A stretch of 64,000 bases of DNA. Origin: Butyrivibrio sp. GTDB lineage: Bacteria; Bacillota; Clostridia; Lachnospirales; Lachnospiraceae. Each line of letters opens with the position of its first letter. The first letter of the stretch is position 1. Of this stretch, positions 1 through 64,000 are shown in pieces. A model generated the notes under the pieces. The model searched no databases. It was not told the origin of the DNA and worked only from the letters and a program-made list of their open reading frames with translations. The stretch is taken from positions 1 to 64,000 of the forward strand of contig JAKVKH010000015.1 in assembly GCA_022486625.1 (NCBI GenBank), given 5' to 3'. A program made the position numbers and the translations under genes.

Positions 1-23
1 TTACTTAATACAGGGTGAGTAAG

Positions 24-1049
24 ATGACATATAAGGAAATTATTGAAGATAATTGTCAAAATAATTCGGAGATAGACTGGTGGCCCAAGTATGCTTTCCA
101 TTATACTGATGTTACAAATGCAGTCAGCATATTGGATGAGGGATATATATACAGCAGATATGATGCATCAGAAAAATCATTAATGATAAATGATAATGCA
201 AGCCGTCAGGTGATTGATATGACATATTCAGGTGCCTTATCTGATGTCCGTTTTTACTTTCGTCCCCTGACACCAACGCAGTATCACAATGAGGGTTTCA
301 AACATCCTTCCTTACGTTATTGTGGGGATTTGAATGCCAATGTCCCGGTTCCTGTTTTTTTTATGTTTGATTTGAATTCAATATTGCAATTGCCGGAAAC
401 CCGATTTTCAGGGCAGTCGCTGGCAGGTTTCGGAGTAGATGTTTACAGCGGTGAAGAGAACTTTGGAAAAATGGATTTCAGGCAAATATATAAAATCGGT
501 TCCATGCAAAATGTGGAACTTGAGAAAAAGTACAGACAGGCTGAAATTATATATCCGAATGCTTTCAGCATAAAAGAGTCTCTTTGCAATATTGTATGCA
601 GAAATGATATCGAAAGGGCAACGCTTCTGAATCTGCTTCGTAGAGAGAATAAGAAAGCGTTTATGCAATATAAGGACTATATTGTTGTAAATAAAGATTG
701 TTTTGAAAATAATGGATTATATATTACGCAATGTAATTATTATGCTGATAGGATAGCGGTTGCCTATTCTCAAACTGCAAATAAACGAAATTATACCGGT
801 AAATACAGAAATGCAACAGACAGCAAGCTCATAGTAGATGCTTGTGCGGATTTGAAATGGGTACATTCATCTACTGTAATCCTGCATCAGAGATGTAAAT
901 TTGCTTTGGATTATGAGAACAGAGATAATACAATTTTTACCAATATATGTAAACCGGATGGAGCTACAGCTTTATATATGAAGATATTTTTTGAAGAAAA
1001 GTTAATGTGTTATGTATGCTGGCAGTTGGCTGAATCAGCTTTGCTGTGA
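24..1049 (+). CDS. DarT-like (DUF4433-type) ADP-ribosyltransferase domain protein
   Basis: ORF with N-terminal 'FHYTDVTNAVSILDEGYIYSR', 'VRFYFRPLTPTQYHNEGF' and 'RQAEIIYPNAF', resembling the HxT / YFxPRTPMxY / QAExLV motifs of DarT. ATG at 24 preceded by GGGTGAG; the track start at 15 is a GTG. Confidence 0.7.
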   Translation: MTYKEIIEDNCQNNSEIDWWPKYAFHYTDVTNAVSILDEGYIYSRYDASEKSLMINDNASRQVIDMTYSGALSDVRFYFRPLTPTQYHNEGFKHPSLRYCGDLNANVPVPVFFMFDLNSILQLPETRFSGQSLAGFGVDVYSGEENFGKMDFRQIYKIGSMQNVELEKKYRQAEIIYPNAFSIKESLCNIVCRNDIERATLLNLLRRENKKAFMQYKDYIVVNKDCFENNGLYITQCNYYADRIAVAYSQTANKRNYTGKYRNATDSKLIVDACADLKWVHSSTVILHQRCKFALDYENRDNTIFTNICKPDGATALYMKIFFEEKLMCYVCWQLAESALL

Positions 1050-1067
1050 ATGAGAGATTTCGGCTTT

Positions 1068-2675
1068 TCAGTCATGATACACCAGCACACCGCTTTTGCC
1101 GTTTTCCTTTACCTGATACATGGCAAGGTCGGCTTTCTTGAGCAGGGTTTCACGGCTTGTATCGCCCGGACTGCAGAACGCAATACCGATGCTGGCAGAA
1201 ACGGATACTTCATGCTCAAGGGCGGTATGAATGGCGCTGATTTCCTGCAGCACCTGTCTGCCAAGATCGCAGACATCAGCCGGAGCATTGTAATGCGATA
1301 TATACAAAAAAAATTCATCACCACCAAAGCGTGCCGGATAGACAGATTCCGAAGCATGCTTTTTTAATATATCTGCAACACGGATCAGAACTTCATCCCC
1401 GCAGTCGTGCCCGTAAGTATCATTAATTGTCTTGAAACCGTCAAGATCCAGCAGAATTACAGCCTGAGCGTGACCATCAAGCGTACGGGAGATGACTTCA
1501 TAGACACCCCCACGATTGGAAAGACCTGTCATCGGATCGGTTCTGGCGGATGTTTCCAGTTTACTGTAGCTGACCTTAAGCTTATGCGACATGATGTTGG
1601 CAGCGCAGCAGACATCTGACAACTCATCATTTCCCTTGCATTTTGTCATCTGATCCAGTGTCCCGTCAGCAATGGCGTTCAGATTTTCTGTCAGAGAACT
1701 GAGGGGAACTGTGATACTGCGTGCAAAAGACAGGCCGAAGAACAACGAAAGGATTCCGGCGCATAAAGCAACCAGAAGTGTAATGCGATTGACGAAAAGA
1801 GAATGTTTATAGATTTCTGACAGCGGCATGGCAGCGACAATGGTCCAGCCGGTACTTTCCTCTTTACCTGCGTCAGCGATCAGTATCTGATTACTGTCTT
1901 CAAAGTGCAGGGCACGAGTGCCTTCTCCGGGATTCCCGGTTCGAACTTCTTCTGCAAATGCCATCAGGTCGGGATTTGTCTTCAGGAGAGAGGGGAGTTT
2001 CTGGTTTGCATAGGACAGGAGTGCACCGTCCTGGTCCAGGATGAACAGATAGCCGTAGCTGCCGATGCGCAGGTTACGGACATAATCATTGAGCTCGGTG
2101 ATGTCGATTCTGCGGGTGATGATGCCGAGCATTTTACCACTTTTATCACGGACGGGTTGTCCCATCAGCAGCATAGGCGGTTTTCCTTCTGTGTGGAGAA
2201 CTTCATAAGCACCGTCCTGATTTTGTATTTTTTTCATAAATGTATCAGAAAGTGTCAGCTTGGTTTTCAGGAGTGTATGATCCGGACAGGCAACAATTGT
2301 ATGGTTTAAGTCAAGCAGCATGATCTGGTCAATCCGGTTATCAGTGGCAATGGCAACAGACTGGATATTCTCTATGTTTTTACGGAGGTCATCGGTTTCT
2401 TCACCTGATTCGTTACTGTCTCCTTCCAGTACAGACAGATAAGAACTGTACATCTGCAGATTGGCGGCATAGACCAGGGCATTGGTCTGCCGGTCATAGA
2501 AACTGGCAACGAATGCTTCAGAAGCAGTAGTCTGGTCTCCGAGCAGTTCAAGACTGCTTTGCATGGCAGCCTGTCTGTTCAGGTGCATGGCAATGGCGGA
2601 AATGATCAGAACCGGAATGACGGATAACAGTACAATAAAGACAGGCAGTCGATATTTTATTTTGAATTTTCTCAT
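1068..2675 (-). CDS. Membrane sensor diguanylate cyclase (Cache-like extracytoplasmic domain, HAMP-like region, GGDEF)
   Basis: N-terminal TM, ~250 aa periplasmic-type sensor region, second TM, C-terminal 'DPMTGLSNRGG...YPARFGGDEFFLYI' with intact GGDEF. Confidence 0.9.
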   Translation of the reverse strand: MRKFKIKYRLPVFIVLLSVIPVLIISAIAMHLNRQAAMQSSLELLGDQTTASEAFVASFYDRQTNALVYAANLQMYSSYLSVLEGDSNESGEETDDLRKNIENIQSVAIATDNRIDQIMLLDLNHTIVACPDHTLLKTKLTLSDTFMKKIQNQDGAYEVLHTEGKPPMLLMGQPVRDKSGKMLGIITRRIDITELNDYVRNLRIGSYGYLFILDQDGALLSYANQKLPSLLKTNPDLMAFAEEVRTGNPGEGTRALHFEDSNQILIADAGKEESTGWTIVAAMPLSEIYKHSLFVNRITLLVALCAGILSLFFGLSFARSITVPLSSLTENLNAIADGTLDQMTKCKGNDELSDVCCAANIMSHKLKVSYSKLETSARTDPMTGLSNRGGVYEVISRTLDGHAQAVILLDLDGFKTINDTYGHDCGDEVLIRVADILKKHASESVYPARFGGDEFFLYISHYNAPADVCDLGRQVLQEISAIHTALEHEVSVSASIGIAFCSPGDTSRETLLKKADLAMYQVKENGKSGVLVYHD

Positions 2676-2810
2676 CTGCTTTTCTCCTGTATAGTGATTA
2701 CTTTATATATAGAATAGCATAAATTCATGTGTGTTGCTTCAGAAAAAGATAATGATCCGTTACATAAAATCTGATACAATAAAAAAGAAGTACAGGTGAA
2801 AGGACTTTTT

Positions 2811-3527
2811 ATGTCTGAGTTAAAAATTGCAATCTGTGATGATGAGCGAATTGAGCAGCTATTGTTGTCCAAATTTCTGATGAAATATGTTCCGGATGCG
2901 CAGCTTTACTGTTTTCCTGATGGAAAGAGTCTTCTGGCTGATTTCAATGCGGGACAGTATCAGGCTGTGTTTATGGATATTTATATGCGTGATATGAATG
3001 GAATTACAGTGGTACAGGAGATCCGCAGGATCGACCCGGCTGTCCCGGTTGCATTTACCACTTCTTCAACGGATCATCAGAGTGACAGCCGGATGGTCAG
3101 GGCAACGGCGTATCTGACCAAGCCGCTTAAGGAAGAAGAGGTAAGGCAGTTTCTGCAGACAGTACAGGAAGTGGCGCAGAGACCAAAAGCGCCCGGGGTC
3201 ATGCTGATGGTATCAGGGCAGAAAATGGATATACCACTGGATCAGATTCTGTATCTGGAGAAAAAGCTGTTTGCAGGGACCAGTGTATATCTTAAAGATG
3301 GAAGTGTATGTAAATGTGACAGAATGCCGGAGCTTCCGGAAAAAGCATTCTGCCGGTGCAGCTCTGCATTTATGGTTCCTCTGCCAGCAATAAGACAGGT
3401 GGATGCATCAGAAATGAAAATTGATCTGTCAGGAGGTACGAAGATCAGTATACAGAAAACATATCTCCGGTCTGTAATGGATGCTTATGACAGATATATC
3501 TTTGACCAGATGAGAGGACAGTCATGA
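2811..3527 (+). CDS. LytTR-family response regulator
   Basis: Receiver domain (CDDE, VFMDIYM, LTKPL) plus C-terminal LytTR-type DNA-binding domain; ATG at 2811 with upstream AAAGGA. Confidence 0.88.
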   Translation: MSELKIAICDDERIEQLLLSKFLMKYVPDAQLYCFPDGKSLLADFNAGQYQAVFMDIYMRDMNGITVVQEIRRIDPAVPVAFTTSSTDHQSDSRMVRATAYLTKPLKEEEVRQFLQTVQEVAQRPKAPGVMLMVSGQKMDIPLDQILYLEKKLFAGTSVYLKDGSVCKCDRMPELPEKAFCRCSSAFMVPLPAIRQVDASEMKIDLSGGTKISIQKTYLRSVMDAYDRYIFDQMRGQS

Positions 3528-5344
3528 AAGACGACAGAAAGAAAATTGTCAGGTTCGGGGCCTGCATTACATATCTGCTCCTGTCTGCGCTTCTGATTGG
3601 CGCGGCAATCGGACTGACAAGAACACATATCAGTTCTTACGGTAAAAATGTCAGTACATTAAGTCAGGCGATAATGACTGCAGGAGGAAGCAGCAGAGCG
3701 GTTCAGCTTCCGTATCGGGTAACGGGAGTAAAGCCTGGGGATAATGTGACATTACAGTTTGATACAGATTTCAGAGCAGGGGATGTTTTGTATGTGAAGA
3801 CTGTTTATGCACCGCTTAAAGTGTATGAAAATGGACTTTTGTTATATTCCTATGGGGAAAAGGGTACATATCCGTCTTTCTTTTCAGATCCTGCGACGGA
3901 AGTGAACACGATTGAACTGACTTCTTCGGAAAATGCACGGATTACGCTGGTATATTCTTTTCCGAACAGCCGCAGTTCCATGATGATTTATGCGCCTCTT
4001 CTGGGCAGCAGCACGGGAATTCTGCAGCATCTGCTCAGAGAAATGGGTATTCCGCTGGCAATTGCGCTGATCCTGATGCTGATGGGAATTCTTCTGGCAC
4101 TCATTTCAGCATTTCTGATTCCGCTTGAGCCGAAGGGAACTGCGGTATTCTGGCTGGGTGTTTTTGCATTCAGTTCAGGACTCTGGACTTTTTCGGAAAG
4201 TAACCTGACAGTATTCCTGACGGATAATCCGGATCTGCTGTATCTTCTGGCTTTTCTGGGATTGTTTACATTACCGGTGCCGTTATTGCTGTTTGCAGTC
4301 AAAATGTTTGATATGGGCAGATACCGGATTCTGCGCGTGATCACATGTGTGAGCGTGGTGATGCTGATCAGTGCCATGATCCTGCAGCTGACCGGCCTTG
4401 TTCCGTTTGCCAGAAGCATGTATCTGTTTCATGTAATGATTCCGACCTCAATCTGTATTCTGGCCGGTTGTGTTTTCTATGAGATGAAGGCAAAACGGAA
4501 CGATCTGGCAAAACGCTTTTTCATTCCGTTTCTCATTCTGGCAATATGTTCAGTTACGGAGACAGTGAACTATCAGGTTCATTTTACCACACAGTTTTCT
4601 TCCATTTTTCTTATGGGAATTGTGCTGTTTCTGCTGTCCTCAGAAGGAATTGCCGGCATGTTCATCAGGCAGTCCATCCGTCTCAGGAGTCAGAATAAGG
4701 AACTCAGTTTTAATTTGAGCCTTCTGGAAAAGCAGATTGATGCCAGAAAAGAGCGTGATGATCTGCTGATTGAGAATGCAGCTGCAGTAAAGCAGCAAAG
4801 GCATGATCTCCGTCATCAGATGGCAGTACTTCGAAGGTACTGTGATGAAAAGGATTATGATGCACTGTCGGCTTATATTGATACGCTGACGGCAGCAATT
4901 CCTGTAGATAAGTCAGTGACCTACTGCGAGAATCCGGCGGTTAATGCGATCTTTGCCCATTATGCGGCAAGAGCACAAAAGGAAAATATTCCGATGGAGA
5001 TTCAGGCCGAAGTTCCGCGTATGACACATGAAATTTCAGACAGTAATCTTTGCATTATTGTCGGGAATCTTCTGGAAAATGCGCTGGAAGCATGTGAACA
5101 GATAACGCAGGACCGCAGGATTACTTTCAGCTCGCGCCTGCAGGGGGACTTCCTGTTTATTGCCATGGACAACAGCTTTAACGGTATTGTGAAGATGAGG
5201 GGGGATCAGTTTGTCTCTCATAAAAGAGATGAAATCGGAACAGGACTTGTATCCATTCGTTCAGTGGTGGAAAAGGCAGGAGGAAAGGCTACTTTTGAGC
5301 CAAAAGACAGGGTATTTCAGTCTTCTGTTTATTTCAGAATATAA
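3524..5344 (+). CDS. Sensor histidine kinase with 7TM-type sensor and GHKL ATPase
   Basis: Overlaps the regulator stop (ATGA); extracellular N-domain, multiple TMs, 'QQRHDLRHQMAVLRRY' His box, 'GNLLENALEAC' N-box, 'GTGLVSIRSVVEKAGG'. Confidence 0.88.
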   Translation: MKDDRKKIVRFGACITYLLLSALLIGAAIGLTRTHISSYGKNVSTLSQAIMTAGGSSRAVQLPYRVTGVKPGDNVTLQFDTDFRAGDVLYVKTVYAPLKVYENGLLLYSYGEKGTYPSFFSDPATEVNTIELTSSENARITLVYSFPNSRSSMMIYAPLLGSSTGILQHLLREMGIPLAIALILMLMGILLALISAFLIPLEPKGTAVFWLGVFAFSSGLWTFSESNLTVFLTDNPDLLYLLAFLGLFTLPVPLLLFAVKMFDMGRYRILRVITCVSVVMLISAMILQLTGLVPFARSMYLFHVMIPTSICILAGCVFYEMKAKRNDLAKRFFIPFLILAICSVTETVNYQVHFTTQFSSIFLMGIVLFLLSSEGIAGMFIRQSIRLRSQNKELSFNLSLLEKQIDARKERDDLLIENAAAVKQQRHDLRHQMAVLRRYCDEKDYDALSAYIDTLTAAIPVDKSVTYCENPAVNAIFAHYAARAQKENIPMEIQAEVPRMTHEISDSNLCIIVGNLLENALEACEQITQDRRITFSSRLQGDFLFIAMDNSFNGIVKMRGDQFVSHKRDEIGTGLVSIRSVVEKAGGKATFEPKDRVFQSSVYFRI

Positions 5345-5442
5345 ATTCGCAGATCATGTGGCATGACAGAGCAGAATGAATTATAATGAAAATGTAGTAA
5401 ATATATTATCATAAGTTTATTGATGAAAGAGAGGATAGGAAT

Positions 5443-5757
5443 ATGTTCTGTTATATCTGTGGTACCGAGATTAATGAAGTGATTGTATGTGATATTGTAA
5501 AGATCGGAGGAGATTATTTCTATGATGAAATTGTATCTCCGGTGCTTTATAATGACAGGCTGGATGTCAGATCCGGCAGAATCTTTGATTATGATGAATT
5601 TAAAAAGCTGTGTGCGAAAAAGCACATGTGTAAACCGGAAGAAATTCAGTCCAAGTATATTGATGGGATTGTGATTCCAGAGGAAACATATACAAAGCTG
5701 GGAAAGACAGATCAGGATCTTGGATGCAGATGTCCTGTCTGTGAGGATTTTATCTGA
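5443..5757 (+). CDS. Small hypothetical protein with paired CxxC motifs (zinc-ribbon-like)
   Basis: 104 aa, 'CYIC' near the N-terminus and 'CRCPVC' near the C-terminus; good RBS (agagagga). Confidence 0.65.
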   Translation: MFCYICGTEINEVIVCDIVKIGGDYFYDEIVSPVLYNDRLDVRSGRIFDYDEFKKLCAKKHMCKPEEIQSKYIDGIVIPEETYTKLGKTDQDLGCRCPVCEDFI

Positions 5758-5786
5758 AATAAAAAGATGAAGATATTTATATCAGG

Positions 5787-5824
5787 AAAAGTCGGATGTC
5801 ATATGTGTGACATCCGGCTTTTTG
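5787..5824. terminator. Bidirectional intrinsic terminator between convergent genes
   Basis: AAAAGTCGGATGTCA-loop-TGACATCCGGCTTTTT hairpin with flanking A/T tracts. Confidence 0.85.
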
Positions 5825-6371
5825 CTTTGTCAGAGGAATCGGGAACGATGATATGACAGATTCGTTCCAGTATTTTATACAGAATCCAGCCGATCAGTTC
5901 TCCGATTCCATTGAACAGAATATCATCAAGTTCAAAGTGACCGGTCTGTGTGAGATGCTGCAGTGTTTCAATACAGAAGGCGAGCAGAAAACCGGCAAAT
6001 GGTCCAAACCACCATTTTCGTGCAGGGCGCAGTATCATTGGCAGAAGCAGACCCATCGGGAGCAGCATGAACAGATTCTCAATTGCGAACCATGGACAAT
6101 ATCCTGTCAGTGTGGAAAAGAGTACCAGATTGATGTTCCGTCTGGAACCGGGTTCTCTTGTCATGACTGTTGCAGCATAAATGTAGTATCCATATGTACC
6201 GAGAAGAAATACAGGAATGGTCTGCCATTTCGGTTTATGGCGGAGAATTGTGTGAATCAGATACAGCAGACCGCATATACTGCCGAGGATCAGTGCATAT
6301 TTAATATTGGCATACCAGAGCTTTGAGATATCGTCTCTGGCTTTTTCAATCAGATAAAAATAGTTTGACAT
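5799..6371 (-). CDS. VanZ-like family membrane protein
   Basis: Multi-TM; 'ENLFMLLPMGLLLPMI', 'FCIETLQHLTQTGHFELDDILFNGIGELIGW' typical of VanZ-like proteins. Confidence 0.85.
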   Translation of the reverse strand: MSNYFYLIEKARDDISKLWYANIKYALILGSICGLLYLIHTILRHKPKWQTIPVFLLGTYGYYIYAATVMTREPGSRRNINLVLFSTLTGYCPWFAIENLFMLLPMGLLLPMILRPARKWWFGPFAGFLLAFCIETLQHLTQTGHFELDDILFNGIGELIGWILYKILERICHIIVPDSSDKAKSRMSHI

Positions 6372-6617
6372 TTATACTTCCTGTTTTTAATCATTTTATA
6401 TGGGATATTATAGACTAAAACCAATGCAATTTATATTACTAAATTTATGAATATCTGAATATAATTTTTTTTTACCGGAAAGACGATATAATATGTAATT
6501 ATAGTAATAATTGAATGAATCAACATTTTTTTATAAAAATATGATAAGATAAAAGAAAGAGTTATAAATCAAGCAGGCGTTTTTATTTTGAAAATCTGCA
6601 AAAGGAGGTAATCTGTC

Positions 6618-8300
6618 GTGTTTCACAAAAATATGATGAAGTTTATGAGTCTTGCGATGATTATTCCCTTCGTATTTTCGACACAGACTCTGGCGGTAAG
6701 TGCGGCACAGTCGGCAGCATCAGTTGATGCATCCGTGCAGAGTGATAATAATGGTAAGGTATCCGGATCGGACAGAAGTAATATGTCAAATGAGGGCTCA
6801 GGAAGTTCCGGGAAAACAAGCGATAATACACTGGAGAATGGAAAAGGAACAACTGGGGGAACTGAGAACGGCGGTAATGCAGAAATATCAAAGGATGCTT
6901 CAGATGTAGCATCGGTGAATACTTCCGAGGCAGAAAATGCTGCATCGGGTATGTCGGCAGGGGAAGGAGCATCTGCCGGCAGCAGCGCATCAGATGGAGC
7001 TTCAGACGATGCTGCAGGAAGCGCTTCTTCCGGGTCTTCTGCAGTGTTGTCAGTGTCGGGCAGCCTTTCTTCCGGAGTGCCTGCAGATTTACTGGAAGCA
7101 AGTGCAGTGGTCAGTCCGTCGGGAAATGATGCATTCAGCGGTATCAGTGTGGATGGAAATTTCTCTGATTGGGACAGTGTGACCAGGGAGGATACCAGTC
7201 AGGTCAGTAACGGACTTGTGAATGAGGCAGGCATGGTCTTCAATGGAGATTATGTGTATCTGTATCTGGATGAACACCAACCGGGAGCAGCATCCTGGTC
7301 GGGCAACGGTAATAGTGGTAATTTTGCAATTACAACAGATCTTGGAAATGTGATGATTGTACATGTGAATGCAGATGGAAGTGTACAGGTCAAATATAAG
7401 AATGAAACAGTAGATGGTGTCCAGGTATCCAGAGATTATAAGAACGGAGACTGGCATTCAAATGATCCGCATTACCGAAGGGAAATCGCGATCCCGAAAT
7501 CTGCACTGCCATATTATAATAAGACAATTTCATTTGGCTATTATCTGGGAACCACTTTTGTCAGCGGAGTATCAAATTTTGATGGAAGCGGAGGCAATAC
7601 AGGCAGTTCTGACAGTGGCAGTGGTGCTTCAGCAGGAAATTCTGATATAAAATTTGACGGAGACTATGCAGACTGGAATAATTACCCGCATCAGGTCATT
7701 GAATATGATACTGCAGGAACCAGTTCAGGTGTTGTTGATGCAGAAGGTGCACTATACAGCGATGGCGATACAGCTTATGGTCATGTGTATACCAGTAATC
7801 AGAAGAATCTGAAGATGGGTGGCTATGAGTTCACGGAATTTAATGTCAGGCTTAATAATGATGACAGCAAGAGAAAGATGGTCAGGGCCGTCCCTGAGAA
7901 TGCGGATGGTTCATTAGACTGGAAAGCTAAAGACAAAATGCTTGCAGATGGCACTTATACATATTATCTTTTTGACATCGGGGGGTGGGGAACATCGAAG
8001 AATATCAATGATATTTCTCCGCATGATACAGTTTACGGTAAGATGACAATCACGATAAAGAATGGAATTGATCAGACCGAGTATGAAATGAATCTTGCCA
8101 CGCTGGCAAACAGATGCGGCCTGTCACCAAATGACGTTGGAGCGTTTTCGGTACAGTTTCACAGGTTGGGAAATCAGTGGGTCAGCACTGCAGGAACATC
8201 TACAGATCCATGGCTTGCAGTGATTATCTGCATCGTACCGACTGCATTTCTGTTTGAACGCAGAAGGAAAAAATATCCGGCAGAATTTCAGTTTGTTTAA
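6618..8300 (+). CDS. Firmicu-CTERM-type surface protein with Ser/Ala/Gly-rich linker and two CBM9-like domains
   Basis: GTG start with AAAGGAGG; signal peptide; low-complexity linker; two 'DGxxxDW' domains (VDGNFSDWDSV, FDGDYADWNNY); C-terminal hydrophobic segment plus ERRRKK; adjacent to xrtG. Confidence 0.8.
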   Translation: MFHKNMMKFMSLAMIIPFVFSTQTLAVSAAQSAASVDASVQSDNNGKVSGSDRSNMSNEGSGSSGKTSDNTLENGKGTTGGTENGGNAEISKDASDVASVNTSEAENAASGMSAGEGASAGSSASDGASDDAAGSASSGSSAVLSVSGSLSSGVPADLLEASAVVSPSGNDAFSGISVDGNFSDWDSVTREDTSQVSNGLVNEAGMVFNGDYVYLYLDEHQPGAASWSGNGNSGNFAITTDLGNVMIVHVNADGSVQVKYKNETVDGVQVSRDYKNGDWHSNDPHYRREIAIPKSALPYYNKTISFGYYLGTTFVSGVSNFDGSGGNTGSSDSGSGASAGNSDIKFDGDYADWNNYPHQVIEYDTAGTSSGVVDAEGALYSDGDTAYGHVYTSNQKNLKMGGYEFTEFNVRLNNDDSKRKMVRAVPENADGSLDWKAKDKMLADGTYTYYLFDIGGWGTSKNINDISPHDTVYGKMTITIKNGIDQTEYEMNLATLANRCGLSPNDVGAFSVQFHRLGNQWVSTAGTSTDPWLAVIICIVPTAFLFERRRKKYPAEFQFV

Positions 8301-8318
8301 TTATTGAAACAGGTTCAG

Positions 8319-8373
8319 GGGGAGCCTTTTTCGGGAAGCATTTTTCGAAAGGGGCTCTCTTTTTCTTTTTTTC
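8319..8373 (+). terminator. Intrinsic terminator / attenuator between the surface protein and xrtG
   Basis: GGGAGCCTTTTTC...GAAAGGGGCTCTC followed by TTTTTCTTTTTTT. Confidence 0.7.
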
Positions 8374-8400
8374 AGAATAAAGTACAGAGAGGAATATAAT

Positions 8401-9003
8401 ATGAAATACATTGCCGGAATTATTCTGATCGGAATCTGGGTTTATGTGCTGTATGCATTGAAGCGAAGCAAGCTGAATTTCTGGTTGTTTATTACGGGAA
8501 GCTTTGGGTTGTTTCTGATTCTGATGACGATGGTCAGACCGTGGCTGACCATGCCGCTGGCAAGAGGCGTTGCTGCAATTGCCGGAATTGTGGGAAATCT
8601 GACAGGTACTTATGATGCTTATTTTAAATATGGCGTTCTGTTCATTCAGGCTCCGGCTGGGGCAGTGACACTTCGGATTGATCTGGAGTGTTCGGGAATT
8701 ATAGAAATTTCAGCATTTCTTTCTCTGCTCGCATTCTTTGGAGTATATGACATCAGCGAGCGGATTCTGGTAGGAATTCTTGGGACGATTTATACAATTC
8801 TGGGCAATGCATTCCGAATTACCCTGATTTGTCTGCTGGTACAGGCATATGGAACAAATGTATATTATATTGCGCATACATTTGTTGGAAGAATCGTATT
8901 TTATATTCTGCAGGTTCTAATGTATTTTTATGTATTTACAAAGCCGCAGATCGTGCATATGCAGGTTGGTAAATTCACCTACGGAAAGAATGAGGACAAA
9001 TGA
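8401..9003 (+). CDS. xrtG: Exosortase family protein XrtG
   Basis: Multi-TM protein with the exosortase Cys-Arg-His arrangement: 'DLECSGIIE', 'GNAFRITLI', 'AHTFVGRIVFY'. Confidence 0.88.
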   Translation: MKYIAGIILIGIWVYVLYALKRSKLNFWLFITGSFGLFLILMTMVRPWLTMPLARGVAAIAGIVGNLTGTYDAYFKYGVLFIQAPAGAVTLRIDLECSGIIEISAFLSLLAFFGVYDISERILVGILGTIYTILGNAFRITLICLLVQAYGTNVYYIAHTFVGRIVFYILQVLMYFYVFTKPQIVHMQVGKFTYGKNEDK

Positions 9004-10394
9004 GACTTGCGACGCAGTTGATCAATCCGTTCTTTTTCTGGATTTCATGGATAATTATTCCACTGATCATGGAGGTAATACCGGCAATTGGCGGATTCTT
9101 TGTACTTCTTAAGGGATTGATCCACAGGAAAAAGATTCCGGTTCCGGACAGATATCCGGAAATTACGTTGATTATTCCTGTTTATAATTCACAGGACAGT
9201 CTGGAAGGCTGTATTAGATCGGTGAATGATTCGGATTATCCCAATAGATGTATTAATGTATTTCTGGTAAATAATCAGGGGAAAGACGACAGTTTTGAAG
9301 TATATACAAAATGCCAGGAAAAGTATTCAGATCTTAGAATGCAATGGCTTAATGCCATGCAGGGCAAATCCAGAGCACTGAATCTCGCAATTTATAACAG
9401 TGAGGGAAAATATATTATTCACATTGACAGTGACGGAATTCTGGAGCCGACAGCACTATCCAGAATGGTCTGCAGATTTGAGGCGGATACTTCTGTCAAT
9501 TGTATGACAGGAACGATCTTGACAATACCGGAACAGATCGAGGCATATAGAACCTGGAAATCGCGTTTCCTTCGAAAGCTGGAATTTACCGAATATGCAC
9601 AGGCATTTCTGGCCGGAAGAAATTATGCTTCGGAATTTAATGCAATCTATACGCTCTCAGGCGCATTTTCAGGCTTTCGTAAATCAGCGCTGCGTGGATC
9701 GTGGCTGTACAATACGGATACCATCTGTGAGGATACGGAAATTACGTTTCAGATGAAATATATACAGCATCAGGTAGTGAAAATCTGTGAGGATGCTATC
9801 TTTTTTGTCGGTCCGATTGAAAATATGGATAAGCTGTATACGCAACGACAGAGATGGCAGAGAGGTTCTCTTGAGGTTGCCAGAATGTTTCCGCAGAGTA
9901 AACTTCAGCCGTTTCGGATGTTTCGTGATACGAATGTAAAAACGCTGATGTATGACCATACCTTTGCCTTTCCTCGGATTATATGGTACCTGGCACTGAT
10001 TTATCTGATGTTTATCGGCTATTCTGGAAAGGTTGTACTTGTATCCACAGGATTGATCATGCTATTTTATGTACTTTGCGGGTATCTGTATTTTCTGATC
10101 TCGCAGAAGCTTCTGGAAGATTTTCACAAGATCAGGAAATATTATTTGAAACAGTGGTGGGTGATTGCATTTCTGCCGCTTTTCAATCTGTTGGTGTTTT
10201 TTATTCGTTTTGCAGGGATAATCAACAGCATTCATACAAACAGTGCATGGAAGACCAGCACGCTGTCTGAAGAAAATACAGCATTCAGATCAACAGTCAG
10301 AAGAGACGCAGGTCATGTGATCCGCGTGGTCAGAACGTTCAGAAATTATGTGAATGAACCGGAGGAAAAAGAAGCTTATGAATCACACAGCTAA
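9000..10394 (+). CDS. Family 2 glycosyltransferase, exosortase-G-associated
   Basis: ATGA overlap with xrtG; 'TLIIPVYNSQDSLEGC', 'HIDSDG', 'CEDTEITF', 'QRQRWQRG'; C-terminal TMs. Confidence 0.9.
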   Translation: MRLATQLINPFFFWISWIIIPLIMEVIPAIGGFFVLLKGLIHRKKIPVPDRYPEITLIIPVYNSQDSLEGCIRSVNDSDYPNRCINVFLVNNQGKDDSFEVYTKCQEKYSDLRMQWLNAMQGKSRALNLAIYNSEGKYIIHIDSDGILEPTALSRMVCRFEADTSVNCMTGTILTIPEQIEAYRTWKSRFLRKLEFTEYAQAFLAGRNYASEFNAIYTLSGAFSGFRKSALRGSWLYNTDTICEDTEITFQMKYIQHQVVKICEDAIFFVGPIENMDKLYTQRQRWQRGSLEVARMFPQSKLQPFRMFRDTNVKTLMYDHTFAFPRIIWYLALIYLMFIGYSGKVVLVSTGLIMLFYVLCGYLYFLISQKLLEDFHKIRKYYLKQWWVIAFLPLFNLLVFFIRFAGIINSIHTNSAWKTSTLSEENTAFRSTVRRDAGHVIRVVRTFRNYVNEPEEKEAYESHS

Positions 10395-11469
10395 AGCTAA
10401 ATCAGGGAAAATGGCACCGACACTCTATATGACACTGATTGCCCTTATTATTGCCTGCCTTGCAGGGGTTTATGCATGGTTTCTGATCAGTGATTATGAA
10501 AAGGGTGTTTCTGAGATTTATGCGCAGGAGCAGGATGGCTATGTGCAGCTGGTACTGGATCAGATCAATCTGCAGCCTGAGAATACGGATGAACAGATCA
10601 TTCAGAATATTCTGGGGACACTTGATTCTTCCACGAACAGATACTGGACACTTTCTCATGATAAAACGCTTGTTTTTGTAAAAGACGTACTGGAGACCAG
10701 CAGATATAAGAGCTTTTCAGCAGATACTTATTATAATACGGTCAGTTCCAGAGAATTTGTCAGCAGTTTGCAGCAGGATAAGGTCACACATGCGATGATT
10801 GAAATTGACGGCAGAAAATTTATTGCATCCGGTGTGAAGTTTATTTATGACAGTAAAGATTATCAGATCTGTCTTCTGACCAATGCGGATATTATGCTGG
10901 AAAACAACACTTATTTGAGCACAAAGATCAATCTCATTATTATGATTATTGTCATTCTGGTAATTTTTGTTATTTCCATGATTGTTCTTGCAAGGCTGGT
11001 TAACGGACAGAACAGGGCAATTCTTGCCGAAAAAAGGACAGAAGAGGAACTGAGGAGAAATCTGGAGCAGATGAATGAACAGCTGCATAACCAGAGAATG
11101 TATGATTCCGAGACAATGATTTTCGGCAGTGCGATGATCCCTACCATGCTGCAGAAACTGGAACAGCGCGGTTCAAGACCTCTGGTACTGGTGATGGTGC
11201 CTTCAGATGAACGGAGTTATCAGATACTTACAGATAAAGGACAGCTTCTTTTAGGTAAAAATGTAATACGAATGAAACTTGATGCAGATTATATCCTGTT
11301 GATCTTTGTGCAGTGTCACAGAAGAGATGCGGAAAGGATGCTTTTGACACTTGCACCGTATGGAATTAAGGCAGAGCAGATCTTTGAAGTTTCAGAAACG
11401 GAATCCAGGAGCGTAGAGGAATGCTTCAGGGAGCTGACCGCAGAAAATGGCCGGTCAAAGGAAAAATAA
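10378..11469 (+). CDS. Two-TM sensor-like protein with cytoplasmic degenerate nucleotide-cyclase-like domain
   Basis: ATG at 10378 with GGAGG upstream; TM - extracytoplasmic domain - TM - coiled coil - ~110 aa alpha/beta domain lacking GGDEF. Confidence 0.7.
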   Translation: MNHTAKAKSGKMAPTLYMTLIALIIACLAGVYAWFLISDYEKGVSEIYAQEQDGYVQLVLDQINLQPENTDEQIIQNILGTLDSSTNRYWTLSHDKTLVFVKDVLETSRYKSFSADTYYNTVSSREFVSSLQQDKVTHAMIEIDGRKFIASGVKFIYDSKDYQICLLTNADIMLENNTYLSTKINLIIMIIVILVIFVISMIVLARLVNGQNRAILAEKRTEEELRRNLEQMNEQLHNQRMYDSETMIFGSAMIPTMLQKLEQRGSRPLVLVMVPSDERSYQILTDKGQLLLGKNVIRMKLDADYILLIFVQCHRRDAERMLLTLAPYGIKAEQIFEVSETESRSVEECFRELTAENGRSKEK

Positions 11470-11493
11470 AAAAGAACGTAAGGAGCATTGTGC

Positions 11494-11976
11494 ATGGAGG
11501 ACAGATTTTTCAGAAGATACAGGTTCAAGGTATATCTGAATGCCAGTCACAGTATATCCATTAACGGACAGCAGGGAAATGTACATCCGCATACCTGGGA
11601 ATTTGGACTTGACATACTGATTGTTCGTCGTGAATTTATGGAATTTAATATTTTTGAGAATGCGATCAATGGATTTTTTGACCGATATCAGAATCATACA
11701 TTGAACGAGCTGGAACCTTTTAATCTGATTATTCCGACATTGGAAAATATTACAGAATATTTCGGAGACCAGCTGCGGGAGGTGATACATAGGACCGGAG
11801 GAGAACTGATGCAGCTTGAGGGAAGTGAAACACCGACCCGAAGCTATGTCATTGATTACAGTAATGATTCAGACTATATCAGGCATGTCAGCAGACAATC
11901 GGCAGAATCAATGGATTCAATGATTGACCGGATGCTGGATGATATGAACGGGGAGAAGAAAACAGACCACAGATGA
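11494..11976 (+). CDS. 6-pyruvoyl-tetrahydropterin synthase-like protein (XrtG neighbourhood family)
   Basis: 'FKVYLNASHSI...GNVHPHTWEFGLDILI' resembles the 6-PTPS His-rich fold; AAGGAG 8 nt upstream of the ATG. Confidence 0.8.
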   Translation: MEDRFFRRYRFKVYLNASHSISINGQQGNVHPHTWEFGLDILIVRREFMEFNIFENAINGFFDRYQNHTLNELEPFNLIIPTLENITEYFGDQLREVIHRTGGELMQLEGSETPTRSYVIDYSNDSDYIRHVSRQSAESMDSMIDRMLDDMNGEKKTDHR

Positions 11977-14453
11977 AAAAAACGGCGCAGATGATTATCA
12001 CAATAATTTTATATCTGATTCTGATGATCCTGATTATGAGCCTGGTGTGGCGGAATGGAATCTATCCGTCGGGAAGTGATGTCATGTACCACGTATACCG
12101 GGGAGACTATGTGTATCATTCTGTGCTGAAAGGTAACTGGTGGCCTCTTTATAATCCCATGTGGTACAACGGTGTGGAACTGATGCGGTACTGGCCGCCT
12201 GTGACTGCATACATACTCGCACTGTGCGAATGGCTGATGAGCGGTAAAATTTTTCTTGGATATATTCTTTTTGTTGGAATGATTTTTCTGTTTGGTGCGC
12301 TCAGTTGGGCAGTGATCGGATTTACACATAAAAGAGTTGGAATTGGAGTATTTCTTGGTGTCCTGTGGTTTTTTATGCCCAATAATCTGTTTGCGCTTTT
12401 TGTAGAGGGTAATCTGCCAAGATCACTGATTATGACAGTTTTGCCTCTTACGGTCTGTTTTCTGTATGATTACCTGCAGGATGCAAGAACCGGGAGCATG
12501 GCAGGGTTTGTTCTGACTTTTTCATTTATCGTTCTTTGCCATGTCGGATATGCGGGAATGATTGCAATTTCGGTTCTGATTCTTCTCCTTTTTTATCGGA
12601 TCTTTTGTGGCGGACACGCAAGACAGCTGGATGTGATCTGGGGCATGGTAATTTCCTTTGCACTGACCGGGATATATCTGTATCCGTCCGTAAAGGGTGG
12701 GATCGTATCCGGAGATTCCGGATATGGGACATCTTCCGTCATGAAAAAATTTTTTCAGAGTGCATTGATTTCCCTGGATCCGGTGAGTCGGATCAAAAAC
12801 GGCGATGCAAGTATATTTTATTTCGGACTGGCGGCATTTCTTCTTGCCGTGTTTGGAATGATTGCATCAAGGAGAAAGTCTTTGCCGGGGTTTTGGACAG
12901 CTTTTGTCATATTTTTGGGAACGACTGCGTCTGCATATTCACTTTTAAAGGCACTTCCCGGAGGACAGTATCTGTGGATGCTTCGCTTTATATCAATTGC
13001 ACTCTGCTTTATCCTTTTTTCCTTTTTTCTGTGGAATTCGCTTAGAAAACCGCTGATTCTTCTGATGTGTATCCTTTTGGTGGCAGATACGGTTCCGTCA
13101 TTGGAGCAGATTTATGGAAACGGTCTGGCATCAACGCCGCAGGAGCGATACGATACGCTGCAGGAGAAAACACTGATCGGTGAAGCAAAGAAAATGACGG
13201 TTCAGAGACTGGCACTGATGGATGACAGTACAATGTACTCTACAGGTGCATTTCTGGTGTCTGATTATTCGAATGGTGTACCTGCAGTATTTGGCGCTGG
13301 ATGGGAAGCCTCTGTTACAGCGGCCCAGATCGTGCAGATTAACCAGTCCATGGAAGATGGCGACTATCTGTATATGTTTGACCGGTTGCTGATGCTGGGT
13401 GCGGATACTGTACTGATGAAGAAAAACGTTATGCATGAAAAGGGTTATGATACTTCTGCAGCAGACAGCGCAGCTTCTGCAAACGGATATACAAGAGAAG
13501 ACAGCAATGACGAGTATGTGCTGTATCATAACCGGAATGTTACCGGAACCTATGGCGTAATCAGCAGCTACAGCGGCATTGCAATCGGTACGAATGCATC
13601 GGATGTAGCCAGAATGTTTCCATCTGTACAGGAAGCAGGAGATGAATATCTGGATGATTTTACCTATGAACAGCTTTCTGCATACCGGATTGTGTATCTG
13701 AATCATTTTAAATACCATGATCTGGAAAAAGCACAGAATCTGGTGACGAAGCTCAGTGAGAATGGTATACGTGTAGTCATATTTGCAGATGGAATTCCGA
13801 TAGACAGAAGCAGTCAGACACAGCGGTTTCTTGGCGTGGAATGTCAACAGATTCAGTTTCATAATGGTTATCCGGAGTTTGATACACAGCTTCTTGGAAA
13901 TGTCAGCTGTGATCTGTTTCCAATGGATTATCGCTCCTGGGACACTGTATATGTGAACGGGCTTGATAAGGTGCTGGGATCAGCTTCAGATCTGGATAAA
14001 AAGCTTTCATTTTACGGGACGGTAAAAAATGATAATATTCTGGTGATTGGTTTTAACCTGGTCTATTTCTATTCACTGACGCATGATCCTACAGTGGAGA
14101 AACTGTTGTCGGGAATAGTGGATACATCAACAGATGAACTTCCTTCACATACACTGGTACCGCTCAGAACCATTTATCGTGCAGACCGGATTGTAATTGA
14201 AACAGACAGCAGTGCCAGTGCAATTTCTTCAGATACACAGATCAATACCACAATGGCATTTCATGATATCTTTTCTTCAGACAGGGTACTGGCACAGCAT
14301 AATCATTTACTGTATGTACAAAAAGGCCGGACAGAAGTACTTCTTACGTATCCATATTTTAAACAGGGGCTGATGCTTAGCATAGCCGGAATTGTAATGC
14401 TGATTATTTTTTTGATGATAATTCACAAAAGTGGCAGAAAAAAATCAGATTGA
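11973..14453 (+). CDS. Large polytopic PTPS-related membrane protein (possible glycosyltransferase-C-like)
   Basis: 826 aa, about 10 TMs then a large extracytoplasmic region and C-terminal TM; overlaps the 6-PTPS-like gene (ATGA). Confidence 0.8.
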   Translation: MKKTAQMIITIILYLILMILIMSLVWRNGIYPSGSDVMYHVYRGDYVYHSVLKGNWWPLYNPMWYNGVELMRYWPPVTAYILALCEWLMSGKIFLGYILFVGMIFLFGALSWAVIGFTHKRVGIGVFLGVLWFFMPNNLFALFVEGNLPRSLIMTVLPLTVCFLYDYLQDARTGSMAGFVLTFSFIVLCHVGYAGMIAISVLILLLFYRIFCGGHARQLDVIWGMVISFALTGIYLYPSVKGGIVSGDSGYGTSSVMKKFFQSALISLDPVSRIKNGDASIFYFGLAAFLLAVFGMIASRRKSLPGFWTAFVIFLGTTASAYSLLKALPGGQYLWMLRFISIALCFILFSFFLWNSLRKPLILLMCILLVADTVPSLEQIYGNGLASTPQERYDTLQEKTLIGEAKKMTVQRLALMDDSTMYSTGAFLVSDYSNGVPAVFGAGWEASVTAAQIVQINQSMEDGDYLYMFDRLLMLGADTVLMKKNVMHEKGYDTSAADSAASANGYTREDSNDEYVLYHNRNVTGTYGVISSYSGIAIGTNASDVARMFPSVQEAGDEYLDDFTYEQLSAYRIVYLNHFKYHDLEKAQNLVTKLSENGIRVVIFADGIPIDRSSQTQRFLGVECQQIQFHNGYPEFDTQLLGNVSCDLFPMDYRSWDTVYVNGLDKVLGSASDLDKKLSFYGTVKNDNILVIGFNLVYFYSLTHDPTVEKLLSGIVDTSTDELPSHTLVPLRTIYRADRIVIETDSSASAISSDTQINTTMAFHDIFSSDRVLAQHNHLLYVQKGRTEVLLTYPYFKQGLMLSIAGIVMLIIFLMIIHKSGRKKSD

Positions 14454-14477
14454 ACCGCATTGATAAACAATGCGGTT
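14453..14477. repeat. Inverted repeat AACCGCATTG-ATAAA-CAATGCGGTT
   Basis: Perfect 10-bp arms, 5-nt loop; overlaps the -35 element of the next promoter. Confidence 0.85.
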
Positions 14478-14488
14478 CACTGTATAAT
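14460..14488 (+). promoter_or_regulatory. Sigma-A-type promoter for the EAL gene
   Basis: TTGATA (14460-14465), 17-nt spacer, TATAAT (14483-14488). Confidence 0.7.
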
Positions 14489-14499
14489 TATAAATAATA

Positions 14500-14550
14500 A
14501 TGAAAGCGAAAGTGAACGGCAGAGAAGTCGTTTCCTGCCGGCGGGGCTAA
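14500..14550 (+). CDS. Candidate 16-aa upstream ORF/leader peptide (MKAKVNGREVVSCRRG)
   Basis: ATG...TAA immediately downstream of the promoter, ending 6 nt before the EAL gene start; no clear RBS. Confidence 0.25.
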   Translation: MKAKVNGREVVSCRRG

Positions 14551-14556
14551 ATATTT

Positions 14557-16875
14557 ATGAAAGCGACCAGCAGAAGTATCGCAGCACCGATTGTAGTTTT
14601 ATATGCATTGTATTTCATGATGCTAATTCTTCATAATAATGTGGCTGTAGATTTCCTGTCACCGGTTCTGGATTTTATATGCTTTCTTCCTGTGCTGCTC
14701 GGTTATGGGAGAAAAGAGAGTCACAAAGAGCTGAGATATGCAGGCAACCTTCTGGCAGCTGCGATTCTGTTCTGGATGCTGTGTGATCTGACATGGGCAT
14801 TGATGGCTCATGTGTTTCATAACGATGCGTTATTTTATGCAACGCTGGAAAATGTATATTCTCTGAGTAATCTTTTAATTCTGCTTTCTCTTCTGATTTC
14901 CTTTTATGTGGAAATGAGAAAAGTCAATAAAATACAGGCGCTCGTGGACAGCATGATGGTTACCATAAGCATTGCTGCACTGATCTGGGTGTTTCTGTTT
15001 CACAGAGATATGGCACGTGCCGCAGTTCTGGAAACAAACTGGATTGCAATGTCTTCACTCTTTATCGATGTTATGATTATTGCGTGGAGTTTCATCTGGT
15101 ATTTTTCAATCAGAACGCCGAGATCAGCGCTTTATCATCAGCTTAATTTTCTGGGAGAAGTTCTGTTTGCAATAACAGATATCAGCTATTACTATGTCTA
15201 TTTCTATAAGGCATATATTTCAAATTCTCTGATCAATGGCGGTTATGCAGTTGCCTTTGTTCTTCTTGCCATATCCGGTGTACTCAGGATGAAAGATTCT
15301 GAGAGAACAGTTCCCAATATTGACTGGAAACGAAAGGGCGGACAGATCTGGATTCGGAAGGAATTCTTCTTTCTGGCGGTACCGATTATTATTTTTATCG
15401 TGGAAGGATCACAGTCCAGAATTTTCTTTGCCCTTGTATTTGCCATCATGTTTTATTTACTTCTTACAAACTATATCCAGGAGAATATTTACAAGGACAT
15501 GCTTCTTGCCCGCGAGAAAAAGCATGTGGCAGAACTGGAAGCACGGGTGGAAGAACGGACAGCGCAGATTTATAAGGCAATGACTTCCGATGTAGTAACC
15601 GGAATGAAAAATCGCCTGTATCTGGAAGAAAAGCTTTCGAAAATGTCTGCAGAACTGAAGGAAAATGAGAAAATATTCATTCTGTATGTGGATCTGAATA
15701 AATATAAAGGATTGAAATCCGTTTACGGAAAATATACAGCAGAATGTATTCTGAGAGAATGCGGAAGCAGAATTGAGCATATCATGACGCAGTCAGGAGG
15801 TTTTGCTGCTTCCTATGGGGATGATGAGTTCGTTGGTGTACTGAAACCGGAAGATGACGGCGAATTCAGAATAATTCAGGCAGCCAGAAATATTATCAGC
15901 TATTGCAGTGATACCTATCATGTAGACCAGAAAGCACTGGTCGTGACCATGAATGTCGGAATCGCCTGCGAACCGGATGATACGCTTTCGCCGGAAGAAC
16001 TGATAAGAGATGCTGAAATGGCAATGCAGCAGTCAAGAAAAATCGGTTTCAATACAGTGTTCCGGTACGACAGCAAGACCGGAGAAGATATGAAGAAACG
16101 CGAACTTCTGGGGCTGCAGCTTAAAAAGGTGGATTATAATAAGGACTTTTATCTGTTATATCAGCCGCAGGTCAGATGCAGTGACGGTGTGATGATCGGA
16201 GCGGAAGCGCTTATCCGCTGGAAAGCGCAGGACGGATCGGTCATTTCGCCGTTGGAATTCATTTCTCTTGCAGAGGAAAACGGCATGATCATTCCCATCG
16301 GATATTGGGTGATGGAAACTGCGGCAAGGCAGCTTACGGAATGGAAGAGCTGTGGAATGAGCGGAATTCGTATGGCAGTCAATGTGTCCAGCAAACAGCT
16401 TATGGATGTGCGCTTTGCCGATATGCTTGATGAAATTATGATCAGGTACGGGATTCAGAAGGGTGAATTTGAAATTGAAATTACGGAGAGTCTGCAGCTG
16501 GAGAACAATACAGCACTGAACCGCATGCTTCAGGAGATCCGGGAAAAAGGTGTTTCCATTGCCATGGATGATTTCGGAACCGGTTACTCGTCGTTACATT
16601 ATCTGACCAGAATGCCGATCAGCAGAATCAAGATTGCCAAGGAGCTTGTTGAACGGATTGAAACAGATGTTTATTCAAGGTCAGTGGTACAGATGACGAC
16701 TTCGGTTGCACAGGTCAATCAGATCAGTGTTATTGCAGAAGGTGTCGAGACACGTCCTCAGTGGGATGCACTGAAGGAATTTAACTGTGACGAGATTCAG
16801 GGGTTCTTTTTTGCGCGGCCGCTGCCGCCGGATGCAGTTGCCAGAATGTTTCAGGAAAGCCGTGACAGGAGATGA
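14557..16875 (+). CDS. Membrane GGDEF (degenerate)-EAL protein, probable c-di-GMP phosphodiesterase
   Basis: Multi-TM N-terminus; GGDEF replaced by 'YGDDEF'; EAL domain with 'EALIRW', 'NVSSKQL', 'EITES', 'DDFGTGYSSL', 'EGVET', 'QGFFFARPL'. Confidence 0.9.
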   Translation: MKATSRSIAAPIVVLYALYFMMLILHNNVAVDFLSPVLDFICFLPVLLGYGRKESHKELRYAGNLLAAAILFWMLCDLTWALMAHVFHNDALFYATLENVYSLSNLLILLSLLISFYVEMRKVNKIQALVDSMMVTISIAALIWVFLFHRDMARAAVLETNWIAMSSLFIDVMIIAWSFIWYFSIRTPRSALYHQLNFLGEVLFAITDISYYYVYFYKAYISNSLINGGYAVAFVLLAISGVLRMKDSERTVPNIDWKRKGGQIWIRKEFFFLAVPIIIFIVEGSQSRIFFALVFAIMFYLLLTNYIQENIYKDMLLAREKKHVAELEARVEERTAQIYKAMTSDVVTGMKNRLYLEEKLSKMSAELKENEKIFILYVDLNKYKGLKSVYGKYTAECILRECGSRIEHIMTQSGGFAASYGDDEFVGVLKPEDDGEFRIIQAARNIISYCSDTYHVDQKALVVTMNVGIACEPDDTLSPEELIRDAEMAMQQSRKIGFNTVFRYDSKTGEDMKKRELLGLQLKKVDYNKDFYLLYQPQVRCSDGVMIGAEALIRWKAQDGSVISPLEFISLAEENGMIIPIGYWVMETAARQLTEWKSCGMSGIRMAVNVSSKQLMDVRFADMLDEIMIRYGIQKGEFEIEITESLQLENNTALNRMLQEIREKGVSIAMDDFGTGYSSLHYLTRMPISRIKIAKELVERIETDVYSRSVVQMTTSVAQVNQISVIAEGVETRPQWDALKEFNCDEIQGFFFARPLPPDAVARMFQESRDRR

Positions 16876-16924
16876 GTTTTTTTCCATAAGACTTTGTCAT
16901 CAGACTGAATTGTGATATTATGTA

Positions 16925-16970
16925 CTGCGGGTATGGAGTAATTTACAGCATACCCGCAGTTGTTGTTTTT
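16925..16970 (+). terminator. Intrinsic terminator
   Basis: CTGCGGGTATG...CATACCCGCAG followed by TTGTTGTTTTT. Confidence 0.8.
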
Positions 16971-16989
16971 AAGGAAGGATATACGATTA

Positions 16990-19260
16990 ATGGGAAAAGT
17001 AAGTTTACTGGACTGTACACTGCGTGATGGCGGATATGTGAATGACTGGGAATTCGGACATGATAATCTGGTCAGCATATTTGAAAGGGTCGTAGATGCA
17101 GGAACAGATATTATTGAAATCGGTTTTCTGGATGACAGACGTCCGTTTGATATGAACCGGAGTATTATGCCGGATACGGACTGTGTGGAGAAGATCTACG
17201 GGAATCTGGATCGGAAGAATACAAAAGTCTTTGGAATGATTGACTATGGAACCTGTTCGCTGGAGCATATCAGACCCTGCAGTGAGAGCTGGCTGGACGG
17301 AATCCGTGTTATTTTCAAGAAGCATCTGCGTGTGGAGGCACTTGCCTATTGTGCAGAGCTTAAGAAGCTTGGCTATATTGTTTTTGCACAGTTGGTCAGT
17401 GTGACTTCATATTCAGACGAAGAACTGCTGGATCTGGTGCAACTCGCCAATGAAGTAAAACCGGATGCTGTTTCCATGGTAGATACCTATGGCCTTATGC
17501 ATCAGAACAATCTGGATCATATTCTGGGAATTCTGGACGGTCATCTGGATCCTTCCATTGCAATCGGATATCACGGACATAATAATTTCCAGATGGGTTA
17601 TGCCAACTGCATTACGATGCTTGCACACCAGACGGACAGACCGCTCCTCGTGGACGGAAGCCTTTACGGGATGGGAAAGAGTGCAGGAAATGCACCGATT
17701 GAGCTGATTGCCATGCATATGAATCATCAATACGGCAAACATTATCATATCAGTCAGTATCTGGAAGCAATTGATGCCAATATCATGGAATTTTATACGC
17801 CTGCGACATGGGGGTACAATCTCTTTTTCTATTTGGCTGCATCCAATGACTGCCATCCGAACTATGTCAAACAGCTGATGAATAAGAAGACACTCTCCAT
17901 CCGTCAGGTCAATGAACTTCTGGGAAGACTGCAGGGAGAAAAGAAGCTGCTGTATGATAAGGACTACATGGAACAGCTGTATCTGGAGTATCAGGATAAA
18001 AATATTAATGATGCAGAGGATATAAGCAGACTTAAGAAAACACTTGCAGGGCATAGTATTCTGATCGTGGGACCGGGTAAAACCATGCAGACGGAAGCAG
18101 ATAAGCTGCAGAAGTTTATACAGCAGGAAAAACCGTTTGTTATTGCAATTAATTATGTTCCGGAAACCATCAGACCGGACTGTATATTCCTGACCAACAC
18201 AAGGCGGTACATTCAGGTGGCGACAGCACTTTCTGCAGGCAGGCATACAATTATTGCGACTTCAAATGTTACTTCAGCAGGAAAGTACTTTGATTATGTG
18301 CTGAACATCAGCGATCTTTTGGATCGCAGTTCACGCTTTATTGATAATTCGTTGATGATGCTTTTAAAGACTATGATGCGGATCGGAGTAAAAGCGGTAA
18401 CACTTGCCGGCTTTGACGGATATTCCGGAACTGATCAGAATTATTTCGATGAAGGTAAGGAATATGACTTTGCCAGAGCACAGGCAGAGTATCTTAATAA
18501 TTATATGTCAGAGTTTCTAAAGAAAAGTCAGCCGCAACTGAAGGTGACTTTCCTGACAACAACAAAGTATCAGACTGTATACCGGAAAAAATATGATCTA
18601 GTTGTATTTGATGTGGATGGTACGCTCCTTGACACTTCAGAAGGGGTCCTGTCCGGTGTTCGCTACACGATTGACCATTTTGGTTATACGCCGCTGACAG
18701 AGGCACAGCTGAAGAAGTTCATCGGGCCGCCGATTCAGAACTCCTTTGCAGATGCCTATGGATTAAAGGGAGATGTATTGCAGGAGGTGGCAACGGTGTT
18801 CAGAACGGAATATAAGGAACACGGACTTCTTAAGGCAGTACCGTATGACGGCATTTATGAAGTTTTTGAGGGACTTGGCGAGCGGAATATTATGAGCGCG
18901 ATTGCAACATATAAAAGAGAAGATTATGCGTTGACACTTCTGGATCATTTTCATTTTGATCAGTATACGAAGATCATGCATGGCGCGGATCATGAAAATC
19001 ACCTGAAGAAGAGCGATATCATCAGGATGTGTATTGAGGAAAGCGGCGTGAAGGATCTTTCCCGAGTGCTGATGATCGGCGATACGGATAATGATGCACA
19101 GGGCGCGCAGGCAATGGGCGTTGATTTTCTGGCGGTCAGCTTTGGTTTCGGATACCGGAAGGGCGAGAGGGTTATGGATTATCCGTCGATTGGAACGGCA
19201 GATACCGCATACGATATTCTGAAAATTATTGATGCAGGAGAATGCGAGGGCAAAGAATAA
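16990..19260 (+). CDS. DRE-TIM (HMGL-like) aldolase - central Rossmann-like domain - HAD phosphatase fusion
   Basis: 'LLDCTLRDGGYVNDWEF', 'GYHGHNNFQMGYAN' (aldolase), 'SILIVGPGKTMQTEADKL' (central), 'VVFDVDGTLLDTSEG' and 'MIGDTDNDAQGA' (HAD); ATG at 16990 with AAGGAAGG. Confidence 0.88.
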   Translation: MGKVSLLDCTLRDGGYVNDWEFGHDNLVSIFERVVDAGTDIIEIGFLDDRRPFDMNRSIMPDTDCVEKIYGNLDRKNTKVFGMIDYGTCSLEHIRPCSESWLDGIRVIFKKHLRVEALAYCAELKKLGYIVFAQLVSVTSYSDEELLDLVQLANEVKPDAVSMVDTYGLMHQNNLDHILGILDGHLDPSIAIGYHGHNNFQMGYANCITMLAHQTDRPLLVDGSLYGMGKSAGNAPIELIAMHMNHQYGKHYHISQYLEAIDANIMEFYTPATWGYNLFFYLAASNDCHPNYVKQLMNKKTLSIRQVNELLGRLQGEKKLLYDKDYMEQLYLEYQDKNINDAEDISRLKKTLAGHSILIVGPGKTMQTEADKLQKFIQQEKPFVIAINYVPETIRPDCIFLTNTRRYIQVATALSAGRHTIIATSNVTSAGKYFDYVLNISDLLDRSSRFIDNSLMMLLKTMMRIGVKAVTLAGFDGYSGTDQNYFDEGKEYDFARAQAEYLNNYMSEFLKKSQPQLKVTFLTTTKYQTVYRKKYDLVVFDVDGTLLDTSEGVLSGVRYTIDHFGYTPLTEAQLKKFIGPPIQNSFADAYGLKGDVLQEVATVFRTEYKEHGLLKAVPYDGIYEVFEGLGERNIMSAIATYKREDYALTLLDHFHFDQYTKIMHGADHENHLKKSDIIRMCIEESGVKDLSRVLMIGDTDNDAQGAQAMGVDFLAVSFGFGYRKGERVMDYPSIGTADTAYDILKIIDAGECEGKE

Positions 19261-19261
19261 G

Positions 19262-21058
19262 ATGGGAAAAATGAAGGTCGCAAAATATATATCTGAATTT
19301 CTGGTCAGGAACGGGATTACAGACTGCTTCATGGTCACCGGTGGCGGAGCCATGCATCTTGATGATGCGATTGGCCATCAGGAAGGTCTGCACTGTACCT
19401 TTAACCATCATGAGCAGGCATGTGCCATTGCAGCAGAAGGCTATACCCGTATGACAGGGAAACTTGCAGCAGTATGTGTGACAAGCGGCCCTGGCGGCAC
19501 CAATGCCATTACTGGCGTGATGGGAGGCTGGGTAGATTCTATTCCGATGTTTATTCTGACCGGACAGGTCAAACGGGAGACAACCATCTGGTCATGTCCT
19601 GAACTTGGTCTTCGTCAGCTTGGTGATCAGGAATTTGACATTACGCATTCTGTCGCCAATATGACCAAATATTGCGTCATGGTGACGGACAGCAGAGATA
19701 TTGCCTATCATCTGGAAAAGGCTCTTTTCCTGTCCCGCAAGGGGCGTGGTGGTCCGGTATGGTTGGATATCCCGCTGGATGTGCAGGGGTCGCAGATTGA
19801 TCCGGATACGCTTCGTCATTTCCAGCCTGAAATTGAAGAGCCGTGGGATACACCGCAGGTAAAGGCAGATGTGGTAACGGAAATTCTTGAGAGAATATAT
19901 AAGGCCAAAGCGCCTCTGATTCTTGCAGGGACGGGAATCCGCCTTGGCGGCGCAGAGGATCTCTTCCTGAAAGTACTCGGCAAACTGCAGATTCCGGTCG
20001 TGACTGCCTGGAATGCAAATGATACGCTTGCGTTTGACAGTCCGTATTTTGCGGGAATGCCTGGAACTGTCGGCACAAGGCCCGGTAATTTTGCCGTGCA
20101 GAACTGTGATCTTCTGATTTCGCTTGGCTGCAGGCTGAATATCCGTATGATCGGTTACAATCATTTTGATTTTGCCAAAAATGCATATAAGATTGTTGTG
20201 GATATTGATCCGCGTGAACTTTCAAAGCCGACAATCCGTCCTGACATGCCGGTTCATGCAGACGTGAAGGATCTTCTGGAGAAAATGGATGCTGCAGAGT
20301 ATTGTGTAAATCCTGCTCATGAGAACTGGCTGAAGTGGTGCAGAAATCTGGTTGTAAAGTATCCTGCAGTGCTGCCGGAGTATCATCATGAGGATGGTCT
20401 GATCAATCCATATGTCTTTATTGACAGACTGTTCGGACAGCTGAAAGCAGATGACCGCGTGATTACCGGTAATGGCGCAGCCTGTGTCATTACCTTTCAG
20501 GCATGCAGAATAAAACAGGGACAGCGTATGTTTACCAATTCCGGCTGTGCAGCAATGGGATATGGGTTCCCGGCAGCACTTGGGGTTGCTGTTTCAGATA
20601 ATTCCAAACGGACAATCTGTATTGACGGCGATGGCAGCTTTATGATGAATTTGCAGGAGCTGGCAACGGTTTCCTGGAACAGGCTGAATCTGAAACTCAT
20701 TATTCTGAATAATAACGGTTATCTGTCCATTCGGCAGACACAGCGCAATCTTTTCAAACCGCCGTTTATCGGTATTGATGCAGAGAGCGGAGTGGGCTTT
20801 CCTGATTTTGCAAAGCTTGCGGATGCGTTTGGAGTAGGCTATTATGTTCTTCATGATGAGCAGGAATGTGACAGCGTACTGGAAAGGGCACTTGAAAGTG
20901 ATGGTCCGTGCATCATTGAAGCAGTAGTTGATCCTGCACAGAACTTTGCACCAAAGTCTTCCTCCAAAGTACTTCCGGATGGAAGAATTACATCACCTTC
21001 ACTGGATGATATGGCACCTTTCCTTCCCAGAGAAGAGTTTGATCAGATCAGATATTGA
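19262..21058 (+). CDS. Thiamine-pyrophosphate enzyme, acetolactate-synthase-like
   Basis: 'HHEQACAIAAEGYTRMTG', 'VTSGPGGTNAITGV', 'GDGSFMMNLQELATVSWNRLNLKLIILNNNGY' TPP-binding motif. Confidence 0.9.
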   Translation: MGKMKVAKYISEFLVRNGITDCFMVTGGGAMHLDDAIGHQEGLHCTFNHHEQACAIAAEGYTRMTGKLAAVCVTSGPGGTNAITGVMGGWVDSIPMFILTGQVKRETTIWSCPELGLRQLGDQEFDITHSVANMTKYCVMVTDSRDIAYHLEKALFLSRKGRGGPVWLDIPLDVQGSQIDPDTLRHFQPEIEEPWDTPQVKADVVTEILERIYKAKAPLILAGTGIRLGGAEDLFLKVLGKLQIPVVTAWNANDTLAFDSPYFAGMPGTVGTRPGNFAVQNCDLLISLGCRLNIRMIGYNHFDFAKNAYKIVVDIDPRELSKPTIRPDMPVHADVKDLLEKMDAAEYCVNPAHENWLKWCRNLVVKYPAVLPEYHHEDGLINPYVFIDRLFGQLKADDRVITGNGAACVITFQACRIKQGQRMFTNSGCAAMGYGFPAALGVAVSDNSKRTICIDGDGSFMMNLQELATVSWNRLNLKLIILNNNGYLSIRQTQRNLFKPPFIGIDAESGVGFPDFAKLADAFGVGYYVLHDEQECDSVLERALESDGPCIIEAVVDPAQNFAPKSSSKVLPDGRITSPSLDDMAPFLPREEFDQIRY

Positions 21059-21080
21059 GTGTATTGAACGGAGGCATTTT

Positions 21081-21914
21081 TTGAACGATTCTTACAGCTA
21101 TATGGACCGGCTCCATCAGTCCAATTATGACCTTTTATGTGAAGTGGACAGGATCTGCAAAGCGCATGACATCAGTTATTTCCTTCATGGAGGTACATTC
21201 CTTGGTGCAGTCAGGCATCAGGACTTTATTCCGTGGGATGATGATGTGGATATTGCCATGAAAAGAGAGGACTATGATCGTTTCATGGAGATTTATCCCA
21301 AGGAAGCAGATCCGAGATTCAAACTGTTGAAGTTTGAAGATTATCCGCAGTTTTTTGACTTTATCTCCAAGATTACGGATACACAGGTTACGATGGCACA
21401 TACGGCCTATGGTTATGAAGATTTTTATCAGCGCAGGTACAACCATCCGTCACTGGATCTGTTTGTATTTGATCATGTCGGACCGAACCATAAGAAAAAT
21501 CTGACGAAACTGCAGATGATCTATGCCCTTGCGATGGGGCATCGTCCGATGATCGACTACAGTAAGTTTAAGGGAATCCGCCTGGTTGGCGCGCATGTTC
21601 TGTCGGGAATCGGCAGATGCATTCCGTTTCATACGATTGCGTCATGGTATAAGAAAGCACAGATCAGTGAAAATGCAGGGAATGAGAACAGCAGTACACT
21701 GTTTCTGTCCAATGAGCAGCAGCACCCGCATTACTGGGGGATGGAGTATGATGCCGCATATTATAAGGGCGGGGTTAACATGAAGATCCGTGACCGACAG
21801 TTCCCGGTACCGGATAGTTATGACAGATGGCTGAGAGATGTATATGGAGATTATATGAAACTGCCGCCGGAAGACCAGAGACGGCCGCAGCATGTGAGTG
21901 AACTCATTCAATAG
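21081..21914 (+). CDS. LicD family phosphotransferase
   Basis: 'LHGGTFLGAVRHQDFIPWDDDVDIAMKREDYDRF' LicD signature; TTG at 21081 preceded by GGAGG. Confidence 0.88.
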   Translation: MNDSYSYMDRLHQSNYDLLCEVDRICKAHDISYFLHGGTFLGAVRHQDFIPWDDDVDIAMKREDYDRFMEIYPKEADPRFKLLKFEDYPQFFDFISKITDTQVTMAHTAYGYEDFYQRRYNHPSLDLFVFDHVGPNHKKNLTKLQMIYALAMGHRPMIDYSKFKGIRLVGAHVLSGIGRCIPFHTIASWYKKAQISENAGNENSSTLFLSNEQQHPHYWGMEYDAAYYKGGVNMKIRDRQFPVPDSYDRWLRDVYGDYMKLPPEDQRRPQHVSELIQ

Positions 21915-21989
21915 AGGCGCAGGAGCACATCTATTGAAGGGAGCCTGCTTCGCAGGTTCCGTCATTGAATGAACTGCAAGGGCAGTTCA
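21907..21989 (+). repeat. Three consecutive stem-loops in an intergenic spacer
   Basis: TTCAATAGA/TCTATTGAA (21907-21938), GGAGCCTGC/GCAGGTTCC (21940-21960), TGAACTGC/GCAGTTCA (21970-21989). Confidence 0.8.
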
Positions 21990-22015
21990 AAAATCGGGAA
22001 ATGGATGGAGAGCGT

Positions 22016-23026
22016 ATGAGATACAGAGCACTGGTTACTGCGGAACTGGATGTGGAGGTTCTTAAGAGGACTGTTCCGGAAATTGATTTTGATGTGGCAG
22101 GATACTGCGTGGATCATGAAGTTATGGAATCTGCCGAGCTGGCAAAGATGATTGCGCCTTATGATATTCTGATTTCGGAATTTGAGACTGTGAATGCATC
22201 AGTGATTGATGCGGCACAGAAGCTTCGCCTTATTGTCTGCTGCAGAGGGGGTGTCAAGAGCGTTGTAGATCTGCAGGAAGCAGGCAGACGAAATATTATG
22301 GTTGCACATAATGCGGGTAGAAATGCTTCCGCAGTTTCTGAAATGGTTATGGGCTATATCCTTGATCTGTGCAGAAATATTACAAAGTCGAATCAGCTGA
22401 TTCATGACCGTATTATTACTTCCGATCACCGTGATATTCCATCTGAATATAAGGACACGATCTGGGGACTGGATAAGACAAGCCCGTATGTGGCGCTTCG
22501 TGGCAGAAGTCCGAAAATGATGACACTTGGCATTGTCGGCTATGGCAATGTCGGCAGGCAGGTGGCAGAGAAGGCGTCTGTATTTGGCATGGACATTATC
22601 ATTTATGACCCGATTGACGCCTCTATGGCAACATCGGAGAATGTCAAGAGCGTCAGTTTTGAAGAGCTGTTGAAGGAAGCTGATGTTGTTACGCTGCATT
22701 GTCCGCTGACAGCAACCAATCAGAAGATGATGGGGTATGATCAGTTTCGGATGATGAAGAATGATGCGCTTTTCATTAATGCAGCGCGTGGAGGCCTTGT
22801 TGATGAAGAGGCACTGGTCTGGGCACTGAATGAGCATCAGATAGCAGGCGCGGCAGTGGATGTGGTAACACAGGAACCCATTCCGGATAATCATATTCTG
22901 CTGGATGCTCCGAACCTTCTGATCACGCCTCATATTGCAGGTGCATCAGATGAAGTTGTCCGTAAAGGTACGGAAATGGTTATTCATAAGCTGATCAATT
23001 TCCTGGGTATGGATCTTGTAATGTAA
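22016..23026 (+). CDS. D-isomer-specific 2-hydroxyacid dehydrogenase
   Basis: 'GIVGYGNVGRQVAEKASVFGMDIIIYDP', 'VTLHCPLTATNQKMMG', 'INAARGGLVDEEAL', 'ITPHIAGAS'; ATG at 22016 with GGAGA. Confidence 0.9.
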   Translation: MRYRALVTAELDVEVLKRTVPEIDFDVAGYCVDHEVMESAELAKMIAPYDILISEFETVNASVIDAAQKLRLIVCCRGGVKSVVDLQEAGRRNIMVAHNAGRNASAVSEMVMGYILDLCRNITKSNQLIHDRIITSDHRDIPSEYKDTIWGLDKTSPYVALRGRSPKMMTLGIVGYGNVGRQVAEKASVFGMDIIIYDPIDASMATSENVKSVSFEELLKEADVVTLHCPLTATNQKMMGYDQFRMMKNDALFINAARGGLVDEEALVWALNEHQIAGAAVDVVTQEPIPDNHILLDAPNLLITPHIAGASDEVVRKGTEMVIHKLINFLGMDLVM

Positions 23027-23053
23027 AAATTGAGAGTGTTTTGAGGATATTTT

Positions 23054-23728
23054 ATGATAAAGAATGTTGGTGTTTTGCTGGCGGCGGGTCTTGGCAGCCG
23101 TTTCGGATCTGATGTGCCCAAACAGTTTCTGCAGATTGACGGGCAGGAGGTTATTTCATACGGAATCAGTGCATTCAGGCATACAGCGAATCTGGATGTT
23201 CTTCTGGTGCTTCTGGGGAAAGAAGAGTATGAAGCGGGTACAGTTGCCCGAAAATATGACGTGGAGACAGTCTGTGGCGGAGCATCAAGAGCTGAGTCGT
23301 TTCAGAATGCGCTGGATTATATCGGAGTACATTATCCGGACTGTGAAAAGGTGATTTTTCATGAAGCGGCGAGACCATTGATCCATTCGGAGGTGTTTGA
23401 AAAATACTTTGATCTGCTGGATGAATATGATTACATTGAGACCTGTCAGCATATTACAGATTCCCTTGGCAGTTATCTCCCGGAGATACCGGTCAGAGAG
23501 AACTTTTTCCTGATTCAGGCACCGGAAGCATACCGTTATCAGACACTGGTTCACTTTTTTGATGTGAAATCTGAAATCTATTTTGCTGCCTATCAGCTGC
23601 CGGCCTCCTGCAGGGGCTATAAATATTTCGACGTTGGTGCCAATTTCAAACTGACCTATCCTTCAGATCTGGGGCTCATCAGTTACTATATCGGACAGGA
23701 GCATAAGGCAGGAAAAACAACATCATGA
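23054..23728 (+). CDS. IspD/TarI-like cytidylyltransferase (divergent)
   Basis: 'VGVLLAAGLGSRFGSDVPKQFLQIDGQEVI', 'HEAARPLI', 'VGANFKLTYPSDL'. Confidence 0.85.
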   Translation: MIKNVGVLLAAGLGSRFGSDVPKQFLQIDGQEVISYGISAFRHTANLDVLLVLLGKEEYEAGTVARKYDVETVCGGASRAESFQNALDYIGVHYPDCEKVIFHEAARPLIHSEVFEKYFDLLDEYDYIETCQHITDSLGSYLPEIPVRENFFLIQAPEAYRYQTLVHFFDVKSEIYFAAYQLPASCRGYKYFDVGANFKLTYPSDLGLISYYIGQEHKAGKTTS

Positions 23729-23747
23729 AAATGGGTGAAAGATACGC

Positions 23748-23776
23748 TTGAACAACTATCTGCAAAGTGCTAAAAT
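23748..23776 (+). promoter_or_regulatory. tRNA promoter
   Basis: TTGAAC (23748-23753), 17-nt spacer, TAAAAT (23771-23776). Confidence 0.65.
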
Positions 23777-23805
23777 CATATCGTTGACTGTGAAAACAGT
23801 CAGAC

Positions 23806-23878
23806 GGGGCTATAGCTCAGCTGGGAGAGCGCAGCGTTCGCAACGCTGAGGTCGGGAGTTCGATCCTCCTTGGCTCCA
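23806..23878 (+). tRNA. tRNA-Ala(CGC)
   Basis: Cloverleaf: GGGGCTA/TGGCTCC acceptor with G3-U70, D-arm GCTC/GAGC, anticodon arm CAGCG-TTCGCAA-CGCTG (anticodon CGC), T-arm GGGAG-TTCGATC-CTCCT; CCA not encoded. Confidence 0.95.
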
Positions 23879-23907
23879 TATAAGAGGCTGCATTGCAGTT
23901 TCTGCAA

Positions 23908-23943
23908 AAGCACCGCAAATCTTTGGATTTGCGGTGCTTTTTT
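23908..23943. terminator. Intrinsic (probably bidirectional) terminator after the tRNA
   Basis: AAGCACCGCAAATC-TTTG-GATTTGCGGTGCTT followed by TTTT. Confidence 0.85.
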
Positions 23944-23997
23944 GTGAAAAGAGGTGCTTTAAGTGCAGGTGTCATTGCACGAGGCTGTGCCTGTTCA

Positions 23998-25404
23998 TTA
24001 TAGAATGATCGGGCTTTTCTGATATTCACTGAGATTATGTCTGCCGGAAATAATGTCATAGATTTCACTGGCACGGATATCTTCCTGCAGAAGTCTCAAA
24101 TCGAGCGGCTGCAAAAACCTTGCTGCATCGGCAAGCTTACTGATCAGTGGAAGTGTGCTGTTCTTTTTCATGGTATGAAGAAGCGGGGCGGCATCTTTAC
24201 GGAATCCGAGAATTCTGGCATAGCCTGCCATATCTGAAATGTTATTGTCGGTATACTCCTGCAGATGAGCTGACGTGATATCCAGCACGATATGCATCAG
24301 AGTGCGTTGAATTCTGGTGTAGGTCAGATCCTTTGACTTGAGAAGCATGGTAAACTGATCAAAAGATGTGAACTGTGGAAGATGATTGCAGATTTTATCT
24401 GAAAGATCCGCATGAAGGTCCGCATATTTCGTGAACCCTGTTTCCCTTTCACGGATGAGCTGATATTGCAGCAGTTGTGAATACAGATCCGTATGCATAA
24501 AGCCGGAAGGTGCTTCGTCTGGCCATTGCAGCAGAAGATCAGCGGCGCTGTGCGGCATGACCTGATAAAGAGTGTCTTTGCATGTACGGATGCCATTGGC
24601 GTCACCTGCAAAGCTCATATTGCAGCTGACATTGCACCTGCATTTAATATCATCTTCCAGCAGAAGTCTGCGGATGCCGCTTGCGCTGGCGGTAGGAAAG
24701 TCACTGCCTGCAGGAGTGTTGGCATCGGAAGCTGAGTCAAGGTTATCGTGATATCCTGCGCCAAGGCGTTTCAAGGTAAATGGGCGGATGGAATCACCGG
24801 TTTCCTTCAGTGCACACAGATATTCAATTCCCAGAATATTGTTGGGAGAAATCAGTTCCTTACGGCGGTTTACGGCAAGGTCTGCATCCGGGCTTGACTC
24901 CGGGAGAAGTTGAACGTTTACCCGATCCGTTTCCGTCATGGCACTGCCTTCAAGACAGTGGAGAATGGCATTTTGACGCGCAGCAGGGAAACTCAGTCCC
25001 TTTCGCATTCCGTCATTAAGAATACGCACAAATTCCGGCGGCTCCTGCGCCAGAAGGTCTGCAATCTGCTGCATCAGCGGAAGATCTCCGCATTCACTTC
25101 CAAAAGCAAGAGTATCGATTACGCCCAGACGACTCAGAATAGAAATGGCTCCTCTGGAAAAATATTCTGCACTTCCGAGGCTGTAATAGGTCGGCAGTTC
25201 CAGCACCAGATCGGCGCCGGCCTGCAATGCCATGTATGTTCTTACATTTTTATCCACGATCGCCGGAACTCCGCGCTGAGTGTAGTCTCCGCTCATGATG
25301 AGTACAACAAAGTCAGCACCAGTCTGCATTTTTGCCTGCTGCATCAGATATACATGCCCATTATGTAAGGGGTTGAGTTCAGATACAATACCAAGTGTTT
25401 TCAT
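23998..25404 (-). CDS. tmcAL: tRNA(Met) cytidine acetate ligase (TmcAL/YlbM family)
   Basis: 'MKTLGIVSELNPLHNGHVYLMQQAK', 'MSGDYTQRGVPAIVDK', 'ELPTYYSLGSAEYFSRGAI'. Confidence 0.9.
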   Translation of the reverse strand: MKTLGIVSELNPLHNGHVYLMQQAKMQTGADFVVLIMSGDYTQRGVPAIVDKNVRTYMALQAGADLVLELPTYYSLGSAEYFSRGAISILSRLGVIDTLAFGSECGDLPLMQQIADLLAQEPPEFVRILNDGMRKGLSFPAARQNAILHCLEGSAMTETDRVNVQLLPESSPDADLAVNRRKELISPNNILGIEYLCALKETGDSIRPFTLKRLGAGYHDNLDSASDANTPAGSDFPTASASGIRRLLLEDDIKCRCNVSCNMSFAGDANGIRTCKDTLYQVMPHSAADLLLQWPDEAPSGFMHTDLYSQLLQYQLIRERETGFTKYADLHADLSDKICNHLPQFTSFDQFTMLLKSKDLTYTRIQRTLMHIVLDITSAHLQEYTDNNISDMAGYARILGFRKDAAPLLHTMKKNSTLPLISKLADAARFLQPLDLRLLQEDIRASEIYDIISGRHNLSEYQKSPIIL

Positions 25405-25424
25405 TGTTAAAAAAATATCTTTCC

Positions 25425-25452
25425 TTGTAATCGAGATTAATAACGCTATACT
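25425..25452 (+). promoter_or_regulatory. Candidate pta promoter
   Basis: TTGTAA (25425-25430), 16-nt spacer, TATACT (25447-25452). Confidence 0.5.
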
Positions 25453-25495
25453 GAAATAAGTTAATTAATTATATCATCAGAAAGGGAATAATAAA

Positions 25496-26497
25496 ATGTC
25501 TTACATTGACAGAATCAAGGAAAAAGCAAAGGCAAACGTTAAAACCATTGTATTGCCGGAAAGCGAAGATAACAGAACACTGCTTGCAGCAGCTGACATA
25601 CTTAGAAACAATATCGCAAGATTGATCCTGATCGGAAATGAAGAGAAGGTAATGGCAAAGGCGGCGGAACTTCATGTAAGTCTCTCAGGAGTACAGATCG
25701 TTGATCCTGCAAAGGATCCGAAGTTTGAGGAATATGTGAATACACTGTTCGAACTCAGAAAAGCAAAAGGAATGACGGAGGATCAGGCACATAAGCTTCT
25801 GTCTGAAAATGCAATCTATTATGGTGTCATGATGGTAAAAGCAGGAGCAGCAGATGGTCTTGTTGCCGGTGCATGCCATGCAACAGCCGATACACTTCGT
25901 CCTGCACTTCAGATTTTAAAGACAGCTCCCGGCGTCAAGATGGTGTCCGGTTTCTTCATTGTGGCAGTACCTGGAAGTGAATATGGTGCAAATGGTACAT
26001 TCCTGTTTGCTGATTCCGGTTTGAATCAGGATCCGACGGCAGAGGAACTCGCAGTGATCGCCGGCAGCAGTGCCAGAAGTTTCCGCCAGCTTGTTGACGA
26101 AGAGCCTGCTATTGCGCTTCTTTCTCATTCCACAAAGGGCAGTGCAAAGCATGCGCTTGTAGATAAAGTGGTGAATGCAACCAGAATCGCTCATGAAATG
26201 TATCCCGATCTGAAACTGGACGGTGAGCTTCAGCTTGATGCTGCAATTGTTCCCGAGGTTGCTGCTTCCAAGGCTCCGGGCAGTGAAGTTGCAGGACATG
26301 CAAATGTTCTGATCTTCCCGAATCTGGATGCTGGAAATATCGGTTACAAACTGGTTCAGAGACTTGCAAAAGCTGATGCATACGGACCAATGCTGCAGGG
26401 TATTGCAAGACCTGTCAATGATCTGTCCAGAGGCTGCAGCTGGCAGGATATTGTCGGTGTTGTTGCGCTGACATCCGTACAGGCACAGATGAACTGA
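25496..26497 (+). CDS. pta: Phosphate acetyltransferase
   Basis: 'VLPESEDNRTLLAA', 'GLVAGACHATADTLRPALQ', 'ELQLDAAIVPEVAASKAPGS...NVLIFPNLDAGNIGYKL'. Confidence 0.97.
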   Translation: MSYIDRIKEKAKANVKTIVLPESEDNRTLLAAADILRNNIARLILIGNEEKVMAKAAELHVSLSGVQIVDPAKDPKFEEYVNTLFELRKAKGMTEDQAHKLLSENAIYYGVMMVKAGAADGLVAGACHATADTLRPALQILKTAPGVKMVSGFFIVAVPGSEYGANGTFLFADSGLNQDPTAEELAVIAGSSARSFRQLVDEEPAIALLSHSTKGSAKHALVDKVVNATRIAHEMYPDLKLDGELQLDAAIVPEVAASKAPGSEVAGHANVLIFPNLDAGNIGYKLVQRLAKADAYGPMLQGIARPVNDLSRGCSWQDIVGVVALTSVQAQMN

Positions 26498-26530
26498 AGC
26501 AGGTAGAAAATAAGTATATTGGAGGAATTT

Positions 26531-27736
26531 ATGAAGGTTCTGGTAATTAATTGTGGAAGTTCATCTCTTAAATTTCAGCTGATTGACGCAGAAAGTGAAC
26601 AGTTGATTGCAAAGGGATTATGTGAAAGAATCGGAATAGAGGGAAGTCGCATCAGCTTTACGGCAACAGGAAAAGACAAGATTACAAGAGAGACACCGAT
26701 GCCGGATCATAAAACAGCCATTAATCTGGTACTGGCTGCACTGACAGACAAGGAACACGGTGTGGTGAAGAGCCTTGATGAGATCAATGCTGTAGGACAT
26801 CGTATTGTACACGGCGGCGAGAATTTTACAAAGTCAGTGATAATTGATGAAGACGTAATCAAGGCAATCGAGGAAGTCAGTGACCTTGCTCCGCTTCACA
26901 ATCCTGCCAATCTGATCGGAATCAGAGCCTGTCAGGAACTGATGCCGAAGGTCCCGATGGTTGCTGTATTCGATACCGCATTTCATCAGACTATGCCGGA
27001 AGAGGCTTATCTGTATGGTCTTCCGTATGAATATTATGCCAAGTACAAGATCAGAAGATACGGTTTCCACGGAACCAGCCATTCCTATGTTTCAAAGAGA
27101 TGTGCAGAAATTATGGGAAAAGATTACAACGACTGTAAGATCATTGTCTGTCATCTTGGCAACGGTGCATCTATTTCCGCAGTAAAGGATGGAAAATGCA
27201 TGGATACTTCCATGGGTCTGACACCGCTCGAAGGGCTGATCATGGGAACCAGATGCGGCAGTATTGATCCTTCCGTCATTGAACTGGTAGAGCAGAAGAC
27301 GCAGATGACCACAAAACAGGTCATGAATATTCTGAACAAGGAATCCGGTGTATATGGTCTTTCTGATGATATTTCTTCCGATTTCAGAGACCTTGAGGAT
27401 GGATATTTTGCAAAGGTTCCCGGTGCAGTACGTGCAATTGATACATTCTGCTATCATGTCATGAAATACATCGGCTCCTACGTTGCAGTCATGAATGGAG
27501 TAGATGCGATCTGCTTTACTGCAGGTGTCGGTGAGAACAGCCCGATTGTACGGAAACTTGTTCTGGATCGCCTGGGATATCTCGGACTTACACTGGACGA
27601 AGAAGCAAATGAAGTTCATGGTAAGGAAAAGATGATCAGTACTGAAGACAGTAAGGTGAAGGCATATGTAATTCCGACCAATGAAGAATTGGCAATTGCA
27701 CGTGACACTTATGCACTGTGTAAAAATCTGAAATAA
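26531..27736 (+). CDS. ackA: Acetate kinase
   Basis: 'MKVLVINCGSSSLKFQLID', 'GHRIVHGGENF', 'FHGTSHSYVSKR', 'GIENSP'-type 'TAGVGENSPIVR'; ATG at 26531 with GGAGG. Confidence 0.97.
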   Translation: MKVLVINCGSSSLKFQLIDAESEQLIAKGLCERIGIEGSRISFTATGKDKITRETPMPDHKTAINLVLAALTDKEHGVVKSLDEINAVGHRIVHGGENFTKSVIIDEDVIKAIEEVSDLAPLHNPANLIGIRACQELMPKVPMVAVFDTAFHQTMPEEAYLYGLPYEYYAKYKIRRYGFHGTSHSYVSKRCAEIMGKDYNDCKIIVCHLGNGASISAVKDGKCMDTSMGLTPLEGLIMGTRCGSIDPSVIELVEQKTQMTTKQVMNILNKESGVYGLSDDISSDFRDLEDGYFAKVPGAVRAIDTFCYHVMKYIGSYVAVMNGVDAICFTAGVGENSPIVRKLVLDRLGYLGLTLDEEANEVHGKEKMISTEDSKVKAYVIPTNEELAIARDTYALCKNLK

Positions 27737-27752
27737 ATATGAAACATATCTG

Positions 27753-27781
27753 TTGACAAACAAACGTACTGTCGTTATAAT
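27753..27781 (+). promoter_or_regulatory. Consensus sigma-A promoter upstream of rpmF
   Basis: TTGACA (27753-27758), 17-nt spacer, TATAAT (27776-27781). Confidence 0.88.
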
Positions 27782-27849
27782 AGTCAAAGTGTGTTGATAA
27801 TTGAAATGAGATATTTCTGTTTCGTTTCAATGAATAACTACGTAAACTG

Positions 27850-27868
27850 TTATTTGCAATGCAAATAA
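27850..27868. repeat. Perfect 19-nt palindrome TTATTTGCA-A-TGCAAATAA in the rpmF leader
   Basis: 9-bp arms read directly; lies between the consensus promoter and rpmF. Confidence 0.85.
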
Positions 27869-27904
27869 TTGATGATACGGTTGCTGTAAGGAGGTGTTAC
27901 TGAA

Positions 27905-28090
27905 ATGTCAATCTGCCCAAAGAATAAGTCATCTAAAGGTCACAGAGATCAGAGAAGAGCGAACTGGAAAATGAGCGCTCCTACACTGGTTAAGTGCAGT
28001 CATTGCGGAGCTCTTATGGAGCCTCACAAGGTTTGTCGTGCTTGCGGTTACTACGCAAATAAGAGCGTTGTTGCTACAAACGAGGACTGA
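27905..28090 (+). CDS. rpmF: Ribosomal protein bL32
   Basis: 'CPKNKSSKGHRDQRRANWKMSAPTLVKCSHCGALMEPHKVCRACGYY'. Confidence 0.97.
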   Translation: MSICPKNKSSKGHRDQRRANWKMSAPTLVKCSHCGALMEPHKVCRACGYYANKSVVATNED

Positions 28091-28118
28091 TGTGTCTGTC
28101 GTTGAATAACGAAATTTT

Positions 28119-28155
28119 AAGGCTTTCCGATTCATGTCGGAAAGCCTTGATTTTT
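28119..28155 (+). terminator. Intrinsic terminator/attenuator between rpmF and plsX
   Basis: AAGGCTTTCCGA-TTCATG-TCGGAAAGCCTT then GATTTTTAT. Confidence 0.75.
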
Positions 28156-28241
28156 ATGCAGAGGTTTAGTATATTGGAACTGTTCGGAATGAATGCATAT
28201 TTCTGCTCAGTTCGGAACAATACGGATACGGAGGTCAGTAC

Positions 28242-29255
28242 ATGTCTGAACTGGTTAAGGTAGCAGTAGATGCCATGGGTGGTGACAATGCCCCGTTTGA
28301 AATTGTGAAGGGTGCTGTTGAAGCTGTTCAGGAGAGCACTTCACTTAAGGTCTTTCTGGTAGGTAAGGAAGAGATCATTAAGAATGAACTTACGAAGTAC
28401 AGTTATGATCAGGATCGGGTAGAGATTGTAAACGCGACAGAAGAGATAGAAATGGCTGAACCGCCGGTTATGGCGATCCGTACCAAAAAGGATTCTTCTA
28501 TTGTAAAAGCACTTTATATGGTAAAGCACGGCGAGTGTGATGCCTATGTATCTGCAGGCAGTACCGGTGCGACACTGGTAGGCGGGCAGGTTATTGTCGG
28601 TAGAATCAAAGGGGTTGAACGTGCGCCTCTTGCTCCACTTATCCCGACTGAAAAGGGCGTATCACTTTTGATTGACTGCGGTGCCAATGTGGATGCCAGA
28701 GCATCTCATCTGGTACAGTTTGCAATAATGGGTTCCATTTATATGGAAAATGCGATGCATATCAGTAAACCTACAGTTGCAATTCTGAACATCGGTGCGG
28801 AAGAAGAAAAAGGAAATGCGCTGGTAAAGGAGACCTATCCGCTTTTGAAAAACTGTCCGGATATTAATTTTATCGGCAGTATTGAGGCAAGGGACATTCC
28901 GGCAGGTGGCGCGGACATTATTGTCTGTGAGGCTTTTTCCGGCAATATTGTATTAAAGATGTATGAAGGCGTTGCAAAGTCCATGATGCACGTTATCAAG
29001 AAGGGTCTTCTGAGCACAACTGCCAGCAAGATCGGTGCGCTTCTGATCAAGAAACCGTTGAAGACAGCACTGAAAGATTATGATCTTGAGAAATACGGCG
29101 GAGCACCAATGTTAGGATTGAATGGTCTTGTTGTTAAAACACATGGAAGTGCCAAGGCGGTGGAAGTAAAAAATTCCATTCTGCAGTGTGTTACTTTCAG
29201 TGAAATGAATATTACCGAGAAAATCCGCGAGAAAATCGGCGTGGATCATCAATAA
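28242..29255 (+). CDS. plsX: Phosphate acyltransferase PlsX
   Basis: 'VAVDAMGGDNAPFEIVKGAVEA', 'VSAGSTGATLVGG', 'CGANVDARASHLVQFA'. Confidence 0.97.
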   Translation: MSELVKVAVDAMGGDNAPFEIVKGAVEAVQESTSLKVFLVGKEEIIKNELTKYSYDQDRVEIVNATEEIEMAEPPVMAIRTKKDSSIVKALYMVKHGECDAYVSAGSTGATLVGGQVIVGRIKGVERAPLAPLIPTEKGVSLLIDCGANVDARASHLVQFAIMGSIYMENAMHISKPTVAILNIGAEEEKGNALVKETYPLLKNCPDINFIGSIEARDIPAGGADIIVCEAFSGNIVLKMYEGVAKSMMHVIKKGLLSTTASKIGALLIKKPLKTALKDYDLEKYGGAPMLGLNGLVVKTHGSAKAVEVKNSILQCVTFSEMNITEKIREKIGVDHQ

Positions 29256-29297
29256 ATTAGATTAGAGAATCTGAATAGAGAAAGGCATGGTTTTATT

Positions 29298-29534
29298 ATG
29301 GAATTTGAAAAATTGAAGGAAGTCATTGCGAATGTACTCAATGTGGATCCGGAAGAGATTAAGATGGAGTCTACTTTTGTAGATGATCTGGGAGCTGATT
29401 CACTGGATGTATTCCAGATTGTAATGGGCATTGAGGACGAGTTTGATATCAAGATTCCGGCAGAGAAGACAGAGAAAATTGCGACCGTCGGAGAGGCAGT
29501 TGAACTGATCAAGGAAGCTGTTAACGGTAAGTAA
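29298..29534 (+). CDS. acpP: Acyl carrier protein
   Basis: 78 aa with 'DDLGADSLDVFQIVMGIEDEFDIKIP'. Confidence 0.96.
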   Translation: MEFEKLKEVIANVLNVDPEEIKMESTFVDDLGADSLDVFQIVMGIEDEFDIKIPAEKTEKIATVGEAVELIKEAVNGK

Positions 29535-29578
29535 TCAGGGATCTGATTGAAAATTATAATATTGTTATCATTAAAGGT

Positions 29579-29611
29579 ATGAGGTAGTCTGGACTGCCTC
29601 ATATCTTTTTT
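29579..29611 (+). terminator. Intrinsic terminator/attenuator between acpP and rnc
   Basis: ATGAGGTAGTC-TG-GACTGCCTCAT then ATCTTTTTT. Confidence 0.75.
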
Positions 29612-29623
29612 AAGGAGAAAAGA

Positions 29624-30316
29624 GTGATTAGAACAGAAGATATAAAAAGACTGGAAGAAAGAATCGGTTATCAGTTTAAGGATGAAAATCTGGTCAGACA
29701 GGCACTGACACACAGTTCTTTTTCCAATGAACAGAAAATCAATCGTTATTCGGACTATGAAAGGCTGGAGTTTCTTGGAGACAGTGTATTGGAGATGGTG
29801 TCCAGTGCATTTCTGTTCAGAACCTATCCGGAAAAAAATGAAGGTCAGATGACAAAACTCAGAGCATCAATGGTATGCGAGGCTGCTCTTGCCTTTTGCG
29901 CGCAGGATATTCATCTTGAAGAATTCATCCTGCTTGGAAAAGGCGAAGAAGCGACCGGCGGAAGACATCGGGATTCTATTATCTCAGATGTCATGGAAGC
30001 TGTGATCGGTGCAATATACATGGACAGTGGCATTACAGAAGCAGAGAAATATATCAACAGATTTATCCTGTCAGATCTGGAAGATAAACAGATCTTTTAT
30101 GACAGCAAATCCATATTGCAGGAGATGGTACAGAGCAGCGGCGGAAAACTTGAGTATGAATTATGTGGCGAAAGTGGTCCTGAACATGATAAAATGTTCA
30201 CAACTGCTGTCATGATTGATGACAAAAAAATGGGGGAGGGTGCAGGAAGAACGAAGAAGGCTGCAGAACAGAAGGCTGCCTATGAAGCAATTCTTGCACT
30301 GAAGAATAATCACTGA
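29624..30316 (+). CDS. rnc: Ribonuclease III
   Basis: 'YERLEFLGDSVLEMVSS', 'DVMEAVIGAIYMD', C-terminal dsRBD; GTG start with AAGGAG. Confidence 0.96.
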   Translation: MIRTEDIKRLEERIGYQFKDENLVRQALTHSSFSNEQKINRYSDYERLEFLGDSVLEMVSSAFLFRTYPEKNEGQMTKLRASMVCEAALAFCAQDIHLEEFILLGKGEEATGGRHRDSIISDVMEAVIGAIYMDSGITEAEKYINRFILSDLEDKQIFYDSKSILQEMVQSSGGKLEYELCGESGPEHDKMFTTAVMIDDKKMGEGAGRTKKAAEQKAAYEAILALKNNH

Positions 30317-33300
30317 TGTATTTAAAAAGTATAGAAATCCATGGATTTAAATCTTTTGCAAACCGTATCAAGTTTGATTTTCATAATGGAATTACAGCTA
30401 TTGTCGGTCCCAACGGATCAGGTAAGAGCAATGTGGCAGATGCTGTCAGGTGGGTACTCGGTGAGCAGCGGATCAAGCAGCTTCGAGGTGCATCCATGCA
30501 GGATGTTATTTTCTCCGGAACAGAACTCCGTAAACCGCTTGGCTATGCTTATGTTGCCATTACCCTGGATAATTCTGACCATTCGCTGTCAATTGATTAC
30601 GATGAAGTTACCGTGTCCAGAAGGCTTTATCGATCAGGTGAAAGCGAATATATGATCAACGGAAACGCATGCCGTCTGAAGGATGTGAATGAGCTCTTTT
30701 ATGATACCGGTATCGGCAAGGAAGGCTATTCCATTATCGGACAGGGGCAGATTGATCAGATTCTGTCCAGCAAGCCGGAAGACCGTCGTAATCTGTTTGA
30801 TGAAGCGGCAGGTATTGTGAAGTTCAAACTTCGCAAGGAAGCTGCAGTGAAAAAGCTTGAGGATGAGAAGGTTAATCTGACCCGCCTTAACGATATTCTG
30901 TCTGAGCTTGAAAAACAGATCAAACCGCTGGAAAAGCAATCTGAGGTGGCGAAGGAATATCTGAAGGATCGTGAACAGCTCAAGACGCTGGATGTGAACA
31001 TGTTCCTTCTGGATAATGAAAAGCTGAAAAGTCAGCTGGAAGATACGGAAAAGAAATATAAGATTGCAAGTGATGATCTGAATGAGACTTCTGTAAAGTA
31101 TGATCAGGCAAAAGAGGAATACGACCGGATTGCGCTTGTGCTTGAAGATCTTGATAAGGAAATTGAAGAAGCCAGAACCAGAATGACGGATACCAGCGTC
31201 ATGAAGGAAAAGCTGGAAGGACAGATCGGAATCCTGAATGAGCAGATCAAGGCGGCTTCCGGGAGCGATCAGCATTTTCAGACCAGAAAAGAAGCTATTT
31301 CCGCAGAAATTGCAGAAAAGAATAAGGAAAAAGATAAAGTTCTTGAGGAAAAGAAGAAAATTGATGAAGAACTGGCAGGACTTCTGAAGAACAGGGAGAC
31401 CGTCAGTCTTAAGCTGAATGAGGTCATGCAGACCATTCACAGCGTAAATGACAGCATTGAGGAATATAAGAGCAGCATCATTGAAACGCTTAATGCCCGC
31501 GCAACCATCAAGTCCAGGCAGAGCAGTTTAAAGACGATGAAGGAACAGATCAATATCCGCAAGGCAGAGCTGACTTCCAGACTGGTACGTGCACAGTCGG
31601 ATGAAACGAAGCAGGAGGAAACGATCCGGCAGCTCCGGGAGCAGTTTGAAAAGGTCAATGAAGTGATCAGGGAGCTGAACGGACGTCAGACGGAGATTGA
31701 GACGCAGCTGACGGACATCAGAACTGTTTTGACCGAAAAGGATACCGACCTTCGCAATACGCAGAATCTCTTTCATCAGGAAAAATCCAGACTGGAAGCG
31801 CTTGCCAACCTGACTGAGCGTTATGAAGGCTATGGCGGAAGTGTCAAAAAGGTCATGGAGCGCAAGGAAGAGGAAAAGGGTATCATCGGCGTTGTGGCGG
31901 ATATCGTCAAGACGCAGGCAAAGTATGAGACCGCAATTGAAATTGCGCTTGGTGGTAATATTCAGAATATTGTTACGGATGATGAAGAGACTGCCAAAAA
32001 GATGATCGGATATCTGAAGTCCACGAAAGCGGGCCGTGCCACGTTCCTGCCGCTGACCAGCATCAAAGATCCGCAGGAATTCAAGACACCGGAGGTACTT
32101 AAGGAAAAGGGTGTCATCGGCATGGCAGACGAACTGGTGGATACCGATCCGAAATACCGCGATGTTGCCAAAGCCATGCTGGGACGTATCGTTGTGGTGG
32201 ATCAGATAGATAATGCTGTAAAGATTGCCAGAAAATTTCATTATGGAATCCGTATGGTGACACTGGAAGGTGAACTTCTGGTACCCGGTGGTGCCATCAG
32301 TGGCGGTGCATTCAAAAATAACAGTAATCTTCTGGGCAGACGCCGTGAAATGGCAGAACTGGAAGCACATGTAAAACAGTATGAAAATGATATTGCACAG
32401 TTCCAGAAGGAGATTGAAGAGACCAAGACGCACAGAAATGAGCTGCGTGTTACACTGGAAAGTACGAAGACAGAGCTGCAGAATAAGTTTATTGAGCAGA
32501 ATACTGCCAGACTGAATGTCGTAAAGGAAGAAGAACGTAAGAAAGAGGCAGAAGGCAATTTCACAGATCTGAAGACAGAAAATGATGAGATAGAAAGTAA
32601 GATCAGAGAGATTGCCGCGCAGGAGAAGGAAGCAGAAGAATCGCTTGCGGGTTCCATCAGGACAGAGCAGACCTGTACGGAGAAAATTACGGAACTGCAG
32701 GCGCAGTTGACAGGACTTCAGGAAAAAGAACAGGAAGAATCCGCAAAAGTTTCAGAAGCAGAACTGACCGGATCCAGAATCCAACAGAAACAGGAATTCG
32801 AGCAGCAGAATATCGACCGTATCGATGCGGAAATTGCTGCGAGACAGACAGACCTTGATGAAGTACTGACGAACATGAAAGCCAATGCTGATGAACTGGC
32901 CCAGAAACAGAAGGATATTGAATCTATCCGGAAGACCATTGATTCTTCTGCAAATGTACAGAGTGATACAAAGAAGGATCTTGAGAATAAACTGAATCAG
33001 AAGGAAGAATTTTCAGCAAAACAGAAGGCATTTTTTACCGGCAGAGAAGAACTTTCAGAACGCAAGTCTGCGCTGGATAAGGATGTGACAAGACTTGGTG
33101 CACAGAAAGAGAAATTTGAAGGACTGATCGAGGGTCAGATCAATTACATGTGGGATGAGTATGAGATCACACTTTCGGATGCAGCAGCACTTAAGGATCC
33201 TGAAATGACCAATGTCAGTGCCATGAAGCATCAGATTTCCGTATTAAAGGATGCGATTCGCAAGCTGGGCGATGTTAATGTCAATGCCATTGAAGATTAT

Positions 33301-33873
33301 AAGAATCTCATGGAACGATACACGTTCATGAAGACACAGCATGATGATCTTGTGACGGCAGAGAAACAGCTGCATGAGATCATTGCAGAACTGGACAGTT
33401 CCATGAGAACACAGTTCACGGAACAGTTCAGAAAGATTAACGTTGAATTTGACAAGGTATTCAAGGAAATGTTCGGAGGCGGAAAGGGCAGCCTTGAACT
33501 GGTAGAAGATGAGGATGTTCTGGAAGCAGGCATCAGGATCATTGCACAGCCGCCGGGAAAGAAGCTGCAGAACATGATGCAGCTCTCCGGAGGAGAAAAG
33601 GCCCTGACGGCAATTGCACTTCTGTTTGCCATTCAGAACCTGAAACCGTCGCCATTCTGCCTGCTGGATGAGATCGAAGCAGCACTGGATGAAAACAATG
33701 TCGTTCGGTTTGCAAAATATCTTCATAAGCTGAAATATACGCAGTTCATTGTAATTACGCATCGTCGTGGTACAATGGATAGTGCGGACCGCCTTTACGG
33801 AATCACGATGCAGGAAAAAGGCGTTTCGGCACTGGTAAGTGTTAACCTGATTGATAAGGAGCTGACAAACTGA
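30316..33873 (+). CDS. smc: Chromosome segregation protein SMC
   Basis: 1185 aa; 'IVGPNGSGKSNVADAVRWVLGEQ', hinge 'GVIGVVADIV', 'MMQLSGGEKALTAIALLFAI', 'CLLDEIEAALDE'. Confidence 0.98.
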   Translation: MYLKSIEIHGFKSFANRIKFDFHNGITAIVGPNGSGKSNVADAVRWVLGEQRIKQLRGASMQDVIFSGTELRKPLGYAYVAITLDNSDHSLSIDYDEVTVSRRLYRSGESEYMINGNACRLKDVNELFYDTGIGKEGYSIIGQGQIDQILSSKPEDRRNLFDEAAGIVKFKLRKEAAVKKLEDEKVNLTRLNDILSELEKQIKPLEKQSEVAKEYLKDREQLKTLDVNMFLLDNEKLKSQLEDTEKKYKIASDDLNETSVKYDQAKEEYDRIALVLEDLDKEIEEARTRMTDTSVMKEKLEGQIGILNEQIKAASGSDQHFQTRKEAISAEIAEKNKEKDKVLEEKKKIDEELAGLLKNRETVSLKLNEVMQTIHSVNDSIEEYKSSIIETLNARATIKSRQSSLKTMKEQINIRKAELTSRLVRAQSDETKQEETIRQLREQFEKVNEVIRELNGRQTEIETQLTDIRTVLTEKDTDLRNTQNLFHQEKSRLEALANLTERYEGYGGSVKKVMERKEEEKGIIGVVADIVKTQAKYETAIEIALGGNIQNIVTDDEETAKKMIGYLKSTKAGRATFLPLTSIKDPQEFKTPEVLKEKGVIGMADELVDTDPKYRDVAKAMLGRIVVVDQIDNAVKIARKFHYGIRMVTLEGELLVPGGAISGGAFKNNSNLLGRRREMAELEAHVKQYENDIAQFQKEIEETKTHRNELRVTLESTKTELQNKFIEQNTARLNVVKEEERKKEAEGNFTDLKTENDEIESKIREIAAQEKEAEESLAGSIRTEQTCTEKITELQAQLTGLQEKEQEESAKVSEAELTGSRIQQKQEFEQQNIDRIDAEIAARQTDLDEVLTNMKANADELAQKQKDIESIRKTIDSSANVQSDTKKDLENKLNQKEEFSAKQKAFFTGREELSERKSALDKDVTRLGAQKEKFEGLIEGQINYMWDEYEITLSDAAALKDPEMTNVSAMKHQISVLKDAIRKLGDVNVNAIEDYKNLMERYTFMKTQHDDLVTAEKQLHEIIAELDSSMRTQFTEQFRKINVEFDKVFKEMFGGGKGSLELVEDEDVLEAGIRIIAQPPGKKLQNMMQLSGGEKALTAIALLFAIQNLKPSPFCLLDEIEAALDENNVVRFAKYLHKLKYTQFIVITHRRGTMDSADRLYGITMQEKGVSALVSVNLIDKELTN

Positions 33874-33874
33874 C

Positions 33875-34786
33875 GTGAGTGGATTTTTTTCCCGCCTGAA
33901 GGGCGGTCTTACCAAAACCAGAGATAATATGGTAAAAGGTCTCGATAATGTGTTTCATGGCTATTCGGAAATTGATGATGATTTCTATGAAGAGCTGGAA
34001 GAAACGCTGATTATGGGAGATATTGGTGTAAATGCAACCAGCAGGATTATGGATGAACTGCGAGAGCAGGTGAAAGAGCAGCATCTTACAGATACAGAGA
34101 GCTGCAGAAATCTGCTGATTCAGGATATCCGGAACCAGATGCAGACGGATGAACATGCCTATGATTTTGAAGACCATAAGACAGTGATTTTTGTCATTGG
34201 TGTCAACGGCGTCGGCAAGACAACTTCTGTCGGAAAGCTTGCAGCCATTTTCAAGGCAAAAGGGAGAAAGGTGCTGGTTGCAGCGGCAGATACCTACAGA
34301 GCAGCAGCAACGGAGCAGCTGAATGAATGGACGAACCGGGCGGGTGTACCGCTCATTACCGGAAAAGAAGGATCCGATCCCGCAAGTGTGATTTACGATG
34401 CGGTTAATGCCGCAAAATCAAGGGATACTGATGTTCTGATTGTCGATACGGCAGGACGACTTCATAATAAAAAGAATCTGATGGAGGAGCTGCGGAAGAT
34501 GAATAAGATTCTTGACCGTGAGCTTCCGGATTACTGCAGGGAGAATTTTATCGTACTCGATGCGGCAACAGGACAGAACGCACTTTCACAGGCCAGAGAA
34601 TTCGGCGAAGTCACCAATCTGACGGGCATTGTACTGACCAAGATGGATGGAACTGCAAAGGGCGGGATCGCCGTTGCAATTGTTTCTGAACTTAACATAC
34701 CGGTAAAATATATCGGTGTAGGAGAGGCCATTGATGATCTGGAACGTTTTGATCCGGATCAGTTTGTAAATGCATTATTTATATAA
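33875..34786 (+). CDS. ftsY: Signal recognition particle receptor FtsY
   Basis: 'GVNGVGKTTSVGKLAAI', 'ADTYRAAATEQL', 'VDTAGRLHNKKNLMEEL', 'LTKMDGTAKGG'. Confidence 0.96.
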   Translation: MSGFFSRLKGGLTKTRDNMVKGLDNVFHGYSEIDDDFYEELEETLIMGDIGVNATSRIMDELREQVKEQHLTDTESCRNLLIQDIRNQMQTDEHAYDFEDHKTVIFVIGVNGVGKTTSVGKLAAIFKAKGRKVLVAAADTYRAAATEQLNEWTNRAGVPLITGKEGSDPASVIYDAVNAAKSRDTDVLIVDTAGRLHNKKNLMEELRKMNKILDRELPDYCRENFIVLDAATGQNALSQAREFGEVTNLTGIVLTKMDGTAKGGIAVAIVSELNIPVKYIGVGEAIDDLERFDPDQFVNALFI

Positions 34787-34805
34787 AGGTAAACGGAGGA
34801 GAGAC

Positions 34806-36032
34806 ATGTCTGAAGAAAAGAAAATGACACTGGAAAAATTTGAAGAAGCCTGTGATGCTGTAAAAAAGGTAACACTGGAAACAAAACTGATTTACAGCGA
34901 TTATTTCAGCGAAATGTCAGGCAACAAGGTATATCTGAAGCCTGAGAACATGCAGAGAACAGGTGCTTACAAGGTTCGAGGCGCATATTACAAGATTACG
35001 ACCATGTCTCCGGAAGACCGCGAAAAGGGTCTGATTACCGCTTCTGCCGGAAACCATGCGCAGGGCGTTGCCTATGCAGCAAAGTGTTATCATGTAAAGG
35101 CTACAATTGTCATGCCCAATACTACGCCCCTGATCAAGGTAAACCGTACAAAGGCACTGGGTGCTGAAGTGATTCTGCATGGGGATGTCTATGATGAAGC
35201 CTGCGAATATGCATTAAAGCTTGCGGAGGAAAAAGGGTATACTTTTGTTCATCCGTTTGATGATCTGGATGTGGCTACCGGTCAGGGAACCATCGCCATG
35301 GAGATATTCAAGGAGCTTCCTACTGTAGATTATATCCTGGTACCGATCGGAGGAGGCGGACTTGCCACAGGCGTTTCCACACTTGCAAAGCTTCTCAATC
35401 CTAAGATTACCGTAGTCGGAGTAGAGCCTGCCGGTGCCAACTGCATGCAGGAATCTTTTAAAGCAGGACATGTGGTAACTCTTCCGACAGTCAATACCAT
35501 TGCCGACGGTACTGCAGTAAAGACACCGGGAGAAAAGATCTTCCCGTATATCCGTAAGAATATTGATGAGATCATTACTGTTCCGGATGAGGATCTTGTC
35601 GTTTCCTTCCTGGATATGGTTGAGAATCATAAGATGGTAGTAGAGAATTCCGGATTACTGTCTGTTGCAGCCCTTAAACAGTTGAAATGCAGGAACAAGA
35701 AGGTCGTTTCCGTCCTTTCCGGCGGTAATATGGACGTGATCACGATGTCCTCTGTTGTACAGCAGGGACTGATCCTTCGTGACCGTATCTTTACCGTATC
35801 TGTTCTTCTGCCGGATAAACCGGGACAGCTGGCTGCGGTTGCGGATGTCATTGCGAAGCAAAATGGTAATGTCATCAAGCTGGAGCATAATCAGTTCGTA
35901 TCGATTAACCGCAGTGCTGCAGTAGAACTTCGTATCACGCTGGAAGCATTCGGATCTGATCATAAGAAACAGATCATTGATACACTGGAGAAGAATGGTT
36001 ATCAGCCCAAAATTGTCAGAACACAAATCTGA
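34806..36032 (+). CDS. ilvA: Threonine ammonia-lyase with C-terminal ACT domain
   Basis: 'KPENMQRTGAYKVRGAYYKI' PLP lysine motif, 'SAGNHAQGVA', 'IGGGGLATGVS', ACT-like C-terminus; ATG at 34806 with GGAGG. Confidence 0.9.
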   Translation: MSEEKKMTLEKFEEACDAVKKVTLETKLIYSDYFSEMSGNKVYLKPENMQRTGAYKVRGAYYKITTMSPEDREKGLITASAGNHAQGVAYAAKCYHVKATIVMPNTTPLIKVNRTKALGAEVILHGDVYDEACEYALKLAEEKGYTFVHPFDDLDVATGQGTIAMEIFKELPTVDYILVPIGGGGLATGVSTLAKLLNPKITVVGVEPAGANCMQESFKAGHVVTLPTVNTIADGTAVKTPGEKIFPYIRKNIDEIITVPDEDLVVSFLDMVENHKMVVENSGLLSVAALKQLKCRNKKVVSVLSGGNMDVITMSSVVQQGLILRDRIFTVSVLLPDKPGQLAAVADVIAKQNGNVIKLEHNQFVSINRSAAVELRITLEAFGSDHKKQIIDTLEKNGYQPKIVRTQI

Positions 36033-36055
36033 AGATAAGAGAAATGTAACTTTGT

Positions 36056-36931
36056 ATGAGAAAAAGAAAAAGTATTAAAAGAATCCTTCTGGACTATCTG
36101 ATCATAACGGCAGCCTCTGTAGTATATGGCCTTGGAACCAGCCTGTTCAGTGATCCGAACAATCTGGCTCCCGGAGGATTCACCGGTATTGCAATCGCCT
36201 TGAACCGTCTGGCTCCGATTGGAACAGGTACATGGTTCATGCTGATGAATATACCGGTTCTTCTGCTGGGCGTATGGAAGTTCGGTATCAGATTTATCAT
36301 ATCAACGCTTTATGCGACCGGTATTATTTCGCTGAGTACCAACATGATTGCGCAGTACTGGAGTCAGTATGCGATTCATGATGTTTTTCTGGCGATTACC
36401 ATCGGAAGCGCGCTCTGTGCGTGGTCCATGGGCGTCATATTCAAGAGCGGGGCAACGACCGGCGGTTCGGATATCATTATCAAACTGCTGCGTCTGAAAT
36501 TCCCACATATCAAGACAGGTATGCTGTTTTTTATCACTGATATTTTTGTTGTCATTTTTGCAGGTTTTGTATTTGGCAATATCAATGATGCACTGTATTC
36601 TCTTCTGGCTGTTCTGATTACTTCCTTTGTGCTGGATATTGTGCTGTATGGAAGAGATGAAGCAAAGCTCCTGTATATTATTTCAGACAGATCTGATCCG
36701 ATTACCAGAAGGCTCCTTGAAGAGCTGGATATCGGTGTGACACATATTTTCGGTGAAGGTGCATACAGCCATAAACAGAAGAAAGTTATCATGTGTGTGG
36801 TGAAAAAGCGTGTAACACCGCTTGCCGAGAGCATTGTACGGGAAGAAGACCCGGATGCCTTCATGATTATTACCAGTGCATCGGAGATCTTCGGTGAAGG
36901 ATATAAGAGCTATTTTGAGGAAAAAATCTGA
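36056..36931 (+). CDS. YitT family membrane protein (DUF2179 C-terminus)
   Basis: 'DPNNLAPGGFTGIAIALNRL', 'KSGATTGGSDIIIKLLRLKFP', C-terminal DUF2179-like domain. Confidence 0.9.
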   Translation: MRKRKSIKRILLDYLIITAASVVYGLGTSLFSDPNNLAPGGFTGIAIALNRLAPIGTGTWFMLMNIPVLLLGVWKFGIRFIISTLYATGIISLSTNMIAQYWSQYAIHDVFLAITIGSALCAWSMGVIFKSGATTGGSDIIIKLLRLKFPHIKTGMLFFITDIFVVIFAGFVFGNINDALYSLLAVLITSFVLDIVLYGRDEAKLLYIISDRSDPITRRLLEELDIGVTHIFGEGAYSHKQKKVIMCVVKKRVTPLAESIVREEDPDAFMIITSASEIFGEGYKSYFEEKI

Positions 36932-38028
36932 TGACGGATTACAACGACAATAAAAACACGAATCGTGGTTTTCGAAATACGCAGAATATTGTTTCCATTA
37001 TTTTTTTAAGCCTGGTATCACTTCTTGCTTTATCTCTTTGCATTGTGATCCTTCTTCGTAATGCAACGCTGAAAAAAGAAAATGAAGCATACAAAAGTGA
37101 GATTGATACATTCAACACGGAAGGCTATTATACAAATGCACAGGCCCAGAAGCTGCTGAAAGAAGCAAAAAAGCAGCAGGATACAGATACCAGAAAAGAA
37201 CTTCTGAATCAGATTCAGAATAATCTGGAAGCAGGAAAAGGAACGAATGCAACTATCCGTTCTCTGTTTACAGATCAGCTGGTGGTAACAGATTCCGGAA
37301 AGTATTATTTCTTCCCGATCAATAAGAGTATTGCCGGAAATGGCTTTAAGGAAAATGATTTTGCGCTGAATCAGGAGAATGTTCTGAAATATCAGGGCAC
37401 TGACAGCAGTGTATCCGGGGATCTTGGAATTGATGTCTCCAGGTTCCAGGGAGATATTGACTGGCAGAAGGTGGCTGCTGCCGGCGTGAAATTTGCATTT
37501 ATCAGAGTGGGTGTGCGCGGAACAACTGCGGGCAAAATTGTTCTTGATGATCATTTTGTCACAAATGTGCAGGGAGCAATACAGAACGGGATAAAGGTCG
37601 GAGTGTATTTCTATTCACAGGCTGTTTCTGATGAAGAAGCACTGGAAGAGGCCAAATTTGTTCTGGATGCCATTGAGCCTTACCAGATCACCTATCCGGT
37701 TGTAATCGACATGGAACTGGCGGATAACGAAAACGCCAGAACACTGAATACAACACAGGATCAGTTTACTTCATCTGCAAAGCTTTTCTGTGATACGGTT
37801 AAGGGCGCCGGATATACGCCAATGATTTATGGCAATCTTAAGACATTTACGTTGATGCTGGATCTGACGAAGCTGACGGATTATGATACCTGGATTGCAT
37901 ACTACAGTGTCCCCCAGTATTATCCTTACAGTTTCAGTGTATGGCAGTATGCTTCTGAGGGTAAAATTGACGGAATTGACGGCAAGGTGGATCTGAACAT
38001 CGGAGTAAAGGACTGGTCTTCAAAATGA
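36931..38028 (+). CDS. Membrane-anchored GH25 lysozyme-like glycoside hydrolase
   Basis: N-terminal TM; 'GIDVSRFQGDIDWQKVAAAGVKFAFIRVG', 'YPVVIDMEL', 'WQYASEGKIDGIDGKVDLN'. Confidence 0.93.
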   Translation: MTDYNDNKNTNRGFRNTQNIVSIIFLSLVSLLALSLCIVILLRNATLKKENEAYKSEIDTFNTEGYYTNAQAQKLLKEAKKQQDTDTRKELLNQIQNNLEAGKGTNATIRSLFTDQLVVTDSGKYYFFPINKSIAGNGFKENDFALNQENVLKYQGTDSSVSGDLGIDVSRFQGDIDWQKVAAAGVKFAFIRVGVRGTTAGKIVLDDHFVTNVQGAIQNGIKVGVYFYSQAVSDEEALEEAKFVLDAIEPYQITYPVVIDMELADNENARTLNTTQDQFTSSAKLFCDTVKGAGYTPMIYGNLKTFTLMLDLTKLTDYDTWIAYYSVPQYYPYSFSVWQYASEGKIDGIDGKVDLNIGVKDWSSK

Positions 38029-38897
38029 CAGAAGCGGAAATGAGAGACGGCGATTATCAGCAGCAGGGATATCTGAATCGTGATTTCAGATTTTTCCATA
38101 TCAATGACCGCCGTAAAATCGAGTTTTCATATCATTATCATGATTTTGACAAGATTATTCTCTTCCTTCACGGCAGCGCCAGATATATGATTGAAGGTCG
38201 TGAATATGAGCTTAAGCCTTATGATTTCATATTGGTAAACCGGTATGACATTCATAAGGCTGTTGTTGACTTTGCGGAAAATTATGAGCGAATTATAATT
38301 TATATCAATCATGATTTCCTGAAGCGTTATCAGGATGAGAAATATTGCCTTACGGACTGCTTTGAAGAGGCCAGAAGCAGAAAAACCTATGTGGTCAGAT
38401 TTCCGGCTGCGGTCAGTGCGGATCTCTATGACGATCTGCAGACGATTGAAAAGGATATTGCACATGAGGAAGAGCATTACGCAGGCAGTCTTCTGACCAG
38501 AACGGATCTGATCCGTTTCCTGATCCGGCTTAATGAGGCGTGCCAGCAGGAAAAATTTGCATTTCATCCGGAGGCCAGATATAACCATAAGATTATTGAT
38601 ATTATTGAATATATCATGGCACACCTTGGGGATGATCTTTCAATTGATGAGATTGCAGATCGCTTCTATATCAGCAAATATCATATGATGCGTATTTTTA
38701 AGGCAGATACAGGCTATTCCATTCATCAGTACATTACGGAAAAGAGAATACTGAAGGCCAGAATGCTGATTCTTGGCGGAATGCCGGCAACGTCAGCAAG
38801 TCTGGAGAGCGGCTTCAGGGATTATTCTTCTTTCTGCAGGGCATTCAGAAAACAGCTCGGAATGCTGCCTTCAGATTTGAAAACTGACCTTGCATAA
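38025..38897 (+). CDS. AraC family transcriptional regulator with cupin N-terminus
   Basis: 'HYHDFDKIILFLHG' cupin region; two C-terminal HTHs 'LSIDEIADRFYISKYHMMRIFKADTGYSIHQYI'. Confidence 0.93.
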   Translation: MTEAEMRDGDYQQQGYLNRDFRFFHINDRRKIEFSYHYHDFDKIILFLHGSARYMIEGREYELKPYDFILVNRYDIHKAVVDFAENYERIIIYINHDFLKRYQDEKYCLTDCFEEARSRKTYVVRFPAAVSADLYDDLQTIEKDIAHEEEHYAGSLLTRTDLIRFLIRLNEACQQEKFAFHPEARYNHKIIDIIEYIMAHLGDDLSIDEIADRFYISKYHMMRIFKADTGYSIHQYITEKRILKARMLILGGMPATSASLESGFRDYSSFCRAFRKQLGMLPSDLKTDLA

Positions 38898-38915
38898 GGG
38901 GTAAAGAAAAAATAC

Positions 38916-38944
38916 TTGACACCCCACAGCACATATAGTAATAT
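38916..38944 (+). promoter_or_regulatory. Sigma-A promoter for ylxM-ffh
   Basis: TTGACA (38916-38921), 17-nt spacer, TAATAT (38939-38944). Confidence 0.78.
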
Positions 38945-38979
38945 ACTGGAGTGCGTGTGAAATTCTGAAAGCAGGAAAT

Positions 38980-39333
38980 ATGGAAAAACTGGAAAAGATC
39001 GTAGAACAGGGTCTGTTATACGATTTCTATGGAGAACTTCTGACAGATCATCAGCGTAAGATATACGAAGATGCGGTATACAATGACATGTCACTGAGTG
39101 AAATTGCTGAAGAACAGGGTATCAGTAAACAGGGTGTTCATGATCTGATCAAACGTTGTACACACACACTGGAAGCCTATGAAGAAACACTTCATATGGT
39201 TGAGAAGTCAACCAGAATCCGAAGAGCGGCAGAACAGCTGGAACAGATGGCTGAAGATGAGCAGACAGCCCGGGAAGATCTGAACCGGCGGATTAAAGAG
39301 CTTTCAGAAATGATTTTGGAGGAACTGTCTTAA
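38980..39333 (+). CDS. ylxM: YlxM family SRP-associated DNA-binding-like protein
   Basis: 'YGELLTDHQRKIYEDAVYNDMSLSEIAEEQGISKQGVHDLIKRC'; immediately upstream of ffh. Confidence 0.93.
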   Translation: MEKLEKIVEQGLLYDFYGELLTDHQRKIYEDAVYNDMSLSEIAEEQGISKQGVHDLIKRCTHTLEAYEETLHMVEKSTRIRRAAEQLEQMAEDEQTAREDLNRRIKELSEMILEELS

Positions 39334-40703
39334 TGGCATTTGAAAGTCTCACCGATAAGCTGCAGAATGTGTTTAAAAACCTTCGGGGCAAAGGCCGTCT
39401 GTCTGAAGAAGACGTAAAGGCTGCCATGAAGGAAGTTAAAATGGCACTGCTCGAGGCAGACGTTAACTTCAAGGTAGTAAAACAGTTCATTGGTTCTGTA
39501 CAGGAACGTGCCGTCGGCGCAGATGTACTGAACGGACTGAATCCCGGACAGATGGTTATCAAGATCGTTAATGAAGAACTTGTTAATCTGATGGGATCAG
39601 AAACGACAGAACTTCAGTTTCAGCCTGGTAAGTCAATTACCGTGATTATGATGTGTGGTCTTCAGGGTGCCGGTAAAACAACGGCAGCGGCAAAAATTGC
39701 CGGGAAACTGAAAACCAGAGGTAAATTTCCTCTGCTGGTTGCCTGTGATGTTTACAGACCGGCAGCAATTGATCAGTTGCAGGTAAATGCCAGAAAGCTT
39801 CTGGTAGACTGCTTCTCCATGGGAACTGATGTCAGTCCTGTTGAAATTGCGAAAGCTTCCATTGATTATGCGCAGAAGCATAATCAGAATGTTGTTATAT
39901 TGGATACTGCAGGTCGTCTGCAGATTGATGAAGGCATGATGCAGGAGCTGGTAGATATCAAGGCTGCTGTAACTGTTCATCAGACCGTTCTCGTGGTAGA
40001 CGCCATGACCGGTCAGGCTGCAGTGGATGTTGCCACGCAGTTTAATGAAAAGGTCGGCATTGACGGAATCATCCTGTCAAAGATGGATGGTGATACACGA
40101 GGCGGTGCGGCGCTTTCCGCAAGAGCAGTAACCGGTAAACCGATTCTCTATGTCGGCATGGGAGAGAAACTGACAGATCTGGAGCAGTTTTATCCTGATC
40201 GGATGGTCAGTAGAATTCTTGGCATGGGAGATGTCCTTTCTCTGATTGATAAAGCAGTAGAGGCCAATCAGGAACGGGATGAAGAAAAGGATAAGGAAAT
40301 GACTTCCCGCATGAAAAAGGGGAAGTTTGATTTTGAAATGTATCTGGAAAGTATGAAACAGATGCGTAAGATGGGCGGCCTTGCAAGTATCATGGGTATG
40401 CTTCCCGGAATGGGTAAGATCAGTCCGGATCAGATGCCTGATGAAAAAGAACTGGCACATATGGAAGCCATTGTTCTGAGCATGACGCCGGCAGAACGTA
40501 AGAATCCAAAGCTTTTGTCTCCGCAACGCAAACTTCGTATTGCAAACGGATCAGGAAATGATATTACTGTGGTAAACCGCTTTATCAAACAGTTTACACA
40601 GGCTCAGAAAATGATGAAGCAGATGCCTGGAATGATGAAGGGGCATGGCGGTTTCGGAAAGCTCGGCGGTTCGATGGGACTTGGCGGCGGTAAATTCTTT
40701 TAA
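39333..40703 (+). CDS. ffh: Signal recognition particle protein Ffh
   Basis: 'GLQGAGKTTAAAKIAGKL', 'DTAGRLQIDEGMMQEL', Met-rich M domain. Confidence 0.98.
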   Translation: MAFESLTDKLQNVFKNLRGKGRLSEEDVKAAMKEVKMALLEADVNFKVVKQFIGSVQERAVGADVLNGLNPGQMVIKIVNEELVNLMGSETTELQFQPGKSITVIMMCGLQGAGKTTAAAKIAGKLKTRGKFPLLVACDVYRPAAIDQLQVNARKLLVDCFSMGTDVSPVEIAKASIDYAQKHNQNVVILDTAGRLQIDEGMMQELVDIKAAVTVHQTVLVVDAMTGQAAVDVATQFNEKVGIDGIILSKMDGDTRGGAALSARAVTGKPILYVGMGEKLTDLEQFYPDRMVSRILGMGDVLSLIDKAVEANQERDEEKDKEMTSRMKKGKFDFEMYLESMKQMRKMGGLASIMGMLPGMGKISPDQMPDEKELAHMEAIVLSMTPAERKNPKLLSPQRKLRIANGSGNDITVVNRFIKQFTQAQKMMKQMPGMMKGHGGFGKLGGSMGLGGGKFF

Positions 40704-40776
40704 ATATGTTCACAGCGATTTAAGCTGTATTCATATAGATAACAATTATTTATTTTTTTAATGGAGGAAATTTAAA

Positions 40777-41022
40777 ATGGCAGTAAAGATCAGATTAAGA
40801 AGAATTGGTAAGAAGAAGAATCCTTTCTACAGAATCATTGTTTCCGATTCCAAGTTCCCTGTAGCAGGAAAGTTCATCGAAGAAATCGGAACATTCGATC
40901 CGAATACAGATCCGAGCACATGCAAGGTTGATGCAGAGCTTGCAAAGAAGTGGCTTGCAAATGGTGCTCAGCCGACAGATACAGTCAGCAAGATCTTCAA
41001 GCAGGCTGGTATTGTAAAGTAA
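40777..41022 (+). CDS. rpsP: Ribosomal protein bS16
   Basis: '[40 protein letters not shown]'. Confidence 0.97.
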
Positions 41023-41074
41023 TCTGCGACCAGGTATTTACGAATAACCGATTGCCGGAGGTGGACACATACAC

Positions 41075-41302
41075 ATGAAAGAATTAGTGGAAGTAATTGC
41101 AAAAGCGCTTGTCGATAATCCGGATGAAGTTGTGGTAACCGAGAGAGAAGATGGCCGCAATGTGACAATCGAACTGCATGTTGCAGCTTCTGATATGGGC
41201 AAGGTTATCGGAAAGCAGGGACGTATTGCAAAGGCAATCCGTTCAGTAGTAAAAGCAGCATCAACAAAAGATAATATCAAGGTTGATGTTGAAATTGTCT
41301 GA
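41075..41302 (+). CDS. khpA: KH-domain RNA-binding protein KhpA
   Basis: 75 aa, 'LHVAASDMGKVIGKQGRIAKAIRSVVKAAS'; position between rpsP and trmD. Confidence 0.92.
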   Translation: MKELVEVIAKALVDNPDEVVVTEREDGRNVTIELHVAASDMGKVIGKQGRIAKAIRSVVKAASTKDNIKVDVEIV

Positions 41303-41316
41303 ACAGTTTTTGACTT

Positions 41317-41347
41317 ATAAAGCCGGATGGAATACATCCGGCTTTAT
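41317..41347 (+). terminator. Strong hairpin between khpA and trmD (weak U tract)
   Basis: ATAAAGCCGGATG-GAATA-CATCCGGCTTTAT, 13-bp perfect stem. Confidence 0.55.
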
Positions 41348-41367
41348 TTACGGTATTGAGGTATCAA

Positions 41368-42132
41368 ATGAATTTTCATATTATGACATTATTTCCCGAA
41401 ATGGTTACGCAGGGACTGGAAACAAGTATTCTGGGACGTGCCACTGAGAAAAAGCTGATTACAGTTGATTCAGTGAATATCCGGGATTATACAGCGGATT
41501 TAAGGCATCGTAAGGTAGATGATTATACATATGGAGGCGGCGCAGGTATGCTGATGCAGGCGCAGCCAGTTTATGACTGCTGGAAAGCAGTGGAAGCACG
41601 TATTCATGAGAAAACAACATCTCCGGAGAAAACAAGGGTTATTTATGTGACGCCTCAGGGGCAGGTTTTCAATCAGCATATGGCAGAGAATTTTTCAAAA
41701 GAGGAAGATCTTATTTTTCTATGCGGACATTATGAAGGTGTGGATGAACGTGTACTTGAAGAAATTGTTACTGATTATGTTTCTATCGGCGATTATGTAC
41801 TGACGGGAGGCGAGCTTCCTGCGATGGTAATGATTGATGCCATTTCCAGGCTGGTTCCCGGAGTGCTGAATAATGATGCATCTGCAGAAACAGAGTCTTT
41901 TCATGAAGATCTGCTGGAATATCCACAGTATTCAAGACCGGAGGAATGGATGGGCAGAAAGGTACCTGATGTTCTGCTATCCGGAGATCATGCGAAGGTA
42001 GATGCATGGAGACTGGAACAGTCCGTGGAACGGACAAGACTGCGCAGACCGGATCTGTATGAAAAATGGCTGGCTGCACACCCGCCAAAACCGGAAAAGA
42101 GAAAGAGACGCCGGAAGAAGGAGAGCGAATGA
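41368..42132 (+). CDS. trmD: tRNA (guanine37-N1)-methyltransferase
   Basis: 'MTLFPEMV', 'DDYTYGGGAGMLMQ', 'LCGHYEGVDERV', 'SIGDYVLTGGELPAM'. Confidence 0.97.
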   Translation: MNFHIMTLFPEMVTQGLETSILGRATEKKLITVDSVNIRDYTADLRHRKVDDYTYGGGAGMLMQAQPVYDCWKAVEARIHEKTTSPEKTRVIYVTPQGQVFNQHMAENFSKEEDLIFLCGHYEGVDERVLEEIVTDYVSIGDYVLTGGELPAMVMIDAISRLVPGVLNNDASAETESFHEDLLEYPQYSRPEEWMGRKVPDVLLSGDHAKVDAWRLEQSVERTRLRRPDLYEKWLAAHPPKPEKRKRRRKKESE

Positions 42133-42644
42133 CAGAAGTATTTCAGGTAGGCGTAATTGCATCCACACATGGAATCGCCGGGGAAGTAAATGTATTTCCG
42201 ACAACGGACGATCCGCAGCGCTTTAAAAAGCTGAAGAAAGTGACGTTGGATACAGGAAAAGATGGGATTAAAGAGCTTGAAATTGAGCACGTCAAGTTTT
42301 TCAAAAAATTTGTCATTGTGAAATTCAAAGGCTGGGATTCCATTAATGATGTAGAGAAATTCAGAGGGAAAGAACTGACAATTACCAGAGATCAGGCAGT
42401 CAGCCTGGCTCCCGGAGAATATTTTGCAGCAGATCTGATCGGATTAAAGATCATGGATGAAGATGGCAAAGAACTGGGTACGCTTAAAGATGTCATGAAT
42501 ACCGGTGCAAATGATGTTTATGAGATGGCATCCGCAGATGGCAGCGGATCCGTAATGATCCCTGCCATAAAGGACTGTATCCTCAGAATTGATCTGGATG
42601 CCGGGGTGATGATAATTCATGTCATGGACGGACTATTGGATTAA
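42129..42644 (+). CDS. rimM: Ribosome maturation factor RimM
   Basis: 'FQVGVIASTHGIAGEVNVFPTTDDPQRF'; ATG at 42129 overlapping the trmD stop. Confidence 0.93.
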   Translation: MTEVFQVGVIASTHGIAGEVNVFPTTDDPQRFKKLKKVTLDTGKDGIKELEIEHVKFFKKFVIVKFKGWDSINDVEKFRGKELTITRDQAVSLAPGEYFAADLIGLKIMDEDGKELGTLKDVMNTGANDVYEMASADGSGSVMIPAIKDCILRIDLDAGVMIIHVMDGLLD

Positions 42645-43575
42645 AAGCAGCTTCTCTGGCATATTCCTGCATCTGCATGATTTCTGTATCTGTAAAGCCA
42701 AACATTTCTTTTGCAATACGGATTTCGTTTGCGAGGCATGTGCCGGAGACCGTACGGTTATCAGAGTTTAAAGTTACTTTTACGCCGGCATCAAAGAGCC
42801 TGCGGATAGGATGCTCTTTTTCGGAAGCAAAACAGTGAGTATCAAAATTGCTTTTCAGGCACACTTCAAGAGTGGTGCCTTTTTTTATGAGTTCTTCTAT
42901 CAGAGATGGATCTTCAATGGCGCGGACGCCGTGTCCGATTCTTTTTGCACCAAAAGAAAGGGCTGTGCGGATACTGTCCGGTCCTGCAGCTTCGCCGGCA
43001 TGGATGGTAAAAGGAATATCGAGGGAGGCAGCGAGTCGGAAGAGATCGGCATAATCTGCAGTTGGAAAGATCGCTTCTGCGCCGGCCAAATCTATGCCGC
43101 AGACAATGTCTCCACGCAGCATGGCGGCAGTTTTTATGGTTTCCGTATTTTCTTTTTTCAGATTTTTTCCTCTCATACAGCAGAGAATCAGACCAATCCG
43201 TATATCCGGATACTTCTGCATGGCTTTTCTCGCACCCTGCACGGCCGCGATGGTAACTGCTTTCTGAGAAAGTCCCTGATGCGTCAGCGGCGCCGGTGCA
43301 AATCTGAGTTCGGCGTAAGTGAGTCCTTCATGGAACAGATCTTCTGCCAGTTCATATACGGCTCTTTCAAGCGCCTCTTCTGTCTGCAGCAGCTGAAGCG
43401 GCAATGAGAAACAGTCCAGATATGCAGTCAGTGAGGTGCAACTGTCTGGAACGGTCAGCCGCCTGGCAATATTTTCAGCATTGATTTTCGGGTCAACATC
43501 AGACTGAAGCTGTGCCAGCTGTAATACCGTGGAAGGCCGGAGAGAACCGTCAAGATGAAGATGTAATTCGTACAT
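42622..43575 (-). CDS. add: Adenosine deaminase family protein
   Basis: 'ELHLHLDGSLRPST', 'FTIHAGEAAG', 'RIGHGVRAIEDP', 'TLNSDNRTVSGT'. Confidence 0.92.
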   Translation of the reverse strand: MYELHLHLDGSLRPSTVLQLAQLQSDVDPKINAENIARRLTVPDSCTSLTAYLDCFSLPLQLLQTEEALERAVYELAEDLFHEGLTYAELRFAPAPLTHQGLSQKAVTIAAVQGARKAMQKYPDIRIGLILCCMRGKNLKKENTETIKTAAMLRGDIVCGIDLAGAEAIFPTADYADLFRLAASLDIPFTIHAGEAAGPDSIRTALSFGAKRIGHGVRAIEDPSLIEELIKKGTTLEVCLKSNFDTHCFASEKEHPIRRLFDAGVKVTLNSDNRTVSGTCLANEIRIAKEMFGFTDTEIMQMQEYAREAAFNPIVRP

Positions 43576-43805
43576 ATAACCTCTTTTCATGAATCTGAAT
43601 TTAGTCTGCCTGTAAATGAGAACTGAGGAGTATTATAACAGATTCGCTTTATTTTAATGACAGTTTAATAAAAGAATAATTCATAATTTTAAAATGATCA
43701 AATTATTGGCCAATAGTAATCGGTATGACATGTTGTTATTAATAAATTAATAGTGCATAATTATATTACAAAGATATTTGCCATACCATTTCAAGGGGGA
43801 AGAGG

Positions 43806-44591
43806 ATGGAAGAGAAGAACAGGATTTACTTTGCACGGACATATCGGCGTCTGAAGGCAAATATATGGAAAGGATTCCTTTATGTTCTGTTTCTTGTCTT
43901 ACCGTGTTTCCTTTGGATATTATTTAATATTCACATGTTGACATTCACAATTTCAAAAATTGCGACGCGGATTCTTGGAAGGGAATTTCCCGGAGTCAGC
44001 ATGACAATCAGAGAAAGCAGCTATTCCATATTGGGAACAATGGCATACATTGACATGCCGGATATTTATCCAAATCTGCCATTTATCCTTCTGAATATTC
44101 TGACTGTGGTGATATTGATCCTTTTTCTTGGCTCCGGGAGAAGAAAAGGGAAACCGATTGCCATATTTTTTATGTTGAGCCTTTTAATACATATGATCAC
44201 CTGTGTCTATTTTCTGTTTGCACAAACTGAATTTCCATATTCAATCGGACAGTTCTCTGATCTTTACATGAAACAGCAGATCGGAATCTGGATTACATTT
44301 ACAATCCTTGCCGGAATTGTGACAGGGTTTCTTGGCGGGCGGGGGTATTTATACAAGGTTCTTGCGTTTGCCACAATTATGATCTATTCCATTCTTTTTG
44401 GCGGAATAAGATACATTCTTTTTCTGTATATACTACACAGATTTTCTTTATTGTACATGGGACTGATGTTTTTCTCTTTTGGACCTCTATTTGATTTCCT
44501 GTATCTGGTTGCCATTTACGCGCTGCTGACAGATAAGCTTACCAGAATGTATGATTCACAGAAAGGGAGAGCGGAGTGGAAATGGTCATAG
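43806..44591 (+). CDS. Polytopic membrane protein of unknown function, first gene of the surface-polymer operon
   Basis: 261 aa, about 6-7 TMs; GGGGGAAGAGG RBS; overlaps the next gene. Confidence 0.75.
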   Translation: MEEKNRIYFARTYRRLKANIWKGFLYVLFLVLPCFLWILFNIHMLTFTISKIATRILGREFPGVSMTIRESSYSILGTMAYIDMPDIYPNLPFILLNILTVVILILFLGSGRRKGKPIAIFFMLSLLIHMITCVYFLFAQTEFPYSIGQFSDLYMKQQIGIWITFTILAGIVTGFLGGRGYLYKVLAFATIMIYSILFGGIRYILFLYILHRFSLLYMGLMFFSFGPLFDFLYLVAIYALLTDKLTRMYDSQKGRAEWKWS

Positions 44592-45850
44592 CAATTATGA
44601 AAGCATATATGATTTTTGTCATAATATTGATGCTTGTTTATACAGTAAGACATTTTCTGTTTGCAATTAATCGTTTATTTGGTAAACAACGTCTGTATTA
44701 TGAAGATATTTATTCCAGCAGAATGAAGAAAGTATCGATACTGATCCCCATGCACAATGAGGAACAGGTTCTTGACTTTGTTCTTCAATCTCTTCTGCAA
44801 TGCGATTATGACAGGGACCGGTTGGAAATTATTCCGATTAATGATAATTCAACGGATCATACAAAGGAACTTTTGGATAAATATCATGAAAAATATGAGT
44901 TTATAAGACCGTTACACAGAAACTGTGCGGACAGAGGAAAGCCGGCAGCATTAAATGATGCCATGAAGATTGCAAGGGGAGAGATTATCATTGTCTTTGA
45001 TGCAGATTACCGACCGGCAAGAGATATGATCAAACAGCTTGCAATTGCGTTGGAGGATCCGGAAGTCGGCGCTGTAATGGGGAGAGTAATTCCATATAAT
45101 ACAAATACAAATCTGCTGACAAGATTAATTAATCTGGAGCGTTCGGGTGGGTATCAGGTTGATCAACAGGCGAGATATAATCTGAGAACAATTCCGCAGT
45201 ACGGAGGAACTGTAGGTGCTTTTCGCAAGGACCTGATGATTGAAATGGGAGGCTTTAATCCAAAAGTTCTTGCCGAAGACACCGAGCTTACGTATCGTCT
45301 TTATACTAACGGCTGGAAGGTAATCTATGCGAATTCAGCTGAATGTTATGAAGAAGCGCCTGAGACCTGGGAAGTTAGAGGACGGCAGATCAGAAGATGG
45401 TCAAGAGGGCATAATGAGGTATTATTCAGATATCTGCTGAAGACGATTTTTTCTCCAAACATGACTTTCAGAGAGAAAACAGACGGAATATTGTTACTAT
45501 TTGTTTATGCAGTCCCTTTTTTTCTGCTGATTGGTCATGGCGTTTCCATTGCCTTGTTTTTTCTGGGTAATATGAATCTGCTGGCAGGCTGGTGGGTACT
45601 TCTTTTTATCGGAGTATATTGCTCGTTTGGAAATTTTGCACCATTTTATGAAATCGGTACAGCGCTGATGCTGGATGGGGTAGCAGGAGAGGCGCGTTTA
45701 CTTCCGCTGATCATGTTCAATTTCTATTTTTACATGTGGAATATCAGCCTGGGTTTTACAGATGCAATTGCGGATGTGGTAACACATCGGAAGGTAAAAT
45801 GGGCAAAGACTGCCAGATTCATTAATAAAGAAGAAAAAGAGGGGACTTAA
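44576..45850 (+). CDS. Processive family 2 glycosyltransferase
   Basis: 'SILIPMHNEEQVLDFVLQSLL', 'VFDADYRPA', 'AEDTELTYRLY', 'RQIRRWSRGHNEV'; C-terminal TMs. Confidence 0.93.
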   Translation: MEMVIAIMKAYMIFVIILMLVYTVRHFLFAINRLFGKQRLYYEDIYSSRMKKVSILIPMHNEEQVLDFVLQSLLQCDYDRDRLEIIPINDNSTDHTKELLDKYHEKYEFIRPLHRNCADRGKPAALNDAMKIARGEIIIVFDADYRPARDMIKQLAIALEDPEVGAVMGRVIPYNTNTNLLTRLINLERSGGYQVDQQARYNLRTIPQYGGTVGAFRKDLMIEMGGFNPKVLAEDTELTYRLYTNGWKVIYANSAECYEEAPETWEVRGRQIRRWSRGHNEVLFRYLLKTIFSPNMTFREKTDGILLLFVYAVPFFLLIGHGVSIALFFLGNMNLLAGWWVLLFIGVYCSFGNFAPFYEIGTALMLDGVAGEARLLPLIMFNFYFYMWNISLGFTDAIADVVTHRKVKWAKTARFINKEEKEGT

Positions 45851-45852
45851 GT

Positions 45853-47550
45853 ATGCAGGATATCGTTTTATTGACAGTACTGTTTATTATAATGCTTACG
45901 GGGCCGATCTTTTTTTCTGCAATTTATTTCAAAAAACATAAGGGAAGTATATTACATATTAATCAGGATCGTGTCAGGGACGAACGTTATTTTGGTAAAT
46001 CTTTTGCAGCAATGATAAGGAACAGAATCGGATCAGCAGAGAATGGAGAAATTCAGCTTTCAAAGAATGAGCCATACATTGATGCTGACAGGCATCCTGA
46101 ATACCCGGAAACTGTAGGGGAACTTGTAATAGCCAGAAAGAGTGTTTTTTCAGTACCGCATGGAGTATATAAATTTGAAAAAGAAATATACAGTGGTCAA
46201 AATGCAATTCTGACGCAGGAGCATCTCAGAATCCGGGCGATTTACTCTGCAGATAAAATGATTCTGGGGCGTGGTATATCCGTTATGCGCTGGGTGGATG
46301 CAGAAAGCACACTTGCTGTTTATGATGACTGTGACCTTGGAATCAGTGCGAGTGCCGGAAAAGGTATGAGTATAGGCACAAATTGCAGGTTCAGGAGAAT
46401 TTATGCTCCGGAAGTCAGAATTGGACAATATCCAGATAAGCAGATAGATCCGATGAAGGATAGAGATCCGAGGATACTTAGACTGCCGATCAAAACAGAA
46501 AGTGTCAATCGAAGATATATCAGCAAGGATTTGATTAATGAAGAAGGAATTGTAGAAAATACAATTATTTCATGGAGCAGTGTGGAAGTAATTGAGGGCG
46601 TTATTATTCAGGGAGATGTCCGCTCTCACCATGGCGTCAGACTTTGTCAGAAAGCAGTTGTCTGTGGCAATATTTTTGCTGAGAATGATATTCTTCTTGA
46701 AAAAAATTCTGTAGTGCTTGGCAATGTATTCTCACAGGGGAAAATAATTGTAGAAGATGGTGTAATGATTGGGCAGAAGGGGAGAATATGTTCAGTAATT
46801 GCACGCAGATCAATTACTTTTGGATGTGATGTATTTCTATATGGTTATGCCAGTTGTGAGGAAGGCGGCGTGATTGTACAGAATTCAGAGAGTAAAGATA
46901 ATATATCTGAAAAGCAGTATGGTTTTCTTGATGAACCGGAATTGCTTACGGTTCTTTCATTTAAAGATGTTTATGATTATGAGCATGTTGATCAGCAAGG
47001 CTTCCGGAAAAGAAAGAGACTTGCGAAGGTTACAATTCCGGAGGGTGCATTGCAGATACCGGAAAGCATGTTTTTCGATTGCGAAAAATTAGAAAAGGTG
47101 ATATTGCCGACAAGCATTCAGCAGATCAATGATTATGCATTTGCAGACTGTTTTCTGCTTAATGATCTGGAAAACTTTTGTCGGATGCAGATTACTGAAA
47201 TTGGTGTATCTGCATTTGAAAACTGCAGAATGATTAAAAAATTAAAAATACCAGATACTGTTGTAACGATTCACGGAGCAGCATTTGCCGATTGCGATAA
47301 TCTTGCAGATATCAGATTCAGTGATAAATCTGCACTTGAAAGAATTGAAGATCATTGTTTCCGAAACTGTAGTTCATTGCGTGAATTATGGATACCTGAT
47401 CAGGTTAAAAAAATCGGAATCAGTGCTTTCAGAGGATGCTCCGGATTAAAGAAGCTGTCATTACCTCAGTGTTGTATGAATGAACCAGGGGTAATTCAAC
47501 TTCAGAAAGATGGATTTACGGGAGAAATTGAAATCAGAGAGTTCAGCTGA
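45853..47550 (+). CDS. Membrane-anchored beta-helix (bactofilin-like) plus BspA-type leucine-rich repeat protein
   Basis: N-terminal TM followed by KKHK; 'VIIQGDVRSHHGVRL...VVCGNIFAENDILLEKNSVVLGNVFSQGKIIVEDGVMIG'; LRR_5-type repeats 'IPDTVVTIHGAAFADCDNL'. Confidence 0.75.
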   Translation: MQDIVLLTVLFIIMLTGPIFFSAIYFKKHKGSILHINQDRVRDERYFGKSFAAMIRNRIGSAENGEIQLSKNEPYIDADRHPEYPETVGELVIARKSVFSVPHGVYKFEKEIYSGQNAILTQEHLRIRAIYSADKMILGRGISVMRWVDAESTLAVYDDCDLGISASAGKGMSIGTNCRFRRIYAPEVRIGQYPDKQIDPMKDRDPRILRLPIKTESVNRRYISKDLINEEGIVENTIISWSSVEVIEGVIIQGDVRSHHGVRLCQKAVVCGNIFAENDILLEKNSVVLGNVFSQGKIIVEDGVMIGQKGRICSVIARRSITFGCDVFLYGYASCEEGGVIVQNSESKDNISEKQYGFLDEPELLTVLSFKDVYDYEHVDQQGFRKRKRLAKVTIPEGALQIPESMFFDCEKLEKVILPTSIQQINDYAFADCFLLNDLENFCRMQITEIGVSAFENCRMIKKLKIPDTVVTIHGAAFADCDNLADIRFSDKSALERIEDHCFRNCSSLRELWIPDQVKKIGISAFRGCSGLKKLSLPQCCMNEPGVIQLQKDGFTGEIEIREFS

Positions 47551-48700
47551 AAAAATAAACGGAGATGCCGAAGACGTGAATATAAATTTTGATAAGAAAA
47601 AACTTTTGGTGATTTTCCTGCTTTGTATCATAATGCTTACTTTACTGTATCCGACAGATCAGCTTGTGAATTCGACCTATTTAAATACAGAAAGCTGTAA
47701 AAAAAAGAAGGAGATGGGAAAAGATCAGTACAATAATGCAGGTTTGCTAAATGGACAGAAACTGTCAGATGAACTTTTGGAGGATAAAAAGTATGTGATT
47801 TATCCGGATCGTGTTTTTTTGCATTTTGATTATCACAGAAGTTATGCGGATCAGAGCGCAAGGCTGGGGAATGCATTGAAGAAGGCAATCGGAACCTGCA
47901 GACTCTATATAATGCCGGCACCAATGAGAGTGTTTACAGAGGAAACAGGAAAGAGCGATTTGGATAATTATACTTTGTTTATGGAAGAAATCGGTCAGCA
48001 TCTGAATCCAGGAATATATCTTGTAGATACATTTCCGGATATCTCAGCACATCAGGATGAATATGTGTTTTTCAGAACCGAAAATTCATGGACAGCAAGA
48101 GGTGCATATTATGGATGCAGGGATCTTTTTGAACTTATGGGAAAAGATATACCGGAAATTGAGAAATATAATGAATATATGTTCAGACCCTTCTGGGGGA
48201 CGACAAGGCATGAATGCAAGGAGGAATATTCAAAAGATTCAGCAATTTATAAAAGCCTGAAGAATATTGAGGAGGATCCGTTGTATTTTTATCTGTCTCC
48301 GAAGTCGGAAAATAGAGAGGAAATTGTTGAAGAAAATTCAGCAGGAGAAATGATCAGGACAAAAAAACCGATGATTACGACAGAAACGGTCGGACTTGGG
48401 GCTTTTGTGGGAAATGATTATGAATATGCCATAGTAGATGGAAAAGGTGCAAAGACCATACTTGTTATTTGTGACAGAACTGGAAATGTGATGGTACCGT
48501 TTCTGGCGGATGAATTCAGAAAAGTATATGTGATTAATATTGAACGTGCGGATGTGACAGCGGAAGAAATCCGGAATATTATAAAGGAGTACGAAGTTTC
48601 AGATGTGCTATGGGTACAGAATGTTCTCAGAATGGGAGATGGGGAATACTGTAAGGTGTTAAATTCAATTATCAGTGATGAAATGGAGAATGAAAAATGA
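47510..48700 (+). CDS. DHHW/AlgX-like SGNH-fold protein, catalytic motif apparently lost
   Basis: 'DEYVFFRTENSWTARGAYYGCRDLFELMG' and 'ILVICDRTGNVMVPFLADEFRKVYVINIE...VSDVLWVQNV' resemble the DHHW-family blocks. Confidence 0.7.
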   Translation: MDLREKLKSESSAEKINGDAEDVNINFDKKKLLVIFLLCIIMLTLLYPTDQLVNSTYLNTESCKKKKEMGKDQYNNAGLLNGQKLSDELLEDKKYVIYPDRVFLHFDYHRSYADQSARLGNALKKAIGTCRLYIMPAPMRVFTEETGKSDLDNYTLFMEEIGQHLNPGIYLVDTFPDISAHQDEYVFFRTENSWTARGAYYGCRDLFELMGKDIPEIEKYNEYMFRPFWGTTRHECKEEYSKDSAIYKSLKNIEEDPLYFYLSPKSENREEIVEENSAGEMIRTKKPMITTETVGLGAFVGNDYEYAIVDGKGAKTILVICDRTGNVMVPFLADEFRKVYVINIERADVTAEEIRNIIKEYEVSDVLWVQNVLRMGDGEYCKVLNSIISDEMENEK

Positions 48701-49320
48701 CAGATGTTCTGATACAGATATTTTCTTATTTTGCATATCTGACAGGAATAGAAGGATCCATATGGAAATATCGTTCTTATGGCGATGATGCAATTCTGCT
48801 GATTGCAGTAGTGCTTCTTTTCTTTGGATTTATGGCATTCAGAATTATTTCTTCAACGATGGTGTTTGGCATGATTACAATAGTGATATGCAGGCTTTTT
48901 GAAGCATATATATCTTGGGGGAGTGTGGTGACTGCCTTTGCTGTGATTGGTGTTATCACCGCTTTTCTGTTATATCTTGCACCATATTTTGAGGGTGGTG
49001 TTTTCTGCATTGTACTGGGTGGAATTGCTGGCTGGAATATATCTGAAAGCATACCCGGTATGCTGATTGGAGCTTTTTTGGGAATGATTATGTTCTGCCT
49101 GATTCCTGTGAGTGGAATCTGCGCTATCAGTGCGGTGACAGGGGCTGTACTGTTAAGCGAGAGTGAAAAGTTTCCCATACCGTTGATGGTGGTCATATTT
49201 TGTATTTGTTTTTTCTTTCAGTTATTTATCAGCCGCAGGCAAAAAATATTTTCAAAGAGATGCCCGGAAAAATTGACAGACTTTTTTCATGAAGTGGAAA
49301 GGACGCTCAAAAAATGCTGA
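48697..49320 (+). CDS. Polytopic membrane protein of unknown function
   Basis: 207 aa, about 6 hydrophobic segments; ATGA overlap with the upstream gene and overlap with the VTC gene. Confidence 0.75.
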   Translation: MTDVLIQIFSYFAYLTGIEGSIWKYRSYGDDAILLIAVVLLFFGFMAFRIISSTMVFGMITIVICRLFEAYISWGSVVTAFAVIGVITAFLLYLAPYFEGGVFCIVLGGIAGWNISESIPGMLIGAFLGMIMFCLIPVSGICAISAVTGAVLLSESEKFPIPLMVVIFCICFFFQLFISRRQKIFSKRCPEKLTDFFHEVERTLKKC

Positions 49321-49997
49321 AGGTTTTCAGAAAGGAAATAAAATATCGTATTCCGGTGGAAACGTATTTGATGCTTGAAGGCAGGCTTGGTTTACTTTTG
49401 GAGAGAGACCGGTATGGAGATCAGGGGGAGTATGTTGTACGATCACAATATTACGATTCTTTCTGCGATCAGGATTTACAGGATAACCTGGATGGATTGA
49501 TGGAGAAAAGAAAAATACGTTTACGGATATATTCTCCGGAAGACTGTTCTGCAAAGCTGGAGTATAAGTGTAAAAGCGGTATGGATGGGCTGAAATATTC
49601 AATTGTGATTTCCAAAAAGGAAGCATTACAGATGGAAAATCATGATTACAGTTTTTTACTGATGCATGAAGAGGAACTTGCCACATTTCTTTATGTTAAG
49701 CTGATGCAGAATGTATATCGCCCGAAAACAATCGTAGAATATCACAGAAGAGCATATACATGCCCTGCAAGTGATATACGTATTACATTTGATTATGACA
49801 TGCGGTTTGCCACCAGCCCGTATGGACTGTTCGATTCGGGGGAGATGTATCAGCCTCTTGGAAACATGGATATGGGAGTGCTGGAGGTAAAATATAATGA
49901 TTTTCTGATTGCACCGGTCAGAGAAATTATACAGCAGATTGATCGGCTTGCAGATGCAAACAGCAAGTATTCACAGGCACGTTTGAGATATATGTAG
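49314..49997 (+). CDS. VTC-domain polyphosphate polymerase-like protein
   Basis: 'FRKEIKYRIP', 'VRSQYYDS', 'RKIRLRIY', 'KLEYKCKSG', 'RPKTIVEYHRRAY', 'ITFDYDMRF', 'GVLEVKYN'. Confidence 0.9.
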   Translation: MLKVFRKEIKYRIPVETYLMLEGRLGLLLERDRYGDQGEYVVRSQYYDSFCDQDLQDNLDGLMEKRKIRLRIYSPEDCSAKLEYKCKSGMDGLKYSIVISKKEALQMENHDYSFLLMHEEELATFLYVKLMQNVYRPKTIVEYHRRAYTCPASDIRITFDYDMRFATSPYGLFDSGEMYQPLGNMDMGVLEVKYNDFLIAPVREIIQQIDRLADANSKYSQARLRYM

Positions 49998-50005
49998 GAG
50001 GATAA

Positions 50006-50686
50006 ATGAGAGATTTTATTATTGAGAATCTGACAGATTCGGCATCAATTGAGTTATCAAAAATTGTGATAAATAATGTTATTGCATTGGTGGTTGCCTT
50101 TTTTATTATGTTTACATACAAAATCACCTATTCAGGTACGGCATACAGCAAAAAGTTCAATGTATCAATTGGCACAATTATTATTATAACGACAATGATT
50201 ATGAGTGTGATCAGTAATAATGTTGCGTTATCGCTGGGTATGGTTGGCGCATTATCAATTATCCGTTTCAGAACAGCCGTAAAAGATGTAAGAGATGCCA
50301 CATTTATATTCTGGGCGATAGCTGCAGGAATAGGCTGCGGTGTATCCCAGTATTCGCTGATTGCAATCGGAAGTATTTTTATTCTTATATTTCTGATACT
50401 TACAAAACAGGTTGTTGATTCCAAAAGCCAGTTACTGGTGATCCAGGCTTCAGATTCCGCACAGAATGAAATAGAAGCGGCTGTATCTGATTATTTTGGA
50501 TCTTCCGTACACAGAATCATGAAGAATCTTTCACAAGGAAAGTGTGAAATTGTATACAGCATTAAGGAAGGCGCACTTCAAAAAGGAAAAGAAAAAAACC
50601 TTGTAGATATTTCTCAGTTTATCATGAAAATTGATGGCGTGATCAGTGTTAACCTGTCAGAACAGCAGGATGATATTTCTAGATAA
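50006..50686 (+). CDS. DUF4956 domain membrane protein
   Basis: Three or four TMs with 'SLGMVGALSIIRFRTAVKDVRDATFIFWAIAAGIGCG'. Confidence 0.88.
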   Translation: MRDFIIENLTDSASIELSKIVINNVIALVVAFFIMFTYKITYSGTAYSKKFNVSIGTIIIITTMIMSVISNNVALSLGMVGALSIIRFRTAVKDVRDATFIFWAIAAGIGCGVSQYSLIAIGSIFILIFLILTKQVVDSKSQLLVIQASDSAQNEIEAAVSDYFGSSVHRIMKNLSQGKCEIVYSIKEGALQKGKEKNLVDISQFIMKIDGVISVNLSEQQDDISR

Positions 50687-50709
50687 AATCGCAGGAAGGG
50701 CAGAGCACA

Positions 50710-52134
50710 ATGAAAAAAAAGTTCATGTGCATATGGATGGCGATAATGCTGCTGGCCGCGGTCATCGCATGCTCATATCTGAACCGCGTGATAATGAAAT
50801 ATGCACCGGCGACAGATTCTGAGAATGACAGGATGCAGGAAGAAGATCAGTATATTGCTCCTGATGCGGAATCTTTGACTTATTACGGACTTGGAGATTT
50901 TCAGACAACATTACCGGTAATCTACATCAATACACAGGGAAATTATGTCAATAAAGCAGAACGGGTAAGAGCCAGTATGGCGGTATTGAATGCAGATCCG
51001 TCAGGCAAAGCAAAATCTGTTTTGGATAAACCGGATTACAGCGAAGCAATTATGATTAAATACCGGGGTGCTTCTTCGTACAATTTTGATAAAAGACAAT
51101 ATCGCTTTGAATTTGTCAGATCGCAGACCAGTAAAAAAACAAAAGAACGTGAATTTCTTGGAATGGGAGAGAACAGCGACTGGGTATTAAACGGCCCTTT
51201 TCTTGATAAGACGCTTCTTCGAAACTGGGTTGCATATCATCTTGGAAAAGATATATTTGAATGGTCCCCTGATTGTCATTTTACAGAGCTTTTTCTGGAT
51301 GGAAACTATAAAGGGGTTTATCTGGCAGTTGAACCGGTAACCAACGGAGAAAGCAGGTTGCGGTTATGCAAATTCGGACTTCTTTCCGGACAGACAGCGT
51401 ATATCATCAGTCGTGAACGTACTGACAGTCAGGATGATCCGTTGGATAATTATGGAACGTTATATGGAAAGACAAATAATCAGGTATTTATTGATTATCC
51501 CTCCAGAAAAGATCTGACAGATACCGAAAAAAAATGGATCACAAAGGATATCAGTAAATTTGAAAAGGCACTGTATACCCGGTTGCCTGAAAGTGACAGC
51601 TATAAAGATTATATTGATGTGCAGAATTTTGCTGATTATTATGTATTTAACCAGATTTTCATGAATTCTGACATGGGTTCTCTTTCTACATATGCGTATA
51701 AGGAACTGGGCGGAAAACTGAAGTTGACAATATGGGATTACAACAATTGCCTGAATAATTATCAGTGGGATGTTGAAGATTTGGATGATTATTATGGCGG
51801 AGAAGGAACATGGTTTGCCGGATTACTTCAGGACAGACTTTTTGTGGATACCGTTGTCAAACGCTATCATGTGCTTCGTAAGACAACACTGTCAGATGAA
51901 AATTTCTGCAGAATGGTTATGCAGGCGCAAAAAATGCTGGGAGATGCGAAAGATCGTAATTTCAAGGTGTGGGGATACACATTTAATGAAAATCTTCTGA
52001 TCGGAGATGATCGTGATATCGAAAATTATGATGAGGCTATTGCTCAGCTGCTGACAGCATATGAACAGAGAACCGCATATCTTGATGCACATATTTCAGA
52101 TTTATATCAAAAATGTGCAGAGGAAAGCAGATAA
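50710..52134 (+). CDS. CotH kinase family protein
   Basis: 'LPVIYINT', 'IKYRGASSYNFDKRQYRFEF', 'WVLNGPFLDKTLLRNWVAYHLGKDIF', 'YKGVYLAVEPV', 'LTIWDYNNCLNNY'. Confidence 0.92.
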   Translation: MKKKFMCIWMAIMLLAAVIACSYLNRVIMKYAPATDSENDRMQEEDQYIAPDAESLTYYGLGDFQTTLPVIYINTQGNYVNKAERVRASMAVLNADPSGKAKSVLDKPDYSEAIMIKYRGASSYNFDKRQYRFEFVRSQTSKKTKEREFLGMGENSDWVLNGPFLDKTLLRNWVAYHLGKDIFEWSPDCHFTELFLDGNYKGVYLAVEPVTNGESRLRLCKFGLLSGQTAYIISRERTDSQDDPLDNYGTLYGKTNNQVFIDYPSRKDLTDTEKKWITKDISKFEKALYTRLPESDSYKDYIDVQNFADYYVFNQIFMNSDMGSLSTYAYKELGGKLKLTIWDYNNCLNNYQWDVEDLDDYYGGEGTWFAGLLQDRLFVDTVVKRYHVLRKTTLSDENFCRMVMQAQKMLGDAKDRNFKVWGYTFNENLLIGDDRDIENYDEAIAQLLTAYEQRTAYLDAHISDLYQKCAEESR

Positions 52135-53300
52135 TGCAGATAAGGAAAAAAATACGAGGAATCATGATGGCTTTCGGGCTGATCATGATTTTGATCTATA
52201 TTATAGCAGATTGCAGATATATCAGCGACAGACATGTGATTGCAGCAGGCAAAATTACGCACTTGCAGGAAGTAATTGAAACAGAAAAATTATGGATCAA
52301 AAGCAATCAGAGTACAGACGGATATATATATATGAATGCGTCTTCAGACCAGCAGAAATCAAGGGAAATAAACCCTTATTTTGCATGTCAGGCTGTACGT
52401 GGCCTTCTGGCAGGAGATGTATCTGCATCTGATATGACAGCAGCAGAGCAGTATATAAACTGGCAGATCAGAATGATCATTGAACAGAACGGAGTGATTA
52501 CAAATTACAGTGAAGCAGATGGAAAACTGAATTCTACAGGAAGCGCGGATTCAGTTGATGCATATATAGCAGTATTTCTTGATCTGACAGGAAGATATAT
52601 CAAGGCCGGAGGGAATATTGACCATCTGCAAAATCTGGATACTGCCCTGACATTATGCAGCGAAGAACTTAAAAAGATTCTGAATAACGGAATGACTGCA
52701 GTTTCAGAAACAAATAAAACGGTTTATCTGATGGATAATGCGGAACTGTATGAAGGATGTCGGCAGATTTCTTCCATGCTGAAAGGCAATGGCGGAAAGT
52801 ATGCGGAGTTGGCTGCATGGTATGGGAAAACTGCCGATGAATGCAAGAGGAAAATTAATGCCTCTTTATGGAATCAGAAAGAAAAAAGATATGAAGTTGG
52901 AATCAACCCTGACGGAAGCAAACTTGAGTTTCAGGGGTGGGATGTTTTTTATCCCGATGCGATTGCACAGATTTATCCGTATATTTGCGGAGTTCAGAAA
53001 AAGAGTGAAGCGATAGATCTGTACCAGCGAATCTGTCAGCAGTATGACTGGCAACATCTTCAGATTCCGGGAGAAGAGTTTGAGTGGCCGGAGCTGGCAT
53101 ATGCGGCAACATTATGCGGAGATCCGGAACGTGCGGAATTATATGTAGATGAATTTGAAAATAAATACGCTGTTCAGCGTAAATATCCGCTTCATACAGC
53201 AAATGCGGGATGGGTAGCGATATCCGGCAGCCATATGATTTCAGAATATCATCAGTGGGAAAATCGTGGGATAATACAGAGTCTTTTTATAAGGAGCTGA
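52134..53300 (+). CDS. Membrane-anchored (alpha/alpha)-toroid glycosidase-like protein
   Basis: N-terminal TM; 'TEKLWIKSNQSTDGYIYMNA', 'NPYFACQAVRGLL', 'EFQGWDVFYPDAIAQIYPYICGV', 'EFEWPELAYAATLCGD' reminiscent of six-hairpin glycosidases. Confidence 0.55.
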   Translation: MQIRKKIRGIMMAFGLIMILIYIIADCRYISDRHVIAAGKITHLQEVIETEKLWIKSNQSTDGYIYMNASSDQQKSREINPYFACQAVRGLLAGDVSASDMTAAEQYINWQIRMIIEQNGVITNYSEADGKLNSTGSADSVDAYIAVFLDLTGRYIKAGGNIDHLQNLDTALTLCSEELKKILNNGMTAVSETNKTVYLMDNAELYEGCRQISSMLKGNGGKYAELAAWYGKTADECKRKINASLWNQKEKRYEVGINPDGSKLEFQGWDVFYPDAIAQIYPYICGVQKKSEAIDLYQRICQQYDWQHLQIPGEEFEWPELAYAATLCGDPERAELYVDEFENKYAVQRKYPLHTANAGWVAISGSHMISEYHQWENRGIIQSLFIRS

Positions 53301-53304
53301 AATA

Positions 53305-55149
53305 GTGGTCAATCAAAAACGCGGTAAAGAAGTCAGACTGATACTTCTGCTTTTTGTCTGTATCTGTTTTTGTTTCAGTATATTGGTACTGCTGATTAAC
53401 TGGCAGAATAATTACGCTAAAAACAATCAGAACAGAAAAACGGTAATTGAACTTGTGGGTGACAGATCTGAATGGCAGTATATGGATGCGGGGATGGAGC
53501 CTGGAGTAGGTGATGCATGGACGTTACCGGGGTATGATGCGGCTCATTGGAAACAGTCTTCAGGTCCGTTTTCCGTAGCGGAAAATGGAAGCGGAAAACT
53601 TATACTGAATGGTTCCGGGAATTCCGGCAGTATATATTTCAGGCATACTTTTACAATAAAAGATCTCAGTGACGTACATGCAATCATCGGAAGTATTTCA
53701 TACAGATACGGAGTACTCGTATATCTTAACGGTAAGATTGTATATGCCGGTAATGTGCCGGAAAACGGATATGATAATAATATGCAGTTTGGTGCGGCAC
53801 AGGCTGATGGGCAGATTCGCAGAGATAAGCTTCAGATTACAGATGTTTCTGCATTAAAAAAAGGTGATAATGTTCTGGCGGTTGAGATTCATCGTGCAGG
53901 ACAGGAATATAACAGCCCATTATTCGAAATGAAGGCAGAAACTTCGTTTCAGAAACTGATTACGGATAGTCCGGATGTAAAACATATCATGCTGCAAAAT
54001 GGAGGAGATGAGCATGAGACCGGTATTAATTTAATGACATCAGAAAATGATGAAGGATATTATGAAGTACATTATGTTGAAAAAAAAGCATTTAATATGA
54101 AAAAGAACCACCCCAGAGAAGGAGAAGAACGTATTGCACTATTGGGCAGATATAATGGAGAAAAAGAGAGTGTACACAGGGGAAAAATGACAGAACTGAA
54201 AACAGGCACTGAATACCTGTACTGTGTTTCACGCGTCGGAGATACTGTGCATACAAAATGGCTTACTTTTGTTACACCATCCAGAAATTCCTTCAGTGTA
54301 CTTCTGCTGGGAGATCCACAACTTGGATCTTATGGCGCGGATGATCGCAGTATCTGGAATGCCGCAATAAAAAAGGAAAGTAAACTGCTCGGAAAAACAG
54401 ATTATATATTCAGTCTTGGGGATCAGGTGGATGCAACAGGGGAGAAAAATACAACATTAAAGGCATATTATGATTTCAGATACCCGGATTTGTTCAGAAA
54501 TACTCCGGCAGTAATGGTTATGGGAAACCATGAAAGCGGTACGAATGCAGAGGAGATATATCGCTGCCAGTTTGGAGATCAGCCATATAGTTTTGTATGC
54601 CAGAATACACTTGTTGTTGTTTTGAATTCCAATGATTCTGAATATGAAAATCAGATACAATATATGGAAAAAACAATCAGACAGAATAACCATAAGTGGG
54701 TGATTGTATTGATGCATCATTCTCTTTTCAGCAGTGGTGAACATAGTGATGATGAAAAAACAGAAACAATGCGAAAGGCATATTCAACTTTTTTCTCCAG
54801 AATGGATGTTGATCTTGTAATCAGCGGACATGATCATATTTATTCAAGATCATATCTGATGAACGGAGAACAGCCACTGAATTCTTCCATATCAAATCGG
54901 ATTTTCAGGCATAAGAACCAGACAATGTACCTTACTGCCGGTTCATCATCAGGTAATAAGTTTTATACAGATGATGTTGTAAAGCAAAGATATACAGAAT
55001 ATCTGTTTTCGAATGATGTGGCAACGACAGCCAGGTTGACAGTCAGTGGAAATTTGATTGACGTGGAAGCATATCGAATGGATACGGAAATGCAGATTGA
55101 TCATTTTGTTCTGGAAAAACAGCAGGATGATTCTTCATATAGAAACTGA
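53305..55149 (+). CDS. Membrane-anchored purple-acid-phosphatase-like metallophosphoesterase with N-terminal beta-sandwich
   Basis: 'LLLGDPQLGSYG', 'SLGDQVDATGEK', 'MGNHESG', 'VLMHHSLFSSG', 'VISGHDHIYSRS'. Confidence 0.9.
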   Translation: MVNQKRGKEVRLILLLFVCICFCFSILVLLINWQNNYAKNNQNRKTVIELVGDRSEWQYMDAGMEPGVGDAWTLPGYDAAHWKQSSGPFSVAENGSGKLILNGSGNSGSIYFRHTFTIKDLSDVHAIIGSISYRYGVLVYLNGKIVYAGNVPENGYDNNMQFGAAQADGQIRRDKLQITDVSALKKGDNVLAVEIHRAGQEYNSPLFEMKAETSFQKLITDSPDVKHIMLQNGGDEHETGINLMTSENDEGYYEVHYVEKKAFNMKKNHPREGEERIALLGRYNGEKESVHRGKMTELKTGTEYLYCVSRVGDTVHTKWLTFVTPSRNSFSVLLLGDPQLGSYGADDRSIWNAAIKKESKLLGKTDYIFSLGDQVDATGEKNTTLKAYYDFRYPDLFRNTPAVMVMGNHESGTNAEEIYRCQFGDQPYSFVCQNTLVVVLNSNDSEYENQIQYMEKTIRQNNHKWVIVLMHHSLFSSGEHSDDEKTETMRKAYSTFFSRMDVDLVISGHDHIYSRSYLMNGEQPLNSSISNRIFRHKNQTMYLTAGSSSGNKFYTDDVVKQRYTEYLFSNDVATTARLTVSGNLIDVEAYRMDTEMQIDHFVLEKQQDDSSYRN

Positions 55150-55194
55150 TTGACACGGTACTGTCTTCTGCGGTAAGATGTATAACGTTCTGCA

Positions 55195-55227
55195 ATGGCG
55201 CACTCGCTTTGAGGTGCGCCATATTTT
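55195..55227 (+). terminator. Intrinsic terminator closing the surface-polymer operon
   Basis: ATGGCGCAC-loop-GTGCGCCAT followed by ATTTTT. Confidence 0.85.
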
Positions 55228-55329
55228 TACATGGCGGGAGCGTATCGCAGGCTGTCATTTCAGATGAATATTGTTGCATAAATATACAAAATTATGTCAG
55301 CAAAAAGTTGTCATGCCGTTATATTAATG

Positions 55330-55358
55330 ATGACAAATTCAGGCGTATGCATTATAAT
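55330..55358 (+). promoter_or_regulatory. Promoter of the nucleoside salvage operon
   Basis: ATGACA (55330-55335), 17-nt spacer, TATAAT (55353-55358). Confidence 0.6.
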
Positions 55359-55482
55359 GATTTTATGCAAAATTAAGAAAAATCAAGACTGATTAAAATA
55401 GATCAAACAGAATGTGCCATCTTTTATAAGATGACAGTTGAATTTATGATTGGTTATGGGTAATATAGCAAAGGAGTTTTTC

Positions 55483-56259
55483 ATGGTTGATTATACAGAA
55501 GGTTCCGGAGTTCAGTATCATACACATACAAATTCGGATATGGTAGGAGAATATGTGATTCTCCCGGGAGATCCCGGCAGATGTGCTAAAATTGCAGAGC
55601 TTTTGGATGATGCTGTACTGGTGGCGCAGAACAGAGAATTTACAACCTATACAGGTACGCTTGACGGTGTTCGTGTCAGTGTGACTTCAACCGGAATCGG
55701 CGGACCCTCAGCTTCCATTGCAATGGAAGAGCTTTACAGAAGCGGAGCAAGGACATTTATCAGGATCGGGACCTGTGGTGGTATGCAGGAAGATGTGATG
55801 GGCGGTGACATTGTCATTGCAAACGGTGCGATCCGTATGGAAGGTACCAGCAAGGAATATGCACCGATTGAGTATCCTGCTGTTGCGGATTTTCATGTGG
55901 TAAATGCACTTGTACAGGCATCGGAGCAGCTGAAATATCCTTATCATGTCGGGGTTGTTGAATGCAAGGATTCATTCTATGGTCAGCATGAACCGGAAAA
56001 AAAACCGGTCGGTTATGAACTTTTGAATAAATGGGATGCGTGGATCAGATGCGGTGCACTTGCATCTGAAATGGAATCAGCCGCGATGTTTATCGTTGGC
56101 AGTACGCTCAGAGTCAGAGTAGGTACCGTTCTTCTTGTTGTTGCCAATCAGGAAAGAGCAAAAAAAAGGCTGTCCAATCCGCAGGCGCATGATACGGAAA
56201 TGGCAATCAGGACAGCAGTAGAAGCAATCAGAATTCTGATCAGAGAAGATCACAGATAA
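55483..56259 (+). CDS. udp: Nucleoside phosphorylase, uridine phosphorylase-like
   Basis: '[20 protein letters not shown]', '[16 protein letters not shown]', 'RIGTCGGMQ', '[10 protein letters not shown]'; ATG at 55483 with AAGGAG. Confidence 0.88.
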
Positions 56260-56315
56260 TGTATTACCGGATAAAACCCAATTAAGGGTTTTACATATTA
56301 CAAGGAGGATTTCTT

Positions 56316-57464
56316 ATGAAAAAGAAATTATTCGCAGTACTGATGAGCACCATGATGGTTTGCTCTCTTGCCGCATGCGGTTCATCCACAAGCAGCACTG
56401 AGACATCCGGAGCAGCTGCCAGTACAGAAGTATCAGCAACAACCGAAGCTGCATCTACAGACGCTGCTTCCACAGATGCAAGTGCAGTTGCAGATGCATC
56501 CGCAACAGTAAACCCTGACTTCAAGATCGGTATCGTAACAGATGTCGGCGGTATTCATGATGGTTCCTTCAACCAGTCCGCTTGGGAAGGTGCTCAGAAG
56601 GCAGGAAAAGAGCTTGGACTTAAGGATGGCAATTACAGTTATCTGGAATCCAAGACTGATGCAGATTACAAGCCTAACATTGAGAACTTCATTGATAAGG
56701 ATTATGATCTGATCGTTTGTATCGGATATCAGCTGGCCGATGCATTGAAAGAAGAAGCAACAGCCAACCCTGATACACATTTTGCAATCGTTGATGATTC
56801 TTCCTGCGCAGACCTTCCGAATGTAACATGTCTGATGTTCGAGCAGGCACAGGCTTCCTACCTTGTAGGTTACGTTGCAGGTCTTACAACAAAGAGCAAT
56901 ACGATCGGTTTTGTACTCGGCATGTCAACAGATACCATGAATCAGTTCGGATATGGCTATCTTGCAGGTGCAATTGATGCAAACCCGAAGGTAAAGGTTC
57001 TGCAGACCAATGCAAACAGCTTCTCTGATACAGCTGCCGGCAAGACTGCTGCAAACAACATGGTTGCACAGGGCGCAGATGTAATCTTCCATGCAGCCGG
57101 TGGTACAGGACTTGGTGTAATTGATGCCTGCCAGGAAGCTGGAATCTGGGCAATCGGTGTTGACTCTGATCAGAGTTCCATTGCTCCGAAGACAATTCTT
57201 ACATCTGCCATGAAGCGTGTGGATAATGCAGTATATGATGCTGCAAAGCTTGGCGCTGAGGGTACATACAAGGGCGGCGTTGTTACTTATACACTTGCTG
57301 ATTCCGGTGTGGATATCGCTCCTACAACAGATAACATTTCTGCAGATGTTCTGACAAAGGTGAACGATGTAAAAGCCAAGATTATCTCCGGTGAAATTGC
57401 CGTTCCGAAGACAAAGGCCGATTTCGAAGCTAAATATGGTGATGTATATACACTTGATGACTGA
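56316..57464 (+). CDS. BMP family lipoprotein, nucleoside ABC transporter substrate-binding protein
   Basis: Lipobox 'LAACGSS'; 'KIGIVTDVGGIHDGSFNQSAWEGAQKAG', 'HAAGGTGLGVIDACQEAGIWAIGVDSDQ'. Confidence 0.93.
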   Translation: MKKKLFAVLMSTMMVCSLAACGSSTSSTETSGAAASTEVSATTEAASTDAASTDASAVADASATVNPDFKIGIVTDVGGIHDGSFNQSAWEGAQKAGKELGLKDGNYSYLESKTDADYKPNIENFIDKDYDLIVCIGYQLADALKEEATANPDTHFAIVDDSSCADLPNVTCLMFEQAQASYLVGYVAGLTTKSNTIGFVLGMSTDTMNQFGYGYLAGAIDANPKVKVLQTNANSFSDTAAGKTAANNMVAQGADVIFHAAGGTGLGVIDACQEAGIWAIGVDSDQSSIAPKTILTSAMKRVDNAVYDAAKLGAEGTYKGGVVTYTLADSGVDIAPTTDNISADVLTKVNDVKAKIISGEIAVPKTKADFEAKYGDVYTLDD

Positions 57465-57502
57465 TTACTGTAACTAGAGTCAAATCAATAAGTTATTTGA
57501 TG

Positions 57503-57536
57503 CGGGGCAGGACAGATAATGTTCTGCTCCGTTTTT
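57503..57536 (+). terminator. Intrinsic terminator between the BMP lipoprotein and yjjI
   Basis: CGGGGCAGGACA-GATAA-TGTTCTGCTCCG then TTTTT. Confidence 0.75.
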
Positions 57537-57564
57537 CCCAGAAAATAAAGAAAGCGTGGTGCAC

Positions 57565-59112
57565 ATGATGAGAGAAATCAGTATGGAACGGGTGGAAAGA
57601 ACCAGAAAGCAGATGTTGGAAACGGTGGAAAGTCCGATTCTGACACATGAACAGAAAGTAGCAACAATGGCTAATCTGGCAGACTCTCTTCTGGAAGTAC
57701 TGAATCTTCCTGATGGACTGGATGAGCTGCTGAATCAGCCGATTGACAGGCAGTGCATCTGTGATCTTTCAGAAGGTCATGCACCGCTTAGACCAAGATA
57801 TATTGTGCCGGATTATGAGAAATTTCTGAAGGAAGGAAGCAGGTTCCTTCAGCTTGATCCGCCCAAGGATCTGTATGAAGCAGTTAACAGCCTTCTTATT
57901 TTCTATAAACACGTTCCAAGCGTTACCAATTATCCGGTTTATGTAGGTGCGCTTGATCAGCTGCTCGACCCTTATGTGCAGGATATGGATGAAAAAGAAG
58001 CAGAGAAGATTATCCGTCTTTTCCTGATCCATATGGACAGAACCATCCTTGATTCTTTCAGCCATGCCAATATCGGACCAAAAGCAACCAAAGCAGGCAG
58101 TATTATTCTGCGTGTCATCGGTCAGATGCAGGATGCGGTTCCGAATCTTTCCATGAAGTATGATGCGGATCTGACATCAGATGAATTCCTGCGCGAATGT
58201 GTGGTGACAGCATTGCACAGTGCAAAGCCAAGTTTTGCCAATCATAAGATGTTTGTCAGTGAACTCAATGAGGATTATGTAATTGCCAGCTGCTATAACG
58301 GACTCAAATATGGTGGCGGATCTTATACCTTATCCAGACTGATTCTGGGAAATATTGCAAAGAGAGCGTCCGGAATTGATGATTTCCTGAACAGAGAACT
58401 GCCGTATGTCTGTCAGGTAATGGCAGATTACATGGATGAACGAATTCGTTTTGAAGTAGAAGAAAGCGGGTTCTTTGAAAACAGTTTTCTTGCAAGGGAA
58501 GGCTTCATACACAGAGATAAGTTTACAGCGATGTTCGGTCTTGTAGGTATGGCGGAGGCTGTGGATATTCTGATGGAGAAGGAAGGGAAGAAACTTCGCT
58601 ACGGTCATGATCATGAAGCTGATGATCTGGGAGTACGTATTATGGACTGCATCGCACAGTTCAATCAGAACCATGAGAATAAATACTGTGAAGCAACAGG
58701 GGGACATTTCCTGCTGCATGCACAGGTAGGCATTGCTTCTGATGAGGGAGTTACTCCGGGAACACGTATCCCGATTGGCGAAGAACCGGAAGAACTCATT
58801 GATCATCTGCGTCATTGTGAGAGATTTCACAAGTATTTTCCGTCAGGAACAGGTGATATATTCCCAATTGATGCTACAGTACACAGAAATCCGGAATATG
58901 TTATGGACATTATCAAGGGATCAATGAAAGAGGGAATCCGCTATCTTTCTTTCTACAGTTCAGACAGTGATGTCATCCGGATTACCGGTTATCTTGTAAA
59001 AAAATCGGAAATTGAGAAACTGGAGCGTGGCGAAAATGTAAAACACGATACCACAGCGCTTGGTATGGGTGCAAAGCATAACGGTCATATTCTGGAAAGG
59101 AAAGTACGCTGA
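57565..59112 (+). CDS. yjjI: YjjI family glycyl-radical enzyme
   Basis: C-terminal glycyl-radical-type 'VIRITGYLV'; 'ASCYNGLKYGGGSYTL' candidate Cys loop; next gene is a matching radical-SAM activase. Confidence 0.85.
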   Translation: MMREISMERVERTRKQMLETVESPILTHEQKVATMANLADSLLEVLNLPDGLDELLNQPIDRQCICDLSEGHAPLRPRYIVPDYEKFLKEGSRFLQLDPPKDLYEAVNSLLIFYKHVPSVTNYPVYVGALDQLLDPYVQDMDEKEAEKIIRLFLIHMDRTILDSFSHANIGPKATKAGSIILRVIGQMQDAVPNLSMKYDADLTSDEFLRECVVTALHSAKPSFANHKMFVSELNEDYVIASCYNGLKYGGGSYTLSRLILGNIAKRASGIDDFLNRELPYVCQVMADYMDERIRFEVEESGFFENSFLAREGFIHRDKFTAMFGLVGMAEAVDILMEKEGKKLRYGHDHEADDLGVRIMDCIAQFNQNHENKYCEATGGHFLLHAQVGIASDEGVTPGTRIPIGEEPEELIDHLRHCERFHKYFPSGTGDIFPIDATVHRNPEYVMDIIKGSMKEGIRYLSFYSSDSDVIRITGYLVKKSEIEKLERGENVKHDTTALGMGAKHNGHILERKVR

Positions 59113-59113
59113 T

Positions 59114-59974
59114 TTGTCTGATGCTGATAATGCAATACGGGTTCCGGTCAACAGAATACTTCCGTTCAGTTCAGTTGACGGACCGGGAAACCGCTCTGTA
59201 GTATTTCTGCAGAGCTGTGGGTTTGACTGTAAATATTGCCATAATCCTGAAACCAGAAGAATGTGTACGGATTGTGGTGCATGTGTTTCGAAATGTCCGA
59301 CGCATGCTCTGTCAATGCAGAATGGAAAGGTGATATATGATCCTTCACTTTGTTGCAGATGTGATACCTGTATCAGAACTTGTATGCATGATGCCAGTCC
59401 GAGGATCAGGTGGATGACTTCTGATGAGGTGTACAGAGAAATTTTAGCGCAGATGCCGTTTATCAGGGGGATGACGGTATCAGGGGGAGAATGTACTACC
59501 TATCCCGAATTTCTGACGCAGCTGCTTGGAAAATGCAAGGCAGCCGGACTGACAACACTTCTGGACAGTAATGGTTCATTGCCTTTTCTGGAATATCCGG
59601 AGCTGCTGGAAGTAACGGACGGAGTTATGCTGGATATCAAGGCATGGAACCGCGAAGACCATATCCGTGTGACAGGCACTGATAATGGTGCAGTACTGAA
59701 AAACATGATATACTTAGCTGAGAAAAAAAAGCTCTACGAAGTGCGTACTGTGGTTGCACCGGATTTATTTGACTGTGAACAGACGATTCGTGAAACTGCA
59801 CATGCACTCAGACCATATCTGACATTTTCATCCATCAGATATAAAATCATCAGCTACAGACCGATGGGGGTACGGAAGGCATATTCGCATCTTACGGTTC
59901 CATCGGCAGCATTTATGCAGCATCTTGCAGAAACAGCACGAAGTGAAGGTATGAAGGATATTATAATAATCTAA
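59114..59974 (+). CDS. yjjW: YjjW family glycyl-radical enzyme activase (radical SAM)
   Basis: 'CGFDCKYCHNP' CX3CX2C, ferredoxin-like 'CTDCGACVSKCP...CCRCDTCIRTC', 'MTVSGGECTTYPEF'; TTG at 59114 is the likely start. Confidence 0.88.
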   Translation: MSDADNAIRVPVNRILPFSSVDGPGNRSVVFLQSCGFDCKYCHNPETRRMCTDCGACVSKCPTHALSMQNGKVIYDPSLCCRCDTCIRTCMHDASPRIRWMTSDEVYREILAQMPFIRGMTVSGGECTTYPEFLTQLLGKCKAAGLTTLLDSNGSLPFLEYPELLEVTDGVMLDIKAWNREDHIRVTGTDNGAVLKNMIYLAEKKKLYEVRTVVAPDLFDCEQTIRETAHALRPYLTFSSIRYKIISYRPMGVRKAYSHLTVPSAAFMQHLAETARSEGMKDIIII

Positions 59975-59992
59975 CCATTGGGAGGCACAGAC

Positions 59993-61537
59993 GTGGCGAA
60001 AAAAAGCAACCAGGATGCAAGTCAGATTGTCATCCAAATGAAAGATATCGTCAAAAAATTTGGCGATTTCACAGCAAATGATCACATTAATCTTACAGTT
60101 CATAAGGGTGAGGTTCATGCCATTCTCGGGGAGAACGGCGCCGGTAAAAGTACACTGATGAATGTACTTTACGGGATGTATCATCAGACATCAGGTTCAA
60201 TTGAAATTGATGGCAGAGAAGTGGATATTGACAGTCCGCAGAAGGCCATTTCGCTTGGTATCGGTATGGTGCATCAGCATTTCATGCTGGTACAGCCGTT
60301 TACGGTTACTGAGAATATAATTCTTGGGATGGAGCCGATGAAAGGAATGGTGGTAGACATTCCGACAGCCAGAAAGCAGATTATGGAGCTCTCTGACAAA
60401 TATAATCTGAAGGTTGATCCTGATGCAAAGGTTGAAGATATCAGTGTTGGTATGCAGCAGCGTGTCGAAATTCTGAAAGTGCTGTACAGAGGTGCCAATA
60501 TTCTGATTCTTGATGAGCCTACAGCATCTTTGACACCACAGGAAATTACGGAACTGATGGAGATTATCCAGAATATGACAGCTGATGGTAAATCTGTCAT
60601 TCTGATTACCCATAAGCTGAAGGAAATCAAAATGGCGGCTGATAACTGTACCATTATCAGACGTGGTAAGTATATTGATACGGTAAATGTTGAGGAGACC
60701 AGTGAAGATGAGCTTGCGTCCATGATGGTTGGCCGTAAGGTAAACTTTAATGTTGAGAAAAAGGAGCAGCAGCCTGGTGATGTTGTTCTGGAAGTAAAGG
60801 ATCTTCGTGCAAAGGATTACCGTGGTGTTGAGATCCTTAAAGGGTTGAATCTAAAGGTCAGAAAAGGTGAGATTGTCGGTCTTGCCGGTGTTGACGGTAA
60901 TGGGCAGTCAGAACTTGTGGAAATTCTGACTGGACTGGCGAAAGCAGAGTCCGGTGAAGTACTGATGGGTGGCGAGAACGTGGTAAATAAGTCGCCAAAG
61001 TATATTTTTGAAAAGGGCATCACAAGTATTCCGGAAGACAGGCAGAAACATGGTCTTGTACTGGATTTTACAGTTGCTGAAAATCTCGTACTTCAGAATT
61101 TTGAAAAAGAGCCGTTTGCCAAAAAAGGAATTCTACAGAAAGATCAGATTTCTGCACATGCAACAGAACTGATTAAGGAATTTGATATCAGACCTGTCGG
61201 ATGTGAAACAAGACTTGCCGGTCAGCTTTCCGGCGGTAATCAGCAAAAGGTTATTATCGCACGTGAAGTTACCAATGATTCAGAGCTGTTGATTGCGTTT
61301 AATCCGACCAGAGGACTTGATGTCGGTGCAATTGAATTTGTTCATAAGTATCTGGTACAGCAAAGGGATAAAAACAGAGCCATTCTTCTGGTTTCATTTG
61401 AACTTGATGAAATCATGGGCCTCTCGGATATCATCGACGTTATCTTTGACGGTCAGGTCGTAGGCAGCATGGAAGGTAAGAATGCAGATGAAAATACACT
61501 TGGCTTTATGATGGCGGGAGGACATAAAGATGAATAA
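59993..61537 (+). CDS. Nucleoside ABC transporter, tandem ATP-binding protein
   Basis: Walker A 'GENGAGKSTLMNVLYG', second ABC half with degenerate Walker A 'GVDGNGQSELVE', 'LSGGNQQKVIIAREV'; GTG at 59993 with GGGAGG. Confidence 0.93.
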   Translation: MAKKSNQDASQIVIQMKDIVKKFGDFTANDHINLTVHKGEVHAILGENGAGKSTLMNVLYGMYHQTSGSIEIDGREVDIDSPQKAISLGIGMVHQHFMLVQPFTVTENIILGMEPMKGMVVDIPTARKQIMELSDKYNLKVDPDAKVEDISVGMQQRVEILKVLYRGANILILDEPTASLTPQEITELMEIIQNMTADGKSVILITHKLKEIKMAADNCTIIRRGKYIDTVNVEETSEDELASMMVGRKVNFNVEKKEQQPGDVVLEVKDLRAKDYRGVEILKGLNLKVRKGEIVGLAGVDGNGQSELVEILTGLAKAESGEVLMGGENVVNKSPKYIFEKGITSIPEDRQKHGLVLDFTVAENLVLQNFEKEPFAKKGILQKDQISAHATELIKEFDIRPVGCETRLAGQLSGGNQQKVIIAREVTNDSELLIAFNPTRGLDVGAIEFVHKYLVQQRDKNRAILLVSFELDEIMGLSDIIDVIFDGQVVGSMEGKNADENTLGFMMAGGHKDE

Positions 61538-62597
61538 AAAATCCAGAAGTATACTTGAAAGTAATGCCCTTTATACGCTGATTGCAATTGTAATCGGGTT
61601 CCTTGTCGGAGCAATTCTTCTTCTGATGATTGGAGATAACCCTGGGGTTGTTTATTCTACACTGCTTGATGGCGTTTTTGGCAAGCCGAAGTTTATTGTT
61701 TACAGTATTATTTATGCATGTCCACTGATTCTGACAGGACTCAGTGTTGCGTTTTCTTTTAAAACCGGTGTATTCAATATCGGTGCAGAAGGTCAGTTTG
61801 TAGTAGGATCCCTCGCAGCCTGTGTAGTCGGTATTTTTGTTGATGTGCCGGCACCTATCCATATTCTGCTGTGTCTGCTGGCAGCAACAGGTGCAGGCGT
61901 GATCTGGGGCGGAATTGTCGGCTTTCTGAAAATTAAAAAGGGTATTAATGAAGTCCTTTCCTATATCATGTTTAACTGGATTGCTTTTTATCTGTCCAAT
62001 TATGTGGTTAATCTGGAAGCGGTTCACCGTACCGGAGGCGGAGAGGCAACAAAGGATATTCTGGACAGTGCGCATATGTCTGTTCCGCTGTGGATTACAG
62101 CATTGACGAAATGTACAGATTCCAACTGGGGTATTCTTATTGCAATAGGTGCTGCAGTTCTTGTATGGTTCATTATGGAAAAGACAACACTTGGCTTTCA
62201 GCTGCGTGCAGTCGGCTACAGCAAGACCGCAGCAGAATATGCGGGTATCAGCTCCAATCGGATTTTCATGATCTCCATGATGATCTCCGGTGCGCTTGCA
62301 GGACTTGGCGGGGCAACGCAGGTAATGGGTATGGGTGGCAGAATTTCTCAGTTTGCCGCGCAGGAACAGTATGGATTTCAGGGAATTACCGTAGCCCTGA
62401 TTGGTGCTTCCAATCCTGTTGGCTGTATTTTTGCGGGACTGTTCTATGGTGCTATGAAGTATGGCGGAAATAAACTTACAATTATAAATGTACCATCTGA
62501 AGTAATCAACATTATCATGGGTACAATTATTGTATTCATTGCAATCTCCCATGTGTTCAAAGCATTACTTACAAGGGGAAAGGGAGGTAATAACTGA
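61530..62597 (+). CDS. Nucleoside ABC transporter permease
   Basis: BPD_transp_2-type: 'FNIGAEGQFVVGSLAA', 'LRAVGYSKTAAEYAGISSNR'; overlaps the ATPase. Confidence 0.92.
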   Translation: MNKKSRSILESNALYTLIAIVIGFLVGAILLLMIGDNPGVVYSTLLDGVFGKPKFIVYSIIYACPLILTGLSVAFSFKTGVFNIGAEGQFVVGSLAACVVGIFVDVPAPIHILLCLLAATGAGVIWGGIVGFLKIKKGINEVLSYIMFNWIAFYLSNYVVNLEAVHRTGGGEATKDILDSAHMSVPLWITALTKCTDSNWGILIAIGAAVLVWFIMEKTTLGFQLRAVGYSKTAAEYAGISSNRIFMISMMISGALAGLGGATQVMGMGGRISQFAAQEQYGFQGITVALIGASNPVGCIFAGLFYGAMKYGGNKLTIINVPSEVINIIMGTIIVFIAISHVFKALLTRGKGGNN

Positions 62598-63529
62598 TGA
62601 GTATCACAACATATCTCGGCCTTATGATTAATGCAATGCTGGTGTGTACACCGCCTCTTTTACTGGCAGCACTCGGGTCCTGCTTTTCTGAGCGCAGTGG
62701 TGTCATCAATATCGGTATTGAAGGAATGATGACCATCGGTGCATTCGTTGGCGCTGTTGTTGCATATTACACCGGAAACGGCTGGCTCGGTTTCTTGTGC
62801 GGCGGTCTTTCAGGCGCAGCATTCGGCGTACTGCATGCCGTACTGTGTATTACCTATAATGCGGATCAGACCATCGCCGGTACAGCCATTAACTTTATCG
62901 GACCTGGTCTTGCAGTGTTCCTCTGCAAGGCAATGTTTGACAATTCCTCAGATTCTCCGTCGCTGGATCCGGCCAGCAAACTTCCCAAGATGTTTGAGGG
63001 AGCCTTCCCGGCAGGTTCTTTTGGATATAATGTAATTTCCACATATTCTGCAGCGTATCTCAGCTTTGTACTGGTTATTCTTATATGGTTTATTTTCTTC
63101 AAAACCAGATTCGGAATGAAGCTGCGTGCAGCCGGTGAGCATCCGGAGGCATGTGAAACGCTGGGTATCAATGTGCGTAGAGTACGTTATATCTGTGTGA
63201 TTACTTCCGGTTTTCTTGCCGGGCTTGGCGGAGCATTTGTTACGCTTTCCACTGTAAGCCAGTTCCGACCGAGTGTTATTGTGGGACAGGGATTTATTGC
63301 GATCGCCGCTGTTATCTTTGGCAAGTTCAATCCGCAGGGGGCACTGGTTGGATGTCTGATTTTCGGATTCTGTAACGGACTTAAGTCATTGATTGGACAG
63401 AACAATGTTGTTTCTCCGAATATCATATCCATGATTCCTTACATTGTGACAATCCTTGCACTTGTTCTTTTTGTCGGCAAGTCGAGAGTTCCTGCTGCAA
63501 ATGGTAAGCCATTTATCAAGTCTAAATAA
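62597..63529 (+). CDS. Nucleoside ABC transporter permease
   Basis: 'GVINIGIEGMMTIGAFVGAVV', 'LRAAGEHPEACETLGINVRR'; ATGA overlap. Confidence 0.92.
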   Translation: MSITTYLGLMINAMLVCTPPLLLAALGSCFSERSGVINIGIEGMMTIGAFVGAVVAYYTGNGWLGFLCGGLSGAAFGVLHAVLCITYNADQTIAGTAINFIGPGLAVFLCKAMFDNSSDSPSLDPASKLPKMFEGAFPAGSFGYNVISTYSAAYLSFVLVILIWFIFFKTRFGMKLRAAGEHPEACETLGINVRRVRYICVITSGFLAGLGGAFVTLSTVSQFRPSVIVGQGFIAIAAVIFGKFNPQGALVGCLIFGFCNGLKSLIGQNNVVSPNIISMIPYIVTILALVLFVGKSRVPAANGKPFIKSK

Positions 63530-63578
63530 TCCGGGTCAGCACGGATTTGTGAAGGACCGGATCGTCAATACAAAATAC

Positions 63579-63608
63579 TTGACTGTCCGGCCTTTTCTAT
63601 GGTATATT
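63579..63608 (+). promoter_or_regulatory. rplS promoter
   Basis: TTGACT (63579-63584), 18-nt spacer, TATATT (63603-63608). Confidence 0.6.
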
Positions 63609-63686
63609 ATAATGCGTTGTGATTATAGACGGTCCTCTGTTACTGATTACAGGTATTAAGAACGTCCATCGAATAGGAGAAAAGAT

Positions 63687-64000
63687 ATGGGAACAATTAT
63701 TGAAGACATCGAAAAAGAGCAGTTAAACGCAAACGCACCTGAGTTCAACACTGGCGATACAGTTAAGGTATACGCTAAGATCAAAGAAGGAAACCGTGAA
63801 AGAGTACAGGTTTTCGAAGGAACAGTAAAGAAGATTCAGGGTGGTGCTAGCCGTGTAACCTTCACAGTAAGAAAAGAAGCTTACGGTGTCGGTGTTGAAA
63901 AGACATGGCCTCTTCATTCCCCTCTTGTTGAGAAGGTTGAAGTAGTAAGACATGGTCGTGTAAGAAGAGCTAAGCTGAATTACCTTAAGGGTCTGACAGG
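63687..64000 (+). CDS. rplS: Ribosomal protein bL19 (truncated by window end; absent from the ORF track)
   Basis: ATG at 63687 after [59 protein letters not shown]...[17 protein letters not shown]. Confidence 0.96.

Follow-up and report, generated by a model that had tools for sequence, protein, structure and literature searches.

Within the 64,000-nt stretch of Butyrivibrio sp. DNA that was analysed (contig JAKVKH010000015.1, positions 1 to 64,000; hereafter the window), ten forward-strand genes encode a GT2 synthase with membrane partners, a VTC–DUF4956–CotH set (the phosphate cassette), and membrane-anchored glycosidase-like and metallophosphoesterase proteins (Table 1). The original prediction described these genes as tightly packed, which is borne out by the measured gaps between them (in order, −16, +2, −41, −4, −7, +8, +23, −22, and +4 nt; range −41 to +23 nt), and the strong terminator that it placed downstream is the best in the region. 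It also described an A+T-rich upstream gap of 186 nt; the composition holds (73% A+T, with the A+T content of the last 186 nt equalled by 0.4% of the 186-nt stretches in the window), but the gap measures 215 nt. A promoter would be expected here; promoter-like sites are no more frequent than in shuffled sequences. Rfam gave no match to positions 43400–44000 even at E ≤ 1, and no riboswitch was found directly upstream of this operon or of the core-type relatives searched.

Table 1. Features of the operon and its borders (positions in the window).
Feature	Position	Strand	Basis or remarks
A+T-rich upstream region, promoter expected	43620..43805	+	74% A+T; no Rfam riboswitch
Operon, ten ORFs end to end	43806-55149	+	overlapping or nearly touching
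mem1, 6-TM protein of undescribed family	43806..44591	+	gene immediately precedes that of the GT2 in almost every relative
GT2 polysaccharide synthase, GTG start	44576..45850	+	PF00535 (2e-30); PgaC-like but under PgaC cut-off
N-terminal TM + bactofilin-like beta domain + BspA-type LRR	45853..47550	+	Pfam: BspA-type LRR, weak bactofilin
DHHW (AlgX/AlgJ-like SGNH) protein, catalytic residues lost	47510..48700	+	PF14286 (5e-20)
mem5, ~5-TM membrane protein, no assigned family	48697..49320	+	no Pfam match
VTC-domain polyphosphate polymerase, without TM	49314..49997	+	PF09359 (91.6 bits, cut-off 23; 7e-26)
DUF4956 membrane protein, 3-4 TM	50006..50686	+	PF16316 (3e-14)
CotH kinase-fold protein, N-terminal TM, expected outside membrane	50710..52134	+	PF08757 (1e-50; 173 bits, cut-off 23.8)
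Membrane-anchored (alpha/alpha) toroid glycosidase-like protein	52113..53300	+	AlphaFold model, Foldseek
Membrane-anchored metallophosphoesterase, GTG start	53305..55149	+	PF00149 (1e-13); weak purple acid phosphatase N-domain
Intrinsic terminator	55195..55222	+	10 pairs, 6 G-C, T tract

Synthase and accessory proteins

Judged from its sequence, the GT2 protein has the features of a processive-type synthase: the DxD, ED, and QxxRW motifs are invariant in the alignment, and C-terminal TMs are present. The nearest named family is the PNAG synthase PgaC/IcaA (NCBIfam TIGR03937), against which it scores 131 bits, far under the cut-off of 422, and it is thus not a PNAG synthase equivalog; PgaB/IcaB or PgaD/IcaD were not found in the operon. 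Mem1, mem5, and the glycosidase-like protein belong to no family in Pfam or NCBIfam. The structural model of mem1 is confident (pLDDT 93), and a PDB fold search with it returned no significant match. For the bactofilin-like protein, the N-terminal domain is kept along with the synthase core and the LRR occurs in some monoderms only; positive charges after the TM suggest that the domain is cytoplasmic.

The DHHW protein had been called a pseudo-DHHW protein, and indeed ENSW replaces the DHHW motif and CDRT replaces GDS. Of the MBOAT-linked copies, 6 of 7 retain the DxH and Ser residues, compared with 0 of 16 others, and Pfam detects no MBOAT gene in this operon; the protein encoded here is unlikely to be active as an O-acetyltransferase. 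The alginate AlgI/AlgJ/AlgX system resembles the sister clusters L009, L031, L032, and L065, which carry an MBOAT and DHHW pair, but differs from the present operon, in which MBOAT and the DHHW catalytic residues are both missing.

For the glycosidase-like protein, modelled by AlphaFold at a mean pLDDT of 92, Foldseek finds (alpha/alpha) toroid matches in the PDB, including GH78, neutral/alkaline invertases, and GH76, among others, which confirms the toroid fold proposed beforehand; a single-sequence PDB search gave nothing useful. Its conserved residues are D146, D149, N209, E211, and Y280-P281. Relatives of the metallophosphoesterase are encoded at comparable loci (L021, L033, and L156). Extracytoplasmic modifying or trimming enzymes are co-encoded, as a toroid glycosidase fold here and as DHHW/MBOAT or a deacetylase in relatives, and the earlier view of a synthase accompanied by trimming enzymes, as in exopolysaccharide operons, is supported. 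Judged by gene content, the ten-gene operon very probably directs the synthesis and export of a sugar polymer.

A synthase core with interchangeable additions

Comparison with 80 named contigs (core counts are over 81 loci) revealed a core consisting of the 6-TM protein, the GT2 synthase, and the bactofilin-like protein, which is conserved in more than 10 phyla and retains this order in most of the loci; mem1 adjoins the GT2 in 68 loci by blastp clusters and in 78 by profile. Because the same gene order is kept in other genera, the operon is not a chance grouping, in agreement with its proposed status as one conserved unit. The operon is rare: it was found in 4 of the 200 genera that represent the family and, within the genus, in 3 of 79 species; an order-wide GT2 search, in which four candidates per genome were scored, gave at least 1 in 392.

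Diderm core loci add a deacetylase-like protein (weak Polysacc_deac_1) and a toroid glycosidase, and at least one of them (L034) also carries a YaiO outer-membrane barrel, which together with the deacetylase-like protein points to a secretion line. No publication describing the diderm core was found in the literature searched, and one could lie beyond it. Core loci of monoderm Firmicutes add either MBOAT and DHHW, an O-acetylation unit, or DHHW with VTC, DUF4956, and CotH, the form found here. The deacetylase and VTC cassettes (29 vs. 18 loci) share none of the 81 core loci. The original prediction, which was to fail if the GT2/DHHW and VTC/DUF4956/CotH halves never occurred together elsewhere, is in this respect upheld by 16 core loci besides the window that hold the whole cassette, a count inflated by relatedness and, the loci having been collected via the GT2, not independent as regards GT2 co-occurrence. 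The GT2 core itself extends far beyond the Firmicutes. Since the phosphate cassette is missing from the majority of core loci, polymer synthesis does not depend on it.

A gene for UDP-GlcNAc 2-epimerase is present in 44 of the 81 core loci; in this genome the sole copy lies on another contig, outside the operon. A precedent for a synthase using UDP-ManNAc is NfrBA/WecB of Escherichia coli (PMC8669469), which likewise ties a GT2 synthase to a UDP-GlcNAc 2-epimerase, with some loci adding an alginate-type acetylation unit; the polymer is perhaps ManNAc-based. NfrB differs in having an MshEN c-di-GMP domain, which neither Pfam nor NCBIfam detects in the operon proteins, and in its partner NfrA, and mem1, bactofilin, VTC, and CotH are not reported there. 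The Listeria Pss system (pssA-E; PMC4125290) shares a monoderm GT2 synthase, ~30% like PgaC/IcaA, but was ruled out as the same system on account of its different genes, since it encodes a BcsB-like protein (PssD) and a degenerate GGDEF protein (PssE), and neither family was found among the ten genes. The zetaproteobacterial sfz stalk cluster, with a CotH-domain protein near a GT2, was also rejected as a relative: it is BcsB-type, and the triad is unmatched.

The phosphate cassette and its partners

By alignment, the VTC protein retains the TTM catalytic residues of yeast Vtc4. Its invariant residues are K10, R69, R71, K85, K94, R145, R156, E191, and K193; the alignment profile matches Vtc4 (3g3q), whose RLR motif (R264/R266; PMC9911596) lines up with R69/R71, and E191 corresponds, by motif only, to E426. 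A single-sequence PDB search was uninformative, and the profile matched no solved bacterial VTC chain. As in the yeast VTC complex (PMC9911596), the polymerase adjoins a membrane partner, but here there is no SPX domain and the transmembrane portion is supplied by DUF4956 as a protein of its own. In CotH, D321 and D343 are invariant and spaced as the two catalytic Asp of Bacillus subtilis CotH (D228, D251; PMC7821199); the PDB alignment to CotH (5jd9) spans the N-terminal half only.

In a sample of 99 DUF4956 loci from the class, 96 have VTC next to DUF4956. Around 66 of 99 such loci lack a detected CotH or synthase, and this genome holds a second VTC–DUF4956 pair that is counted among these stand-alone pairs. 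Both points would fit an operon that makes a polysaccharide and, as a distinct surface polymer, an extracellular polyP exported by VTC–DUF4956, the two being linked by co-regulation only. We regard this as rather unlikely, given that the DUF4956 of this cassette falls in a clade (SH-aLRT 95) whose members almost always have a synthase and CotH as neighbours. Among 100 DUF4956 regions sampled, 10 of 11 loci with a CotH orthologue lie near a GT2 synthase, whereas 3 of the 88 loci without such a CotH have a synthase nearby, Pel in all three (Fisher 2e-10).

The joining of CotH, a polyP polymerase, and DUF4956 to Gram-positive Pel clusters, where DUF4832 is a further accessory gene, has already been published (PMC7112168; PMC12345266), so that the claim of an undescribed operon stands for the link to two non-Pel synthases and not for the cassette as such. 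Those clusters likewise place a VTC-type polyP polymerase, DUF4956, and a secreted CotH beside a synthase-dependent operon, with an extracellular glycosidase. They differ in that the synthase here consists of GT2, mem1, and bactofilin without PelF or PelG (PelG is absent from the whole genome, and Pfam finds no Pel-family match among the operon genes), the DUF4956 is of another lineage, and the Pel CotH is of a different subfamily, scoring below threshold with a model of the window type while still matching Pfam CotH. The cassette thus accompanies no fewer than three kinds of polymer-making machinery, Pel and two GT2 synthases unrelated to Pel, contrary to a 2025 statement that confines the arrangement to Pel. 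For the second kind of non-Pel synthase, VTC is immediately preceded by a c-di-GMP-I riboswitch in 6 of the 11 CotH-orthologue loci.

The control of these sister clusters by c-di-GMP riboswitches argues for an exopolysaccharide of vegetative cells. In Bacillus, CotH serves as a spore-coat kinase (PMC7821199), and the operon could on that ground be a spore-coat or cell-wall unit whose polysaccharide is a spore or wall glycan; we consider this highly improbable, as the core is present in Aquificota, Nitrospirota, and other non-sporulating phyla and the cassette in non-sporulating streptococci (PMC7112168).

Proposed function and significance

We infer that the operon is probably a synthase-dependent exopolysaccharide system of an apparently undescribed family, carrying a phosphate cassette that would tune or phosphorylate the polymer. 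The substrate of the GT2 with mem1 would be an N-acetylhexosamine nucleotide sugar, for which UDP-ManNAc or UDP-GlcNAc are the likely candidates; the pair would polymerise it and extrude the chain, with the bactofilin-like protein arranging the synthase complex and the anchored toroid glycosidase trimming the chain outside. In monoderms the phosphate cassette would have replaced the O-acetylation unit: VTC is predicted to make polyphosphate from ATP at the cytoplasmic face, with DUF4956 and probably mem5 as membrane partners, and extracytoplasmic CotH and the phosphoesterase may phosphorylate and dephosphorylate the polymer or its surface proteins, tuning polymer amount or cohesion. Against this proposal stand the operon's rarity and its lack of an epimerase, the fact that most core loci have no cassette, the ATP that CotH would not be expected to find outside the cell, and the small effect of deleting the polyP polymerase in Streptococcus intermedius (PMC12345266).

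In that species, aggregation and Pel persist in the polymerase mutant, CotH deletion lowers Pel, and deletion of an MgtC/ACT-type membrane gene, the DUF4956 counterpart, raises it (PMC12345266). Such phenotypes, like the working of most core loci without the cassette, are consistent with a purely regulatory role, in which DUF4956 (through an ACT-like cytoplasmic tail) and VTC would sense phosphate or energy state and CotH would phosphorylate synthase partners to set output, the polymer itself not being phosphorylated. This is possible, but we hold it to be clearly the weaker candidate, as the cassette stands where other loci have an MBOAT or deacetylase unit that modifies the polymer, CotH, anchored in the membrane at its N terminus, is expected on the outside, and the phosphoesterase accompanies the cassette in three other loci.

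A bolder version of polymer phosphorylation, which seems decidedly improbable, would make the cassette a polyphosphate-powered extracellular machine, portable among at least three synthases and an alternative to O-acetylation or deacetylation. PolyP made inside by VTC would be passed out by DUF4956/mem5, CotH, working where ATP is scarce, would use polyP or a nucleotide made from it to phosphorylate the emerging polysaccharide, and the phosphoesterase would trim.

On the preferred reading of a tuned or phosphorylated exopolysaccharide, the locus represents an apparently undescribed synthase family that spans many phyla with interchangeable modification cassettes. The VTC–DUF4956–CotH trio is no speciality of Pel: it accompanies several kinds of polymer-making machinery, in some cases under the control of a c-di-GMP riboswitch, and the role of bacterial CotH and VTC outside spores becomes experimentally approachable. 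Phosphorylated or phosphate-tuned matrix polymers would be predicted in gut and rumen Firmicutes.

Organization of the operon and its synthase core

The operon comprises ten plus-strand genes (see table) with intergenic gaps of -41 to +23 nt, and ends at the strongest terminator in the region. The upstream gap, given as 186 nt in the original prediction, measures 215 nt (73% A+T). G+C content is 39.1% in the operon vs. 43.9% in the remainder of the window.

Features of the operon and of related loci (L numbers, comparison regions; G000, genome of the window; C, contig)
Feature	Coordinates	Description
Operon	43806-55149 (+)	ten genes
Gene 1		mem1; 6 TM, without family
Gene 2		GT2
Gene 3		TM-bactofilin-LRR
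Gene 4		DHHW (AlgX/AlgJ-like SGNH protein)
Gene 5		mem5; about 5 TM, without family
Gene 6		VTC
Gene 7		DUF4956
Gene 8		CotH
Gene 9		toroid glycosidase-like
Gene 10		metallophosphoesterase
Terminator	55195	end of operon
Second VTC-DUF4956 pair (L001, L010)	G000:C20:3619-4765	beside ABC transporter gene
c-di-GMP-I riboswitch	L161:8874-8960	upstream of VTC
c-di-GMP-I riboswitch	L142:8820-8908	upstream of VTC
c-di-GMP-I riboswitch (L164, L169, L172, L180)		upstream of VTC

The window-type GT2 is rare: within the genus, 3 of 79 species carry it, and at family level 4 of 200 sampled genera do. A four-member GT2 alignment, used to scan named genomes, recovered 80 loci (identity 45-80%), which were thus collected via the GT2 itself. 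Throughout the comparison, many records are MAGs, some probably mis-binned, counts are uncorrected for relatedness, and genes are hidden by contig ends. Nearly all complete loci, annotated with profiles built in this analysis (on which the model matches rest), keep the order mem1-GT2-bactofilin-like. This core is a widespread conserved synthase unit, found in Bacillota, Aquificota, Nitrospirota, Acidobacteriota, Campylobacterota, Elusimicrobiota, Armatimonadota, Dictyoglomota, Cloacimonadota, Zixibacteria, Vulcanimicrobiota, and others; we found no description of the triad in the literature searched. The operon on L028, a contig titled Candidatus Micrarchaeota, resembles those of Firmicutes, and mis-binning of this contig is probable.

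Of the 81 loci examined, 44 include a UDP-GlcNAc 2-epimerase (PF02350); the single copy in the window's genome lies on a separate contig, away from the operon. Genetics of E. coli NfrB/WecB points to UDP-ManNAc (PMC8669469), and by this analogy the core synthase may plausibly make a polymer containing ManNAc. GT2 and mem1, the latter with a confident structure model matching no known fold, would polymerise an N-acetylhexosamine polymer and extrude the chain. A Pel cluster is ruled out by the lack of PelG in the genome; a PNAG system and Listeria Pss were ruled out as well.

The phosphate cassette and polymer synthases

The window-type gene order recurs in other Lachnospiraceae, a Ruthenibacterium MAG, and Clostridiaceae. 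VTC occurs in 17 core loci besides the window, together with DUF4956 and CotH in 16; the seventeenth, L020, breaks off after VTC. Independent sampling of 100 regions around DUF4956 genes within the class shows VTC adjoining DUF4956 in 96 of 99 loci, an almost obligate gene pair. CotH of the window's subfamily is present in 11, with a GT2 synthase ≤7 kb away in ten; the remaining locus is situated at the end of its contig. Loci without this CotH have a synthase in only 3 of 88 cases, all Pel. The phosphate cassette (VTC, DUF4956, CotH) belongs with polymer synthases.

The ten CotH/GT2 loci of this sample represent a second, apparently undescribed operon type, ordered VTC-DUF4956-CotH-TIM-barrel glycosidase-HEAT protein-GT2, and followed by an EAL protein in L142 and L161, the two loci that were read completely. 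Among the 11 CotH-bearing loci, 6 have a c-di-GMP-I riboswitch immediately before VTC; none was found upstream of the core-type loci searched or of the window's operon. TIM-barrel glycosidase and metallophosphoesterase are common to both types (L033, L156, L161), and their DUF4956 proteins group together (SH-aLRT 95), separate from Pel-linked and stand-alone ones.

CotH, polyphosphate polymerase, and DUF4956 were reported adjoining Gram-positive Pel in 2020 (PMC7112168), and in 2025 the three-gene synteny was stated not to have been found outside Pel (PMC12345266). The present data contradict this statement, because the trio occurs with GT2-type contexts in 27 loci besides the window (16 core, 11 HEAT-GT2).

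About two thirds of VTC-DUF4956 pairs in the 100 regions have no detected CotH or nearby synthase. The window's genome itself encodes a second, stand-alone pair, at which CotH was not found within the stretch read. In a third group (L160, L170, L171, L178, L181, L183-L187, L190) the pair is accompanied by a divergent CotH, and no synthase was detected; this group clusters with Pel-linked DUF4956 in the tree and may be spore- or wall-related.

Modification cassettes and the DHHW protein

The modification cassettes of core loci are interchangeable. In diderm loci the core is followed by a ~600-aa deacetylase-like protein (weak Polysacc_deac_1) plus a toroid glycosidase, with a YaiO outer-membrane barrel also in Sporomusa malonica (L034). 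Monoderm Firmicutes, whose GT2s form one clade (SH-aLRT 99), carry either MBOAT and DHHW, or DHHW (with or without mem5) and VTC-DUF4956-CotH. Deacetylase and VTC never co-occur (0 of 81 loci; deacetylase alone 29, VTC alone 18), an exclusion that tracks lineage as much as function, so that its Fisher value calls for caution.

Of 7 DHHW proteins beside the O-acetylation partner MBOAT, 6 keep the AlgX-type catalytic residues (taken to be Ser and the D and H of DxH); the seventh is the fused L036. None of 16 DHHW proteins without an MBOAT neighbour retains the intact set. The window's DHHW is therefore probably left over from an acetylation unit, as a scaffold or polymer-binding protein. Gene fusions of bactofilin-like protein with DHHW (L025, L028) and of MBOAT with DHHW (L036) suggest that these parts physically interact.

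Catalytic residues and proposed roles

The top PDB match of the VTC profile is yeast Vtc4 (E 1e-4). R69/R71 align to its RLR motif (R264/R266), mutation of which, with E426, inactivates Vtc4 (PMC9911596); K10, K85, K94, R145, R156, E191, and K193 are invariant among ten relatives. CotH has a strong Pfam match and a significant PDB match, and the distance between its invariant D321 and D343 resembles that between D228 and D251 in B. subtilis CotH, a correspondence judged by spacing (PMC7821199). The glycosidase-like protein has a confidently modeled (alpha/alpha) toroid fold with conserved acidic residues; the matches of the model span several GH families, with identities of roughly 10-14%, so it establishes fold rather than specificity.

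VTC and DUF4956 would make, and perhaps export, polyphosphate, while membrane-anchored CotH and the phosphoesterase would act outside, on the polymer or surface proteins. In S. intermedius, deletion of the CotH gene gave less Pel and weaker aggregation, deletion of an MgtC/ACT-type membrane gene gave more Pel and weaker aggregation, and deletion of the polyphosphate polymerase was nearly silent (PMC12345266). These published deletions favour a tuning over an essential role for the cassette.
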